Virus record (IMG/VR): IMGVR_UViG_3300009503_000039
Location: 1 to 55,401 of that record
Direction: 5' to 3' (one strand)
DNA: 55,401 nt
Origin: a virus
In this document: positions 1 through 55,401 of the stretch, in pieces
How positions within the stretch are numbered: position 1 is the first letter of the stretch
Layout: the number at the start of each line of letters is the position of its first letter
Position numbers and translations under genes: made by a program
The notes under the pieces: generated by a model
What the model was told of the DNA's origin: nothing
Seen by the model: only the letters and a program-made list of their open reading frames with translations
The model's database searches: none

Positions 1-399
1 ACATTACCTAGTATTAGTGAATTGTTAGAAGACAGTAAAAATGTTCAAGTTGATAAACTTCAAATTCTTAATAAATTAATTTTAATTGCACTTAATAGAA
101 TACAATTAATTGAGCAGATATCTTCTTTTTCTAAAGAAGATCTCATTCCTAGATATTTAGGAGAAATTAGACAAGTAATAGAGTTATTATGTAAGTTAAG
201 CGGTGAGATAGAAGATACGAATATTGTTGTGAATATTGTGAATTCTGAAGTTGAAGGTATAATGAAGGCTATAAAACAGACTTGTATAGAAATAATACCA
301 GATAAAATGATAGATTTTGCTAAGAGTCTTAAGAAAAATCTTAATTTTTATAAGAATAAATTACAAGAACAAACTAATTTAGAAGTAAAAGTTGATTAA
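1..399 (+). CDS. hypothetical protein, 5'-truncated by window edge
   Basis: The frame is open from the first base of the window (codons begin at position 1), so the true start lies upstream and only the C-terminal 132 codons are seen. The product is rich in Leu, Ile, Lys and Glu and looks all-helical, with no signal peptide or membrane segment. It ends with TAA 38 bp before the next gene, which has its own ribosome binding site. I do not recognise the family. It lies upstream of the head genes on the same strand, so a virion or packaging role is possible but not shown. Confidence 0.7.
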   Translation, partial: TLPSISELLEDSKNVQVDKLQILNKLILIALNRIQLIEQISSFSKEDLIPRYLGEIRQVIELLCKLSGEIEDTNIVVNIVNSEVEGIMKAIKQTCIEIIPDKMIDFAKSLKKNLNFYKNKLQEQTNLEVKVD

Positions 400-436
400 A
401 TGATATAGTAAAATAATTTTTTAATAGGAGTTAAAA

Positions 437-2143
437 ATGAATATAATGAGTAAAGAGATTGTTATATTAAATCCGAAGTCTATGGAAGATTCTATAGATA
501 GTATGAAAGTATCAATGTTGTTGAAAGATAATGGAAAATACGCTATTAATATTTCGTATTTAGATAGTGAAAAAATTTTATATGAGAAAGAATTTGATAG
601 TGAAAAAGATAGTCGGTTAGAGTATTATAATATATTACGAATTGCAGATGATATACAGAAATTGATAAATTCTAGAGAAATAGATCAAGCAAAACAAAAA
701 ACCGCTGAATTGTTTACAAAATTTGATAAACCTAAGTCTAGAACTGAGTTAATAAGACATGAAATGTTATTGAATACAGACAAATTTAAAGTTATTAAAA
801 CAGCCGAAGAAAATAGTAAATTGAAATATAGTATTGAAGAAATATTAAAAGCGATAGATCGAACTAGTGAATTTGAATTGAGAGAGTCATTATTTGGTGA
901 AGATGAATATATCGATACTCCGGGTGATTGGTATATAGAAATTAATGAACGTCCAGATGAAACCCCAGATATAGTTGAATATATGAGGCGTAATATGGGG
1001 GAAAGAGAATTTAATAGATTGATTGAATGGATTAAGAATAATTCTGATAAAGTAAATAAATTTATGGAAACTCGGAAAACAGTTAAAGTTAGTTATAGAA
1101 CTTTTAAACAAGGAGGTTATTTTGTTCTCATTAGAAATATTAAACCAGAAGATATTAATAAAGTTATAGCTGAGTTAGAACAATATCCCCATATTTCTAT
1201 AGTAAAAGAGGCTTTTGGGGAAAAAGCTACTGAAGAAACCGATACAGAAAAAAAAGGAGAGTACGTATTTATTTCAGAGGAAGAAGCTGCAGCAGATCCG
1301 TCTAAAGTAAAATTTTATGTAGTTTCTATGATAATTTATGATAAGGACTTATTGGCTTGGAAGCAGAGAAAAGAAGTAGCTGGATATCCAATTAAAGTGC
1401 TGAAAGCTTTTGGAGGTATAGTTAAGATTGCCCAGCCTTTGGAGAAACCTACTATAGAAGAAATTTTAAAAGAACGGCCTTGGGTTGTTAAAAGAATTAA
1501 ACGTTATCCTCCGGGATATGCTGAAGGATTTAAAACTGCTCCTTATGCTAAAGATCCTAGAGTCGAAAAAAGTATAGAAAAAATAAATGAGTTATTAGAT
1601 TCTATTAATATTGCTAATGAGGAAATTGAAAGAATTCAGACTGAAGCATTAGAAAAAGTTATGCCTGATATAGAAAAAATAGAGGAATCTAAACGAATGA
1701 CTTGTGAAAAAATTCAACAAGAAGCTAATGAATTAGCACAAGTTTTACAAATTAGTAAAGAGACTCTTTTAAATATTAAAGAAAATCTTGCGGTATTAAT
1801 TAAGTATGGAACTGATAGAGAGGAAGTTAAATTAACAAAAGAGTGGGTACTTAATAAGTTAAATGAGATTTATCCCGAAGCTGTGAAGCAAATGTCAGAC
1901 GCGATTGACGGTTTGAAATCCCAAGCTCCCTTAATTGTAGAGAAAATTTTAGAAATTATACAAAAGCAAGCATCTGATGAACAAGAAATTAATGTTTTTA
2001 AACAGATAAAAGGATGGAAGTTTTTTGAATCTATAGTAAATTTCTTTAAAAATTTAGTTAATAAATTTAAATCTGTGTTAAGTGGGATAAATAATTTTGC
2101 TGTTGAATTAGAAAAAAGGATTAATATGATAAGTGAGAGATAA
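437..2143 (+). CDS. large hypothetical phage protein, coiled-coil C-terminal half
   Basis: A 568-residue protein. The start is the ATG at 437, 7 bases after an AGGAG site. The N-terminal half is mixed alpha/beta and acidic. From about residue 380 it is almost purely helical and Glu/Lys-rich with coiled-coil character, ending in a hydrophobic-aromatic helix. No catalytic motif is recognised. It contains VIKTAE at residues 119-124, a short string of a kind that recurs in neighbouring head proteins. The next gene starts 2 bases after its stop, so they are co-transcribed. The position upstream of the MuF-like protein and terminase suggests a virion or head-associated protein, by context only. Confidence 0.75.
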   Translation: MNIMSKEIVILNPKSMEDSIDSMKVSMLLKDNGKYAINISYLDSEKILYEKEFDSEKDSRLEYYNILRIADDIQKLINSREIDQAKQKTAELFTKFDKPKSRTELIRHEMLLNTDKFKVIKTAEENSKLKYSIEEILKAIDRTSEFELRESLFGEDEYIDTPGDWYIEINERPDETPDIVEYMRRNMGEREFNRLIEWIKNNSDKVNKFMETRKTVKVSYRTFKQGGYFVLIRNIKPEDINKVIAELEQYPHISIVKEAFGEKATEETDTEKKGEYVFISEEEAAADPSKVKFYVVSMIIYDKDLLAWKQRKEVAGYPIKVLKAFGGIVKIAQPLEKPTIEEILKERPWVVKRIKRYPPGYAEGFKTAPYAKDPRVEKSIEKINELLDSINIANEEIERIQTEALEKVMPDIEKIEESKRMTCEKIQQEANELAQVLQISKETLLNIKENLAVLIKYGTDREEVKLTKEWVLNKLNEIYPEAVKQMSDAIDGLKSQAPLIVEKILEIIQKQASDEQEINVFKQIKGWKFFESIVNFFKNLVNKFKSVLSGINNFAVELEKRINMISER

Positions 2144-2145
2144 TT

Positions 2146-2331
2146 ATGAATAGTTGTGGTCATTCATCACATGTAGAACGTTTATTAGAAACCGAAGCAT
2201 ATGTGCTTTTACAATGTTCAGATTGTAAAAATATTTTTAGGAAAAAACTTGATAAAGAAAGTAAGAAAGAAAAATATCTAAATGGAAAAAGTTTAGATAT
2301 AATTACTAAATTGAAGAGGAAAATAAAATGA
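2146..2331 (+). CDS. small zinc-ribbon-like protein
   Basis: A 61-residue protein beginning 2 bases after the previous stop. It has a CGHSSH segment near the N-terminus and a CSDC segment around residue 25, giving four Cys/His ligands suitable for one Zn ion. The C-terminal half is very Lys-rich, consistent with nucleic-acid binding. Its TGA stop overlaps the ATG of the next gene (ATGA), which implies translational coupling. The specific function is unknown. Confidence 0.65.
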   Translation: MNSCGHSSHVERLLETEAYVLLQCSDCKNIFRKKLDKESKKEKYLNGKSLDIITKLKRKIK

Positions 2332-2648
2332 GTAGTAAAAAATTTTATTTTGATTATTTTGATGATTGTATTGATAAAAAAAATAAAATAGATTTGAAAA
2401 AAGCTAGAGAAAAGGTATTTGATGAATATAAATATCAACTACTTTCTAATAGTATTTTTAATAAAACTTCATTTAGTGAATTTTTAGACTCTATGATGAA
2501 GATGGTTCAAAGTATTAAATTAGTTGTTGATGAGTTGTATTTTAAAGCAGAATTATCAGATACAGAATATTCAAAGCATGTAATGAAACTTGAAAAAGGG
2601 ATAGAAATATTGAATCATTTAATTTGTCAAGAAAGAATGTTGAATTAA
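2328..2648 (+). CDS. hypothetical helical protein
   Basis: A 106-residue protein whose ATG overlaps the TGA of the zinc-ribbon gene, a typical coupled start. The sequence is charged at the N-terminus and then predominantly helical, with no Cys or membrane segments. It ends 23 bases before the start of the large MuF-like gene. I do not recognise the family. Confidence 0.65.
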   Translation: MSSKKFYFDYFDDCIDKKNKIDLKKAREKVFDEYKYQLLSNSIFNKTSFSEFLDSMMKMVQSIKLVVDELYFKAELSDTEYSKHVMKLEKGIEILNHLICQERMLN

Positions 2649-2671
2649 TATTTTTTACTAAGGATGATTTA

Positions 2672-5647
2672 ATGATAATTACCCAAGAGATGTTAAATTT
2701 TCTTAGGAAAAAATATCCGGATTATATACTGCTAGATTTTAGCAGTATTTTTGTCGGTGAACATATACAGATTAATGATGCAGTTGAACCATCTACACAT
2801 AAATTAGTCAATGAGGAAGGAGTATTAAAAATAATTGCTAATGGTGAGGAATTCGCTAGTCTCGATTTGAAAAAATATATACCCCAAAAAATAGGAGATA
2901 AATATAAAAATATTGAATATAAAGCTATTATTAGAAGTGAGAAATATTCCCCATTATTTTTAGATGCTAAAGGTAGGATTTCAGAAAAAGGAAATTATAT
3001 ATATTCTAAACCTTCAGAAATAATAAATGCAAATGTTTGGAAAGATAAAAATCCGTTACAGGAACTATTAGGTATGGTTGCAGATAGTGGAAAAAAAGTT
3101 ATAATAATAGCAAATGATTATGTAAGACTATGTCCAGACAGAATTTCTATTCCTTTTAAACAAATACAACAAGAAATGAAAATGAGTAAAGAATCGTTTT
3201 TAATTTTTGCCGATCTTGAATCCCGTATGAAATCAATGATTCAGCAATATACCGCTCGAATTCCTAGCAGTACTCCCGAAGAGGCAGATATTGAGGCAAG
3301 AGCAAGAGAAAAGTTACGAGAAAAACAAAGAAAAAAAGAATCATTTTTAAGACAAGCAAGTTTAGATTTACATAATATAGTAAAAAGATATCATAGATTT
3401 TCAGACTGTTTTGAGAAATTAGCGGAAATTATTGGGGCGGAAGCTTTGAATTCTATAGCTATTGTTAATTCATGTGATTTTGAACAGCTCAAAGATTATT
3501 GTTTTCCAATTTTTATAGTTGATGATAAATATTGGCCTTTCGGAGTTTATAGTGCAAAATATAATGCTAATCCCGACTTTATTCTTTTTAAAGCATCAGA
3601 TTTTACAGAGGAGAAAAAAATAATACCTGGAATTCTTCATGAACTTTCGCATATGAAATATGAGAATAAATTTGGTAGAAAAGTTATAGAAGAAGAATGC
3701 AGAAAATATGATTATATTAAGAGGCCGCATGAACGGATTGCCTATCAGGTACAGATTTCTGAAATGATAAAGCAAGAATCCGGTAATATAGATGCTGTGA
3801 AGGAAAGATGGTATAAGGCATTTTTTCCGGATGAGACAATGATTAAAGAAATGTATATTTTAACAGAAGATGTTGTAAAGAAAGCCAGAAAGTCTTGGGA
3901 ATTGTATAAAGAATGTATAAGGGCAAAATTAAAGCAAGGCAGTAATGAGATAGGCGCTGAAAGAGCATGTAGGCACTTAAAACCTGAATTTGATGATAAG
4001 ATAGCAGAAGTAATGTTTAAGTGCGGATTCTTAAGTTTAGGGGATATGGAACAAATTAAGGAATTGTATCGTTCTCAATTAACTGGGCACGTAGATGAAG
4101 ATTTAGCTAAGTCAGTAAAATATATAATAATTGATTATGCTGAAAGATTAATAAAGGATAAAGAAGAAATGGCTGCATCTGAACCAAAAGAGATTCAGGA
4201 AGAATATAAACATATTAATAGATTTAAGTTCCTTGATAAATTTTGGAATGATTTCAAAAATAAATTATTGAAATTAAAGTTTGCTAAAAGCCCAGAAGAA
4301 ATATTATTAAGAGTAGATGAATTGATAAGTACCGCGCATAATACTGGACAAATATTAGATTGGGAGATTATAGAGGCAGAATCAAAAGGAAAACCTGTAA
4401 AATATTTAAAAAAATTAGAAGATTCTATTGCGGATATTTATGAATTAGCAGAGCAATTAAAGAATGCTAATTTTAATTCTTTTAATATTGTAAAACAAAG
4501 TGAGGTAAAATTTAGGGATGATTGGAAATCTGTGTATTCAGAATATGATGTTGTAGGACGTTCGTATTGGTCAAAAAAAGATCTTATAGAATTGATTAAG
4601 AAATATTTGATTTCCGCTGATGGGGATGCTTATAAAACTTCAGAATTAAAAGATTTATCCACTATTCAACTAAGAAAGATGTTTTTTAAATACGCTCCTC
4701 AGGAATTTGGGAAACTACCCCATGAGATACAAAATAGAATAGCAATTAAAGAATTAATTAAGAATAAAAAATATGCTGTAAAAATAAAAGAAAAAACTTT
4801 AGGTATTTACGATAATCTTAATTTTGCAGAAAAAGCTAAACAATTTTGGATGAAACAATTTACAGAAGATGACAAATTAAATGCTTTACCGGTTTCGGAA
4901 TATTCAGTAAGAGCCAAAGTGTCTAAAATATTACCTACAGGATTTATGATGGATGTAGATGGTAAGTTGTTTTATGTTGATAAAAATGTATCTTTAGATG
5001 TAAAATATTTATTGGATAAAACTGGGTTGTATAGTATGTTTAAAACATCTCAGTATCTGGATAATTTGGTAGATGTTTTGGAAGCGATTGATGATAAAGT
5101 GGTTAAAATAAATTCAATTAGGGAGTTTGATAGAGTTCTGGGAACTGAGTTTGAAAGATTATTATTAGAAATACAAAAAATAGATAAGTATAGTGCAAAT
5201 TACCAATATGATTTTTATAAGATGACACAAACTCAGTTAGAAGAATTTATAAAAGAAACTCAGAAGAAATTGAATAGAGTTTATGATTGGAAGATTAAGC
5301 AAGAACTGGAACGAAATTTAGATAAAGCAATGCAAGTTTATAAAAGTAAATATATAAAAGAGTATGCTCAAGTTAAAATTGCAGCAGATATTGAAACATC
5401 TTTATCAGATTTAAGAGATTTATTGGCTCAAGGATATGATACAGTTGAATGGATTCAAAGTTTATATCCTTGTAATAAATGTCGAGAACTTAATGGTGAA
5501 ATTTTTGATTTAGCAGATTTTATTAAAGAAACTAAATATAATGCTCCTCTTTTCACAAAATCACATCCAGGATGTAGATGTAAGGTAAAAGTTATGGGCA
5601 ATGGTTTAAAGGATGTTTTTGTAAATTATAATGGAATAATTTTATAG
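2672..5647 (+). CDS. MuF/SPP1-gp7-like minor head protein with HExxH zinc-peptidase motif
   Basis: I place the start at the ATG at 2672, 7 bases after AAGGA (991 residues); a TTG 48 bases upstream has no good site and would overlap the previous gene. Around residue 325 there is ILHELSHMKYE, an HExxH zinc-metallopeptidase signature, in a region with further His and Glu residues. The last 60 residues contain CNKCRELNGE and, about 30 residues later, SHPGCRCKV. This is the Cys/His arrangement of the Mu gpF / SPP1 gp7 head-morphogenesis domain. MuF proteins are minor capsid components associated with the portal, often fused to enzymes or toxins. The middle is long, helical and charged. VKIAADIE occurs near the C-terminal domain. 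It is followed by AGGAGG and the next ATG. The MuF call is good. Whether the HExxH part is an active protease is inferred. Confidence 0.7.
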   Translation: MIITQEMLNFLRKKYPDYILLDFSSIFVGEHIQINDAVEPSTHKLVNEEGVLKIIANGEEFASLDLKKYIPQKIGDKYKNIEYKAIIRSEKYSPLFLDAKGRISEKGNYIYSKPSEIINANVWKDKNPLQELLGMVADSGKKVIIIANDYVRLCPDRISIPFKQIQQEMKMSKESFLIFADLESRMKSMIQQYTARIPSSTPEEADIEARAREKLREKQRKKESFLRQASLDLHNIVKRYHRFSDCFEKLAEIIGAEALNSIAIVNSCDFEQLKDYCFPIFIVDDKYWPFGVYSAKYNANPDFILFKASDFTEEKKIIPGILHELSHMKYENKFGRKVIEEECRKYDYIKRPHERIAYQVQISEMIKQESGNIDAVKERWYKAFFPDETMIKEMYILTEDVVKKARKSWELYKECIRAKLKQGSNEIGAERACRHLKPEFDDKIAEVMFKCGFLSLGDMEQIKELYRSQLTGHVDEDLAKSVKYIIIDYAERLIKDKEEMAASEPKEIQEEYKHINRFKFLDKFWNDFKNKLLKLKFAKSPEEILLRVDELISTAHNTGQILDWEIIEAESKGKPVKYLKKLEDSIADIYELAEQLKNANFNSFNIVKQSEVKFRDDWKSVYSEYDVVGRSYWSKKDLIELIKKYLISADGDAYKTSELKDLSTIQLRKMFFKYAPQEFGKLPHEIQNRIAIKELIKNKKYAVKIKEKTLGIYDNLNFAEKAKQFWMKQFTEDDKLNALPVSEYSVRAKVSKILPTGFMMDVDGKLFYVDKNVSLDVKYLLDKTGLYSMFKTSQYLDNLVDVLEAIDDKVVKINSIREFDRVLGTEFERLLLEIQKIDKYSANYQYDFYKMTQTQLEEFIKETQKKLNRVYDWKIKQELERNLDKAMQVYKSKYIKEYAQVKIAADIETSLSDLRDLLAQGYDTVEWIQSLYPCNKCRELNGEIFDLADFIKETKYNAPLFTKSHPGCRCKVKVMGNGLKDVFVNYNGIIL

Positions 5648-5655
5648 GAGGGTTT

Positions 5656-5940
5656 ATGAAACCAGAAGTATTAAGAACTATTATATCGGTTTTGGAACCA
5701 TTTCGTTTGTATGGTAAAATTTTGGTGCCTGATGAGAATGAAAAAGAAATGATGATTAAGCTTTCTGAATTAGTTAAACAGGCATTTAGTCCGGTTGAAT
5801 ATGATGAAATTGCTCAATATGAAAGATTAATAGATAGTAAGCAATTTACAGAAATTTATAAATTAAGTTATGTTTTGTTAGAAGAAGAGATTCCTACTGA
5901 TGATATTCCAAAACGTTGGGTAAATAGAACAAATGTATAA
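5656..5940 (+). CDS. hypothetical protein
   Basis: A 94-residue protein that starts at an ATG preceded by TAGGAGGG, overlapping the stop of the MuF-like gene. It is acidic and helical with no Cys residues or membrane segment. It is the last gene before a strong intrinsic terminator at 6005-6030, so it closes the first transcription unit seen in the window. The family is not recognised. Confidence 0.7.
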   Translation: MKPEVLRTIISVLEPFRLYGKILVPDENEKEMMIKLSELVKQAFSPVEYDEIAQYERLIDSKQFTEIYKLSYVLLEEEIPTDDIPKRWVNRTNV

Positions 5941-6004
5941 TATAATAAAATAATATATAGTATAACATTATTTGTAGGCGGTAACCATTAAGTTCTTACC
6001 AAAA

Positions 6005-6030
6005 GGCGGCTTAGTTTTAGCCGCCTTTTT
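6005..6030 (+). terminator. strong rho-independent terminator
   Basis: A perfect 7-bp stem, GGCGGCT (6005-6011) and AGCCGCC (6019-6025), with a 7-base loop is followed directly by five T. It is far more GC-rich than its surroundings. It ends the unit whose last gene is 5656-5940. Confidence 0.9.
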
Positions 6031-6068
6031 GTTTGTAATATGTTAATTGTTTATATTTTGAAGGATTT

Positions 6069-6095
6069 AAAAAAGTGTTCAAAAATCACTTTTTT
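6069..6095 (+). terminator. AT-rich hairpin, possible second terminator
   Basis: AAAAAAGTG (6069-6077) pairs with CACTTTTTT (6087-6095) over a 9-base loop. The T-run lies inside the stem, so it could act as a weak bidirectional terminator or as an operator beside the promoter that follows. Confidence 0.4.
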
Positions 6096-6156
6096 GTAAA
6101 ATAATAGCTTTTTTGTGATATAATATATATGTCTCAAAAATAATGATAAAAAGGAG
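6080..6156 (+). promoter_or_regulatory. promoter/5'-UTR repeat, copy 1
   Basis: This 77-bp stretch recurs at 10730-10806 with only three differences. It contains a consensus -10 box TATAAT at 6119-6124. The nearest -35-like hexamer, TTGTAA, is 19 bases upstream. It ends at the Shine-Dalgarno of the 6164 gene. High conservation of a non-coding stretch in front of two different small-gene clusters supports a promoter plus leader function. Confidence 0.7.
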
Positions 6157-6163
6157 ATATAAG

Positions 6164-6400
6164 ATGAGATTTGAAGAATTTAAGAATACTTTTATAAAAG
6201 AAGGAAGATTAACCGGAACATCAACATTAAAACCAGATGGAAAAGAACCAATAAAAATTAGGGGTTATTTTAGAAACGCAATTATTGATTATCCTCATCC
6301 AGGAGTTCATAAATGGGTTGTTAATTATGGCAGATTAACTAAAAAATATAAATCTTTTGAGGAAGCATTAAAAGGTGTTTATGAGGATATTAAGAAATAG
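6164..6400 (+). CDS. small hypothetical protein
   Basis: I chose the ATG at 6164 (78 residues) because AAGGAG lies at 6151-6156, correctly spaced. An ATG 21 bases upstream precedes that site. The product is basic, with several aromatics and no Cys. It is the first gene behind promoter repeat copy 1 and probably an early or accessory protein. The family is not recognised. Confidence 0.65.
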   Translation: MRFEEFKNTFIKEGRLTGTSTLKPDGKEPIKIRGYFRNAIIDYPHPGVHKWVVNYGRLTKKYKSFEEALKGVYEDIKK

Positions 6401-6410
6401 GAGGAGTAAA

Positions 6411-6431
6411 ATGATGGAACTGAATAGTTAA
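6411..6431 (+). other. six-codon minicistron with strong ribosome binding site
   Basis: The stop of the 6164 gene overlaps AGGAGGAG, which is followed at good spacing by two ATG codons and a TAA six codons after the first. The site is better than those of several real genes nearby. It could be a leader peptide or the remains of a deleted gene. No function can be read from six codons. Confidence 0.3.
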
Positions 6432-6469
6432 TTTTTATGCTAAAAAGGTATATAAATAATTAAATTGAT

Positions 6470-6676
6470 ATGTTAAAAAATAAGATAAGAAAGATGAATA
6501 AAACAATAGAGAACTGGAGTTGGCATATTGTGAAGGAGATTAAGAGGATGAGGTTTAATTTTAAAGAAGGGTTTAAAGAGTGTATAAGGAAAGGATTTTA
6601 TCCCGAAGGAGAGAATATAAAAGAGTTACGGGAAACGGTAAAAAAGAAATTTAATCACTACTTTTTTAAAAAATAA
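6470..6676 (+). CDS. small basic hypothetical protein
   Basis: A 68-residue Lys/Arg-rich protein. The start is uncertain, because the ATG at 6470 has no clear Shine-Dalgarno and a second ATG lies at 6494. High positive charge and several Trp/Phe residues suggest nucleic-acid contact, but no motif is recognised. It ends 11 bases before the next gene, whose ribosome binding site is good. Confidence 0.45.
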   Translation: MLKNKIRKMNKTIENWSWHIVKEIKRMRFNFKEGFKECIRKGFYPEGENIKELRETVKKKFNHYFFKK

Positions 6677-6687
6677 AAAAGGAGACG

Positions 6688-7014
6688 ATGAAAGTGAAAT
6701 TATTAGTTTGTGCTTTTTCAGTTTCTATGATTAGAAGAGATGGAAAAGTAATGATCGAAGAAGTATCTGAAAAGGAATTCCTCAATCTTCTAGGAAATGA
6801 TTTTGTATCTGCTGTGGGGCACGAAATTACTGCTCGGATACTATCTATGCGATGGAAAAAGGAAATTCCTTTTTCCCGTAGAAATGTATCTACACAAGAA
6901 GGAGAAATTTTTGTCGCTGTTCCCCAAATTAGATTTGAGGAGGCAAGAGAGTTTAGCGAAAAAGAAGTATTAGATGCTTCTTTTCGCTTTTTTATTGTTA
7001 AGGAGGTAAAATAA
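6688..7014 (+). CDS. hypothetical protein
   Basis: A 108-residue protein starting at an ATG after AAAGGAG. It has mixed alpha/beta composition with a hydrophobic N-terminal strand and no membrane helix. Its 3' end contains AAGGAGG (7000-7006), which serves the next gene. Its TAA (7012-7014) shares its last base with the proposed ATA start of that gene. The family is not recognised. Confidence 0.7.
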   Translation: MKVKLLVCAFSVSMIRRDGKVMIEEVSEKEFLNLLGNDFVSAVGHEITARILSMRWKKEIPFSRRNVSTQEGEIFVAVPQIRFEEAREFSEKEVLDASFRFFIVKEVK

Positions 7015-7253
7015 TAGTTCCGGCGTTAAAAGATTTATTACAGAATGGGAGGAAGTTGGTTATTCCTGAAATTAGAGTTTGGTGTCATCCTTACAGAATT
7101 GGAAAAAGTGGAGATGATTATTATGAGACTTTTAATAGTTTTTTAGAAGCGATGAAGTTTATCTCTGAACATAAAGAAGCAGAGAATGTGCCGCTTATTG
7201 CTTTTAGAGGATATGAATTAAATTTCTGGAAAATGAAAGAAGAAGATGACTAA
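7014..7253 (+). CDS. small conserved-looking phage protein with probable ATA start
   Basis: The convincing coding frame extends upstream of the first ordinary start (TTG 7056) through VPALKDLLQNGRK to position 7011, where no ATG, GTG or TTG exists. The Shine-Dalgarno AAGGAGG at 7000-7006 is spaced 7 bases from ATA 7014, so I propose an ATA start (79 residues). The internal TTG has only GGGAGGAAG immediately adjacent. The protein has a compact aromatic-rich fold with WCHPYRIGKSGDDYY in the middle. The function is unknown. The start is an inference; the frame itself is well supported. Confidence 0.6.
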   Translation: MVPALKDLLQNGRKLVIPEIRVWCHPYRIGKSGDDYYETFNSFLEAMKFISEHKEAENVPLIAFRGYELNFWKMKEEDD

Positions 7254-7285
7254 AGAATAAAGTAAAAATAAGATTTGAGGTAGAT

Positions 7286-7465
7286 ATGTTAATAGTTATT
7301 TTTCTTATTGGTATAGTTTTCGGCGTATTAATAGGTGTTATGTTAGGATATTTATTTTTTGATACTTTAACTTGTTTATTTGGAGAGAAAAGACGAAATA
7401 ATGCGAAAGTTTATGATTTAGTAGGATATAATTATCCAATTAAATTTTTGAAAAAGTTAAAATAG
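7286..7465 (+). CDS. small single-span membrane protein
   Basis: A 59-residue protein starting at an ATG shortly after GAGGTAG. Residues 2-28 form one hydrophobic, Gly-rich transmembrane helix of Ile, Val, Leu and Phe residues. A Lys/Arg-containing cytoplasmic tail follows. Such small membrane peptides are common in phage accessory regions; no specific role can be assigned. Confidence 0.6.
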   Translation: MLIVIFLIGIVFGVLIGVMLGYLFFDTLTCLFGEKRRNNAKVYDLVGYNYPIKFLKKLK

Positions 7466-7512
7466 ATTTATTATTTTAGTGGTGATTATAATTTAGTATA
7501 TGTCTTGTTATT

Positions 7513-8070
7513 ATGAATACGATTGTCAGATTTTTTGAAAAAGTTATTAAAATAATTACATATATTCCAATTCTTTGGAAAGATGAAGATTGGTCTTGGG
7601 AGTATATAATTAATATTCTAAACTTTAAATTAAAGAGAGTAGCTAGGTGTTTGAGAAGTAGTTTTGTAGAGGAAGAATACAAACAAGCTGATGTTATAGA
7701 TCATATAGTTGAACTTTTGAACAGAGTAACGAATGAAAATTTTTATTGTTGTCAGGAATTTAGAAATCATGAGAGAAAATGGGGGAAATTTAAGTATAAT
7801 TTTTTCAGTGAAAAAACTGGTGAGAAATGGACAATGGAGGATGAGAAAAGATGGGAAATATTAGAGAATAATGGAAAATGTGAAAAAGAAAGAATACATT
7901 CAGAGTTATTGTTAAAAGGTTATTATACTAAAGCAAGGAATGCTAATGAAGAGAAACAAGCTTGGAATGAGTATTTTAATATTTTGAAAAAACAAGAAAG
8001 ATTATTACAAAGAGATCTTGATGAAGCATTTAAATTAATTAGTAAGAATATAAGACGGTGGTGGAATTAA
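7513..8070 (+). CDS. hypothetical protein rich in Trp and charged residues
   Basis: A 185-residue protein from the ATG at 7513; the Shine-Dalgarno is weak. The N-terminal part contains ILWKDEDWSWEY near residue 20, followed by a long helical, strongly charged body with several Trp and Cys residues. The WKDEDWSWEY segment looks like a conserved core, but I cannot name the family. It lies among small accessory genes ahead of the terminase. Confidence 0.6.
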   Translation: MNTIVRFFEKVIKIITYIPILWKDEDWSWEYIINILNFKLKRVARCLRSSFVEEEYKQADVIDHIVELLNRVTNENFYCCQEFRNHERKWGKFKYNFFSEKTGEKWTMEDEKRWEILENNGKCEKERIHSELLLKGYYTKARNANEEKQAWNEYFNILKKQERLLQRDLDEAFKLISKNIRRWWN

Positions 8071-8142
8071 AAATTTGATAGGAGAAAAGATATAAATGAG
8101 GAGTAAAGGAATAACAAAGGGGCGAATTATACAGTTGTAAAA

Positions 8143-8340
8143 ATGGAACAAACATGGGTTGCTACTGATGCTGCAGATGTTATTTCTGGGGAACGTGTTC
8201 AGCAAAAAAGTTTATTTATAAATGGAAAACCAAAAAAACGGGAAACAAGTAAATGGATCATTAAAGATAACAAATGGACTAAAGTTAAGGAATTGCCAAA
8301 TGACAAAAAATCTTTATTTAAGAATGAAGAGAAAAAATGA
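8143..8340 (+). CDS. small hypothetical protein
   Basis: A 65-residue, Lys-rich protein. The ATG at 8143 has no good ribosome binding site, and the frame is open 12 codons further upstream without a normal start, so the N-terminus is uncertain. The middle reads like a small beta fold. It ends directly at the 29-bp repeat at 8343. Confidence 0.45.
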   Translation: MEQTWVATDAADVISGERVQQKSLFINGKPKKRETSKWIIKDNKWTKVKELPNDKKSLFKNEEKK

Positions 8341-8342
8341 GA

Positions 8343-8371
8343 ATGAATTGCGTTAAACACTATGCAAAGAA
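8343..8371 (+). repeat. 29-bp exact repeat, copy 1
   Basis: This 29-base string (ATGAATTGCG...GCAAAGAA) is identical to 15672-15700. In both places it lies at the 3' end of a gene with the stop codon inside or just before it. Here it is followed by a short zinc-ribbon-like reading (LCKECG) that soon hits a stop. It may be a duplicated gene fragment or a recombination scar. Confidence 0.6.
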
Positions 8372-8462
8372 TGTGGTGTAAATTTGCCCAAAGATTGAGT
8401 GTGTTTGTAAATATTTATAAATTATCGAAACAGAATTTTATCATGATATGAAGGAGTATATA

Positions 8463-8750
8463 ATGATTTATGCTATAGAAGTAGTAAATTGGAAAGATGT
8501 TATATTTTGGGAAGGTGAAGTTTTAAGAAAAGAAAAATTTGTACTTCCTAGACAATTAAGTGTGGGTTTTAATTATTATGAGGATAGTGATAAATTGGTA
8601 TTAGTAAGTCTATTTGATTTAGATCCAGGTATGAAGAAAGAGTCGAATGATTTTATTGTAATACCTAAAACTCTAATTGAAGATAGGGTTACTGTAGGAT
8701 ATTATGATTCAAATACCGGTCGAATTAGCGAAAAAAAGAAGATGAAATGA
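8463..8750 (+). CDS. hypothetical protein
   Basis: I chose the ATG at 8463 (95 residues) because AAGGAG at 8451-8456 is correctly spaced; the ATG at 8448 precedes that site. The product looks mostly beta-stranded with a Lys-rich tail. Its TGA overlaps the ATG of a 17-codon minicistron (ATGA). The family is not recognised. Confidence 0.6.
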   Translation: MIYAIEVVNWKDVIFWEGEVLRKEKFVLPRQLSVGFNYYEDSDKLVLVSLFDLDPGMKKESNDFIVIPKTLIEDRVTVGYYDSNTGRISEKKKMK

Positions 8751-8800
8751 AAAATCAGAAAAAACTTCGGGAGGAACTAAAAAAGTTAGAGTTGTTTTGA
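8747..8800 (+). CDS. 17-residue coupled minicistron
   Basis: This short frame starts at an ATG overlapping the stop of the 8463 gene and encodes an amphipathic, Lys/Leu/Glu-rich helix. It may be translated by coupling, but such a short frame could arise by chance. The 71 bp after it, up to the terminase start, show nothing else recognisable. Confidence 0.25.
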   Translation: MKNQKKLREELKKLELF

Positions 8801-8871
8801 AAGAAGGTAAGATAAATATTAGCAATTTTTATTTAATGAAGGCTTGAATTTTTTTTTAATGTAGAGGTATT

Positions 8872-10464
8872 ATGAAAAAAACTATAAGTGAAAATGCATT
8901 AAATAAATATTCAAATCTTTTAAAAACTGAGGAACTTATAAAGTTTAAGGTTAAACAAAGTATTGCAAATAATTTGGACAATATATTTGAGAGTACTTTT
9001 GATACTCGAAAATATTTAGAGAATAAATTTAATGTTAATTTGTATCTTAATCAAATTGAGGCATATGAAGCCATTGTTAATCCTTCTATTCCATATATTA
9101 TATTAGTTATGGCTCGAGGAGGCGGAAAAACTTTTTCAGTGAGTACAGGTTTATTAGGATTATGTGATACTTTTAGTGGAACTCCTGTTGGAATATTCGG
9201 GCCTAAACAACAGCAAGCTATGAAGATTATTGAAGAGATAGGATTGATAAGACTTAAGTCTGAATATGTTAATAGTATTATATCTCATTATTCTACAGAA
9301 AAAATTAAATTTAAAAATGGTTCTTTTATCCGTGCTTTTTCCGCAGCGGATCAAGCCGAGATTGAAGGATTTCATGGTGTTGTAGTGATGGAGGAAGCAA
9401 GTGTAATTTCGAATCATACAGTATCTAATCGTATTTTGCCAATGATTGCGTGGCCAGGATTTATCAAAGTTATAAAATTAGGTTTACCCAGAGGAAAAAA
9501 TCATTTTTATAAGAGTTTTTTAGATCCTAAATATGTGAAAATATTTAAAAAGTTTGATCAATGTCCATTGTTGAAACATAGCGGAGTCATTGTAGTTGAT
9601 GGAATAGAATACCCTAGAATTGTTGTAGATAGAATGCCTATAAGTTTAAAGAAAAAATTTTTTCCTGGTCATCCTGAACTTTGGTATGAAGGAGATATGA
9701 CAGAAGAGGATTTTTTGTCTGAATATATGCTTGAATGGTTAGAAAATATAGATAGAGAATTGAGTGAGGAACAAATTAAGAAATTATTTTCGGGGACTTA
9801 TATTCCCGAAGAAGTAGGAATTGCTGGGGTAGATTATTATTTTGGTTTAGATTTAGCTGGTAGTTCTGATGTAATTGGAAATAAAACAGATTTTACGTCT
9901 TTAACAGTTGGAAAAAAACTTGAGAATGGAGTTAAGCAGATAGTTTTTGAAAAAACCTGGAAAGGAGATACAGTAACACAAAAACAAGAGATAGATGCAA
10001 TTATAAATCCAAGAACAGGACTGTTTAAATGTAAATATGGTTGTGCAGATAGAGGATTTAATGCTGCTATGTTAGATGAGTTAAGAGCTTTAGGAAATAA
10101 TATTATAGGATTTGCTTTTAATCAGACTGATAAACTTACTGGAAAGAATTATAAGAATGTAATATTCGATCATTGGAAATGGGAGATTGATAATGACAGA
10201 TTACAATATCCTCATATTGATTTTGTAAACAAAAATCCTTATTTTAAAGAAGGAAAAATACAGTGGGAAAATATAGAAAGAGAAATTAGACCAAATACTG
10301 TTAATAGAAAGATATCAGCTCCAGATGAAGAAGGAATGCATGATGATGTAGCATGTAGTGATTGTTTGTTCGTATTTGCCGCTGATAAAATAAAACCACA
10401 AGATGTTCCAGCGGCAAGTAAGAAATTACCAAATCCTATAAAAGGACCCAAAGTTGTTAAATAA
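8872..10464 (+). CDS. terL: terminase large subunit
   Basis: The 530-residue motor that cuts and pumps DNA into the prohead. The ATPase half has Walker A at residues 79-87 (VMARGGGKT, a typical terminase variant) and Walker B VVVMEEAS at 170-177, with the catalytic acidic pair at its end. The nuclease half begins at about residue 320 with DYYFGLDLAG, providing the first metal-binding Asp of the RNase H-like fold, and ends with a HDDVACSD segment near residue 497 that carries further acidic ligands. The length is normal for the family. It is preceded by AGAGGT. A small-subunit gene is not evident next to it; the 70-codon gene downstream or a small gene upstream are candidates. Confidence 0.95.
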   Translation: MKKTISENALNKYSNLLKTEELIKFKVKQSIANNLDNIFESTFDTRKYLENKFNVNLYLNQIEAYEAIVNPSIPYIILVMARGGGKTFSVSTGLLGLCDTFSGTPVGIFGPKQQQAMKIIEEIGLIRLKSEYVNSIISHYSTEKIKFKNGSFIRAFSAADQAEIEGFHGVVVMEEASVISNHTVSNRILPMIAWPGFIKVIKLGLPRGKNHFYKSFLDPKYVKIFKKFDQCPLLKHSGVIVVDGIEYPRIVVDRMPISLKKKFFPGHPELWYEGDMTEEDFLSEYMLEWLENIDRELSEEQIKKLFSGTYIPEEVGIAGVDYYFGLDLAGSSDVIGNKTDFTSLTVGKKLENGVKQIVFEKTWKGDTVTQKQEIDAIINPRTGLFKCKYGCADRGFNAAMLDELRALGNNIIGFAFNQTDKLTGKNYKNVIFDHWKWEIDNDRLQYPHIDFVNKNPYFKEGKIQWENIEREIRPNTVNRKISAPDEEGMHDDVACSDCLFVFAADKIKPQDVPAASKKLPNPIKGPKVVK

Positions 10465-10476
10465 AGGAGGATGTTT

Positions 10477-10683
10477 ATGGAACAAATAATTTATCAACTT
10501 AATCGAATTTTAAAAGAATTGAATAATGTTATTTATTCTATTATGTTTAAAAATTATGATATAGATATTGATGAAGAAATAGAGACAGATAAATTAGTTC
10601 AAGCTGTGCAGTTAATTAAGGAACAGATAACTATAATACAAGAAAAAGAAGAATCTTTAGAAGAACAAGGAATTGAAGAATAG
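10477..10683 (+). CDS. small acidic helical protein
   Basis: I chose the ATG at 10477 (68 residues), 6 bases after GGAGG; an ATG 6 bases upstream is too close to the site. It encodes a Glu/Ile/Leu-rich coiled-coil-like protein. It follows the terminase by 12 bases, so they are co-transcribed. It is followed by a hairpin at 10710-10730, so it closes this unit. The function is unknown. Confidence 0.65.
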   Translation: MEQIIYQLNRILKELNNVIYSIMFKNYDIDIDEEIETDKLVQAVQLIKEQITIIQEKEESLEEQGIEE

Positions 10684-10709
10684 ATGTTATATCATATATT
10701 AGTAAAAGT

Positions 10710-10730
10710 GGATGTTTAAAAAAAACATCC
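10710..10730 (+). terminator. hairpin before promoter repeat copy 2
   Basis: GGATGTTT (10710-10717) pairs with AAACATCC (10723-10730). It is followed within 10 bases by a T-run, so it is a plausible terminator of the terminase unit. It takes the place that the 6069-6095 hairpin has at copy 1. Confidence 0.5.
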
Positions 10731-10806
10731 AAAAATCACTTTTTTGTAAAATAATAGCTTTTTTGTGATATAATATATATATCTCAAAAATAATAATAAA
10801 AAGGGG
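10730..10806 (+). promoter_or_regulatory. promoter/5'-UTR repeat, copy 2
   Basis: It matches 6080-6156 at 74 of 77 positions, including the TATAAT -10 box (10769-10774). It ends at the ribosome binding site of the 10812 gene. The duplication implies that the two downstream clusters are expressed under the same control. Confidence 0.7.
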
Positions 10807-10811
10807 AATAA

Positions 10812-11276
10812 ATGAAAATAACTCCAGAGATGAAGAAAATGGTAAAGGAAATTCATCCAATTTGTAAAATTTGTCGTAGAGAAAATTGTAATAAACATTC
10901 ACGACATTTTAGTATGCGTTGGTGTTCTTTAATGACTCCTAAAGTGATTTCTGAAGAAGAGTTCAAAAAGAGATTTGGAAAAAGAAATGAAATTACTGGA
11001 AAAATTGATTATGATGAAATAGCTATTAAGAATTTTTGGAAGCAGGAAGCGGAAAAAGTACCGGTAAAGTATCGTACTCGTAAAGTAAAAAAAGTTGAGA
11101 ATGTTAATTATGATTTTAAAGTCGGAGATGATGTAATATATAATGGGAAAAGAATTAAAGTAAAAGGACAAATTTGTAAAGTAGTAAAGTTAGTTCCTGG
11201 AACAGTGACACTTAAATCTAAATCAGGAGAGATATTTATTTGTTCCCCAAATAGTGTAGAAAAAACAACAGCATAG
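10812..11276 (+). CDS. zinc-finger plus KOW/SH3-like small protein
   Basis: A 154-residue protein behind promoter repeat copy 2 with an AAGGGGAA site. Residues 18-28 (CKICRRENCNKH) form a possible zinc knuckle. The C-terminal 55 residues are a small beta-barrel-like domain (VGDDVIYNGK... GQICKVVKL) that is clearly related to the C-terminus of the next gene. The fold reading is KOW/SH3-like, often used to bind RNA or proteins. The exact role is unknown. Confidence 0.65.
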   Translation: MKITPEMKKMVKEIHPICKICRRENCNKHSRHFSMRWCSLMTPKVISEEEFKKRFGKRNEITGKIDYDEIAIKNFWKQEAEKVPVKYRTRKVKKVENVNYDFKVGDDVIYNGKRIKVKGQICKVVKLVPGTVTLKSKSGEIFICSPNSVEKTTA

Positions 11277-11334
11277 TTAATTTTTACATAAAAAAAGCAT
11301 ATATATATATATTATAAGATTAGGAGGAAAAGAT

Positions 11335-11754
11335 ATGAATATAGAAATTGGTAAAATGTATACTTACGATAATGGTTATATGAAAGGTATTGTTAGAGTT
11401 CAGTGGATATTTGGAAATAAAGTTTCATTAGCTTTTTGTGATAAGTTATGTAAAGGTGGTTATATTGTTGTAGGGAGAGCTGAAGCAGAAAATCTATTAA
11501 AAGAGGAGGTGATTAAAATGAAAAGGATTGGTGAAAAGGAAGCGGGGGAAGTAACAGAGGTTGTTCCAACGGTTCCTAAAGATAAGGCTTCAACCGTAAA
11601 GACCTTTGCAGTAGGCGATAAAGCGATTTACAAGGGTAAGAATGATGCTCTCAAAGGTAAGCCTTGTGAGGTTATTCGAGTTCGTCCTGATGGAATTGAT
11701 GTCAAATTCAAGGACGGAAAAGTGTATGCTTGTTCAGCTAAAAGCTTAGAATAA
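11335..11754 (+). CDS. KOW/SH3-like protein with internal start
   Basis: A 139-residue protein from an ATG after TTAGGAGGAA. Its last 50 residues (VGDKAIYKGK... GKPCEVIRV) repeat the C-terminal domain of the 10812 protein. At 11518 there is an in-frame ATG preceded by GAGGAGGTGATTAAA, an ideal Shine-Dalgarno. A separate 78-residue product consisting of the second domain is therefore likely. From about 11520 the DNA is visibly richer in G and C than its surroundings. Either two genes were fused by loss of a stop or both forms are made. Confidence 0.65.
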   Translation: MNIEIGKMYTYDNGYMKGIVRVQWIFGNKVSLAFCDKLCKGGYIVVGRAEAENLLKEEVIKMKRIGEKEAGEVTEVVPTVPKDKASTVKTFAVGDKAIYKGKNDALKGKPCEVIRVRPDGIDVKFKDGKVYACSAKSLE

Positions 11755-11782
11755 AACCAGACATTAAATATTTTCTATGCTT

Positions 11783-11821
11783 CTACACTAGCTCACTACT
11801 ATTAAAAGTGAGCTAGTGTAG
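11783..11821 (+). terminator. 15-bp perfect inverted repeat
   Basis: CTACACTAGCTCACT (11783-11797) pairs perfectly with 11807-11821 over a 9-base loop. The downstream sequence is A/T-rich but has no T-run. It is therefore a terminator, an mRNA-stabilising hairpin or a protein-binding palindrome. Confidence 0.55.
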
Positions 11822-11913
11822 TTATAAATAATTCGGTTGTAAACATTATAAGTGAGTAATAAAGAGATAGGGAAAAAGTAGATTATTTGATTCTTAAGGT
11901 TAGAGAGGACTAA

Positions 11914-12105
11914 ATGATTCGGGATATTATTATAGTAATTTTAGTTTGTTGGCTTCTTTTATGGGGCATTAAAATAAATAGATTAGAAATGAAGATGAAA
12001 GTTCAAGAAGCAATAATTGAATCTCAAAAAGAAGTGATTAAAACTCAAGAGAATATAATAAAAATTCAGGAATTGATTGATAGTTTAAAAGAGAATGGAA
12101 AATGA
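11914..12105 (+). CDS. small membrane-anchored coiled-coil protein
   Basis: A 63-residue protein. Residues 3-19 form a transmembrane helix (IIIVILVCWLLLWG), followed by a Lys/Glu/Gln heptad-like coiled coil. An N-terminal anchor with a coiled coil resembles i-spanins or other small lysis-region proteins, but no partner with a lipobox is seen. Its TGA overlaps the ATG of the next peptide. Confidence 0.55.
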   Translation: MIRDIIIVILVCWLLLWGIKINRLEMKMKVQEAIIESQKEVIKTQENIIKIQELIDSLKENGK

Positions 12106-12185
12106 AAGTTGTAGGTATTGTATTTATTATTACAGTGTTAATTTTAGGGATTGTAAGTATTATTTTTAGTGAAAAAGTAAAATGA
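12102..12185 (+). CDS. 27-residue membrane peptide
   Basis: It starts at an ATG overlapping the stop of the preceding gene (ATGA). It is almost entirely one hydrophobic helix of Val, Ile, Leu and Gly with a short charged tail. The coupled start and the clean transmembrane profile support a real product. The role is unknown. Confidence 0.45.
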   Translation: MKVVGIVFIITVLILGIVSIIFSEKVK

Positions 12186-12223
12186 GTTAAGTAATTATTG
12201 TAGTAGATAACTGGGATAAATAG

Positions 12224-12263
12224 AAGCTAACTTTATGAAACTATGTAAAGTTAGCTTTTTTTG
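12224..12263 (+). terminator. rho-independent terminator
   Basis: AAGCTAACTTTA (12224-12235) pairs perfectly with TAAAGTTAGCTT (12246-12257) and is followed by a run of T. It insulates the small-gene cluster from the portal unit. Confidence 0.85.
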
Positions 12264-12278
12264 TTGTTAATGGTAATG

Positions 12279-12330
12279 ATTGTCATTTATTATACATTTT
12301 TATTATATATATAGAAAGCAGTGTGTAAAT
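12279..12330 (+). promoter_or_regulatory. promoter upstream of portal, copy 1 of a pair
   Basis: TTGTCA (a near-consensus -35) lies 17-18 bases upstream of a TATATA-rich -10 region, followed by AGAAAGCAG. The whole stretch resembles 21866-21917 in the same arrangement. It lies between a terminator and the portal ribosome binding site, where a structural-gene promoter is expected. Confidence 0.65.
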
Positions 12331-12350
12331 ATAAAGGGGGTAGATGAAAT

Positions 12351-13553
12351 ATGCCAAAAGAAATAAAAAAGATTGATATGCCAAAGCCAGTTGGTATTTC
12401 GAAGACTTCATACTCAACATTTAACTATTTAAAAATTGCGAGTATGGATAAGACTTCAGCTTTAGATAATACAATTGATGTTACAACAGCAACTCCTTCA
12501 TGGTATCATCCCGCCCTCACACCTCCAAACTGGTTGTTACCTCGTTCTTTAATTGAAGTTCAGAACTGGGCAAATATTTTTTATAATAATGAACCATTAG
12601 TACAATCTATTATCAATCTTTATAGCGAATACCCGTTGAGTAAATTTGACTTAGTGGTAGAAGACGATAAGATAAAACGTGAATATGAAGATATGATGTT
12701 TAATGCAGATTTTGATTTGTATAGTTTTATAAAGCAAATGAGTTTACAATACTGGAAATTAGGAGAAGCAATTTGTTATGGTTCTTATAATGTTAATGAT
12801 AAACGATGGGATAGATTTATTTTGTTGGAGAATTCTTCCGTAGAGGTTAAAATAAATAAAATAAATGGCAAATTAAGATTTTTCTTATTACCAACAGATG
12901 CTCTAAAAAGTTTAATTCGTTCTACAGATGAACAAGATATAGAATATGTAAATTCTTTGAATCCTGAATTTGTAGAAGCGATAAGACAAAATAAACCCGT
13001 TGAATTACCTCCAGAATGTACTTCAATTATAGCCAGAATAGTAAGACCGGGAGATACTAGAGGAACACCCATTTGTGCCGCTATTTTTAAGATCTTAATG
13101 CTTCAAGATAGATTAAAAGTAGCTCAGATGGCAATTGCTGATCGACATATTACACCTATTCAATTATGGAAAATAGGATCGGTGGCTCAGGGATATATTC
13201 CTACAGATAAAGATTTAGAGAATTTTAGAGAAATGTTGAATCAAGCTTCTTTAGATCCAAGTTTTTCAATTATATTTCATGATGCAGTGCAGTTTGAAGC
13301 AGTGGGAATAAAAGATAAGATAATTCCTTTACAACCCGAATTTGAATATATAGATGAGAAAATAATGCAGTGTTTTGGGGTAAATAAAGCTATAATTACA
13401 GGAGAAGGTCCAGCTTTTACAAGTCCTCAACTTATTGGACTGCAGATATTTGTAAACAGATGTTTAGCTTGGAGAGATGAAATAGAAAATTGGATAAGAA
13501 ATCATTTTTGTAGACGTGTAGCTATAGATAGAGGATATAAAGATACAAGATAG
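12351..13553 (+). CDS. portal protein, part before in-frame TAG
   Basis: This 400-codon frame encodes the portal, the dodecameric ring at the head vertex through which DNA passes. Support comes from its place after the terminase and before the protease and capsid genes, and from portal-like sequence such as WANIFYNNEPLVQSIINLY near residue 80. The frame ends at TAG (13551-13553) but continues immediately and in the same register for 121 more codons that look like the normal portal C-terminus. The start is the ATG after AAAGGGGG. LKIAS at residues 27-31 is a possible processing site. The TAG may be read through, be a nonsense mutation, or be a sequencing error. Without the extension the portal would be unusually short. 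Confidence 0.8.
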   Translation: MPKEIKKIDMPKPVGISKTSYSTFNYLKIASMDKTSALDNTIDVTTATPSWYHPALTPPNWLLPRSLIEVQNWANIFYNNEPLVQSIINLYSEYPLSKFDLVVEDDKIKREYEDMMFNADFDLYSFIKQMSLQYWKLGEAICYGSYNVNDKRWDRFILLENSSVEVKINKINGKLRFFLLPTDALKSLIRSTDEQDIEYVNSLNPEFVEAIRQNKPVELPPECTSIIARIVRPGDTRGTPICAAIFKILMLQDRLKVAQMAIADRHITPIQLWKIGSVAQGYIPTDKDLENFREMLNQASLDPSFSIIFHDAVQFEAVGIKDKIIPLQPEFEYIDEKIMQCFGVNKAIITGEGPAFTSPQLIGLQIFVNRCLAWRDEIENWIRNHFCRRVAIDRGYKDTR

Positions 13554-13919
13554 GATCCACCAAGATTAATTTTACCTCAGATAGCGTGGTATAAAGATCC
13601 ATTGCTTGAAGATTTCCGGGAAAAAGAACAATTCTATAAATTATGGAAAGATGGAGCAATTTCAACAAAAACATTATTTAGTAAATATAAAACGTTAGAC
13701 TGGGACACGGAAAAAAGAAATCTCGAAGAAGAGAAGGGAACAATTTTTGATTCACATGATAGATTACCTAAAGCATTTTCAACAGGAGTTCCAGGAAAAG
13801 TTTCACCTCCTGTAGGTGAAGAAACATTTGTAAAAGAAACACCTACAGAAGAGATGACTGTAAAACCAATAGAAGAAACAGAAACTGCTCCAGAAGGAGC
13901 TTCTGAAGCTTCAGAATGA
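13554..13919 (+). CDS. portal protein C-terminal part, in frame after TAG
   Basis: These 121 codons follow the TAG in the same frame with no new ATG; the first alternative start, TTG 13602, has no ribosome binding site. The sequence begins DPPRLILPQIAWYKDPLL and contains FREKEQFYKLWKDGAISTKT, the type of segment (basic helix, then a Gly-x-Ile-Ser-x-x-Thr turn) found late in many portals. It ends in an acidic, Pro-rich tail. The two parts together give 522 residues, a normal portal length. Readthrough of one TAG would make the whole protein. Confidence 0.7.
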   Translation, partial: DPPRLILPQIAWYKDPLLEDFREKEQFYKLWKDGAISTKTLFSKYKTLDWDTEKRNLEEEKGTIFDSHDRLPKAFSTGVPGKVSPPVGEETFVKETPTEEMTVKPIEETETAPEGASEASE

Positions 13920-13971
13920 AGCAGTAATAGTTACTTGATAATTTTATTAATTATAATCATTTGCTTCAACC

Positions 13972-14006
13972 TGGAAGCCCTAGGGTATATAGGGCGGTAT
14001 TCAAAA
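13972..14006 (+). other. IS200/IS605-like terminal hairpin remnant
   Basis: The GAAGCCCT...AGGGCGGTATTC arrangement, a GCCCT/AGGGC stem after GGAA, resembles the right-end hairpin of IS200/IS605 elements and of TnpB-associated guide RNAs. No transposase gene is intact nearby, but a TnpB fragment lies 1.7 kb downstream. The rest of the 13920-14102 gap shows no gene. Confidence 0.35.
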
Positions 14007-14102
14007 AATGATTCCTAAAGAGATTTGATGAGTTTTTGACAGTTTAACTTAAATATGGATGAGTGAAATAAAATAGCTCAAATCAATTATAAGGAGGTAT
14101 GT

Positions 14103-14369
14103 ATGGCTTTTATAAAACACGGTAGTCCTGAAGCGATTAAAGATGTGGTTTCAGGGGAAGAAGAGTTTGAAAAACTAAGAAAAAAAATTGCAGCAGAAAA
14201 TAATCTTATACGTTGTAGCAGATGCGCACATCTGCTGGCTAAAAGCGATAAAGATGGTAATATTGACTTACAACATAGAAAATTAATATTGACAATTAAA
14301 TCTTCAAATTTACAAGGAGTAGTAAAATGTCCGTATTGTAATCAGTTAAATGTAATACGGAGTGAGTAA
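14103..14369 (+). CDS. Com-like zinc-finger protein
   Basis: An 88-residue protein after an AAGGAGGT site. It has CSRCAHLLAK near residue 38 and CPYCNQLN near residue 79, spaced as in the small Mu Com family. Com is an RNA-binding translational regulator of the Mu mom gene. The Zn-binding fold is well supported. An RNA-regulatory role is inferred by family, and no mom-like gene is visible here. Confidence 0.7.
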   Translation: MAFIKHGSPEAIKDVVSGEEEFEKLRKKIAAENNLIRCSRCAHLLAKSDKDGNIDLQHRKLILTIKSSNLQGVVKCPYCNQLNVIRSE

Positions 14370-14389
14370 AAAAAATAGAAGGAGGTAGT

Positions 14390-14653
14390 ATGCAAGAAAA
14401 AGGTTTGAGTAAGATGATTGAAACTGTAGCATTAAGAGTAATGGGGTTTTCGCTGGATTTAGCTAGAATTGCACTTGGAAATGTTCAGTTTAAGCAGTTC
14501 TCTATAACATTGAAAGATCAAACATATAGTTTGATTGATCAAGCAGTAAAGAGTTTATATGATGCAGGTTATATACTAGAAACTGAATATAATGAGTATG
14601 TAGAACGGAAAAAAGAATTTGAAGCAAATAAATACAAGAAAGAAGAAAAATAA
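14390..14653 (+). CDS. hypothetical protein
   Basis: An 87-residue protein after AAGGAGGTAGT, with helical and basic character at the C-terminus. It lies 20 bases after the Com-like gene and 11 bases before the membrane protein, so all three are one transcript. The family is not recognised. Confidence 0.65.
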   Translation: MQEKGLSKMIETVALRVMGFSLDLARIALGNVQFKQFSITLKDQTYSLIDQAVKSLYDAGYILETEYNEYVERKKEFEANKYKKEEK

Positions 14654-14664
14654 TTTAGGAGATA

Positions 14665-14970
14665 ATGATCATGGGTGTGTTAATTAGTATTTTGAAGATT
14701 CTGCTTATTGCTTTATCAATTGAATCAATTTCAAGTTTAATTAAGTGGATTTTGAAATGGTTTGTGCAAATTGATGATTTGGGATATATAATTTCTATTA
14801 TAGTAGGCATTGTATTATGCGTTTGGGCTGGCACTGGTTTTATCTCTATTTTGATAGGAAAATCTATATTAGTAGATAGTATAATGAGTGGAGTTGTTAT
14901 TTCCAGAATTAGTAATGTAATTAATGATGTGTTGTATTGGTTATGGAGAAAATGTAAATTGGAAGTATAA
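14665..14970 (+). CDS. holin-like small membrane protein
   Basis: A 101-residue protein with hydrophobic segments at about residues 3-20, 38-58 and 60-80 and a basic C-terminus, the size and topology of many phage holins. A Shine-Dalgarno (AGGAG) lies 3 bases before ATG 14665 and 9 bases before ATG 14671, so either may be used. A clearer TcdE-type holin is encoded at 29502, so this one could be an antiholin or another membrane protein. Confidence 0.45.
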   Translation: MIMGVLISILKILLIALSIESISSLIKWILKWFVQIDDLGYIISIIVGIVLCVWAGTGFISILIGKSILVDSIMSGVVISRISNVINDVLYWLWRKCKLEV

Positions 14971-14992
14971 AATAGAATAGTATTTAAGCTAC

Positions 14993-15074
14993 AAGCTATC
15001 GCTACCATGAAGGTTAATGATTGTTATAGACCAGATATGCAAATTAAAAGAGCTGAGGTCGAAAGCGATAGCTT
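14993..15074 (+). other. intergenic inverted-repeat element
   Basis: AAGCTATCGCT (14993-15003) pairs perfectly with AGCGATAGCTT (15064-15074) across 60 bases, with a possible inner GACC/GGTC pairing. It fills the gap before the 15113 gene and has the look of a folded RNA or a mobile-element remnant. Confidence 0.4.
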
Positions 15075-15112
15075 TGGAATTATAAAATGAATTACTAAAG
15101 AGGTACAAAACA

Positions 15113-15685
15113 ATGGAAAATTTATCTAAAGAAAAAATTACAGAAGCTAATTCAGAAAAATCAATAGAGGAAGTTAAAAGAGAGATTAAATGTCCTCAAT
15201 GTGGGGAATATTTTTATGGAAATAAATGTCCAAAATGTGGATGGGAGACTGTACAGGAGAGAGAAACAGTTGGAGGTTTAAATAAAAGTTTTTTTACTAA
15301 AGTATTATCTGTTCAGGAGATATCAGAATTAACAAAGCAAGGTAGTGTAGAGGATTGGATTACTGCACTTCTTGATAATCCTTATTTAAAAAATATTATT
15401 ACATTTTTAGCAGCTTTTACATTTTCTCCTGCGGTAAAAAAAGTAATAGATTCTATAACTGATCTTTTAAAAGAGTTAGATAAAAAAAAGAAGAAAAAAT
15501 CTTCTTTAGTTTTAGAAAGTGTTCAATCACCCGAAAGTGTAGCAGAAATTATAGCAACAATAAAATACGGGAAGAAAAAAGATAGAGTGGATAGTCCAAT
15601 TAAAAGTGACATATTATTAAAAGATTTATATGAAGAAGAAGACAAAAGTAAAACTAAAAAAGAAGTTGAAGATGAATTGCGTTAA
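15113..15685 (+). CDS. zinc-ribbon protein with hydrophobic segment
   Basis: A 190-residue protein. Residues 27-42 (CPQCGEYFYGNKCPKCG) form a textbook zinc ribbon. The middle has a hydrophobic stretch (IITFLAAFTFSPAVKKV) that could be a membrane helix, followed by a poly-Lys segment and a charged tail. The start ATG follows an AAAGAGG site. Its final codons lie within copy 2 of the 29-bp repeat, so the C-terminus may have been formed by recombination. The function is unknown. Confidence 0.6.
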   Translation: MENLSKEKITEANSEKSIEEVKREIKCPQCGEYFYGNKCPKCGWETVQERETVGGLNKSFFTKVLSVQEISELTKQGSVEDWITALLDNPYLKNIITFLAAFTFSPAVKKVIDSITDLLKELDKKKKKKSSLVLESVQSPESVAEIIATIKYGKKKDRVDSPIKSDILLKDLYEEEDKSKTKKEVEDELR

Positions 15686-15700
15686 ACACTATGCAAAGAA
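15672..15700 (+). repeat. 29-bp exact repeat, copy 2
   Basis: It is identical to 8343-8371. Here it contains the last codons and TAA of the zinc-ribbon gene and runs directly into the TnpB fragment. This is consistent with a recombination junction. Confidence 0.6.
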
Positions 15701-15720
15701 CGTTGAAAATTTAGTTTTGG

Positions 15721-15936
15721 GTTAGCCAATACAGCCATTTTCGTATAGTTGATCCGGCATATACAAGCCAAACTTGCAGTAAATGCGGGTTTGTCCATAA
15801 GTTATCCAGGAATGGTAGGGTATTTACGTGCAGGCATTGTGGCTGCACTTTGGATGCGGATTTTAACGCATCTGTGAATATCCTGAATCTTGTGATAGTC
15901 CGGGAGACAGAATTGGTTAACGCCAGTTCGATATGA
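15721..15936 (+). pseudogene. TnpB (IS200/IS605-type) C-terminal remnant
   Basis: A frame without a start codon encodes [17 protein letters not shown], then a second Cys pair (TCRHCGC), then [11 protein letters not shown], ending at TGA 15934-15936. This is the diagnostic C-terminal zinc ribbon and final catalytic-Asp region of TnpB, the RNA-guided nuclease of IS200/IS605 transposons. The other roughly 300 residues are missing, so it is inactive as it stands. GC content is higher than in flanking genes, a sign of transfer. It lies directly behind the 29-bp repeat. Confidence 0.85.
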
Positions 15937-16022
15937 GTCCTGGAAGTACAGAATCCAACTCATTTAGTATCAAACAAGCTGTAACAAAACTTGATATTGA
16001 ATACCACGAAGAAGGAGTGAAA

Positions 16023-16532
16023 ATGGAAAGAATTATGACGTTTTTAGTTGATGCAGGTGTTACATGGAAAGATATTTTGGTTGAAGTTGGTGTTGTTTTA
16101 GGAATTCTATATTTATTTATCATTTTAAATAATTCTTTGTTGAAAAATTTTTTAAAAAAAGATTTAAATTTGCTGAATACGGTACTCAATGAAAGTCGTT
16201 CTAAAGTAGAAAAAAGTTTAGTTGCAATTTATTCTTTGGATAAGGAAATAACAGATTTAAAGAACAGTTTTAATCAATTTAAAAGTGATATTTTAGCAAA
16301 AGAAGATTCAAATAAATCAGAAATAATTGATGTTTTAAAAACAGAATTGTTTTCTTTAAATAATCAGACAACAAAAATAATTACTGAGCTTAAAGAAAGT
16401 GTTGCTAAAATTATAGTATTAGAGAATTCTATAAACGAAATTATAAGTAGTTTAATTTCTTCTTTAAAAGAACTGAAAGAACAATGTTCAGACAAAATTG
16501 AATATTTTTTGCATAGAATGGGTAATATCTAG
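16023..16532 (+). CDS. membrane-anchored coiled-coil protein
   Basis: I chose the ATG at 16023 (169 residues) after GAAGGAGTG; the frame is open further back to 15933 but that part overlaps the TnpB debris. An N-terminal transmembrane helix (VGVVLGILYLFIIL) is followed by about 120 residues of continuous coiled coil. The topology resembles phage membrane-associated or lysis-related proteins. No specific family is recognised. Confidence 0.55.
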   Translation: MERIMTFLVDAGVTWKDILVEVGVVLGILYLFIILNNSLLKNFLKKDLNLLNTVLNESRSKVEKSLVAIYSLDKEITDLKNSFNQFKSDILAKEDSNKSEIIDVLKTELFSLNNQTTKIITELKESVAKIIVLENSINEIISSLISSLKELKEQCSDKIEYFLHRMGNI

Positions 16533-16566
16533 GATCTATTCCAATATATAAAAATGGAGTAAAAAA

Positions 16567-19026
16567 ATGCGACAAAATTTTGTGAGTAATATTTTAAATC
16601 TTGTTGGTGAAAAATTAGGAGTTATTAAAACTGCAGAGTTAAAGCAAAAACAAGGGATTAAAGAATTAATAGAAGAAGTATTTTTTAAGAAAGCTGATAG
16701 AGATGTACGTTTTGATACAACGGGTCGGGTTGAGGTATGGGTTACAAGTAATGAAATAAAAGAACATAAAGACTATAAGAAGATAGTCGATTCAGATAAA
16801 TCAGATGAAGAAAAAATTAAAGAGCTGAAAGAATTAGCTGTAGATATTGCTTATGATAAAGTACAATCTGTTAGTAAGAATGGAGTTGATATTACTGTTG
16901 AATTAATTGAACAAGATATTAATATTGATAGAATAGATTGGGATAGTTTAGTAAAAAAAGAAGATAAAGAGATGACAGAACAATCTAGTATTAAGTTTTT
17001 GTTTAAAAAGAAAACTAATATAGCTTTGAGTGATTTTTGTAAAAAAGCTGAGTTTGATGTTGATAAATGGAAATCAGAACATCCTGGAATTAATCCAAAT
17101 ATGAATGACGTACTTGGGACAAATTATGAATTTTTAAATAGTGCATTTTTAGAATTACAATTTTTGCCAAAAGGAGTTGCTGTAATAAATGTTGAACCTT
17201 ATGATGAGAATTTTAAAGAGGACTGGTATAGAAAAATAATTAAATTTTTAAAAGATAATGAACAAGTGATATTGTCTAGTCTTCCAGGAGTTGATTATGT
17301 AGAAATTAATGCATTTGGATATACTAAAGTAGGTGAAGTAGACTTTTATTCTAACAATGTTAAAACCGCTGGTTGGGTTCCGGTAAAATCGATTTATCAG
17401 CTTGAATTGGGAGCTCATGTTAAAAAAGATGGTTTAGCTGGATGGGTTGAGGATATACAAGAAGATGGCAAAGTAAGAATTCATTTTGTGGATCCTGAAC
17501 ATGTAGAAATTCTGGATCCTACGACATTATGGGTATTTCAAGGTAAAGTAGCTTTTATTTATACTTGGTGTGGAACATTAGTTAAAAATTTACCGGAAAG
17601 TTTACGTAATAAATTACCTCAATTAAAAGAAACAACTGGGGAAGAAAAATTTGAGGTTGAGCTTCAGAGAGATCGATCTTACAAAATAACTTTAAATGGA
17701 AAAGAATTAGATTTTGTAAAAAAAGAAGATCCGGCCTGGGAGGATTTAAATAATTGGGTATTGATGAAGAATATGAAGATTCGAGATGAAATTTTTTCTG
17801 ATGAATTATGGAGTAAAGTAGCTTACTATATTGATAAAAATTTAATTCACGGAATGCAATCTGTTACAAGAGTATATGAAGGATTTCTTGTACCAGCAGC
17901 TCAATATGTGTTAACAAAAATTATAAATGAAGATAAACCTCAGATATTATGTAATGGTAAATTTGACAAACAAGCTGATTTAGTAGACATTCCAGTTGAT
18001 GTAGATAAAATTTGCCCTGTAGTAAATCATGTTCTGGCGATATATTCTGATAGTATTATAACAGGTAATGAACATTATGGAGATTTTATTGTTAGTTGTT
18101 TTGCTCCTACAAGAAAAGAAGCTTCTACCTGGATATCTAATTTTGAGAGAAGATTAGTTAAAGAAAATCAATATATAGGGAAATCTTTGTATATAGAAAA
18201 TGGGAAAATAAACTTTTGTAATATTCCCAAAGTTATATGGGATGATATTGTATTAGATGATAAAGTAAAGAATGATATAAGAATAAATACAGTATCATTT
18301 TTAAGTGATGAAAGATTAAAGAATACTGGTGTAATGAAAAGAGGATTAATTATTTATGGTCCTCCAGGAACTGGTAAAACTTCAATAATAAAAGCAATAT
18401 TCAATGAGTTAGATGATCGAAATATAAGTAGAATATATGTGACTGCTGAATCTTTTTCAAAAATGTCTGTAAAAAATTTATTTGATTTTATTCCTTATCT
18501 TGGTAAAGTAGTTTTAGCTTTTGAAGATGTAGATATGATCGGTCGTTCTAGAGAAACTCCATTTTCTAATAATTTACTTGGAGATTTGTTGACAAATTTA
18601 GATGGTATGAGAGCTTATGATGAACAAATTGTTGTAATAGCTTCAACGAACAAAATCGAAATGCTAGACAATGCTTTAGCAAATAGACCATGTAGATTTG
18701 ATAGACGTATTGAAATAAAGCTTCCGTCTGAAAAAGACTTAAGAAATCTGTATGAGAAATTTAGTGGAATAAATCTTCCAGAAGAAGTTATAAAAATATC
18801 TGCCGGTTTTACCGGAGCTCATGTTGTAGAAGCAGTAAATACCGCAAAAATACTATCAGCTTATAACAATAAGCCTTTGTATGAATGTATGATAGATGCT
18901 TGCAATATAATACGAAACAATTTCTTTCCTATGCAAACACAAGCCGAAATAAGAAAAGCGGCTTTAGAATCATTGAGAAAAATCGGTCTTAAGATAGAAG
19001 AAGAAGTAGAAAAAGAAATGGAATAA
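16567..19026 (+). CDS. AAA+ ATPase in head gene cluster, part before in-frame TAA
   Basis: An 819-residue protein after a GGAG site. The C-terminal AAA+ module has Walker A GPPGTGKTS near residue 600, Walker B VVLAFEDVDM near 650, sensor-1 IASTN near 692 and an arginine-finger region PCRFDRR near 710, most like the CDC48/FtsH/BCS1 clade. The middle contains an SH3/KOW-like segment (GAHVKKDGLAGWVEDI) and the N-terminus has VIKTAE at residues 19-24. Such ATPases usually remodel or unfold proteins. Its location between portal and protease suggests a role in head assembly or in modifying host targets from the virion. It ends in a Glu/Lys tail at TAA, after which the frame remains open. Confidence 0.85.
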   Translation: MRQNFVSNILNLVGEKLGVIKTAELKQKQGIKELIEEVFFKKADRDVRFDTTGRVEVWVTSNEIKEHKDYKKIVDSDKSDEEKIKELKELAVDIAYDKVQSVSKNGVDITVELIEQDINIDRIDWDSLVKKEDKEMTEQSSIKFLFKKKTNIALSDFCKKAEFDVDKWKSEHPGINPNMNDVLGTNYEFLNSAFLELQFLPKGVAVINVEPYDENFKEDWYRKIIKFLKDNEQVILSSLPGVDYVEINAFGYTKVGEVDFYSNNVKTAGWVPVKSIYQLELGAHVKKDGLAGWVEDIQEDGKVRIHFVDPEHVEILDPTTLWVFQGKVAFIYTWCGTLVKNLPESLRNKLPQLKETTGEEKFEVELQRDRSYKITLNGKELDFVKKEDPAWEDLNNWVLMKNMKIRDEIFSDELWSKVAYYIDKNLIHGMQSVTRVYEGFLVPAAQYVLTKIINEDKPQILCNGKFDKQADLVDIPVDVDKICPVVNHVLAIYSDSIITGNEHYGDFIVSCFAPTRKEASTWISNFERRLVKENQYIGKSLYIENGKINFCNIPKVIWDDIVLDDKVKNDIRINTVSFLSDERLKNTGVMKRGLIIYGPPGTGKTSIIKAIFNELDDRNISRIYVTAESFSKMSVKNLFDFIPYLGKVVLAFEDVDMIGRSRETPFSNNLLGDLLTNLDGMRAYDEQIVVIASTNKIEMLDNALANRPCRFDRRIEIKLPSEKDLRNLYEKFSGINLPEEVIKISAGFTGAHVVEAVNTAKILSAYNNKPLYECMIDACNIIRNNFFPMQTQAEIRKAALESLRKIGLKIEEEVEKEME

Positions 19027-21105
19027 GAAAAAGATAAAGAAAAAACAGAAAAAGAAGATGAAGAAGAAAAACAGGATGTTGTTAATATTATTTTAAAAAA
19101 TGTAGATACTGGCGGAGGTAACATTAAAATTAAGCCTAAAATCAAAAAGAAACCGGAGGATGAAGAAGATGAACAAAAAAACAAAGAGACTAGCGAGAAA
19201 AGTAGTGAAGCTGAAAACACTAAAGAAAATGTTACGAAAAATGCCGCAAGAGAAGATTTGAAAGAAGAACAATCTGAAAAAGACATATCAAGACCTATTA
19301 AAGAATTTGATCGTGTAAGACTTCTACTTGATGATGTTAAAGGAACTGTGATAGATATAAATCTTTCCAAACCTGGAGATGTTGATTATGTTATTTATGT
19401 TGATAAGTTAGTTCATGGTCAAGACCTTGTTGAAGCACATCCAACAGAAATTAAGCTATTAGATGAACCTGCAACAGATGAACAAATAGATAAGGCTAAA
19501 AAAAGAAAAAAATTGTATGAGAAAGAAAAAAAGAAATATGAAAAAGACTTCAAGAAAGAGATAAAAGAAGACTTCAGAGAAGAAGTAAAAGAAGACTTCA
19601 AGAAAGAGATAAAAGAAGAAGTTGAAGAGAACTTAAAAGAAGAAAACCGAAATGAAGAAGACCTAAAAGAAGAAACTGAAGAAAACTTGAACAAAAACTA
19701 CAATGAAAGTGAAAATAATAATGAACCTATAAAAAGAATTACATTTTTAGATGCACTGCTAAAAAATAATAGAATAAATAAAACAGAACAATTATCTATT
19801 AAGGAAGAAAAAAATACTCCATATATGATTGACATTAAAGACTCGGTAGGAAGACCGATGAGATTTTACGTAGGGGATAAGATAAAAATTAAGTCAACAG
19901 AAAAAGCTTCAATAGCACAAGAAGATTTAGGATATAGAACATGGATTATTGATAAAATTTTATCTAATGATTGGATAGAAATAGTAGATGAAAAAAGAAC
20001 GATGAGAGATTTGATTAAAGCTGATTATTTAAAAGATGAAATTAAAGCAGGAAGAATTATAAGAGCTGCATTAAAAGATTATAACCTTCAAGAAGAATTT
20101 AAAGAAGGAGATCGAGTAAGATTAATACATACGATCGGAGTAAGACTTCAGAAAGAAATGGTAGGAACAGTTACGAAAGTTCCGATAGATCCGAGAGACA
20201 ATAAATTAGAGGTAAAATTTGATAAGATACCGGTTCAAAAATTTAAAGTACCAGTTGAACATTTAGAGAAAGTAGAAAGATATAGTAAAATTGCCTTTAC
20301 TCGTCCATACGCTGTAGTATTCGTTGATAGAAACGATGAAATTCGAAGATTAAAAATCTCAGGAAAAAGTAAAGAGGAAATAGAACAAAAAATTAAAACT
20401 TTAGATAACGAAACTTATGGTCTACCGTGTAAAGAAATTATATCTATAGAGGATATAGGACCTGAAGAAAGAATAAAGTCACGAGCAAACAAAATATTAA
20501 CTCAAGATGAAGAAAAAATTGCAAAATATGAATCAGAAACGAAGATTGCAGAAGAAACTTCATATAAACAAAAAATAAAAAAATTTGTAGATTTTCCTTG
20601 GCAAGAAGATACAGAAATAGAATTTGTACAATTAATTAAAGAATATTTAGAAAAATATTCACAAGCATCCGATGCAACATGGCAAGATTATTTAAAGAGA
20701 TTATATGAAACAAATAAAAGTAGTATGGTTCAGTTAGTTTCAGACGAATTCTTACGTCAGTTAGAGAAATTAATTTATGGTGAAGATATTAAAAAAAGTG
20801 AGCGGGAAATAACAGCTTTGGGTAAGAAGAGCCAAGTTGACGATACTGAGTTATCAGTAATACTACCGCTGAAAGTTGGTCAATTAGGAACTGTAGAAAG
20901 AAGAATTAAGGAATTAAAGGAATTAGGAAAAACCTGGTTAGAAGTGAGAGATATTATAATAGAAGAATTTGGCGAATATAGAGTAGCGGAAACATCAACA
21001 GATTTAGGAACAAAAAAAGAAGTATATAAATATATGAATGCATCAGAATTAGAAGAATATAAAGATTTTTATGATAGTTTACCTGAGCCGGAGGATGTAA
21101 GTTAA
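19027..21105 (+). CDS. SH3/KOW-repeat protein in frame with the ATPase
   Basis: After the TAA the same frame is open for 77 codons without an ATG. It then reaches a TTG (19258) that could start a 615-residue protein, but with no clear ribosome binding site. The sequence starts as an acidic Lys/Glu linker and contains at least two SH3/KOW-like units, FDRVRLLLDDVKGTV after 19300 and FKEGDRVRLIH near 20100, like the unit in the ATPase. It also has a (KKEIKEDF)-type charged repeat. KIAEE and SKIAF occur. It is either an extension made by readthrough of TAA (1,512 residues in total), a separate gene with a weak start, or a gene split by mutation. Confidence 0.65.
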   Translation, partial: EKDKEKTEKEDEEEKQDVVNIILKNVDTGGGNIKIKPKIKKKPEDEEDEQKNKETSEKSSEAENTKENVTKNAAREDLKEEQSEKDISRPIKEFDRVRLLLDDVKGTVIDINLSKPGDVDYVIYVDKLVHGQDLVEAHPTEIKLLDEPATDEQIDKAKKRKKLYEKEKKKYEKDFKKEIKEDFREEVKEDFKKEIKEEVEENLKEENRNEEDLKEETEENLNKNYNESENNNEPIKRITFLDALLKNNRINKTEQLSIKEEKNTPYMIDIKDSVGRPMRFYVGDKIKIKSTEKASIAQEDLGYRTWIIDKILSNDWIEIVDEKRTMRDLIKADYLKDEIKAGRIIRAALKDYNLQEEFKEGDRVRLIHTIGVRLQKEMVGTVTKVPIDPRDNKLEVKFDKIPVQKFKVPVEHLEKVERYSKIAFTRPYAVVFVDRNDEIRRLKISGKSKEEIEQKIKTLDNETYGLPCKEIISIEDIGPEERIKSRANKILTQDEEKIAKYESETKIAEETSYKQKIKKFVDFPWQEDTEIEFVQLIKEYLEKYSQASDATWQDYLKRLYETNKSSMVQLVSDEFLRQLEKLIYGEDIKKSEREITALGKKSQVDDTELSVILPLKVGQLGTVERRIKELKELGKTWLEVRDIIIEEFGEYRVAETSTDLGTKKEVYKYMNASELEEYKDFYDSLPEPEDVS

Positions 21106-21107
21106 AA

Positions 21108-21503
21108 ATGAGCTGTAGAACTGAACTATATAAAAATTTATTAAAAATATCAATCAGTGAAGATGATATTATACGGAGTATAGCTGAAGAAGTTAAAAAA
21201 GAGATAGGAAGTTGTTCAAGAGATAGTTTAGGAAAATGTATTTATGCATCTGATAGATTGTATGAAGAATTGAAAAAAGTAGGAGTTGAAAATGTAAGAT
21301 TAGTTGAGGGATATATTCTTACAAATGCTGATCCTCCGGAAATGCAACATAATTGGGTAGAAGTAGATGGAAAAATATTAGATATTACTTGTGATCAATT
21401 TAATGATATTATGCCAGCTGGAGAAGAATTTAAACCAATAGAATATCCAGCTGATAAAAATTATTATATTGAAGAAAGAGATGTTACTCCAGAGTCAAAG
21501 TAG
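21108..21503 (+). CDS. transglutaminase-like cysteine protease fold protein
   Basis: A 131-residue protein that starts 2 bases after the preceding stop. GKCIYASDRL, MQHNWVEVDG and ILDITCDQF supply Cys, His and Asp in the order and spacing of a transglutaminase/papain-like catalytic triad. Compact versions occur in phages and could cleave or crosslink proteins. LLKISIS lies near the N-terminus. The assignment is by motif only. The neighbours suggest a virion role. Confidence 0.55.
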   Translation: MSCRTELYKNLLKISISEDDIIRSIAEEVKKEIGSCSRDSLGKCIYASDRLYEELKKVGVENVRLVEGYILTNADPPEMQHNWVEVDGKILDITCDQFNDIMPAGEEFKPIEYPADKNYYIEERDVTPESK

Positions 21504-21865
21504 AAAATATTCAGTTGATAGAAAAAGTTATAGTGGAAAAAGAGGTATAGTTTGGCTATAGGTATGATATTTTTTTAATATAAAAAATATCATACTGAAA
21601 AAAGTGATATAATTTTAGAATTGGCATAGAAAACGCTTGAATGATAAAAGAGTCATAGTGAAAAAATGACATAGCTTTAGAATCAAGATGAAAAAACATT
21701 CAGTTAATAAAAGTAGATATACTGAATTTTGAATAGGATATTTAGTTATCAGTATGATATTTTTTTAATATAAAAAATATCATACCAAAAAATGATATGT
21801 CCTCATGATCGACATAAAGAATTTTCGACTGATAAAAAAAGTTACAGTGAAAAATTAGCATAGTT
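21504..21865 (+). repeat. degenerate repeat array with two identical palindromes
   Basis: This gene-free stretch contains about four degenerate units. Each begins like GAAAA-TTCAGTTGATAAAA and is followed by GTTATAGTGAAAAA and GCATAG-like strings. Two identical 34-base palindromes (14-bp arms GTATGATATTTTTT) lie at 21562-21595 and 21752-21785, 190 bases apart. A half-palindrome lies inside the promoter at 21876. No T-run follows the stems, so a terminator is unlikely; an operator array or protein-binding site fits better. No gene is seen. Confidence 0.6.
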
Positions 21866-21917
21866 ATTGTCATTTGTATGATATTTTCTTATATTTATAT
21901 AGAAAGCAGAGTATATA
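21866..21917 (+). promoter_or_regulatory. promoter upstream of capsid block, copy 2 of a pair
   Basis: TTGTCA, a 17-base spacer and TATATT match the sigma-70 layout. TATATAGAAAGCAG follows, as at 12279-12330. It lies directly before the ribosome binding site GGAGG of the 21930 gene and after the palindrome array. Confidence 0.7.
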
Positions 21918-21929
21918 ACGGAGGATTAA

Positions 21930-22343
21930 ATGAGCGTTAATTTCAAAGACAATGTAATAAAAATAATAAAGGAATCACAGCCAGAAAAGCAAATTCTTTG
22001 GTACATTGGTAAAGATTTGACAGATCAGCAAAAATCACATCTTAGGCTAGCGATTAAAAAAAATTTGAATATTCCTGGAATAGATGTTATCATTATGCCT
22101 AGGCTCGAAAAAGGAACTATTGCTATAAGATCTATTTTTTCTCCTAAAGATTCAGAGATCGAAGAATATATGCAAAAATATGGTGTTTCAGGAACAAAGG
22201 AATATGTAAGAGAGGAATATATGAGAAAAGATTTTGAAAATCTTTCAGATTCTCAATTAGAATCGGCTGTTGCTTATGCCGTACAAGAAATTTCGCAAGA
22301 GTTAGGATTAGTAAAAGTAGCAAGTTCAAAACTTGATGCATAG
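21930..22343 (+). CDS. hypothetical head-region protein
   Basis: A 137-residue protein and the first gene of the protease/capsid transcript, after CGGAGG. It has mixed alpha/beta composition and ends in LVKVASSKLDA, another instance of the K-x-A string found in nearby head proteins. The family is not recognised. Confidence 0.65.
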   Translation: MSVNFKDNVIKIIKESQPEKQILWYIGKDLTDQQKSHLRLAIKKNLNIPGIDVIIMPRLEKGTIAIRSIFSPKDSEIEEYMQKYGVSGTKEYVREEYMRKDFENLSDSQLESAVAYAVQEISQELGLVKVASSKLDA

Positions 22344-22446
22344 AATATGATTCGGTGGAACATAGCGATATTAAAGCTAAAAGAGATACTGAATGTATAA
22401 AAATACATTTTCCAATATATTTTAAAAAATAAAGTTGGGGTAAGTT

Positions 22447-25400
22447 ATGTTTATAAAATATGGTACTTTAGAAATTATTGATTCATCTGGGGACTTAGAA
22501 GAGATTGTAGATATAAATGGTATTGGTCATATTGTTGAGGAAAAGAAAGGACCATGGCTTTATTGCCGTGCAAGAGCTTTGACTTGTGATAAGCCAAATG
22601 GAAATAGAGATATATTTCCTAAAGATGAAGTAAAGAAAGCTTATCAATCATTTATAGGTAGAGGTGTTTATCTTAATCACAATAGCGGAAAAGTAGAGAA
22701 TGCGATAGGAAAAATTATAGATGCTTATTTTGTTGATACAGATCCAAATGATGTTCATGTAGAGTGTTTATTTAAGATTAATAAGGAAATGTTTCCTGAT
22801 ATTTGTAAGAGGATTCAGAATGGATTAATGTCAGCGGTAAGCATGGGGTGTATTATTCAAAGGTCGGAGTGTGTTTTACCTACGACTAATGTTTATACAC
22901 TTGATGGATGGAAACAAATAAAAGATATTAGAGTAGGTGAACAAGTATTAACTCATACCGGAAAGTTTAGAAGAGTATTAGCAACTAGTAGGAGGAGTGC
23001 TCCGGAAAAACTAATAAGGATTAGATATAAAATAGCTAATGATGATAAACATATTGGAACGTTAATTTTAACTGATAATCATCCAGTATTAACTGAAAGA
23101 GGATGGATTAAAGCTATTGATTTAGAATCTACAGACAAAATTTCTATAATGGCAAAAAATGGTTATGAATTTAAATTTGTTGATTTAGTTGGTATAGAAG
23201 TATTAGATAATATTCATCCAAATAGAGATAGAGTTAGTGGTGCTTCAGCGTTTACTGTTGTATGTAATTTACAAGTTGAGAAAGATGAATCATATATTGC
23301 TGAGGGAGTTGTAGTTCATAATTGTCAAATCTGCGGAAATATTGCAAGAAATCCTAGTGAATATTGTGAACATCTTGCAAGGTATAGAGGGCAGAAATTC
23401 AATGTTAAAAGGGATGAAAATGGTAAGTATATAGAAGCGGTATTAGATCCAAACGGGCAGGAAGAGGCCAACGAGATCAGCCATGATATTACTTATACTG
23501 AGTTATCGATTGTAGATGCTCCCGCTGATCCTACAGCAGAGATTAAAACGATATGGGCAAGTATAGATGAGAAATTCAGGAAAATGGCAATGTTATTAAC
23601 AGATGAGATCAATAAAAAGATAGATAGTAAGTTTGATGAGTTAGTGAAAACGATGAGTAGTAATAATAGTTTAGATTCTAAGGAGGTTAAAAATATGGTT
23701 GAAGCTAAGAAAAAAGATGAACCAGATATTGGTGTACAAGTAACACCAGAAGCGAAAGAAAAACCAACATTCAAAACAGACGATAAAGATATACCAGCAG
23801 ATATTAGTGTACAGGTAACGCCAGAGGCAAAAGAAAAGCCTAAAGTTGAGAAAACAGATGAGGATGTAATTGGAGTTCAAGAGGAAACGAAAACAGCAGA
23901 AGCGAAAGATGTAGATTTAGATTTAGGTAGAGGAGTAGGTGGTTCCGGAAGAAGAGGTAATCCTAAAACCGATGAAGAAAGAGCAGAAACTCATGGAGTA
24001 TCAGTAGAAGATTTACCTCCAAGAGGAACTGGATTAGGAAAAGGAAAAGGAATTAAAGATGAAGATAAGGAATCTAAAACAGTAGAAGAAAAAGAATCTG
24101 AAACTGAAGTAAATGAAATTTTAAAAGATGTTAGAAAAAAAATAGAGAAAGTATTTGAAGAGGCTTTAAAGAAAACAAAGTCAATGGTGATCTATAAGAT
24201 ATTTAAGAGTGCGGTTCGTTCAAATATTCTTGAACTAAATGAAGAATTAGAAGAAAATGAGGTAGAAGAAATAGTAAATAAAGTAGAAGAAACTGCGGTG
24301 GCAGAAGCTACTGAAGATGCGATGCAAGAATTGAATGTTAAAATTGCCGCTGATGTTGAAGAAGAAAAACCTAAAATAGATGTTCGTTTAGATATTAAAA
24401 GGGATAATTTAGAAGATGAATATATAGTTAGTGAAGATGGTAAAGACGTTATGTCAAGTACTGTAAAAGATGTATTTGGAAAATCAGCTATTCAAAACAT
24501 AGCTTATGCTATAAGTCCAGAATACTTACAGTTATTAAAAACAGCTGCTCAAGAATATGGTAAAGATGCGATTTTAGCAATTTGGGCTGCATCAGAAGAT
24601 AGTGATGCACTGAGCAAAGCAAAAAAATATTTTACTAAGGCATATCCTGACAAAAAATATGTAATTGAATGGATTAAGAAACACAAAGAAAAAGTACAGA
24701 AACCAAGTAATGTGAAGCTTGAGATGACTAAAGTAGCTGATGTTACATCTTCTAATGTAGAAGGACAAACATTACCTTTAGAACAATCTGAAGTTTCTTC
24801 AGAACCAGTAGAAGAATTTACAACACAGCAAATTGAGGAATTTGAAAATGTGACTCATAATTTAATAGAAGGTTTAAGTGATGAGGAATTAGATATAGCT
24901 ACAGATTTTATAGCTGAAGAACTTTCAACAGAAACTAAGCGATATAAACCTGAAGGGCTTGTAAAATTAGCTTCTGTATGTCCTTCTTGTTTTAAAAATA
25001 TGTTAGAAGCCGCTAAAGAGGCAGCTAGAAAAGGTAGAACAATGTCAGAAGCAGCAAAGAAAGGATTATGGAAGAAATTCAAAGGTTCAAAAAAGAAATG
25101 TATAGAATCAATGGAAGGTAAAGTAAGTAATCCAGCAGCATATTGTAGATGGCTGGAAGGTGAAGTAACAGGGGAATATGGTCCTACTCGAACAAAGCCG
25201 GGGAAAAAGAAAGTATGTGAACAAGAAGGAGAAATCAAAGAAGCAGCTTCAAATGAAAAGGGAACATCATATGTAAAAGCAGAACGACCCGGGGAATTCT
25301 TACCAGATGTAGATCTTAGTAAAGAAACTAAACGAGTTCTTTCTGGTGATAAAGGAGAATTAAAAGGAAATAAGTTTGTAGAACCAGAGGGTGGTTCAAA

Positions 25401-25941
25401 ACCTGAGCCTCAATCTATGGAAAAAGCAAAAGGCTCAGATTTACAGGGTGTTGATTATATAGAACCAGAGGGTGGAACAAAAATACAAAGTTCTATTGAA
25501 TCAGACGAATCAAAGAGATTAAAAGAAGAAAATGAGATGTTAAAAAATCAATTAGCTGCGGAACAGGCTAAAAGAGTTTTAGAAAATAAAGTTGCTCGTT
25601 GTAAAGACATTGCTACAAAGATGGCATATAAAGGATTGATAGTTCCTGATGATGCTGAAGTAAAAGATATCCTATTAAAAAGAGCAACGGAAAAAATCAG
25701 TGTTATTGATGCAAATAAAGAATCTTTCAAAAACCAGATTGAGAGACAAATATCAGATTTGATGGCTATGGACGATCATACTTTAGATGCATTTGAAAAA
25801 ACAATCGATAGAATACCTGATAAAAAGACACAAAAGATAGCTATTCTTCAAGATGGAGCAAAACAGCGGCCAGAAGATAATGAATTTTATATTCCGTTTA
25901 CAGTGAATAAGGAAGCATTGAAAAGGTTTGGAGGTAAATAA
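22447..25941 (+). CDS. prohead protease fused to scaffold, with mini-intein
   Basis: An 1,164-codon precursor, 1,013 residues after protein splicing. The protease domain shows a catalytic-type His in VYLNHNSGK (H78), Ser in SAVSMGC (S132) and the ELSIVDAPADP segment of HK97/S78-like prohead proteases. It also has a Cys cluster CQICGN...YCEH. An intein occupies codons 142-292. The long C-terminal part is acidic, has the tandem string VQVTPEAKEKP twice and a Cys-containing module (VCPSCFKNML). It ends in a coiled coil (LKEENEMLKNQLAAEQAKRV), as expected for a scaffold. Such fused proteins build the prohead and then digest the scaffold. It sits directly upstream of the capsid genes. Confidence 0.85.
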   Translation: MFIKYGTLEIIDSSGDLEEIVDINGIGHIVEEKKGPWLYCRARALTCDKPNGNRDIFPKDEVKKAYQSFIGRGVYLNHNSGKVENAIGKIIDAYFVDTDPNDVHVECLFKINKEMFPDICKRIQNGLMSAVSMGCIIQRSECVLPTTNVYTLDGWKQIKDIRVGEQVLTHTGKFRRVLATSRRSAPEKLIRIRYKIANDDKHIGTLILTDNHPVLTERGWIKAIDLESTDKISIMAKNGYEFKFVDLVGIEVLDNIHPNRDRVSGASAFTVVCNLQVEKDESYIAEGVVVHNCQICGNIARNPSEYCEHLARYRGQKFNVKRDENGKYIEAVLDPNGQEEANEISHDITYTELSIVDAPADPTAEIKTIWASIDEKFRKMAMLLTDEINKKIDSKFDELVKTMSSNNSLDSKEVKNMVEAKKKDEPDIGVQVTPEAKEKPTFKTDDKDIPADISVQVTPEAKEKPKVEKTDEDVIGVQEETKTAEAKDVDLDLGRGVGGSGRRGNPKTDEERAETHGVSVEDLPPRGTGLGKGKGIKDEDKESKTVEEKESETEVNEILKDVRKKIEKVFEEALKKTKSMVIYKIFKSAVRSNILELNEELEENEVEEIVNKVEETAVAEATEDAMQELNVKIAADVEEEKPKIDVRLDIKRDNLEDEYIVSEDGKDVMSSTVKDVFGKSAIQNIAYAISPEYLQLLKTAAQEYGKDAILAIWAASEDSDALSKAKKYFTKAYPDKKYVIEWIKKHKEKVQKPSNVKLEMTKVADVTSSNVEGQTLPLEQSEVSSEPVEEFTTQQIEEFENVTHNLIEGLSDEELDIATDFIAEELSTETKRYKPEGLVKLASVCPSCFKNMLEAAKEAARKGRTMSEAAKKGLWKKFKGSKKKCIESMEGKVSNPAAYCRWLEGEVTGEYGPTRTKPGKKKVCEQEGEIKEAASNEKGTSYVKAERPGEFLPDVDLSKETKRVLSGDKGELKGNKFVEPEGGSKPEPQSMEKAKGSDLQGVDYIEPEGGTKIQSSIESDESKRLKEENEMLKNQLAAEQAKRVLENKVARCKDIATKMAYKGLIVPDDAEVKDILLKRATEKISVIDANKESFKNQIERQISDLMAMDDHTLDAFEKTIDRIPDKKTQKIAILQDGAKQRPEDNEFYIPFTVNKEALKRFGGK
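22870..23322 (+). other. mini-intein inside the prohead protease
   Basis: A 151-residue Hint domain. It starts with Cys (CVLPTTNVYTLDGWKQI, block A), has the TDNH of block B, and ends with block F/G text YIAEGVVVHN before a Cys +1 residue. No homing-endonuclease domain is present. The insertion point is immediately before the first Cys of the CQICGN zinc-type motif, a conserved site where an insertion would block function until spliced. Confidence 0.93.
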
Positions 25942-26122
25942 AGTTAGAAAACTTGATGTTTAATCAAGTAAAGTAATACTATATGTTAATAGTTAAAAAT
26001 CTAAGAAAGATGTATAGTTCTTAGAGAACAGTTAAAGTATAAGTAAAAGGAAAGCTTAGTAGCTTTCAGATGTAGAAAGTAAGATTTTACTATTAAACAT
26101 AGACTTAAATAGGGAGTAGAAA

Positions 26123-26566
26123 ATGGCTCTCAAAGTTGTTAAGGAAGTTAATAGGTTACAAGGCTTGAAAGTTGCTCCTGGATTGACAATTTGTGCAGGT
26201 CAAGTTGCTAAACTGTTATCTACCGATACTGCTGGGGAAACCGCAACAGTAGGTAACACAGGTCCATATATAGGGCTATTTATGGACACTAATATCTCAA
26301 CAGGACTTGGACTGAATCAGCGTGATGAAACATCAGGTTCTGGTCTGGTTTCTGTTATGACAAATGGTGGTTATGTTTTAGTCTGGAATGATGGACGCGG
26401 TTCTCCTTATGTTACTACAGATACGTATACAATCGGCGCTGCATTGTATAGTGACGAAAACGGTAGAATAACTACATCAGGTTCAGGTACTACCAACTTG
26501 GTTGGATATTGCACAAAAGTCCCAGCAAGTGCAACAGATAGTCTTGGAATTAAACTCGTAGTTTAG
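26123..26566 (+). CDS. capsid decoration/stabilising-type protein
   Basis: A 147-residue protein rich in Gly, Thr, Ser and Val with a beta-sandwich-like pattern and few charges, directly upstream of the major capsid gene. Position, size and composition fit a head decoration protein of the type that binds capsomers. Codon use is less AT-biased than in neighbours, as in the capsid gene, consistent with high expression. The start ATG follows GGGAG. Confidence 0.65.
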   Translation: MALKVVKEVNRLQGLKVAPGLTICAGQVAKLLSTDTAGETATVGNTGPYIGLFMDTNISTGLGLNQRDETSGSGLVSVMTNGGYVLVWNDGRGSPYVTTDTYTIGAALYSDENGRITTSGSGTTNLVGYCTKVPASATDSLGIKLVV

Positions 26567-26638
26567 CGAGAAAATAGTAATTAGTAATAAAAAGATCTAA
26601 AATATGATCGAAAAATAATTGTTCTTTGAAAGAAAAAC

Positions 26639-28443
26639 ATGGAGACTCAAATTGATCCTAGAGTACTAGATCAAAAGCTCGAAGCTTTAATGAGTACTCC
26701 AGGTGGATGGAACAAGATCGCTCAGCAGATAAATTGAAAAATTGTGTCTGAGATTATGGTGACATAATCATGGAATGTGACTATATCAGTCAAAGTCCTA
26801 CGAGATAGCATCAAGAGGATCAGACTGAGGAAAGATTAGAAACTAATTATAGTTTCAGTATCCCCAGAGACTATACGTCACACATCTCGGTAATGAGATG
26901 AAGATATAGTCCGGTCTGCATAGTAATATGCAGAGTTAAGCAGAAATGACTTAACTTCTAGAAATTTTTAAAAATTTCTAGAATAACAAAAACGGCAATC
27001 TCCCATCAAATATGACTTGCTTTATGAAGGGAGAGCTCGTCAGATTTTCAGAGTTCACACCCTTGCACAGGGAGAACCTGCAATCTTTGATCGAGATATT
27101 CGTGTTCCATCATATAAGCTTTCCAAAAGAGGTCTGCCTCCAGAACTTTATATCGAATCTGACAGGATAGAGGTAAATACATTCGAAATTGCAACTGTTC
27201 CTAAGATTCGTTATGAGGAACTGGTTTACAGGCGATTTGACGTATTGAACAGGGCTTTAGCATAGCTTGGGCCCTCTCGTCAGCAATGACGATGTACAAA
27301 ACTTTACTATATGCAAAGACGTCCTTATTTTAATAAGGATAATTTGCAGGAAAGATTATTTTATGAAGATACAATGTAAAGAAGAAGAAAATTGGTTAAT
27401 ATCAGAATATAAGAAAGTCGGTTATGATTACTTAATTATTTAGGTAAGAGGTATAAAGCATAGTAAAAGATAAGATTTTAAACTTCATAAAATAAAATCC
27501 TCAGAGACTATACGTAAAGCTCCTATATTGTTATATAGGATGAAGACATAGTCCGAACTATAGGTATATATAAAGCTATAGAGTTAAGCAGAAATGACTT
27601 AACTATTTATAATATAACTTATTATAAATATAACACTATCGCAAGAACGTGCTAAATCTCAGATAATGGAGATTGAAGATACTGAGATGCTTAGGATTCT
27701 TGATGTCGCTTCAACTGCGGTAAATAGTGCAGTTGTAGAATCAAGTTCTGATGGAAAGCTTACACTTGACTCATTAGGTCTAGCTTTTGCAGCAATTGAA
27801 TCTAGACGTTTGGTTCCAGTTACAATACTTATGCATCCTTTTCATTTGAGAGATCTTAGAACATTTAACATTCAGTCAACTGGGTCTAAAGTGTTCGATG
27901 AGATCACTCTCTATGAAGTATTGAAAACTGGAAAAGTAGGAACAATTTGGAATGCTCAGGTTTTGACCAGTCCACTAGTTAATCCTGCAAAGATATATGT
28001 CTTAAATTAAAACGCTAGGACATGTAAAATCTGACTATATCGGTGGAACTCCTACGAGATAACATCAAGAGGACAATACCGAGGAAAGATTAGAAACTAA
28101 TTATAGTTTCAATATCCGTAGAGACTATACGTCAGACATCTCAGTAATGAGATGAAGATATAGTCCGATCTGCATAGTAATATGCAGAGTTAGACAGAAA
28201 TGGTCTAACACGTCTTTAAAATAGACGATTAACAAAAATGGTGCTGCTCCTGAATTTGTGGGAGTTATGCCTATAAGGATAGACGTAACAGTGAAACCAT
28301 TCGACAATGTCGAGAAACTTTATGTTACTTTCAGCTGCTTTGAGAATGTTGGATTTTGCGTAGTTTTTTCTCATGGCATTGTTCAGATTGCTTTCACAGG
28401 TACTCCTTCTGGTGGATGGCCTAGCTACGGTCCAACTGGTTAA
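26639..28443 (+). CDS. major capsid protein, split by three group I introns
   Basis: No single frame encodes the protein. Four exons, 26639-26730, 26995-27256, 27642-28002 and 28241-28443, total 918 bases and give a continuous 305-residue protein. Exon 2 contains SPIKYDLLYEGRARQIFRVH and exon 4 APEFVGVMPIRIDV, text typical of myovirus/HK97-fold capsid proteins. The gene lies after the protease/scaffold and a decoration protein, exactly where the capsid gene belongs. Each 5' splice site ends in T paired with G of an internal guide, and each junction restores frame. The third junction may be off by one base (Cys or Phe at the joint). The ATG follows a weak site (GAAAGAAAAAC). Confidence 0.9.
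26731..26994 (+). ncRNA. group I intron 1 in capsid gene
   Basis: 264 bases with no open frame. P1: exon CAGAT pairs with guide GTCTG, with the conserved U-G at the splice site. P10: exon GCAAT pairs with ATTGT just before the guide. P2 is GATTATG-GTGA-CATAATC. P7 is GACTATA/TATAGTC with P8 CATCTC/GAGATG between. A P9 hairpin (TCTGCATA/TATGCAGA) and GTTAAG/CTTAAC follow, and the last base is G. The layout is that of class IA introns. Nearly identical to intron 3. Confidence 0.93.
27257..27641 (+). ncRNA. group I intron 2 in capsid gene
   Basis: 385 bases. P1: exon AGGGCT pairs with guide GGCCCT, with U-G at the splice site. P10: exon CAAG pairs with CTTG. P7 is GACTAT/ATAGTC with P8 TCCTATAT/ATATAGGA. 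It shares the GTTAAG/CTTAAC hairpin with intron 1 but is otherwise diverged and about 120 bases longer. The extra part contains a 26-codon frame (27363-27443) that may be the remains of a homing-endonuclease gene. Confidence 0.92.
28003..28240 (+). ncRNA. group I intron 3 in capsid gene
   Basis: 238 bases. P1: exon ATGTCT pairs with guide GGACAT, with U-G at the splice site. P7, P8 and P9 are the same as in intron 1. The distal hairpin is GTTAGAC/GTCTAAC, a compensated change relative to introns 1 and 2 that supports the fold. P10 is short, so the 3' boundary could be one base off. Confidence 0.9.
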
Positions 28444-28490
28444 ATTCAGCATTCTGATTGTTTCATTGGTTTAAAAGCTAGAACATAAGA

Positions 28491-28517
28491 GGGAGAGTGG
28501 CCAGAGGACACTCTCCC
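28491..28517 (+). terminator. GC-rich hairpin after capsid gene
   Basis: GGGAGAGTG (28491-28499) pairs perfectly with CACTCTCCC (28509-28517). No T-run follows, so it may be a partial terminator, or a 3'-end stabiliser that raises capsid mRNA over downstream genes. Confidence 0.55.
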
Positions 28518-28535
28518 AATACGTGTAATCCAACG

Positions 28536-28580
28536 TTAAGGTTAATGCAGATAAGAAGAATGTCTGCAAGTAAACCTTAA
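28536..28580 (+). promoter_or_regulatory. 5'-UTR hairpin before the 28594 gene
   Basis: TTAAGGTT (28536-28543) pairs with AACCTTAA (28573-28580). Inside it TGCAGA (28546-28551) pairs with TCTGCA (28563-28568). The element ends 2 bases before the CGGAGG ribosome binding site, so it could control translation or protect the processed 5' end. Confidence 0.45.
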
Positions 28581-28593
28581 ATCGGAGGTTTAA

Positions 28594-29379
28594 ATGAAGA
28601 AATATTTTTCAAATGTTCAGGGAGTTTTGACGATTGCGGATTTGATATTTACAGATCCAGTTACCAGAGAGCAAAGAATATTATTATTAAAACCTGGAGA
28701 ATCTATTCCAAATACTGTTCCGACTGAGGAAATAGAACGTTCAGCAAAAAGCGGAGTTTTAAAAGTTTTATTAGAAAAAGGAATGATAGTAGAAAAAGAA
28801 GTTCAAGAAACACCTACTATTCAATCTAAAGAAGAAACTCCAGAGGCAATAATTTCTTCAGGCGGAACTTTAACAGCAACAGAAATTCCAAAACAAGAAA
28901 AAGTGGTATTGCAAGGTGAAAAAGTTATAGAAGGATCAGATGTTCAAATTAAATATGGGTATTTAAGCCCTTCTTCTAAAGAGGGAAAGAAAATTGCAGA
29001 AAAAATAGAAGAGATAGAAAAACAGAGAATTAAAAGTGAACCTGAAGTTGAAACAGAAGAAAATGAAGCTTCTGAAGCTGAACCTACGGCAGAAGCAACA
29101 GGATATTTAACTCCTGATAGTGAAAGAAAGAAGTCAAAAGAAGATGAATTTGATTCTATATTAGGTTTAAAGAGTGAAAAAAAAGAATCTAAAGTAAAGG
29201 AAGAAAAAACAATATCGCTCGAGGAATTTAGAACATTGAAGTTATTTCCTCAATATAGCGTAATAGCTCATTGTAATAATGTAGACTTTTTGAAACAGAT
29301 AGCGGATGATGAAAGTTTACGAGAAGAAATTCGAAAAAGAGCAAGAAATAGAATAAAGAGAATTAGTAATGTCGAATAA
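28594..29379 (+). CDS. virion-region protein with acidic linker and C-terminal repeat domain
   Basis: A 261-residue protein after CGGAGG. The N-terminal 70 residues form a compact domain (VQGVLTIADLIF). A long Glu/Ser/Pro-rich linker containing the repeated phrases YGYLSPSS and TGYLTPDS follows. It ends with a 45-residue module (LKLFPQYSVIAHCNNVDFL) closely related to the end of the 30668 protein. It is probably a virion component, by position. The family is not recognised. Confidence 0.65.
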   Translation: MKKYFSNVQGVLTIADLIFTDPVTREQRILLLKPGESIPNTVPTEEIERSAKSGVLKVLLEKGMIVEKEVQETPTIQSKEETPEAIISSGGTLTATEIPKQEKVVLQGEKVIEGSDVQIKYGYLSPSSKEGKKIAEKIEEIEKQRIKSEPEVETEENEASEAEPTAEATGYLTPDSERKKSKEDEFDSILGLKSEKKESKVKEEKTISLEEFRTLKLFPQYSVIAHCNNVDFLKQIADDESLREEIRKRARNRIKRISNVE

Positions 29380-29385
29380 GCTTAG

Positions 29386-29405
29386 GAGATTTAAAAATCT
29401 CTTTT
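29386..29405 (+). terminator. weak intrinsic terminator
   Basis: GAGATT pairs with AATCTC and is followed by TTTT just after the stop of the 28594 gene. A second hairpin, AGTTTGAG (29408-29415) with CTCAAACT (29430-29437), follows directly. Together they separate this gene from the holin. Confidence 0.5.
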
Positions 29406-29501
29406 AAAGTTTGAGGACTGAAAGTAGTTCTCAAACTGGAATTATATTTTATTAGATATAAAATTGATAGTATAACGATAAATACATAAAAAGGGGTAAA
29501 T

Positions 29502-29984
29502 ATGCTTGATGATTTATTTAGTTTTAAAGCATTATTTAATACTACAGCAACGGATATTTCTACTTTAGAAAGACTATCGCCAGCAAATGGATTCTGCTTA
29601 AAAAGTTGTATTGCTGGGATGATAGGAATGCTTACATTTATGTTTGGGAAAATTGATGTGGTTTTTAAGGCATTAGTGATTTTTATAGTTCTTGATTATA
29701 TATTTGGTTTGTCTGTAGCTATAATTAAAAGAGAAGTTAGTTCAGATATTGGAAGAAGAGGAATTATAAGAAAAGCGTGCTTTTTATTAACTGTTATGGT
29801 AGGTGTATGGTTAGATAAGTTTTTAAATTCGGGAGAGATTTGTAAAAGAAGTATTATTACAGTTCTTGTTCTAAATGAAGTTAGTTCGATTCTCGAGAAG
29901 CTTGAATTTTTAGGTGTGAGAATACCTTTGATTCGAAACTTATTAAAAGTTACAAAAAGCAATAAGAAATGTCATTTAAAGTAA
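29502..29984 (+). CDS. holin, TcdE / phage_holin_4_1 type
   Basis: A 160-residue membrane protein after AAAGGGG. It has hydrophobic segments at about residues 35-50 and 54-72, then the family signature: VLDYIFGLSVAIIKRE, SSDIGRRGIIRKACFLL, a third membrane helix, and NEVSSILEKLEFLGVRIP. Family members form the membrane lesions that release endolysin. No endolysin gene is recognisable in this window, so that partner is presumably elsewhere. The N-terminal 30 residues are longer than usual. Confidence 0.88.
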   Translation: MLDDLFSFKALFNTTATDISTLERLSPANGFCLKSCIAGMIGMLTFMFGKIDVVFKALVIFIVLDYIFGLSVAIIKREVSSDIGRRGIIRKACFLLTVMVGVWLDKFLNSGEICKRSIITVLVLNEVSSILEKLEFLGVRIPLIRNLLKVTKSNKKCHLK

Positions 29985-30064
29985 TATCAGTTTATTTGTA
30001 ATATCATATTTAGTAACTTCAATTACAACAGTCCAATCATTATAAAATATATTAGGAAATAAAA

Positions 30065-30652
30065 ATGATGAGAGATCTAAATGTAGTAATTCCGAAAGAT
30101 AAAAATCTTCAACCTATAAGTATTATAGCTGGAGTTTGTCAATCTAATGTTAAAGAAGTATTAGATGAAATAATTCCAATCAATGTTACAAATAATGGTA
30201 AAGTTAGTACTTATGATTCTCACACAGAAGATATAGATAATAGACTTATTAAAGGAACGGCTATTGTTCAAGCTAATAATTATATTTGGAATGTTAATAG
30301 TTTAGCATGGGAAAAAGCAACTGGTTCTTTAACAGAAGGACAAAATGTAACAGTCAATAATTTCCCATCTAGTTATAATATTAGAGATTTTTATACAAGC
30401 GGTGAATATTTAAATGATCAAAATGGAACTGGAGGAGTTTTAACTTTTAATTTTTCTACAATAATGGATAAAGTAGTAATATTAAGTGCTGGAGGTAATG
30501 CCAGAGTAGATCCTTTTGGAGGAACTCCATCACAAACATCCGGTATTCCTTGTCCTGATGGAAGAATTTTAGAATTACCTGTTAGAACAAGTTCTGTTAA
30601 AGTTTATAGTCCACTTTTAACAACAATAAGTGTATGGGGATATAAATATTAA
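30065..30652 (+). CDS. probable virion protein
   Basis: A 195-residue protein with a beta-rich composition (many Asn, Thr, Val, Gly) and no enzyme motif. The style resembles head fibre or decoration proteins, and it lies between holin and other structural candidates. The start is ATG 30065 or the next codon. The family is not recognised. Confidence 0.6.
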   Translation: MMRDLNVVIPKDKNLQPISIIAGVCQSNVKEVLDEIIPINVTNNGKVSTYDSHTEDIDNRLIKGTAIVQANNYIWNVNSLAWEKATGSLTEGQNVTVNNFPSSYNIRDFYTSGEYLNDQNGTGGVLTFNFSTIMDKVVILSAGGNARVDPFGGTPSQTSGIPCPDGRILELPVRTSSVKVYSPLLTTISVWGYKY

Positions 30653-30667
30653 AGACGGAGGTAGGAT

Positions 30668-31177
30668 ATGGCAGAAAAATTTGTAATTAAGCGGAACTGG
30701 GATGATGTAATTATAAGAGTGGCAATTGATGACAAAGAAGTAAGAATAGAAACATCAATTGACGCTTTTCAGCGAAAATTAGAAGATTATTTAATAGAAT
30801 CTTTGCCAAGATTGACTTGGCATTTTAGAAGATCAGCAATAAATGAGAAAATAAGAAAGTCTTTTAAAGATGCTTTTTTTAAAATTACTAGAGAAATGAA
30901 AGAAGAGACTATTAAAGTGGTAGAACAACCAATAGTATCTAAACCTGTAGTTGAAAAAACACCAAAAATTGAAGAAGAGGTTATAGGTTTACAGAACGAT
31001 AAAATAAATGATTTTAAAAAATTACCTTTATTTACTCAATATAGTATTATAGCTCATTCTGAAGATATAAGTTTTTTACAATTAATTATAGATGATATAA
31101 CTTTTAATTCAGATTTAAAGAAAAGAGCTCAAAATAGGATTATAAGAATAAAAAATGGCAAATACAACTATTCGTAG
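30668..31177 (+). CDS. protein sharing a C-terminal module with the 28594 protein
   Basis: A 169-residue protein after CGGAGGTAGG. The N-terminal half is basic (LTWHFRRSAINEKIRK). The C-terminus LPLFTQYSIIAHSEDISFL and following residues match the end of the 28594 protein at most conserved positions, including a final basic helix. The two paralogous modules may be capsid- or DNA-binding anchors. The 3' end overlaps the start of the next gene by 23 bases. Confidence 0.65.
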   Translation: MAEKFVIKRNWDDVIIRVAIDDKEVRIETSIDAFQRKLEDYLIESLPRLTWHFRRSAINEKIRKSFKDAFFKITREMKEETIKVVEQPIVSKPVVEKTPKIEEEVIGLQNDKINDFKKLPLFTQYSIIAHSEDISFLQLIIDDITFNSDLKKRAQNRIIRIKNGKYNYS

Positions 31178-32201
31178 TGAGCAAATTCGTGATGGAACAA
31201 TTACAGATGCTGATATTAGTTTAACAGCAGGAATATCTGAAACTAAATTAGCTCTCGATTATCATACTGCCGGGTTATCGCAAACACTCTGGACAGCTAT
31301 TCGTAATGTACAGAGTGCAGCTGATCACTCTCTTTTACAGAATCTTGATTATGCCGTTGCTGGCCATACAGGTTTTGCTGGTACCGATGTTATTAATACA
31401 TTCACACATATTCAAGCATTTCAATCTGGTATTACAAGTACCGGATTAATATATGCAGATCAATTTCAAGGTGATGGGAGTTTATTGACTAATATTCCTC
31501 AAGGAACATTAGACCACAGCGCTTTACAAAATCTTGAGTATTCAGTCTCAGGTCATACAGGATTTGCCGGTACTGATGTAGAGAATACTTTTTCTGGAAT
31601 TCAAACATTTTCTGATGGAATTACTAGTACAAAATTATCTACGTTTACAGCTGGTATAACTTGTTCTAGTCCAATAATATTTACAGGAATTCCATCTTAT
31701 GAAGGAGAAAGACCGCAAAGAAATATAGTTTTAACAGCAGCTGGTGGGATACCTGCAACTACAAACGGCCCGGCTCAAACCAAAGTAGCGGGAACAAATT
31801 TTGAATATTATGTTTTAGATTATGATGCAACAACAAATGAAACAGCATATTGGAATTTATCTGTACCTCAAAATTATGCAGATGATAGTGATATTGCGGT
31901 AAAAATATTCTGGAAAGAATCAACATCGCAATCAAATGCTAATGTTATATGGAAATTAGGAATTCTTACAAGAGATGAAGATGACACATGGGACTCGCCA
32001 TTAAGTTATTTTTCCCTTGACGCAAGTAATACAAAAAATGATAATACAAAGGTCGCAGTTGCGACAGGGCATTTTACTTTAGGATCTGGAAAACAAAATA
32101 ATGATTTGATTATAGGAATACAGAGAGATGCAGTAAATGATACATATACAGCAGATGCAAGATTTTTGAAAGCAGTAATTTTGTATGATATTAAGAATTA
32201 A
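31155..32201 (+). CDS. repeat-containing fibre-like virion protein
   Basis: A 348-residue protein. Two copies of an approximately 28-residue unit (DHSLLQNLDYAVAGHTGFAG and DHSALQNLEYSVSGHTGFAG) lie in the N-terminal half with GITST repeats, the kind of low-complexity shaft seen in phage fibres. The C-terminal 150 residues are a beta-rich domain ending in AVILYDIKN. It may be a head fibre, given its distance from the tail genes. The start overlaps the previous gene. Confidence 0.65.
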   Translation: MANTTIRSEQIRDGTITDADISLTAGISETKLALDYHTAGLSQTLWTAIRNVQSAADHSLLQNLDYAVAGHTGFAGTDVINTFTHIQAFQSGITSTGLIYADQFQGDGSLLTNIPQGTLDHSALQNLEYSVSGHTGFAGTDVENTFSGIQTFSDGITSTKLSTFTAGITCSSPIIFTGIPSYEGERPQRNIVLTAAGGIPATTNGPAQTKVAGTNFEYYVLDYDATTNETAYWNLSVPQNYADDSDIAVKIFWKESTSQSNANVIWKLGILTRDEDDTWDSPLSYFSLDASNTKNDNTKVAVATGHFTLGSGKQNNDLIIGIQRDAVNDTYTADARFLKAVILYDIKN

Positions 32202-32217
32202 AAATTAGGAGGAATAA

Positions 32218-32460
32218 ATGACAATTTTAGATAGTCAAGTAATAGAAATACAAAAAAAGAAAATTGAGATAGAGATGCTTCAAAACAAAATTGAGGAATT
32301 AAAAAGTTCTCAAGAAGCAGAGTTGGTAAATTTAGATAAAGAATATAATCTAAAGAAACAAGAATTAATAGATGCTCAAAAAATTGCATTGTCAGATTTG
32401 CAAGAGCAACTTAAAGTATTGCAGTCAGAACTAAAGACATTAATGGATAGTATAAAGTAA
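32218..32460 (+). CDS. short coiled-coil protein
   Basis: An 80-residue, almost uninterrupted coiled coil rich in Lys, Glu, Gln and Leu, after AGGAGGAA. It lies 16 bases after the fibre-like gene and 10 before the LamG protein. It could be an oligomerisation partner for either. No family is assigned. Confidence 0.6.
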   Translation: MTILDSQVIEIQKKKIEIEMLQNKIEELKSSQEAELVNLDKEYNLKKQELIDAQKIALSDLQEQLKVLQSELKTLMDSIK

Positions 32461-32470
32461 GGAATGATTT

Positions 32471-33238
32471 ATGGCAGTATATTATAATCCAACAGAAATT
32501 TGTCAACCAAATCATATTATAGCAATGTGGTATCTTGATGAAGAGTCTGGTAACAGTGTTAGTGATGCTACAGGACATGGACATAATGGAACAGCATCAT
32601 GGTATGATGGTAGTTCAGGAACATATTCTTGGGTATCTGCAAAACTTAATAATGGATGGTATGCTAATACCAATTATTTTAACATGATAGAGATACCAGC
32701 ATCAGCTGAATTAGCTCCAAGTTCTTTTACAGTTTCGGCATGGCTTAAGCCGGTTTTTTTTGGTCCAAATGCCGGGATGATTTATTCTAATTATATAAGT
32801 GGATCTGCTTACAATGTCGCATTTATGTTAGATACATGGACCAGTCCATATAATAAATTAGCATTATGTAGTTGGTATGGTGGTTCTCATGAAGTAACAT
32901 CTTCTGACAGTCTTACCGCTAATGTATGGAATCATGTAGTTGTAACTTATAATGCAGAAACAGCAAAGGTAACTTTTTACATAAATGGAACTTCAGATTC
33001 TGGTGGTCCTCAAACTCTTGAAAATGTCTATCTTAAAGACTATGCCAATAATTATATAGGAACTCCAGCTGGAAATGTTGCAGGAACAGTTGCTGGTACT
33101 TTTGACGAAGTATTTTTTTGGAATGTAGTTTTAACCAGTAGCGAAGTTTTGGATTTATATTCGAATAATAATCCACAAAGAGAATCACCATATGTTCCAA
33201 GACAGTCCGGAGCTTGCGGTCATCCTTTGATTTTTTAA
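32471..33238 (+). CDS. LamG/concanavalin-like domain protein
   Basis: A 255-residue protein whose residues 15-230 read as a LamG-like lectin domain. Visible features are MWYLDEESGNSVSDATG, FTVSAWLKP, NVWNHVVVTYNAETAKVTFY and GTFDEVFFW, all typical strands of the Laminin_G_3 family. Such domains bind sugars. In phage heads they can decorate capsids and help adhesion to mucus or cell surfaces. It lies in the head block rather than the fibre block, so a capsid surface role is likely but unproven. Confidence 0.8.
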   Translation: MAVYYNPTEICQPNHIIAMWYLDEESGNSVSDATGHGHNGTASWYDGSSGTYSWVSAKLNNGWYANTNYFNMIEIPASAELAPSSFTVSAWLKPVFFGPNAGMIYSNYISGSAYNVAFMLDTWTSPYNKLALCSWYGGSHEVTSSDSLTANVWNHVVVTYNAETAKVTFYINGTSDSGGPQTLENVYLKDYANNYIGTPAGNVAGTVAGTFDEVFFWNVVLTSSEVLDLYSNNNPQRESPYVPRQSGACGHPLIF

Positions 33239-33307
33239 AGAATTTTTAAGTAAATAGAACTATAGAAATAGTAAAAATTTTTTACAACTGATCAGTCGGA
33301 GGGATAT

Positions 33308-33379
33308 ATGCTTAAAGCGATAATATTATTAGCTATAGTTATTTTAGTAATATTTATTACAAAACGGTTTACAAAATAA
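33308..33379 (+). CDS. 23-residue membrane peptide
   Basis: An ATG after CGGAGGG starts a single hydrophobic helix of Ile, Val, Leu and Ala residues ending in KRFTK. The strong ribosome binding site and clean transmembrane profile support a real product. It is followed by two more membrane genes. Confidence 0.5.
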   Translation: MLKAIILLAIVILVIFITKRFTK

Positions 33380-33382
33380 AAT

Positions 33383-33478
33383 ATGAAAAATTCAGATCCA
33401 TTATTTAGACCAATTGATTTGATTGTAATTTTTGTATTACTTGTAATGGCAATTATATTGACTATTTTAGGGGGTTAA
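33383..33478 (+). CDS. 31-residue membrane peptide
   Basis: It starts 3 bases after the previous stop. A short polar head is followed by one membrane helix (VIFVLLVMAIILTIL). Its end carries the AGGGGG that serves the next gene. It belongs to the small-membrane-peptide cluster 33308-33752. Confidence 0.45.
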   Translation: MKNSDPLFRPIDLIVIFVLLVMAIILTILGG

Positions 33479-33479
33479 A

Positions 33480-33752
33480 ATGAAGAATATTTTAAAAAGA
33501 ATTTTATGTAGTATTTTAACAGCACCAATATATATTTTATACTATATTCTTTGTGTTATATACATGGTAGGAGAGTGTAAGTACACTGTTGAAGATTGGA
33601 TTTATAATATACAAAATGAAATTATATATCGTGATATAATAGATGAAATGTTGGATGAAGAAGATAACTTAGAAGAGAAATCAAATATCGAAGAACAAGA
33701 TTATAAAATAGTAAAAAAGAAATTACAGAAAAAATCAAACAAAAAAAGGTAA
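33480..33752 (+). CDS. small membrane protein with charged tail
   Basis: A 90-residue protein. Residues 7-30 form a hydrophobic membrane segment (LCSILTAPIYILYYILCVIY), followed by an acidic and then strongly Lys-rich soluble tail. It could be an antiholin, a spanin-like factor or a superinfection-exclusion protein; no motif decides. It starts 1 base after the preceding stop. Confidence 0.55.
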   Translation: MKNILKRILCSILTAPIYILYYILCVIYMVGECKYTVEDWIYNIQNEIIYRDIIDEMLDEEDNLEEKSNIEEQDYKIVKKKLQKKSNKKR

Positions 33753-33758
33753 AAAGCA

Positions 33759-34052
33759 ATGATAGAATGTAAAATTTGTAAATTAATTAAAAGTAATGTT
33801 TATAAATATGTTGACAACAATGATATTGTGATTTCTGATTGTCCTGATTGCCAATGTTTAATAGGAATGAAAAAAGTGCATTCTAACTATCCTACGAAAG
33901 AAGAAATTCAAGATATTATTAATTTAGGTTCTAAAATTGCTTTAACAAAATACGGAAAAAATAAGTGGTATTTAGATATGAGAAAATCGGAAGCTCCTGA
34001 TCACTATCATTGTCATTTTCGAAAGATTGAAGAAAATAATGGAGGTATATAA
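33759..34052 (+). CDS. HIT-like protein with Cys pairs
   Basis: A 97-residue protein. CKIC at residues 4-7 and CPDCQC near residue 28 could bind Zn. The C-terminal PDHYHCHFR fits the H-x-H-x-H-x-x signature of HIT nucleotide hydrolases/transferases, and the length fits a minimal HIT domain. The reaction would be hydrolysis of a nucleoside phosphoramidate or dinucleotide. It is unusual inside a virion operon. The assignment is by motif only. Confidence 0.6.
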   Translation: MIECKICKLIKSNVYKYVDNNDIVISDCPDCQCLIGMKKVHSNYPTKEEIQDIINLGSKIALTKYGKNKWYLDMRKSEAPDHYHCHFRKIEENNGGI

Positions 34053-34055
34053 ATT

Positions 34056-34748
34056 ATGATGATTCAAAATGAAACTCCAACTGGAAATATTGATAATGAA
34101 AATAAAATATTTCAAACAGAATATCAGTATTCCCCACTTAGTTTATCTGTATATTTAAATGGAATTAGACAACAAAGAGATACAGACTTTGCAGAAACTA
34201 ATCCGTCTAATGGAATTTTTACTTTTGCTATAGCACCTCAAGTAGGAGATAAATTAGTTGTAGATTACTGGACAACAGCAAGTACTTGGTCTTCTAATAG
34301 AATTGTTCAATTAGTCACAAATCTAAAAAATTTATTACCCTCAAGAATGAGTAATAAAATATCTGATGATCAGGCAGAATTAATGTTATATATAACTTTA
34401 CAAGATATTAATAATATTCCTCAAGTTACTAGTTATACTTTAGATACAGCTCCTGCAAATTGGGATAGTGCTTTATTAGTTGGCGGTCAAATGTGGGGAA
34501 TGATGTTTGTAGCAGCGGGCAGGGCAATGGAGGAATTTAATTATAGTGGAGTTGTAACGTTGAATATAGATCATTTTAGTAAAATAAATCTGCTTGTAAA
34601 TAAATTATGGGAGATTTATGGAATAGTAACTAAAAATGTTAAAAAAGGATTATTTCCAAGACCTGTTGGGTTAGGAACTCCTCAATTTTCGAGTTTGCTT
34701 GTTCGTCCTTTCAGCGTTCTTTATCCTAGCAGGTTTGCTTCAACTTAG
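34056..34748 (+). CDS. neck/connector or virion protein
   Basis: A 230-residue protein after GGAGG. The N-terminus is beta-rich (LSLSVYLNGIRQQRDTDF), typical of short phage virion beta domains. The rest is alpha/beta. It lies just upstream of the neck and tail genes and may belong to the head-tail connector. No named family is recognised. Confidence 0.55.
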   Translation: MMIQNETPTGNIDNENKIFQTEYQYSPLSLSVYLNGIRQQRDTDFAETNPSNGIFTFAIAPQVGDKLVVDYWTTASTWSSNRIVQLVTNLKNLLPSRMSNKISDDQAELMLYITLQDINNIPQVTSYTLDTAPANWDSALLVGGQMWGMMFVAAGRAMEEFNYSGVVTLNIDHFSKINLLVNKLWEIYGIVTKNVKKGLFPRPVGLGTPQFSSLLVRPFSVLYPSRFAST

Positions 34749-34807
34749 TATGTTTGATGTATAACAGTAACTCGTTCTAGAAGAATTAAATAGGAGGTAA
34801 AAAAATA

Positions 34808-35041
34808 ATGGAATTAGAAAAAAATCTTATTGGTAAGGTTAAGTTTTTTCATACTAAAAAAGGATGGGGTTTTATTAGAACAGAAGATGGAAAAGATTAT
34901 TTTGTTCATTATTCGCAAATAAAAGCGGATGGTTTTAAAAATCTTAATCGAGACGATGAGGTAGAGTTTGATATTATAGAAGGAGATAAGGGAATAATGG
35001 CTGGAAATGTAAAAGTTATAAAAGAAGCTGTAGTACAGTAA
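34808..35041 (+). CDS. cold-shock domain protein
   Basis: A 77-residue protein after TAGGAGG. It is a complete CSD: GKVKFFHTKKGWGFI contains RNP1 (KGWGFI), DYFVHYS is RNP2, and the C-terminus GIMAGNVKVI closes the barrel. CSD proteins bind single-stranded RNA or DNA and act as RNA chaperones or antiterminators. Located between virion genes, it may help the folding or translation of structured late mRNAs such as the intron-containing capsid message; that link is speculative. Confidence 0.92.
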   Translation: MELEKNLIGKVKFFHTKKGWGFIRTEDGKDYFVHYSQIKADGFKNLNRDDEVEFDIIEGDKGIMAGNVKVIKEAVVQ

Positions 35042-35054
35042 GGAGATATCTATT

Positions 35055-36125
35055 ATGTCTAAACCTTCAGTAGTTTCGGGACTTTCAATTTCTGTTTTAA
35101 CTGATAGTGCTCCTGAAACTTTTACTTTAACATGGAACCAAAGTACAGATAATGCTGTTATCGGATATAATGTTTATCGGGGGTTTATACCTGAAACAGG
35201 AGAGAAGATAAATCATAGTTTAATTACTACTACTTCTTTTACAACTACTACACAAATAGTACCGGATGTTAATTTCTATTGGTTTGTTACAGCGGTAAAT
35301 TCTTTTGGAGAGGAATCTGATATTCAACTTCGAGGAATTACAACAGAAAATACTAAAGCCTTTGAATTAAATCCCATCACTAATGTTACTGATGCTTTTG
35401 AAAATGAAGCTTATAATGATGGTGAATATATGTTAGATTACTATAATGAGATTAGAAGAAGACTTTTATGGGTGTTAGAGAATACCGGATTTAATGGTGC
35501 TTTGTTAAAAAGAAAATGGATTGGTTCATCACATGTAGATGCAATGACAAGAGGAAACGGTTTAATAGATGTAATGAATCAAATAGATTTTGGAGAAAAA
35601 ATAGATATTAAAGGTGTAGGAGATATAGAAGGAAATTATAATTATGTTTATGGTAGAGATTATATTTGGTATAATACATATGGTCAAACTTGGACTTATA
35701 TACAATGGTTATCAACTGGAAATTCTCCATCAGAAGGGGAAAAATATTTTGTAAGATATCAAGATATAAATTGTAGATGTTATGAAAACGAAGCTGGGGA
35801 AGGAAACAAAACATGTCCAATATGCTATGGTACTTGGATTCAAGGAGGTTATGTTAAATTTGATATGAAAATGATGTATGAATCAACAGGAGATAAAAGA
35901 ATAGAATTCACAAATATGGGCTTTATTCCTAATTATAATCCTGTAATAATTTTACCTTGGACTGCTCATATTACAACTTTCGATGTAATTGTGGATAAAA
36001 CCACAAATAGAAGATGGGAAATAGTATCTGTGAGACCTTATCCGTGGAGGAACTTATTGATTCAACAAAATGTAGAAGTTAGATTGTTACCAGAAACACA
36101 TATTATATATCAATATCCCGTTTAA
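35055..36125 (+). CDS. FnIII-containing neck/tail structural protein with Cys cluster
   Basis: A 356-residue protein after AGGAG. Residues 5-95 form a fibronectin type III-like domain (FTLTWNQSTDNAVIGYNVYR). The rest contains a Cys-rich loop (CRCYE and CPICYGTW, about 15 residues apart) likely to bind Zn, and a beta-rich C-terminus. Phage structural proteins with such Cys loops are often found between the capsid and tail sheath genes. It is probably a neck or tail-completion component, by context. Confidence 0.65.
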   Translation: MSKPSVVSGLSISVLTDSAPETFTLTWNQSTDNAVIGYNVYRGFIPETGEKINHSLITTTSFTTTTQIVPDVNFYWFVTAVNSFGEESDIQLRGITTENTKAFELNPITNVTDAFENEAYNDGEYMLDYYNEIRRRLLWVLENTGFNGALLKRKWIGSSHVDAMTRGNGLIDVMNQIDFGEKIDIKGVGDIEGNYNYVYGRDYIWYNTYGQTWTYIQWLSTGNSPSEGEKYFVRYQDINCRCYENEAGEGNKTCPICYGTWIQGGYVKFDMKMMYESTGDKRIEFTNMGFIPNYNPVIILPWTAHITTFDVIVDKTTNRRWEIVSVRPYPWRNLLIQQNVEVRLLPETHIIYQYPV

Positions 36126-36135
36126 AGAGGTTAAA

Positions 36136-36348
36136 ATGGATGAAGCATTTAGTGTTCAAGATAATATAGAAAATGAAAGTGAAGAAGAGTTTAAAAAAAA
36201 TAATAAAGAGGAATATGCTGTAATTATAAAGTTTAAAACGATTGGGGATTTTGTAGATTTTATACATGTAATTAATAGAGGAAATATTAATGAATTATTG
36301 GAACATATTCAAAAAAATAGGATAAAAAATCATTTAGAAAAAATATAG
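36136..36348 (+). CDS. small acidic protein
   Basis: A 70-residue protein after AAAGAGG with a charged N-terminus and a short alpha/beta C-terminal part. Its TAG overlaps the AGGAGG of the next gene. That next gene is in the same frame, so a TAG readthrough fusion is formally possible, but the ribosome binding site argues for a separate start. The function is unknown. Confidence 0.6.
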   Translation: MDEAFSVQDNIENESEEEFKKNNKEEYAVIIKFKTIGDFVDFIHVINRGNINELLEHIQKNRIKNHLEKI

Positions 36349-36357
36349 GAGGCTACA

Positions 36358-36963
36358 ATTACTTGGAAAGCAGTTAAGCATGTTAAAAATATTTTTGTTA
36401 ATGCTTTACGGCTAATTTTTCAGACTCCATATGCTAAAAATATATCAGCTGACGGAAATGTAATCTATGATTATAGTTGGACTCAAAACAAACAAACCAC
36501 TAAAATAGATATACTAAGAGCATTTCCAGAGACAGCATCTAAAGTGCCGATGATTATTGTTACAGCAAGTACTGGTTCAGCTCCGCTGATGACTTATTTA
36601 GCTGATGTTGTAGAAGATACCAGAAGTACAGAGCAGCAACTTACTGTTGGAGGAAAATTTAATATAAGTGTTACTATAGATGTAATTGCAGAAACTACTG
36701 TTGATAGAGATAATATAGTCGATATTATTACTACGAATATGTTATGGCTAAATAAACGAATATTTGAAGTTGATTATAATTTATACATACAAAGTTTAAC
36801 TTATGGTCCTGAATCGCAAAGAGATTTTGGAGGAAGATTTTTTCATATTCAATCAATGACATTTGATACTTATACTGAATGGTATGAAGAGGTAGATCTT
36901 TCTTCATATCCTAACTTGACAGAAATAAATTTAACTACAGAATTAGTAGAACTAGGAGAATAA
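36358..36963 (+). CDS. tail terminator/neck-type protein with probable ATT start
   Basis: The coding frame clearly extends upstream of the first ordinary start (GTG 36544), with text such as WKAVKHVKNIFVNALRLIFQ. It reaches ATT at 36358, 5 bases after AGGAGG (36347-36352), with no ATG, GTG or TTG between. Starting at ATT gives 201 residues. The product is alpha/beta, without enzyme motifs, and lies two genes before the sheath, where tail-completion proteins are found. Non-AUG initiation is inferred. The frame and the Shine-Dalgarno are seen directly. Confidence 0.65.
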   Translation: MTWKAVKHVKNIFVNALRLIFQTPYAKNISADGNVIYDYSWTQNKQTTKIDILRAFPETASKVPMIIVTASTGSAPLMTYLADVVEDTRSTEQQLTVGGKFNISVTIDVIAETTVDRDNIVDIITTNMLWLNKRIFEVDYNLYIQSLTYGPESQRDFGGRFFHIQSMTFDTYTEWYEEVDLSSYPNLTEINLTTELVELGE

Positions 36964-36964
36964 T

Positions 36965-37351
36965 ATGGAAAGCTTTAAACAAAATATTATAAATTTAATT
37001 AAAACTTCAGCAGGACTAACTCAACAAGATATGGATTTAGTTGCCGAAAGAGCTGCTAAGCAAATGGCAATTACATATCTTAAAGAAATAGGTATTTTAA
37101 TAACAGATGAAAATTCAGTAATTGTGAAGTTATTGCCTGAAATTATAAAGAAAGAAAAAGGCCTTAAATATTATATGCATGGAATTGTATATGTAACTGT
37201 ATTAGGAAAACCTAAAATTTCTTTTAAATTTAGGTTTACTCCAACAGATTATATGTATCCGAATGTATTAGAAATAGATGGAAAAATCTATGAATTTTCC
37301 CCAGAAGGAGTAGAGAAATATAAATCAGAACAAGAACAACAATCGAAATAA
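36965..37351 (+). CDS. hypothetical tail-region protein
   Basis: A 128-residue alpha/beta protein starting 1 base after the previous stop, with a Gln/Glu-rich C-terminal tail. It lies 25 bases before the sheath gene. It may be a tail-completion protein. No family is recognised. Confidence 0.6.
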   Translation: MESFKQNIINLIKTSAGLTQQDMDLVAERAAKQMAITYLKEIGILITDENSVIVKLLPEIIKKEKGLKYYMHGIVYVTVLGKPKISFKFRFTPTDYMYPNVLEIDGKIYEFSPEGVEKYKSEQEQQSK

Positions 37352-37376
37352 TGAATAGTTTTTAAAGGAGGTAAAA

Positions 37377-39026
37377 ATGTCACCAGTAATAAGTACATAT
37401 GATGCACCTAGTGCTAGATCAAGAAGATTGCCGGATCTTGGAGGACCAGCTTTACCGGGATCTATTCAAGTTTTAGGTTTGGTCGGAAAGGGGCAGAATT
37501 ATTATACAGCCGAAGATGAACAGGTAGTTAGAGGATCTACAGAAAATGGAGTAGATGCTTTAACACATACCGGAGTATTACGAATTCTAAACATTATAGA
37601 TGAATATGGAGAAAGTTATACTCAGGGTCCAACAGCAGATTATGTTTTATCTGGAAATAGTGTAAGTTGGGAATATGTTGGTAGTGGTTCTTTAGGAACT
37701 CCCACAAATTATATTAATAATACTATGGCTAGTAAAACTCATGTTTCAAGAAAAGGAGGAGAATATTTAAGTTCAGATGTTTACATGGTTCATTGTCATT
37801 CTCCAGGATCAGCGGGAGTAGGAACTTACAGTGTTCGTTCTTTAATAGAAGGAATTACTGCTACAAATGTAATAAGTGGTACTACAAGAACAGATATTAT
37901 TCCTGGAGTTCAATTATACGTTCAGGATACTTTAGGAGCTGCCGTAGGAGATGGTTGTTCTTTTACTAATGTGTATGGTTATAATGCAAAAGAACCTGCT
38001 CCTGGGGTAAAATATTTTGTGACATATGATTACTTAAAATCAGAAACAGATTATGAACCAAAAACATTTTATAAATTAGATGATGTTAGAAAAGAGTATG
38101 GTGAGGAAAGTTCAGATAATACTTTGACAATTGGAGCAAATCTGGCTTTTCAAAATAGTGCTCAAAAAATAGTTTGTGTTCCAGTTTATGGTTTAGTAGA
38201 AGGGATGGCAGAACCTCAGATTGTTGCTCGATATAAAGAAGCAATTGATAAGTTGAAAGAAGAAGATATTAATGTATTAGTTGTGCTTTATCCAAGCGAT
38301 ACATTAGCCGCTTATATTAAAGCTCATGTAGACCAAATGAGTTCAACTCTTGAGAAAAAAGAAAGAATTGCGGTTATTGGAGCACCTATAGGTACTTCTA
38401 TTGAAAACTTCATTGCAAAAGCACGAGCATTATCAGATTCACGATGTATATATGTTGCTCCTGATGGAGGAGTTGCAACTATTAATGATGTAACTTATAC
38501 TCTGGATGGAACTTATTTAGCCGCTGCTTTAGGTGGTTTATTGACAAATCCTAATTATGATGTTGCAGAAACTCCAACCTTAAAAGAAATAGTTGGATTT
38601 GATAGTTTAAATTCAACTTATATTAGAAGTCAAATGAATAGTATGGCTGCTGCAGGAGTATGCATATTAGAAAATAAAAATGGAATAATTCGTGTAAGGC
38701 ATGCTCTTACTACTGATACATCGACTGTGAATAGGCAAGAAATTAGTGTTCAAAGAATTACAGATTATTTAGCAGTAACTTTAAGAACTATCTTGGAAAA
38801 AATTTACATTCCAGTAAAAATAACTTCTGAAGTTCCAGGACAGGTTAAAAAGACAACTACTATAGTTCTTGATATGCTTGTTTCTGCAAGAATTATTAGT
38901 AATTATTCTGATGTAGATGCAATACAGAATGCACAAGATCCAAGAATTATTGATGTAACACTTAAAGTAAAACCAGTTTATCCTTTGAACTGGATTGATA
39001 TTTCTTTTGCTTTAGGAACATTTTAA
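37377..39026 (+). CDS. tail sheath protein
   Basis: A 549-residue protein after AAAGGAGGT, the outer contractile tube of a myovirus tail. Sheath features are an N-terminus of the VISTYDAPSARSRRLP type, a domain containing YGESYTQGPTADYVLSGN, and a C-terminal domain with repeated strands ending in WIDISFALGTF, which provides the handshake mesh. Length and position before the tube gene are normal. It establishes that the phage has a contractile tail. Confidence 0.92.
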   Translation: MSPVISTYDAPSARSRRLPDLGGPALPGSIQVLGLVGKGQNYYTAEDEQVVRGSTENGVDALTHTGVLRILNIIDEYGESYTQGPTADYVLSGNSVSWEYVGSGSLGTPTNYINNTMASKTHVSRKGGEYLSSDVYMVHCHSPGSAGVGTYSVRSLIEGITATNVISGTTRTDIIPGVQLYVQDTLGAAVGDGCSFTNVYGYNAKEPAPGVKYFVTYDYLKSETDYEPKTFYKLDDVRKEYGEESSDNTLTIGANLAFQNSAQKIVCVPVYGLVEGMAEPQIVARYKEAIDKLKEEDINVLVVLYPSDTLAAYIKAHVDQMSSTLEKKERIAVIGAPIGTSIENFIAKARALSDSRCIYVAPDGGVATINDVTYTLDGTYLAAALGGLLTNPNYDVAETPTLKEIVGFDSLNSTYIRSQMNSMAAAGVCILENKNGIIRVRHALTTDTSTVNRQEISVQRITDYLAVTLRTILEKIYIPVKITSEVPGQVKKTTTIVLDMLVSARIISNYSDVDAIQNAQDPRIIDVTLKVKPVYPLNWIDISFALGTF

Positions 39027-39049
39027 GTAATTTATAGGAGGTGATTTAA

Positions 39050-39544
39050 ATGCCAGTAGCTCAGACAAAAGCAAGAACAGCTAAAAGTATTACTTTGTAT
39101 GTTTTACCCGACATTAATGCAGATATTGCTAACATGTCTCTTGCAGAATTAACAGCACAGTTTAAAAATGGGGTAAAAATAGGAGGAGCGCAGTCTATAT
39201 CAATATCAGACGATATATCATTAGGAAGGGTAAGAGAGTTAGATGCTTCTGAAGAAGGAGAAACTCTTGAAATAGTACCCGGAGTAGAAGATATAACTTT
39301 GACTTTAAGAAGAGTTGAATTTTATGATTCTACTATAGCAGAAGCTTTAGGATATAGTACAGAGGAATTGATTAGGCATAGAACTCCTTTTGCAATTCAA
39401 ATAGAAAAAAGTGCTCCAGATGGAACTACAAAGTATGAATACTTTTTAGGCTGTAGATTAAAATCAAATCCGGTAGGATATGATATTACTGCAGATCCGC
39501 CAGTATATCAAGAAGTAACAATTTGGGCAGCAAAGCGTAGATAA
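39050..39544 (+). CDS. tail tube protein
   Basis: A 164-residue protein after AGGAGGTGA, directly after the sheath as is usual. It is a beta-rich tube protein (VKIGGAQSISISDDISLG, EIVPGVEDITLTLRRV), with a final strand containing YQEVTIWAAKRR. It forms the inner tube that penetrates the cell on contraction. Confidence 0.9.
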   Translation: MPVAQTKARTAKSITLYVLPDINADIANMSLAELTAQFKNGVKIGGAQSISISDDISLGRVRELDASEEGETLEIVPGVEDITLTLRRVEFYDSTIAEALGYSTEELIRHRTPFAIQIEKSAPDGTTKYEYFLGCRLKSNPVGYDITADPPVYQEVTIWAAKRR

Positions 39545-39563
39545 ATAATAAGGAGGTTAGACG

Positions 39564-39908
39564 ATGAATATTGAGAATTTGATAGAACTAGGTAGAGTTA
39601 CAAAAAGTATTAAGATTAATGGTATTGAAATACAAATGCATACATTATCTACTGAAGAAGAGTTAAAAGCATATGAAGCCACATCTAATAAGATTCTGGA
39701 TACTTATAGTAGATTAAGAGCTTTAGAGGTAGAAACTTTAGTGAATGCTATAGATAAAATTAATGGTATACCTGTATCAGAAAATGAAAAAAGAGAATTT
39801 TTAAATAAAATGCAGAAAGCTACTAAAGATAAATTAGTAGATTTTTACAATCAATTAGATCAAGAAAGTATTCAGAATATTAAAATTGAAAACGTAAAAA
39901 ACGGATAA
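39564..39908 (+). CDS. tail assembly chaperone, short form
   Basis: A 114-residue protein after AAGGAGGT, all-helical in its second half. It is the upstream partner of a gpG/gpGT-type pair between tube and tape measure. Just before its TAA lies the slippery heptamer A AAA AAC (39896-39902), in register with the reading frame, allowing a fraction of ribosomes to shift -1 into the next frame. The short form is expected to be the major product. Confidence 0.88.
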   Translation: MNIENLIELGRVTKSIKINGIEIQMHTLSTEEELKAYEATSNKILDTYSRLRALEVETLVNAIDKINGIPVSENEKREFLNKMQKATKDKLVDFYNQLDQESIQNIKIENVKNG

Positions 39909-39963
39909 AGGAGTCGTTCAATCGTTTTATCTGGTTTTTGTGTAAAACTTATAGAACGACTCC
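39896..39963 (+). promoter_or_regulatory. programmed -1 frameshift signal
   Basis: The slippery site A AAA AAC (39896-39902) is followed 7 bases later by a perfect 10-bp stem, GGAGTCGTTC (39910-39919) with GAACGACTCC (39954-39963), and a 34-base loop; an adjacent A-T pair extends it to 11. Site, phase, spacing and stem are all canonical. Part of the loop may form a pseudoknot. Confidence 0.92.
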
Positions 39964-40180
39964 TAATTCAGAATTTATTCGTAGTATTTCGAAAAATGAA
40001 TTAATGTGGATGTATTTTCACTGGTTGCAAGATCGGGAAGATGAAATATCAAAGTTAGAATATTTAGCGGGAATAATTAATCCAGATTTTGGAAAATATT
40101 TGAGAAGTAAACAAACTGAAGAGACTTACGAAGTAGTAAATGAAGATCAGTTAACTGAGTTTAATATTGAGGAAAAATAA
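39902..40180 (+). CDS. tail assembly chaperone, frameshift extension
   Basis: This 92-codon frame, -1 relative to the upstream gene, has no start codon of its own with a ribosome binding site. After the shift it reads RIKESFNRFIWFL and continues to TAA at 40178-40180, giving a 205-residue fusion. The extension is acidic and helical (DREDEISKLEYLAGI), as in gpT-like tails that recruit the tape measure. The last base of its stop overlaps the tape measure ATG. Confidence 0.88.
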   Translation, partial: RIKESFNRFIWFLCKTYRTTPNSEFIRSISKNELMWMYFHWLQDREDEISKLEYLAGIINPDFGKYLRSKQTEETYEVVNEDQLTEFNIEEK

Positions 40181-41664
40181 TGGCTGATAACGAAAACACT
40201 TCTAAAATTTTAACTCCACAACAAGCTGAAAGAAATATAGCTGAACGGATAATGCTAGAAGAGCGATTAGCGAAAAGAATATCGCAGCTTTCAAGAGATA
40301 GATTTTCTGAAGAAACATCTCAGCTTAAAAAGTTAAGAGATGAATATAAAAAATTAGCTGATGAAAAAATAGCAAGCATTACTAAGGAAATAGAAACAAG
40401 AAAAGAGACTTTAAAAATGTTGAACAAAGAAAGTGAGGCTGCTAAACAACTTGAAGAAGAAATAAAAAAATACTCTACTGAACGCGCAAATGTTGAGGTA
40501 GAAAGGGATCAAAAAATTGATGCTATTAATCAAAAATTGAGTGAAAATAGGAAAGATAGAATAAAAAGTGAAGCTGGAGAAATACAACGTACATTTTTAA
40601 GTTTTTTGCACACAGGAACTTATGTTGCATTCGGCTTATCTCTTATGTATTTAACTGGTATGCAACGAATGACTGAAGCCTCAGTAGAAAGATTAGGATT
40701 AGTTACAGGTAAAGGAGCTGGAAATTTAAAAGATTTGGCTAAAGCAAGTACAGATTTAGGTATAAGTATGTATCGTATTATAGACGAAATTGCCCCATAT
40801 ATGCTTGAATTTACTGCTACAGTAGGGGGAGCTACAGCAGAAGCAACAAAAGATTTGATGACTACTGCTTACAATTTTTCAAAAGCTTGGGGAATAAATG
40901 TAGATACTATAATTGATTCTTATACAAATTTAAGATTACATTCACGAATTGCTAATGAAGATATATCTAGAACTTTTGCACAATTATTAGCATATTCCAC
41001 GGAAGCTCATGTTCCAGCACCTGAATATTTAAGTTTTCTTAATGAAATGGCTGATTCTTATCACTTAATAGGAGTAAATGTTATTACAGCCGCTAATGCA
41101 TTTGATAAATTAAAAGATAAAATTATAGGTGTTAGACAAGCTGGTAGAATGACTAAATCTGATGTTGAGTCAGTTATTAGAGGAATTTCCGGAGCGGTTA
41201 GTGGAATGGGTATTGGACAATTATTTGGTTATGGAGCATTAGCTGGATATTCTCCAGAAAGGATAGTAAATGCCTTAGAAAGAGGAGGACCTGGAGAATT
41301 GATGAAAATGATACTTCCAGGCATAGAAAGACAATTAGCCGCTACTGGAAATACAGCTTTTGGTCGTGCAGTACGTTATGCTACTGAACAAAGAATATTT
41401 GGTAATACTTTAGCATTGTGGGCAGCAATGGGTAGAACATCTATAGGTGATATAATGACAAACAAAAATTTAGAAAAATATCTTTCTGTTAGTGATCGAT
41501 TACAAAAAGAAGCTGCAATTAATGCTAGAGACTCCGTGAATATATTAAATAGAATAATTGAATATGTAGAAAATTGGGCTAAAACCGGAGTTGGAGTAAC
41601 TATTATGAAAATTGCTCCTAGTGTTTGGGGTGGTGGTGAATCTTCAGTTATACCGGTGAGATAA
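40180..41664 (+). CDS. tape measure protein (short)
   Basis: A 494-residue protein immediately after the chaperone extension, the normal place for the tape measure. The first 130 residues are coiled coil. A hydrophobic region follows (FLHTGTYVAFGLSLMYL), then helical repeats with Gly/Ala-rich turns (SGAVSGMGIGQLFGYGALAG). At about 1.5 angstrom per residue a tape of this length would set a short tail of roughly 70-75 nm. It is shorter than many tape measures, but no second candidate is visible. Confidence 0.8.
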   Translation: MADNENTSKILTPQQAERNIAERIMLEERLAKRISQLSRDRFSEETSQLKKLRDEYKKLADEKIASITKEIETRKETLKMLNKESEAAKQLEEEIKKYSTERANVEVERDQKIDAINQKLSENRKDRIKSEAGEIQRTFLSFLHTGTYVAFGLSLMYLTGMQRMTEASVERLGLVTGKGAGNLKDLAKASTDLGISMYRIIDEIAPYMLEFTATVGGATAEATKDLMTTAYNFSKAWGINVDTIIDSYTNLRLHSRIANEDISRTFAQLLAYSTEAHVPAPEYLSFLNEMADSYHLIGVNVITAANAFDKLKDKIIGVRQAGRMTKSDVESVIRGISGAVSGMGIGQLFGYGALAGYSPERIVNALERGGPGELMKMILPGIERQLAATGNTAFGRAVRYATEQRIFGNTLALWAAMGRTSIGDIMTNKNLEKYLSVSDRLQKEAAINARDSVNILNRIIEYVENWAKTGVGVTIMKIAPSVWGGGESSVIPVR

Positions 41665-41665
41665 C

Positions 41666-42367
41666 ATGGCTGAAATATTTTCAAAAACAATAAAAAAGTA
41701 TTTGCCATCTCCTACAGCTGGTTTAGAGATGGCATATCAGGATGTAACAAAGGGATATTCTTCAAACAGAATACCTTTGTCTTTTGAGATATCTTATTTA
41801 GATAATGAGAAGAAAAAAGCAACAAAAGTTATTTCAATGCTTGTTAATCCGAATAATATGAGTGTAAAAAGACAATCAACTGTAACTTCTTATTTAACTA
41901 GAGATGGTTTAGTAAATCAGTATTGGCGTCCTCAAGCAGATCAAATAGTTTTTAAAGGAATAGCGGCGGGTGATAAGTCGATGAGAATTTTATGTGATTT
42001 AAAAAATATTGTAGACTCTATTAATCTAAAAACTCAAATTGCTAATAATACTGTAAAATTAAAATATAAAGGTAATTCTTATGAAGGTTATTTATCTGGT
42101 ATTACTATTGAAGTAGATGCAGAAAACCCTAAAATATTTAATTATGAATTTACATTCACAAATACTGGCGAAAATTCGTTTGATTTTTCAGATATGAGTT
42201 TACGTTATGATACATTAAAAATTAATTATGAGGCATCAAAAGAAGTTTTATCAAGAATCACAGGAGCTGCTGAAGTTACAAAAAAAATACCAAAATATAT
42301 AGATACAACAGTTAAAATGCTTTCAGTTTCTGAAAAAATAATTCAACAGATACAAGGGAAAATCTAA
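41666..42367 (+). CDS. baseplate/tube-capping candidate protein
   Basis: A 233-residue protein starting 1 base after the tape measure stop. It contains ISMLVNPNNMSVKRQST and NQYWRPQADQIVFKG, a pattern of tail-tip or peptidoglycan-contact proteins that follow the tape measure in contractile systems. A LysM-like end is not evident. By order it may cap the tube or start the baseplate. Its TAA overlaps the next ATG (TAATG). Confidence 0.6.
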   Translation: MAEIFSKTIKKYLPSPTAGLEMAYQDVTKGYSSNRIPLSFEISYLDNEKKKATKVISMLVNPNNMSVKRQSTVTSYLTRDGLVNQYWRPQADQIVFKGIAAGDKSMRILCDLKNIVDSINLKTQIANNTVKLKYKGNSYEGYLSGITIEVDAENPKIFNYEFTFTNTGENSFDFSDMSLRYDTLKINYEASKEVLSRITGAAEVTKKIPKYIDTTVKMLSVSEKIIQQIQGKI

Positions 42368-45300
42368 TGTTAGAAAAAATTTCATCTGATAAAGAAACTA
42401 GAGTAGTATACAATTATAAATATGATGTTAAAGGTTATATTTATTCTTTAAGACTGAAACCTAGAACAGATACACCTAATATATATGACGTGTTTAAAGA
42501 TGTAGAGAATTATAAGTATAAAGATGCAACTCAAATGTATGCAATTGACTTGATATTTGAAAATAATGAAACTTTAGAATTTGAAAAATATGATTACAGA
42601 AAATTCGATTTAAAATATATTAAAAGTTATAGTTATCAAAGATCTTTAGAAACAAGACCTGCAACGTTAGATATTGTATTGGCAAATCCAGTACAATCTT
42701 ATGCTTCATCTGAATTTACTTATACCAAATCTCAAACTATAACAACACATTTAGGACAATCTAATAATCCTTTAACTAATGTTAGATTTGAAAATATTCC
42801 TAAACGATATTATGATATTTTTGATCCATACAGCGGAATTTTTAGATTAGGAATCCAGCCATTAGACTACATAGAATTATATGAAGCTAAAGTCGATATA
42901 GATAAGGATTTTGAAGAATCTGATTATAAACCTATTTTCAGAGGATTTATTACTACTGTTAGTGATGATTATAATAATAATGAATTTACTGTTAGTATAA
43001 ATGCTGAAAGTATTTTGTCACTTTTTGATCAAAGTCAAGTAGTTACTAATCAAGCGGTGTTTCAAGATATAAGTTTGGGAAATGAAGAAAAATCACCGCT
43101 TGCATATGACAATACTTTTTCTATAAGATTAGATAAACTAACATTATTTAAAGATATAGCTCTTCCTCTAGAAACTAGAAATCCATCTGACATCATTATG
43201 CAAATTATATCTTGGGTTTTTAGAGCTAGATATAAATATTCTGAACTTTTAAAATTAAAAAAAGAAGATGTAAAACCTCCTATGGAATTACCAATTTCAG
43301 AATCTGATTGGATACGTGAAATTACAGAACTTAATTCAACAGAAAAACTGTTATTTAGTGATAATCCTGCTATAGATTTTGAAGAAACTCAAAAGTATAA
43401 TGAATATCATGTTTTAAGATATAGAAGAGATTCAATGATAGCAAAAATAAAAGAATTGAAAAATAAATTAGAAAAGTTTACTTTAGAAAGAAAAATTTCT
43501 GATGATAAAAAAGAAACATATTTAGAAACAAAACCTGATGAATATCAAGCAAATTTAATTTTGGTGCTTTTGTATTTTATTGGTCTTTATGAAAATGCAA
43601 GAAGAAATAATGAAGATTTTATTGAATTAGCACGAATTAAAAAAACTAATCTCAAAGGATTTGAATTATCTTTTAGCACCGATTGGGAAACCGTTATATC
43701 GTCATTTCATTCTGCTATAGATATTTTTAATAATGTATCAGAAATGATTCATTATGTATGTTATGAAGATGAAATTGGAAGAATAATATTTGATTATCCT
43801 CAACTTAACGGTGATATAAATGATTTTAGTAGTGAGATAGCTGAAAAGCATATTATAGATACAACACAAGAAATTAGTTCAAATATAACTTATACTGAAA
43901 AAGATTTTATCACAACTGTTATTAATGATTGGGCTACTGAATGGGGTGATATGAATGATCCAAGTACTTTTAAGACTTTAGGTGTAGCTTCAAAAACCTA
44001 TGCTATGTTTACCCCAGATGAACTAGCTAGATACGGATTTAGAATTGCAGAAATAAGAAATATAAATATTTTCGAGAATGTAGAATTTGGAAAATTACAT
44101 GCTCTGGCATATAAAGCTTTAAATAATGTTCGTTGTACTACATTAACTATAAATATCCCAAATGAACCATTTATTTTAATAAATGAACCTGTTTATGTTA
44201 AATTTAAAGGTTTAATGGGGCTTACAATAAATATTTCTAAAAACTTTACTTACGGTTCACAAGCTACTGAAACTTTAACTTTAGTTTATTTACGCAGAGT
44301 ATTTGTTGAAGATCCGCTTTTAATTCATAAATCAGCGAACGATTATACTTTAACCCCCTTGTACCCAGAATATTTACCAACATATCAGTTTATGGACGCA
44401 ATTCCTATCAAACCCCAAAAACCTAAAACTGTAGTAGAAAAACCAAGTGAACCCAAAGCTAAAAAAAGTTCTGATAAACCAAAAACAAATTTATATAGCT
44501 ATCCTTTAATTACAATAATTGTAGATAAAAACATAATAACTAGTAAAACTGAAGTTAATAGTTATACAACAGAAAATATAGGAATCAATAAAGTTCCTTG
44601 TGAGTTGTATCATATTTGTGAAGATGGTTTTTTATGCGTATCTCCTTCAGTAGTTAAGATACCTTGTAAATCTAGAATTATACAGTTTATAAAAAATGAT
44701 GAATATTGTGGTGATATTTTATTACTTATGGACGATAGAACTTCAGGATCAAAAGAAAATTACTACTTTTTTCTTTTAGCGAATCTTGATACCTATAACA
44801 TTTCACCTTTTAATAAAAAAGATTATTATCTTTCTGTATTGAATCAAGATCAAGAAATAGGAGATGTAGCAATTAATAGATATGATCCAGTAAAAGGAAA
44901 TTTCTCACATATAAAATCAGTATTAAACTTAGGTATAGAACAATTTGGCTCAGTTATTAATCTTAAAAACTCTTTTTTTGGAAAATATTTAACATCTTCA
45001 AAAATGTATAGTTTTATAACAGCCGCTATGACAGAAAGAGTATCCTTTAAAGAAAAAGAAAGAGGGCAACAAGTTGAAAAAAATTTATCAGATTTACTTA
45101 CGAGTAAAAATCGGCCTAAAAGTGAAGATTGGTATTCTTGGATGGAAGCTTTTTATAATAAACATATAGGTTTAAAAGATTATTTAGAAGAATTTCAAGA
45201 AATTATGAAAACAATACTTTACGGAATTGTTGAAAAAATACAATTTAAAGATTATTTTAAAAAAGTTTCATCTCCATTAGGATTATATGTAAATATTTAT

Positions 45301-45450
45301 AAAATTTCCCATAAGATAAAATCTAATCAGCTAAAAGATTTTAACATTATTAGAACAAAAGATAAAATTAAAGTTACACATAAAGATTTACATTTAGATT
45401 TATTATCATATGATAGTAAAGAAGTTTACCCAAACGCTAAAAAAGTTTAG
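42367..45450 (+). CDS. baseplate hub protein (gp27/gpD-like, very large)
   Basis: A 1,027-residue protein, translationally coupled by TAATG. The N-terminal 350 residues have the tube-like strands of hub proteins (YIYSLRLKPRTDTPNIYDVF, PIFRGFITTVSDDYNNN), followed by a helical insertion, and a second beta part around residues 550-680 (FILINEPVYVKFKGLMG). A Pro/Lys linker near residue 690 precedes a unique C-terminal 330 residues of unknown fold. Hubs are usually 350-600 residues, so the C-terminal addition is unusual. Its role is to form the central ring that carries the spike. Confidence 0.7.
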   Translation: MLEKISSDKETRVVYNYKYDVKGYIYSLRLKPRTDTPNIYDVFKDVENYKYKDATQMYAIDLIFENNETLEFEKYDYRKFDLKYIKSYSYQRSLETRPATLDIVLANPVQSYASSEFTYTKSQTITTHLGQSNNPLTNVRFENIPKRYYDIFDPYSGIFRLGIQPLDYIELYEAKVDIDKDFEESDYKPIFRGFITTVSDDYNNNEFTVSINAESILSLFDQSQVVTNQAVFQDISLGNEEKSPLAYDNTFSIRLDKLTLFKDIALPLETRNPSDIIMQIISWVFRARYKYSELLKLKKEDVKPPMELPISESDWIREITELNSTEKLLFSDNPAIDFEETQKYNEYHVLRYRRDSMIAKIKELKNKLEKFTLERKISDDKKETYLETKPDEYQANLILVLLYFIGLYENARRNNEDFIELARIKKTNLKGFELSFSTDWETVISSFHSAIDIFNNVSEMIHYVCYEDEIGRIIFDYPQLNGDINDFSSEIAEKHIIDTTQEISSNITYTEKDFITTVINDWATEWGDMNDPSTFKTLGVASKTYAMFTPDELARYGFRIAEIRNINIFENVEFGKLHALAYKALNNVRCTTLTINIPNEPFILINEPVYVKFKGLMGLTINISKNFTYGSQATETLTLVYLRRVFVEDPLLIHKSANDYTLTPLYPEYLPTYQFMDAIPIKPQKPKTVVEKPSEPKAKKSSDKPKTNLYSYPLITIIVDKNIITSKTEVNSYTTENIGINKVPCELYHICEDGFLCVSPSVVKIPCKSRIIQFIKNDEYCGDILLLMDDRTSGSKENYYFFLLANLDTYNISPFNKKDYYLSVLNQDQEIGDVAINRYDPVKGNFSHIKSVLNLGIEQFGSVINLKNSFFGKYLTSSKMYSFITAAMTERVSFKEKERGQQVEKNLSDLLTSKNRPKSEDWYSWMEAFYNKHIGLKDYLEEFQEIMKTILYGIVEKIQFKDYFKKVSSPLGLYVNIYKISHKIKSNQLKDFNIIRTKDKIKVTHKDLHLDLLSYDSKEVYPNAKKV

Positions 45451-45459
45451 AGAGTTAAA

Positions 45460-46392
45460 ATGGCTATAAGAACTGCTTCAGATATAGTGAAAGATGTTTT
45501 TTATAATATACCATATAGAAAAATTAGACTAGGTATTATTACTAGAGGATTATACCAAAGTATTCCTAGAACAAAACAAAAAATATTAACTCAAGATAAA
45601 AATTCAGATAAATATAAAAAGTATTATGTTGATGTAGCTTGGATTGATGGAATATCTCACAAAGAATCGAAAGATTCATATGAAAGAGTAGAAGTAACTG
45701 CTTTAGGATATGGAATTTGTTATACAAATAAGAATTCTGGAGAACTAGTAGAATTAGATGAAGCGACAAGAGAAAATTGTTATGCGAACCCCTGGGGTAT
45801 TCAAATTGGTTTAGATAAAGGAACTTTAGTTTTGTGCGGAATTAGAAATAATAATACTGCAGTGATTTTGAGCTGTATAATACCGATGATAGAACTTAGT
45901 AAATTTTTAGATCCAACTTTAAATGAACAATGGACTGGTACAGCAGAAAATAATTTACAAAAAATAGGAAATCCTGAGAAAATTTCGAAATCAGAATTGC
46001 AACCGGGAGATGTTAAATTAAGAAGTAAAAAAGGTTCTTCAGTAATTTTAAATGATAAAGCAACAATATGCAGTAAATTTTTAAAAGGTCAAAAAGAGTT
46101 TCCCGACACTTTACAACTAAGAGTAGATGGAACTACTTTAAAAACACATAAATTAGAAATAATTGTAGCTAATGATGATTTGGCGAATGATGAGAAAGCT
46201 AAGATTACAATCGATAAAGATGGAAATGTAATAATTAAAACAAATGGTGAAATTAGATTAGGTGAAAATGCAACAAATAAAGTAGTAACAGTTTCACCTA
46301 GCCAAGAAGCGCTGTGGGGAACTTATATGTCACAATCAGGTACTCCATTGTCAAGTGTATTATCTACATCATCTAAATCAAAGGCAGAGTAA
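45460..46392 (+). CDS. baseplate spike / gp5-gpV-like protein
   Basis: A 310-residue protein directly after the hub. An OB-fold-like N-terminal part (YYVDVAWIDGISHK) is followed by LQPGDVKLRSKKGSSVILND, and the later strands KITIDKDGNVIIKTNGEI are typical of VgrG/gp5-type beta-helical spikes. The C-terminus is Ser/Thr-rich and may bind a tip protein. It pierces the cell envelope when the tail contracts. Confidence 0.75.
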   Translation: MAIRTASDIVKDVFYNIPYRKIRLGIITRGLYQSIPRTKQKILTQDKNSDKYKKYYVDVAWIDGISHKESKDSYERVEVTALGYGICYTNKNSGELVELDEATRENCYANPWGIQIGLDKGTLVLCGIRNNNTAVILSCIIPMIELSKFLDPTLNEQWTGTAENNLQKIGNPEKISKSELQPGDVKLRSKKGSSVILNDKATICSKFLKGQKEFPDTLQLRVDGTTLKTHKLEIIVANDDLANDEKAKITIDKDGNVIIKTNGEIRLGENATNKVVTVSPSQEALWGTYMSQSGTPLSSVLSTSSKSKAE

Positions 46393-46393
46393 A

Positions 46394-46831
46394 ATGGATA
46401 TAATGTTAGCAGAAAAAACAACTGACTCATACAATATAGTATCAGATAAATATAATGATATTTTTTATGATGAATTAGGAAAAATTAAAACTGTATCAAA
46501 TGAAAGATTTGTCGAACAGCAAACTAAAAAATTTTTACTTACTGAAAGAGGAACAGACAAACTGCATCCTTGGTATGGTACTACTATTCCAATTATGGTA
46601 GGAACCCCTATAGAAGATCTAGAAACTATGGCTACATTAAGAAGTGAAATAGAAACTGCTTTGCAGTATTTGGTTGCAATGTTTAAAGATAAGACGAATA
46701 AATACGAAAAAATATCATCATACAGAAATTTTACAATATATCAAAATGAAAATGATCTTACAAAATATTATGTTTATTTCGATTTAGCTACTGAGGCTGG
46801 AACTTTAAGTGCTATAAGTATGGAATTATAA
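46394..46831 (+). CDS. gp25-like baseplate wedge protein
   Basis: The ATG at 46394, 1 base after the spike stop, gives 145 residues. The core LLTERGTDKLHPWYGT and the following helix match the T4 gp25/GPW_gp25 family, which joins the baseplate inner ring to the sheath. Family order (spike, gp25, J) is preserved. Confidence 0.85.
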   Translation: MDIMLAEKTTDSYNIVSDKYNDIFYDELGKIKTVSNERFVEQQTKKFLLTERGTDKLHPWYGTTIPIMVGTPIEDLETMATLRSEIETALQYLVAMFKDKTNKYEKISSYRNFTIYQNENDLTKYYVYFDLATEAGTLSAISMEL

Positions 46832-46847
46832 AAAACAGGAGTTTAAA

Positions 46848-48257
46848 ATGGCTATATCTCAAAACGATATACTACAATCTTTAATAAATATTTTAAAGTC
46901 TAAAAATGCGAATATCGATACAGAAGAAACTGTTATTAATGATATTTTAGAAACTGTAGCGGGAGAAGTAAAAACGATTTATGATTTTGTAGATCATACT
47001 GCTATACTTAATAGTTTAAAATATGCTTCTATTATGACGAAAGATGAGTTAGATAATTTTGCAGCTAATTTTGGTTTTTCGAGAAAAACAGCTACAAAAG
47101 CATCAGGAACTGTAGTATTTTACAGAAACACTAATTTGGGAGCTACAGAAACTATTGAAATACCGGCTGGATTCAAAGTTTCTACTGCAACAACTACAAA
47201 AATTAATTTTATAACTACAGAGTCTAAAAGTCTAACGGGAGCAGATCTTAATTCTTATTACTCTCAAGAGAATTTAAGATATGAAATTCCTGTATCTGTA
47301 GAAGCTGAATTGGCCGGAACTAGTAGTAATGTTGGAGCACATACAATATCAGCAATGGAATCATCAATTACTAATATAGATGGTGTAGATAATTTAGTAT
47401 CTATAAGTAATGGAACAGATGATGAAACAAATGAAAGGTTTGCTACTAGATTATTAGGTGTTTTGAGCGGAAATAATGTAGGTACAAAAGATGGATATAA
47501 ATCTCTAGTTGAATCTCAACCTAATGTAATTTCCGCTTATGTAGCTACTGCTGATGATCCATTTATGTTAAGAGATGCAAATTTTGGTGGTAAAGTAGAT
47601 ATTTATATTCAAGGACAAGATTTAGTTAGTTATTCTGATAGTTTTACTTATGAAGGTCAAAACTATTTTGTTTTAACTAAACAACCTGTAAATAAAGTTA
47701 GTTCAGTAATTGGGGCATATGGAGGAAATTTAACTTATACATTTTTGACTCCTAATGATTATGTTTTAACAAAAGATACAACTTCAGTATATGCCGGAAG
47801 CATAAATGCTCAATCTAGAATTACTTGGGTTGCTGGAGGAGCAAAACCAAATAATAATGGAAATGTGATAGTAAATTATATTTATAATGCATTACCAGAA
47901 ACTATTCAAAATTTAATAAATCAAGACTCAAATCACATAGTAAATGCTGATATTTTAGTAAAAGAAGCAACTCCTATTGAAATAGATGTAGCAGCAACTA
48001 TAGCAGTAAAACCAGGATACAACAAATCTACAGTTATTGAGGATGTGAAAACTGCAGTTTCTGTAGCCTTAAATAACTATGGATGCGGACAAAATGTAGA
48101 ACAAAGTGATATTTTAAATGTAATGTATGTTGATGGTGTAGATAGAATAGATTTACCCTTATCTAAGTTTTGTAAATCTGGAGAAAATACAGTAGAGAAT
48201 ATTATAGAAATTGAAGGATTACAATACGCCGTAGCAGGAACTATAGCAATTGGTTAA
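46848..48257 (+). CDS. baseplate J-like protein
   Basis: A 469-residue protein after CAGGAG. It has the Baseplate_J pattern: an N-terminal helical domain (MTKDELDNFAANFGFSRK), AGFKVSTATTTKINFITTE, and the hallmark DGVDNLVSISNGTDDETNER with an Arg-rich follow-up, then a C-terminal domain with YGCGQNVEQSDILNVMY. It is homologous in role to T4 gp6 / Mu gp47 and forms the wedge that triggers sheath contraction. Confidence 0.92.
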   Translation: MAISQNDILQSLINILKSKNANIDTEETVINDILETVAGEVKTIYDFVDHTAILNSLKYASIMTKDELDNFAANFGFSRKTATKASGTVVFYRNTNLGATETIEIPAGFKVSTATTTKINFITTESKSLTGADLNSYYSQENLRYEIPVSVEAELAGTSSNVGAHTISAMESSITNIDGVDNLVSISNGTDDETNERFATRLLGVLSGNNVGTKDGYKSLVESQPNVISAYVATADDPFMLRDANFGGKVDIYIQGQDLVSYSDSFTYEGQNYFVLTKQPVNKVSSVIGAYGGNLTYTFLTPNDYVLTKDTTSVYAGSINAQSRITWVAGGAKPNNNGNVIVNYIYNALPETIQNLINQDSNHIVNADILVKEATPIEIDVAATIAVKPGYNKSTVIEDVKTAVSVALNNYGCGQNVEQSDILNVMYVDGVDRIDLPLSKFCKSGENTVENIIEIEGLQYAVAGTIAIG

Positions 48258-48367
48258 GAATTAAGTTTTAGGATATAGCCTAGTATTCCCCAGTTGAGGC
48301 AGGAGGACGCGAGTTGAATAATTTTATAATTTCTATATACTAATTACAAGGATGGCTATAAACTCAC
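48258..48367 (+). other. intergenic stretch with GC-rich islet
   Basis: The islet GCCTAGTATTCCCCAGTTG followed by AGGCAGGAGGACGCGAG (about 48277-48313) is much richer in G/C than its surroundings. It contains an AGGAGG not placed before an ordinary gene start; only a 9-codon TTG frame follows it. It could be a regulatory RNA segment or a remnant. Confidence 0.35.
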
Positions 48368-51286
48368 ATGACGCATTTTATTACTTATGAAACAAAATTT
48401 GATTCTTTACACTACGCTAATCAAAATAAATTTTTATTAGATAGCGATAACATACTTCATGCTTTTTATGTAACACATGATAATAAGTTGTGCAGATCAT
48501 CTAAAATATTCGGTTCATGCTGGACCGATGCAATTGATTTGTGTCCTGGATTATCAGCATCAAGTTGTTCTGCAGATATAGATAATGATAATAAAATACA
48601 CATTGCTTTTACAACATTATATGGTTCGAGTTTATGTTATTTAGTAGGTTCTACATATTTATGGAATTTATCTATATTAGATAGATGTGATGAAGATAGC
48701 ATACCCGATATTTGTTTGACTGATACAGACGAATATCACATTGCTTATAAGAAAGATGGAAAAATATATAGTTATCATAATATAGATGGAACTACTTCTA
48801 TAAATTTAGTAAGCATGAATGAAGGAATGACATTAACTGCAAATTATCCTGATATAGAACCAATAGATAATAATATTCATTGTGTATGGACAGAAAGTGA
48901 TGGACAAATTAATTATAGAAAAGCAACTATAGATGAACTTACAAAAAAATGTAATTGGATTGGAGGAGCGGAAAGTTTAACAAATTCAAAAATATTTCCA
49001 ATAGCACCGTCTTTAGATTCAACTAAAAATAATACTTTACAACTATCAGTGCCTGGATTATCTAAATTAGAAGTTGGAATAGATACTTATGAGGATTGGT
49101 CTAATAATATTGAAAATTATCATGTTGATATTGATTCATCACCCGGATATGCTAAGTTAGTAGATGGGGAAACTTTTGGCTATATCATTAATGAATTAGC
49201 TTTAAATTTTGTTCCAATAAATCCGGGGGAATTCATCGGTGATCAAGGACGTTTTGTTTCTGGACTGAGTCAAACAATTACAGCTTTAAATATTGCGTAT
49301 AGTATTACAGATGGTACTACAATAACTGCATTAACAGAAAGAATGGGATTAAGTGGAAGTATTTTACCAAGTCAGGCAAACTTTGTTAGATTAAGAATAT
49401 CTTCTACGGCAGAAGATGGATTATCAATATCAAATTTATCTATAGGGGAAAGGGAGAATAATACTCGCAATGTTTCAGGAAATTTAAGTTATTTTACATT
49501 TAATGGAGCTAGAAGTGTTATTTTAGGCCCGTCTCAATCCGTTTGGACAGATTGGATTCCTTATAATATAGATCCAAATAAAAATTATTTTATAACTTAT
49601 TTTGCTGCTGGCGGATTAAGACCATCAACAGATGGAACAACATTGACTTTAATAAATGGAAGATATTATCCAAATGAACCAACACAAGGATATGATTATT
49701 CAAATTATTTGAGTTGGAGTAAACCAAATGAGAATGGAATTATAATTATTGATAAAAGTATTCCTATTGGTACAGGATTAACTCATTCTATTGTATATAG
49801 TAATAATGGTATAACAGAGGCTACATCATGGTCAGATATTGACAATAACTCAACTATTTTAGGAAATTATAATTACATTAAATTGCAATCAGGTTTTTCT
49901 ATAACAACATTAACAGAAACTCCTGTATTATCTAAAATCACATTTAAATATCCTCAAAAAGACTATATTATCGATTCTCAAAGTGAATGGAATGAAGGAA
50001 CTTTCATCAATACTGAATCGGAAAGTAGTCCTGGAGATGTGAAACATAATTTAGGATGGACTGCAATTTATAATGCTGCAGTTTTTCCAGAATCCGCTTC
50101 TCCAGCTTGGTCTTTAGAATTAGGACTAAATGCGGTAATAGATGTTAAGGAAATTATAGATAATCGATATTTACACTTTAAATTTCATACAACTGAAGTT
50201 TTTAGTAGCTATTGCTATTATATTCGATCAAATATTTTTCAAAGCAATACCAATGGAAATACTGTAGAAATTAAAACAAAAATAGTTTCTGGAGGCGCCT
50301 ATCTTTGTTTGTATTTTGCTGATGGTACTAGAGAAGTTTATGTAAGATTTTATAACGATTATATTCGAGCTGGATATGCAAATTATTATATGGATACTAC
50401 TGATGATTATCATATATATAGAATTACTCAAAAAGGAACAGAAGTTAAGGTTTATGTAGATAATATATTAAGAATAACAACAACAAATGACTCAGCTTAT
50501 TTAAATCGTCATCAATTATGGTGGTTAGGAACATATGATGGAGCAAGAGAAGGATTAACTTATGAATGGTATGTAGAATATGTAAAATATTTTAGGGGTA
50601 TATTAATTCCTCCAGAACCTACATTAACAATGGGAACATATACAACAAAATGGATTCCTCTTTCACTCCATCCTACGGGTTTTGCTTATGACGGTAAATG
50701 GCAGGTTGTAGATAGAATGCAAATTAGAACTCCATCTTTTATAACATATGATATTAAGTATAATACTGAAGATAATTATGAAACAGCAAGTGATTGGAAT
50801 ACGATTTCATCTGGATCAAGAGTAGAACCTTATCGTTATAATTGGATTAGAGTAATTTTTGCAAATTCTACTAAAGAAATGATTGATAAGTATTCTATAA
50901 CATATTTTCAAGATTTTAATAGAATTTATTGGAATAAAAATTTTAATGATAGTTGGAATCCAACATTTTCAGAACTAATTAAGACAACCCAGGATATAGA
51001 TTCTTTAACAACAGTAGCAGGACAAACTGAAAGTTATATTGGTTATATAGAAGGAGGGAAAGCAAAACTTTTGGAATGTTTTGATGGATCTACTAATCTA
51101 TTGAGTTTAACAACAACTGGTTTTGATACTGGTATTACAGCCTGTAGGAATATAAACGATGGAAACATAAAATATCTTACAGTTCAAGGATATCCAGCTA
51201 TAAGCACAAAATTCGCTTTAATAGAAGATTCAAAAAAAGTAATAGATGTTGAATTACCAGATACTCCTAATTTACAAGGATTATAA
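48368..51286 (+). CDS. large tail fibre/receptor-binding protein with propeller and lectin-like domains
   Basis: A 972-residue protein from the ATG at 48368; an upstream AAGGA is rather distant and no better in-frame start exists. Residues 20-230 contain repeated Asp/Asn-rich strands (DNKIHIAFTTLYG, DEYHIAYKKDGKIYSY, NNIHCVWTESDGQINY) spaced like blades of a sialidase-type beta-propeller. A region around residues 620-700 (FHTTEVFSSYCYYIRSNIF, KVYVDNILRITTTN) reads as a LamG/concanavalin-like fold. The protein follows the baseplate genes, so it is probably a side fibre or adhesin. No chaperone gene is visible in the window. Confidence 0.75.
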   Translation: MTHFITYETKFDSLHYANQNKFLLDSDNILHAFYVTHDNKLCRSSKIFGSCWTDAIDLCPGLSASSCSADIDNDNKIHIAFTTLYGSSLCYLVGSTYLWNLSILDRCDEDSIPDICLTDTDEYHIAYKKDGKIYSYHNIDGTTSINLVSMNEGMTLTANYPDIEPIDNNIHCVWTESDGQINYRKATIDELTKKCNWIGGAESLTNSKIFPIAPSLDSTKNNTLQLSVPGLSKLEVGIDTYEDWSNNIENYHVDIDSSPGYAKLVDGETFGYIINELALNFVPINPGEFIGDQGRFVSGLSQTITALNIAYSITDGTTITALTERMGLSGSILPSQANFVRLRISSTAEDGLSISNLSIGERENNTRNVSGNLSYFTFNGARSVILGPSQSVWTDWIPYNIDPNKNYFITYFAAGGLRPSTDGTTLTLINGRYYPNEPTQGYDYSNYLSWSKPNENGIIIIDKSIPIGTGLTHSIVYSNNGITEATSWSDIDNNSTILGNYNYIKLQSGFSITTLTETPVLSKITFKYPQKDYIIDSQSEWNEGTFINTESESSPGDVKHNLGWTAIYNAAVFPESASPAWSLELGLNAVIDVKEIIDNRYLHFKFHTTEVFSSYCYYIRSNIFQSNTNGNTVEIKTKIVSGGAYLCLYFADGTREVYVRFYNDYIRAGYANYYMDTTDDYHIYRITQKGTEVKVYVDNILRITTTNDSAYLNRHQLWWLGTYDGAREGLTYEWYVEYVKYFRGILIPPEPTLTMGTYTTKWIPLSLHPTGFAYDGKWQVVDRMQIRTPSFITYDIKYNTEDNYETASDWNTISSGSRVEPYRYNWIRVIFANSTKEMIDKYSITYFQDFNRIYWNKNFNDSWNPTFSELIKTTQDIDSLTTVAGQTESYIGYIEGGKAKLLECFDGSTNLLSLTTTGFDTGITACRNINDGNIKYLTVQGYPAISTKFALIEDSKKVIDVELPDTPNLQGL

Positions 51287-51289
51287 ACT

Positions 51290-54200
51290 ATGATAGTTTT
51301 ACAATGGAATCAAATTAATGATATATCAAAATATTTTATCTATCGTTCTGACTATCCTGAAAAAGAATTTGAGAAAATAGGTGAAGCTAAGTATTTTGAT
51401 ACAATCTACATAGATGAAAATGTAGAAAAGGATAGATATTATTATTACTACATTGTAGCTGTTAAAAATGGTGTAATGAGTAATAATTCCAATATCGTCA
51501 AAATGATAGATAATAGTAATTTGCCTGATTTGTGTGTAAGAGGAGAATTTTATAATAAATTTTATTATAATTTAATTAATGAACTTCCAAGTATATACAA
51601 TAAAGAAACTAATGTTGTACCATACTCTCCTAGTAAAAAAACTTTAATTTTATTTTCCGATACCGCTGATGGACTAACTGAAATCTATCTAAATAATAGA
51701 TTACAGTCTACAATAAGATATAATGGAGATGGTAATTATGTTTATACGAAAGCCAAGTTATCTTATGGTGAAAATATTATAGAACTTAAGAAAAATAGAC
51801 AGACTATAAAAACTTGTTATATTAGAACTTCTAATTTAAATTTATGGTTAGAAGCTTTTTCAAAAATATTAGTAGATTTAGATGAACAAGTTTTATTAAT
51901 GAAAGCTGATAAATTTATAGATCAAGCAAGATACAGTAAGATTTATGATAATTTTGGTCATTTAGTAAATGTTACTCAACAATTTAATTGGACTAACTTT
52001 AGATACAAAGAGGTAATAAAGGGATTATTACAAAGTTATTTGAAAGGTTCCACAGCTGAAGGAATTAAAAAAACAATTCAAATTTTAACTGGAAAAGAAC
52101 CTGATATTGTAGAAAACTATTTAAGTAACGAATTAGATAAAGCAAAAGAAGAAAATGATATTGAAATAATAAATCCTGGTTTTACTGATGAACAAGAGTT
52201 TAATGGATGGAGTTGTAGTAGAGAAGCGGATGTTGATGTAAAGGATTATGTAGATTTTGCAAACAGTATTTCAAAAGATAATGTAGATTTAGAAACAGAT
52301 CCTGGAAAAGTAATGTTACAAAAAGAACTTTTATTAAAAGATACATTTGATACTACTTTAGATAATTGGAATCTGATTGGTAGTAAAAGTGGATGTTTAA
52401 CTATTAGTGATAATAAAGTTGTAGTTAGTGAAACTGTAGCAGAAACTACGCTTGAATGGGGAAATCCTGCATTATATTCTAAGCAAGCATTTAATCTTTA
52501 TAAATATCCAATAATCTTAGACATGGTTGTAAAGCAAACATCCGGAATATGTATTTATGGTATAAGTACTTCAAATACTGGTGGACCATCAGCATACCAG
52601 AATATTGCATTTGGTTTTTATTTTAGTTCAAGTGAAGATGGATATAAAATTAAAATTAAAGAATTTAAAAAACCGTATAACCTTATAGAAACTGGCTATA
52701 CTTGGAGTCCTGGAAAATATTATCAATTAAGAATCGAAACCTTGTTTAATGATAATAGTAATGTTGGGCAAAATGGAGCAATATATAGATTAAGATCAGC
52801 TGTAACAAAATCGGAACTAAATGGACAACCTTGGACATTAGTGTATACTACAACAAGTTATGGAAATTTAACATCTGATTATAATGTTTATATTACTCCT
52901 GTGTTCGAGTATAGTGCTCCAACAGAAGTTGACGATGTATACGTCTATAAAGCAAATTCGTATTTATATTCCTCAGTAATTATAGATAGTCAAAATGACT
53001 GGCAAAGTTCTACAGGAAATATAGAAAGAGTATCTTCTTCGAATATAGATTTTATAACAAACTCAGGAAAGATACAGTTAAATAAAACAACACCAGAAAA
53101 TAAGGCAGCTCCTTCTTATGGAGGAATTTGTCAAAAATATGAGAGAGGGAATGTTGAAACTAGTTATGCTGCTTTTGATGGTTCTCTTTCTACATGGGTT
53201 GAATTTCCATATACCAGAAACTATGATCCGGGTTTTAAAGCAGATGATATAGGAGTGGGTCGGGGGGTGCAAAGAATTTGGTTAATAAAAAGATTTGTAT
53301 CTGGTGTTACAATTAATTGTAATTTAAGAGTTTATTGGCAACAAGAGTTAAATATAAAACCTTATGTTTATTTTTTAGATGACAATGATAATTGGAGATT
53401 TATTTGTAGTGGTGATACAATAACAACCGCTGGAATATATTATTGGTGGAATGACGAAAATAAAATACGATCTATAACTTTTCCCTCTAAGTATACTAAA
53501 GGAATAAGAGTTGATTTTATAGTAGTAGAACCTTTACATGGCGGTAGTAATACACTTAAAGTAAACGAAGTATCTATTATTGCCTGTGAATATTATTCAC
53601 TGGGATCTGTAATTTACAAATTAACTCAACCTCAAACTATTAGTTCAGATGATGTAGGTTATTTCGAAAAATCAGACACTTCTAACGGGGAAGTTGTTGA
53701 GTATTCAATACGGTATTCTAATGATCCTGATAAATCTTGGGGTTCAAATTCCCCAGATTTTAATGATGGTAACTTTACATCAGTATCATTTCCTTTTTAC
53801 CATCTTGAGGCTGCTCAATATGCACAATTAAAGATTGAATTATTTTCTTATAATGGAGATACTCCAGTTATTGATATGATAAAAATTGGTTATTTTAGAA
53901 AAGGTAATATTACTAATAGACTATCATTAGATTTAGTACCTGTCACAATAGGAAAATTTTCTTATAGTTTAGCAGAAGAACCAATAAATACTATTGTTAC
54001 ATTTTTACATAGATATTCTGATGATAACGTTAATTATTCACCAAGTAATGGTGAATCTATTGAAAATCTTTCTAATTTAACACCTCATAGATATCATGAA
54101 ATAACAGCAATTTTAAGAACTGAAAATGTTAAAAAAACTCCGATATTAGATAGTTATTCTATTCATTATGATCCCTCTACTTTTAATAATGAAGGAATTT

Positions 54201-55401
54201 ATCTTGATTCTGACGGTGCATTGACAAATAATTCCGCTAGAATAACAGAATATGGATTCAATAAGACTTTATATCAAAAATTAGAAGTAGAACAAAATAC
54301 TCCATATGAACTTTCAGCTTTTATAAAATCAGATATAGATGAAGATAACAATGCAAAATTGATTGTAAGGCATGCTGATAAAGATTATATTCTTGCTCAG
54401 AAAACAATTACAGCTTCTGCAGACTGGGTAAGATATAGATTACCTTTTATGATATTTGAACCTATGACAATTAAAATTGAATTAGCTAAAAATACTTCTA
54501 CAGAAGGAAGTGTATGGTTTGATGATATAAGAATAGATAGACACGAGTATATGTTTAATTCCAATGCGCAAATTCTTATTTATAACAGTGAAGTTTATGT
54601 AAATGATGAGGTTGTTCTAAAAGGTCCGGAATTTGGTACTGATAGTTTAGCTAATCAATATATTTTTCCAGTTTTTGATAAGTCTGGTATTCAGAAAATT
54701 AGAGATGAAGATGGAAATATCTATCAAGAAAATGTAGACTTTACAGTTGATTATGATGAAGGAAAAATTACTTGGTATGTTTTAAGTCAAACCGCAACAG
54801 AAATATTAGATCAAGATTTTAATGAAGTTCATCGAACATCTCAATATGATTTATTATCTACTATAAGTAATTTTGAAAAATTAGCTCAAAGTTTTAAAGT
54901 ATCAAATAATGGTAGATGTGGTAAAGTAAAATTATATCTTAAAAGAAATGGTTCATTTACTGGTTCTGTATATATTACTATTAATGAAGATGATAATGGA
55001 CATCCAGGAACTATTTTAGCAACTTCTAAAGATGTAAATTGTATGAATATTAGTGTCTCTAATTGGGATTGGATAGAGTTTTCTTTTGACTCTTCTAATA
55101 TGCCAATATTAACTACAGAAAAAATATACTATCTAGTTTTAAATGGAACTTATACAATATCTTCATCAAATTATATATTATGGGGAATTGCTACAGGTTC
55201 TTCTGGAAGTTATGCTAATGGATATCTTGAAAGTTATAGTAATAATTCTTGGACTATTGAATCTGGTTATGATGGTATTTTTAAAGTTTATTCATATGCC
55301 GATCTTTTAGGAACTCAACCTGAAACTGGAAAAATGTATTATGTAACATATTCATACATTCCAAAAGATTTTTATCAAAATGTTTTAGATAAAGTAAAAC
55401 C
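51290..55401 (+). CDS. giant tail fibre/adhesin, truncated by window end
   Basis: The frame is open from ATG 51290 (after AAGGA) to the last base, at least 1,370 codons. It starts with an FnIII-like domain (FIYRSDYPEKEFEKIGEA), followed by a helical segment containing LLQSYLKGSTAEGIKKTIQI, reminiscent of tail proteins next to baseplate J. Then come several beta-rich units: carbohydrate-binding-like text around residue 1,060 (VWFDDIRIDRHEY), and late strands IYYLVLNGTYTI. Many Ser, Thr, Asn and Tyr residues suggest surface exposure. It is probably the distal receptor-binding protein. The end is unknown. Confidence 0.75.
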   Translation, partial: MIVLQWNQINDISKYFIYRSDYPEKEFEKIGEAKYFDTIYIDENVEKDRYYYYYIVAVKNGVMSNNSNIVKMIDNSNLPDLCVRGEFYNKFYYNLINELPSIYNKETNVVPYSPSKKTLILFSDTADGLTEIYLNNRLQSTIRYNGDGNYVYTKAKLSYGENIIELKKNRQTIKTCYIRTSNLNLWLEAFSKILVDLDEQVLLMKADKFIDQARYSKIYDNFGHLVNVTQQFNWTNFRYKEVIKGLLQSYLKGSTAEGIKKTIQILTGKEPDIVENYLSNELDKAKEENDIEIINPGFTDEQEFNGWSCSREADVDVKDYVDFANSISKDNVDLETDPGKVMLQKELLLKDTFDTTLDNWNLIGSKSGCLTISDNKVVVSETVAETTLEWGNPALYSKQAFNLYKYPIILDMVVKQTSGICIYGISTSNTGGPSAYQNIAFGFYFSSSEDGYKIKIKEFKKPYNLIETGYTWSPGKYYQLRIETLFNDNSNVGQNGAIYRLRSAVTKSELNGQPWTLVYTTTSYGNLTSDYNVYITPVFEYSAPTEVDDVYVYKANSYLYSSVIIDSQNDWQSSTGNIERVSSSNIDFITNSGKIQLNKTTPENKAAPSYGGICQKYERGNVETSYAAFDGSLSTWVEFPYTRNYDPGFKADDIGVGRGVQRIWLIKRFVSGVTINCNLRVYWQQELNIKPYVYFLDDNDNWRFICSGDTITTAGIYYWWNDENKIRSITFPSKYTKGIRVDFIVVEPLHGGSNTLKVNEVSIIACEYYSLGSVIYKLTQPQTISSDDVGYFEKSDTSNGEVVEYSIRYSNDPDKSWGSNSPDFNDGNFTSVSFPFYHLEAAQYAQLKIELFSYNGDTPVIDMIKIGYFRKGNITNRLSLDLVPVTIGKFSYSLAEEPINTIVTFLHRYSDDNVNYSPSNGESIENLSNLTPHRYHEITAILRTENVKKTPILDSYSIHYDPSTFNNEGIYLDSDGALTNNSARITEYGFNKTLYQKLEVEQNTPYELSAFIKSDIDEDNNAKLIVRHADKDYILAQKTITASADWVRYRLPFMIFEPMTIKIELAKNTSTEGSVWFDDIRIDRHEYMFNSNAQILIYNSEVYVNDEVVLKGPEFGTDSLANQYIFPVFDKSGIQKIRDEDGNIYQENVDFTVDYDEGKITWYVLSQTATEILDQDFNEVHRTSQYDLLSTISNFEKLAQSFKVSNNGRCGKVKLYLKRNGSFTGSVYITINEDDNGHPGTILATSKDVNCMNISVSNWDWIEFSFDSSNMPILTTEKIYYLVLNGTYTISSSNYILWGIATGSSGSYANGYLESYSNNSWTIESGYDGIFKVYSYADLLGTQPETGKMYYVTYSYIPKDFYQNVLDKVK

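What the first reader, a model, noticed from the sequence alone, without database searches (positions are those of the whole stretch)
26639..28443. Major capsid gene interrupted by three group I introns
Four exons splice to exactly 918 bases encoding a 305-residue capsid protein. Seen directly: each 5' exon ends in T that pairs with G of an internal guide (CAGAT/GTCTG, AGGGCT/GGCCCT, ATGTCT/GGACAT), all three have a P7 GACTAT(A)/(T)ATAGTC with a P8 stem between, and all junctions restore frame. Known: self-splicing introns in phages often sit in conserved genes. Three in one capsid gene of only 0.9 kb coding length, all lacking intact endonucleases, is unusual. Half of the gene is ribozyme.
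Basis: partly seen in the sequence, partly recalled or inferred. Interest (0 to 1): 0.85.

Follow-up and report, generated by a model that had tools for sequence, protein, structure and literature searches.

The report
Capsid gene split by three introns
The gene for the main shell protein of an uncultured phage distantly related to giant Bacillus phage G is cut into four pieces by three compact group I introns (RNA elements predicted to splice themselves out) without endonucleases, and similar introns sit at other positions in about a fifth of the related shell genes examined.

Summary
Four exons (26639-26730, 26995-27256, 27642-28002, 28241-28443) join to 918 nt / 305 aa. A spliced-alignment search with a capsid profile built without the window recovers the same three introns to the base. 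The spliced protein is an HK97-fold major capsid protein, about 40% identical to phage G gp27, with no gap at any joint. Rfam finds group I introns 1 and 3 above threshold and intron 2 below it (34.2 of 50 bits, E=1.7e-6). P1, P3, P7, P8, P9 and P9.2 form in all three. None holds an endonuclease gene.

It is not isolated. Recruiting relatives by the last exon only, 17 of 76 complete capsid genes are split, at about 11 positions; six carry three introns, one with a 13-nt exon. Most relatives' introns carry LAGLIDADG endonucleases; the window's do not. Intron 1 lies at a base also used in three other phages, yet in the core tree the window's three introns group together, suggesting spread or core conversion within the gene. 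Multi-intron phage capsid genes were reported in crAss-like phages (Yutin 2021), so this is a new member of a known kind. The hotspot in phage-G-like phages was not found described. Splicing itself is untested.

The parts
26639..26730 (+). exon 1 of the major capsid gene (residues 1-30 and the first two bases of codon 31)
   Evidence: ends CAGAT, P1 with GTCTG
26731..26994 (+). group I intron 1, 264 nt, no endonuclease; in-frame stop ends at intron nt 7
   Evidence: RF00028 73.9 bits; P1, P3, P7, P8, P9, P9.2, P10; stop
26995..27256 (+). exon 2 of the major capsid gene
   Evidence: gap-free joints with phage G gp27
27257..27641 (+). group I intron 2, 385 nt; in-frame stop ends at intron nt 9
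   Evidence: RF00028 34.2 bits, E=1.7e-6 in the focused search, below the gathering score; P1, P3, P7, P8, P9, P9.2, P10 form
27366..27443 (+). 26-codon ORF in the place where relatives carry a LAGLIDADG gene; possible relic, not statistically supported
27642..28002 (+). exon 3 of the major capsid gene
28003..28240 (+). group I intron 3, 238 nt, no endonuclease; 90% identical to intron 1 over 175 nt of core; in-frame stop ends at intron nt 8
   Evidence: RF00028 85.3 bits
28241..28443 (+). exon 4 of the major capsid gene, with stop codon
   Evidence: PEFVGVMPIR motif
26123..26566 (+). likely capsid cement/decoration protein directly upstream (phage G has its decoration gene gp26 in the same place)
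   Evidence: Pfam Phage_cement_2; phage G gene order

Best explanation
This is a working HK97-fold major capsid gene of an uncultured phage distantly related to phage G, interrupted by three group I ribozymes. After transcription each intron pairs the end of its 5' exon with its internal guide (P1), uses guanosine to cut after the terminal U, pairs the 3' exon (P10, clear for introns 1 and 2) and joins the exons, so that only the fully spliced mRNA gives the 305-aa capsid protein. An in-frame stop at intron nt 7-9 would stop ribosomes before they enter the ribozyme. The introns lack the LAGLIDADG gene that most relatives carry in the same part of the ribozyme, so they are probably no longer mobile by homing. 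Their cores are closer to each other than to introns at the same position in other phages, so they probably multiplied, or exchanged cores, inside this gene. Shown here: anatomy, exact joints, capsid identity, recurrence in relatives. Inferred: catalytic activity, stop-codon role, history.
For: Blind profile splicing gives exactly these boundaries. Spliced protein: NCBIfam NF042927 156 bits against a cut-off of 80, PHROG 2522 major head protein E=8e-50, phage G gp27 39.6% over 95% in one piece, gap-free at the joints. Rfam hits. Three different but complementary P3 helices: TGTGAC/GTCACA, CTTTAC/GTAAAG, TCTGAC/GTCAGA. At the shared position 31, exon and guide change together (CAGAT/GTCTG in the window, GCCAT/GTGGC in L253, L259, L262), and P10 likewise for L253 and the window. 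Over 34 capsid introns, P1 and P10 exceed shifted controls (Fisher p about 1e-32 and 1e-30, rows not independent). Every way of skipping an exon breaks the frame. Early in-frame stops in 25 of 34 introns, 37% expected. Core tree: introns 1 and 3 sisters (100/99), all three window introns plus L239's position-123 intron (97/82).
Against: No RNA evidence. Intron 2 is below Rfam's gathering score. P10 of intron 3 is weak (3 bp, offset 2, p=0.07). The core tree rests on about 270 columns and 28 rows. The window's capsid protein sits on a long branch with no close relative, so its precise kin are unknown.
Confidence: 0.92

Rival explanations
1. Decayed gene: the introns no longer splice and the phage uses another capsid gene outside this 55-kb fragment.
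For: The record is a fragment with linear ends; intron 2 scores low with Rfam; no endonuclease is left.
Against: All four exons are open and in frame with conserved capsid motifs, including residues next to each joint; all core helices are intact in all three introns; the gene sits next to protease and cement genes, as in phage G.
Confidence: 0.04
2. The pieces are read as one protein without RNA splicing, by ribosome bypassing, or are made as separate polypeptides that assemble.
For: Bypassing of non-coding stretches is known in phage T4 gene 60 (own knowledge).
Against: The inserts are complete group I ribozymes by Rfam and by helices; boundaries obey the U and G rules of group I introns with matching guides; exons 1 and 4 are too small to stand alone.
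Confidence: 0.02
3. Origin: the three introns were gained one by one from outside by homing at each position, not multiplied within the gene.
For: Position 31 is occupied in three other phages, two of them with LAGLIDADG-bearing introns; endonucleases at one position are usually more alike; intron-bearing capsids are scattered on the protein tree (15 changes, 16.8 by shuffling).
Against: In the core tree the window's introns are closer to each other than to introns at the same position (97/82); introns 1 and 3 share 90% identity over 175 nt while their guides and 3' ends differ.
Confidence: 0.3
4. Assembly artefact: the near-identical cores of introns 1 and 3 misled the assembler.
For: 175 nt at 90% identity lie 1.25 kb apart.
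Against: The exons on both sides continue one protein exactly, guides match their own exons, and 17 other contigs show the same kind of structure.
Confidence: 0.01

Closest known systems
crAss-like (zeta group) phage major capsid gene of cMAG OLRF01000054 (Yutin et al. 2021, PMC7886860)
   Same: Major capsid gene in several pieces (five), with group I intron domains in three of the four spacers
   Different: Different phage group; recognised there through intron-encoded endonuclease domains, whereas the window's introns have none and were located to the base here
Staphylococcus phage Twort orf142 (Landthaler and Shub 1999, as cited in PMC11878797)
   Same: Three group I introns in one short phage structural gene (tail tube)
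   Different: Tail tube, not capsid; exon skipping was seen there, while here every skip breaks the frame
Mycobacteriophage LittleE major capsid intron (PMC3706429)
   Same: Intron in a major capsid gene, exon ends in U and intron in G, spliced in infected cells
   Different: One intron only, with a LAGLIDADG-like ORF; another phage family
Bacillus phage G gp27, major capsid (JN638751.1)
   Same: Closest characterised capsid protein, 39.6% identity; decoration gene directly upstream
   Different: Uninterrupted gene; no group I intron found in the phage G genome
Capsid introns of phage-G-like IMG/VR contigs (L228, L244, L253, L255, L259, L262, L271, L239 and others)
   Same: Same gene, homologous ribozymes, up to three per gene, one shared position (31, phase 2)
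   Different: Mostly 1.0-1.4 kb with LAGLIDADG_2 endonucleases; positions 119 and 239 were seen only in the window

Membership tests
Group I intron | P1 with a terminal U.G wobble at the 5' splice site | tested here: met
   CAGAT/GTCTG, AGGGCT/GGCCCT, ATGTCT/GGACAT; p = 0.016, <0.01, <0.01 against shifted donors
Group I intron | Last intron base is G (omega-G) | tested here: met
   26994, 27641 and 28240 are G, and this gives the only gap-free joints; note that G was imposed in the search
Group I intron | Catalytic core P3-P8, match to Rfam RF00028 | tested here: met
   Introns 1 and 3 above the gathering score; intron 2 34.2 bits, below it, E=1.7e-6, core helices present in all three
Group I intron | P10 pairing of the guide region with the 3' exon | tested here: inconclusive
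   Intron 1 5 bp p=0.014, intron 2 4 bp p=0.013, intron 3 3 bp p=0.072
Group I intron | Self-splicing with guanosine | not testable with these tools
   Needs RNA
Mobile (homing) group I intron | Intact homing endonuclease gene in the intron | tested here: not met
   No open stretch above 60 codons, no homologue of relatives' endonucleases elsewhere in the window
Intein (rival filing) | Insert continuously open in frame with both exons | tested here: not met
   In-frame stop at nt 7-9 of each intron
HK97-fold major capsid protein | Match of the spliced protein to curated capsid models | tested here: met
   NF042927 156 bits against cut-off 80, Pfam PF05065 29.2 against 24.2, PHROG 2522
HK97-fold major capsid protein | HK97 fold in a model or structure of the spliced protein | not tested

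The most novel reading that the evidence does not exclude
In phage-G-like phages the major capsid gene is a recurrent landing place for a family of LAGLIDADG-bearing group I introns, at about 11 positions including exons as short as 13 nt; in the window's lineage the introns lost their endonucleases and spread from position to position inside the same gene by a route other than endonuclease homing (reverse splicing or core conversion).
Probability: 0.4. Interest if true: 0.65.

Novelty: new member of a known kind. Interest (0 to 1): 0.5.

Why it matters
A 2025 survey of Bastillevirinae asked why phage introns colonise only genes of nucleotide and DNA metabolism (PMC11878797). Here a gene expected to be among the most highly expressed late genes is repeatedly split, which sets a lower limit on how efficient splicing must be. 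It also shows a search bias: ranking relatives by whole-protein score found 1 split gene in 80, recruiting by one exon found 17 in 76 complete genes, so such capsid genes are easily missed or annotated as fragments. The window's three endonuclease-free introns, two nearly identical in core yet with different guides, are a good test case for how introns move within a gene.

Tried and rejected
Whole-protein scan of viral contigs with the window capsid alone found nothing; an alignment of eight distant capsids had no usable motif. A strict P7-P8 DNA pattern found only L011, with LAGLIDADG ORFs and no Rfam intron match, read as fungal mitochondrial DNA by inspection. The genome-contig scan gave two distant capsids whose 'introns' were at the minimum length allowed and are not believed. 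Rejected: intein (in-frame stops), exon skipping giving alternative proteins (all skips break frame). The idea that intron 2's small ORF is an endonuclease relic got no significant match. Structure prediction was not tried: the spliced protein is not a contiguous translation. DP boundaries of some relatives (L228 position 35, L253 position 48, L255 position 35) have poor P1 or P10 and may be a few bases off.

Full report
What was checked. The window is a 55,401-bp IMG/VR virus record with linear ends. The claimed exons exist: 92 + 262 + 361 + 203 = 918 nt, 305 codons and a stop. To test the joints without using the claim, I wrote a spliced-alignment programme (profile of 20 uninterrupted capsid proteins, window excluded; exon must end in T, intron in G, minimum 150 nt). 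It returned 26730|26995, 27256|27642 and 28002|28241 exactly at two of four intron penalties; at the highest the short first exon was left off, at the lowest two spurious introns were added at the ends. The reversed sequence scores 28 against 354.

The protein. The spliced product is a major capsid protein by NCBIfam NF042927 (HK97-fold, 156 bits, cut-off 80), Pfam and PHROG 2522. Its best isolate match is gp27 of Bacillus phage G, 39.6% over 95% in one tblastn piece. Alignments have no gap at any joint, and M31, A118, Q119, A240, P242 and E243 beside the joints are invariant in the phage G group. The gene upstream is a likely cement protein and the one before that a head maturation protease, resembling the phage G order.

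The introns. Rfam RF00028 reports intron 3 (85.3 bits) and intron 1 (73.9) above the gathering score of 50; intron 2 has 34.2 bits, E=1.7e-6 in the focused search. P1, P3, P7, P8, P9 and P9.2 form in all three, with three different complementary P3 sequences. P10 is clear for introns 1 and 2, weak for intron 3. No intron holds an open stretch above 60 codons. Each has an in-frame stop ending at nt 7-9. Only the fully spliced combination keeps the frame.

Relatives. A scan ranked by whole-protein similarity gave 80 loci with one split capsid gene, L018. Since such ranking disfavours split genes, I recruited 80 IMG/VR loci by exon 4 alone. Of 76 complete capsid genes 17 are split, 8 with two or more introns and 5 with three; a lower intron penalty adds a third intron in L239, with a 13-nt exon ATTAGGATGGCGT between two introns that restores NPIRMALDYQ. 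With L152, found by an intron pattern, and the window, 34 introns were collected. Positions in window numbering: 31.2, 35.2, 37-38, 48-49, 54, 59, 119, 123, 126, 206 and 239. Some boundaries may be a few bases off. Rfam independently confirms group I introns in many of these; several contigs, such as L227, L255, L259, L264, L267 and L281, gave no Rfam hit at E 0.01 and rest on spliced alignment, P1/P10 and the endonuclease. P1 and P10 exceed shifted controls over the set (Fisher p about 1e-32 and 1e-30), but rows share ancestry, so these are not true probabilities. Nine long intron ORFs tested are all LAGLIDADG_2 endonucleases. None of 22 isolate records with this capsid family has a split gene.

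History. On the capsid tree the intron-bearing genes are scattered (15 changes, 16.8 in shuffles, at least 8 forced by supported branches). Window intron 1 lies at the same base as introns in L253, L259 and L262, with guide and exon changed together. Yet in the core tree introns 1 and 3 are sisters (100/99) and all three window introns plus L239's position-123 intron form a group (97/82). Introns 1 and 3 share 90% over 175 nt, while 5' ends with guides and 3' ends differ. Spread inside the gene, or conversion of the core between introns, fits best; separate gain is not excluded.

Known or new. Single introns in phage capsid genes are known (LittleE, Tuc2009; PMC3706429), three introns in one structural gene in Twort (cited in PMC11878797), and a crAss-like capsid gene in five pieces with group I intron domains (PMC7886860). 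Huge gut Jug phages average 18.5 group I introns per genome, with metatranscriptome support for 37 of 76 (PMC12363816). I found no description of the phage-G-like capsid hotspot or of the very short exons, within open-access papers only. The window is therefore a new member of a known kind.

Noticed in passing
22870-23322 (+), inside ORF 22447-25941: A 151-aa mini-intein without endonuclease interrupts the head maturation protease (C142 to N292, followed by C); TIGR01443 intein C-terminal over cut-off, Hint/intein domains by Pfam. So all four splicing elements in the two neighbouring head genes lack endonucleases.
   Followed up: partly
L239:2150-2162: 13-nt exon between two group I introns of a capsid gene; short exons of about 13-18 nt also in L253, L255, L259 and L271.
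   Followed up: partly
L018:1962-3007: Phage-G-like capsid gene with one group I intron and an intact LAGLIDADG endonuclease.
   Followed up: yes
   Followed up: no
L011: An IMG/VR record that looks like fungal mitochondrial DNA (several LAGLIDADG ORFs), probably not viral.
   Followed up: no
L116, L207, L111: Contigs with two or more copies of the intron 3' core close together, perhaps other multi-intron genes.
   Followed up: no
L004:589-2258 (phage G gp22/gp23): Phage G gp23, upstream of the capsid gene, is annotated as joined from two pieces, overlapping gp22; reason not examined.
   Followed up: no
16567-19026 (+): Large protein with an AAA ATPase domain between portal and protease genes in the head module; role unknown.
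   Followed up: no
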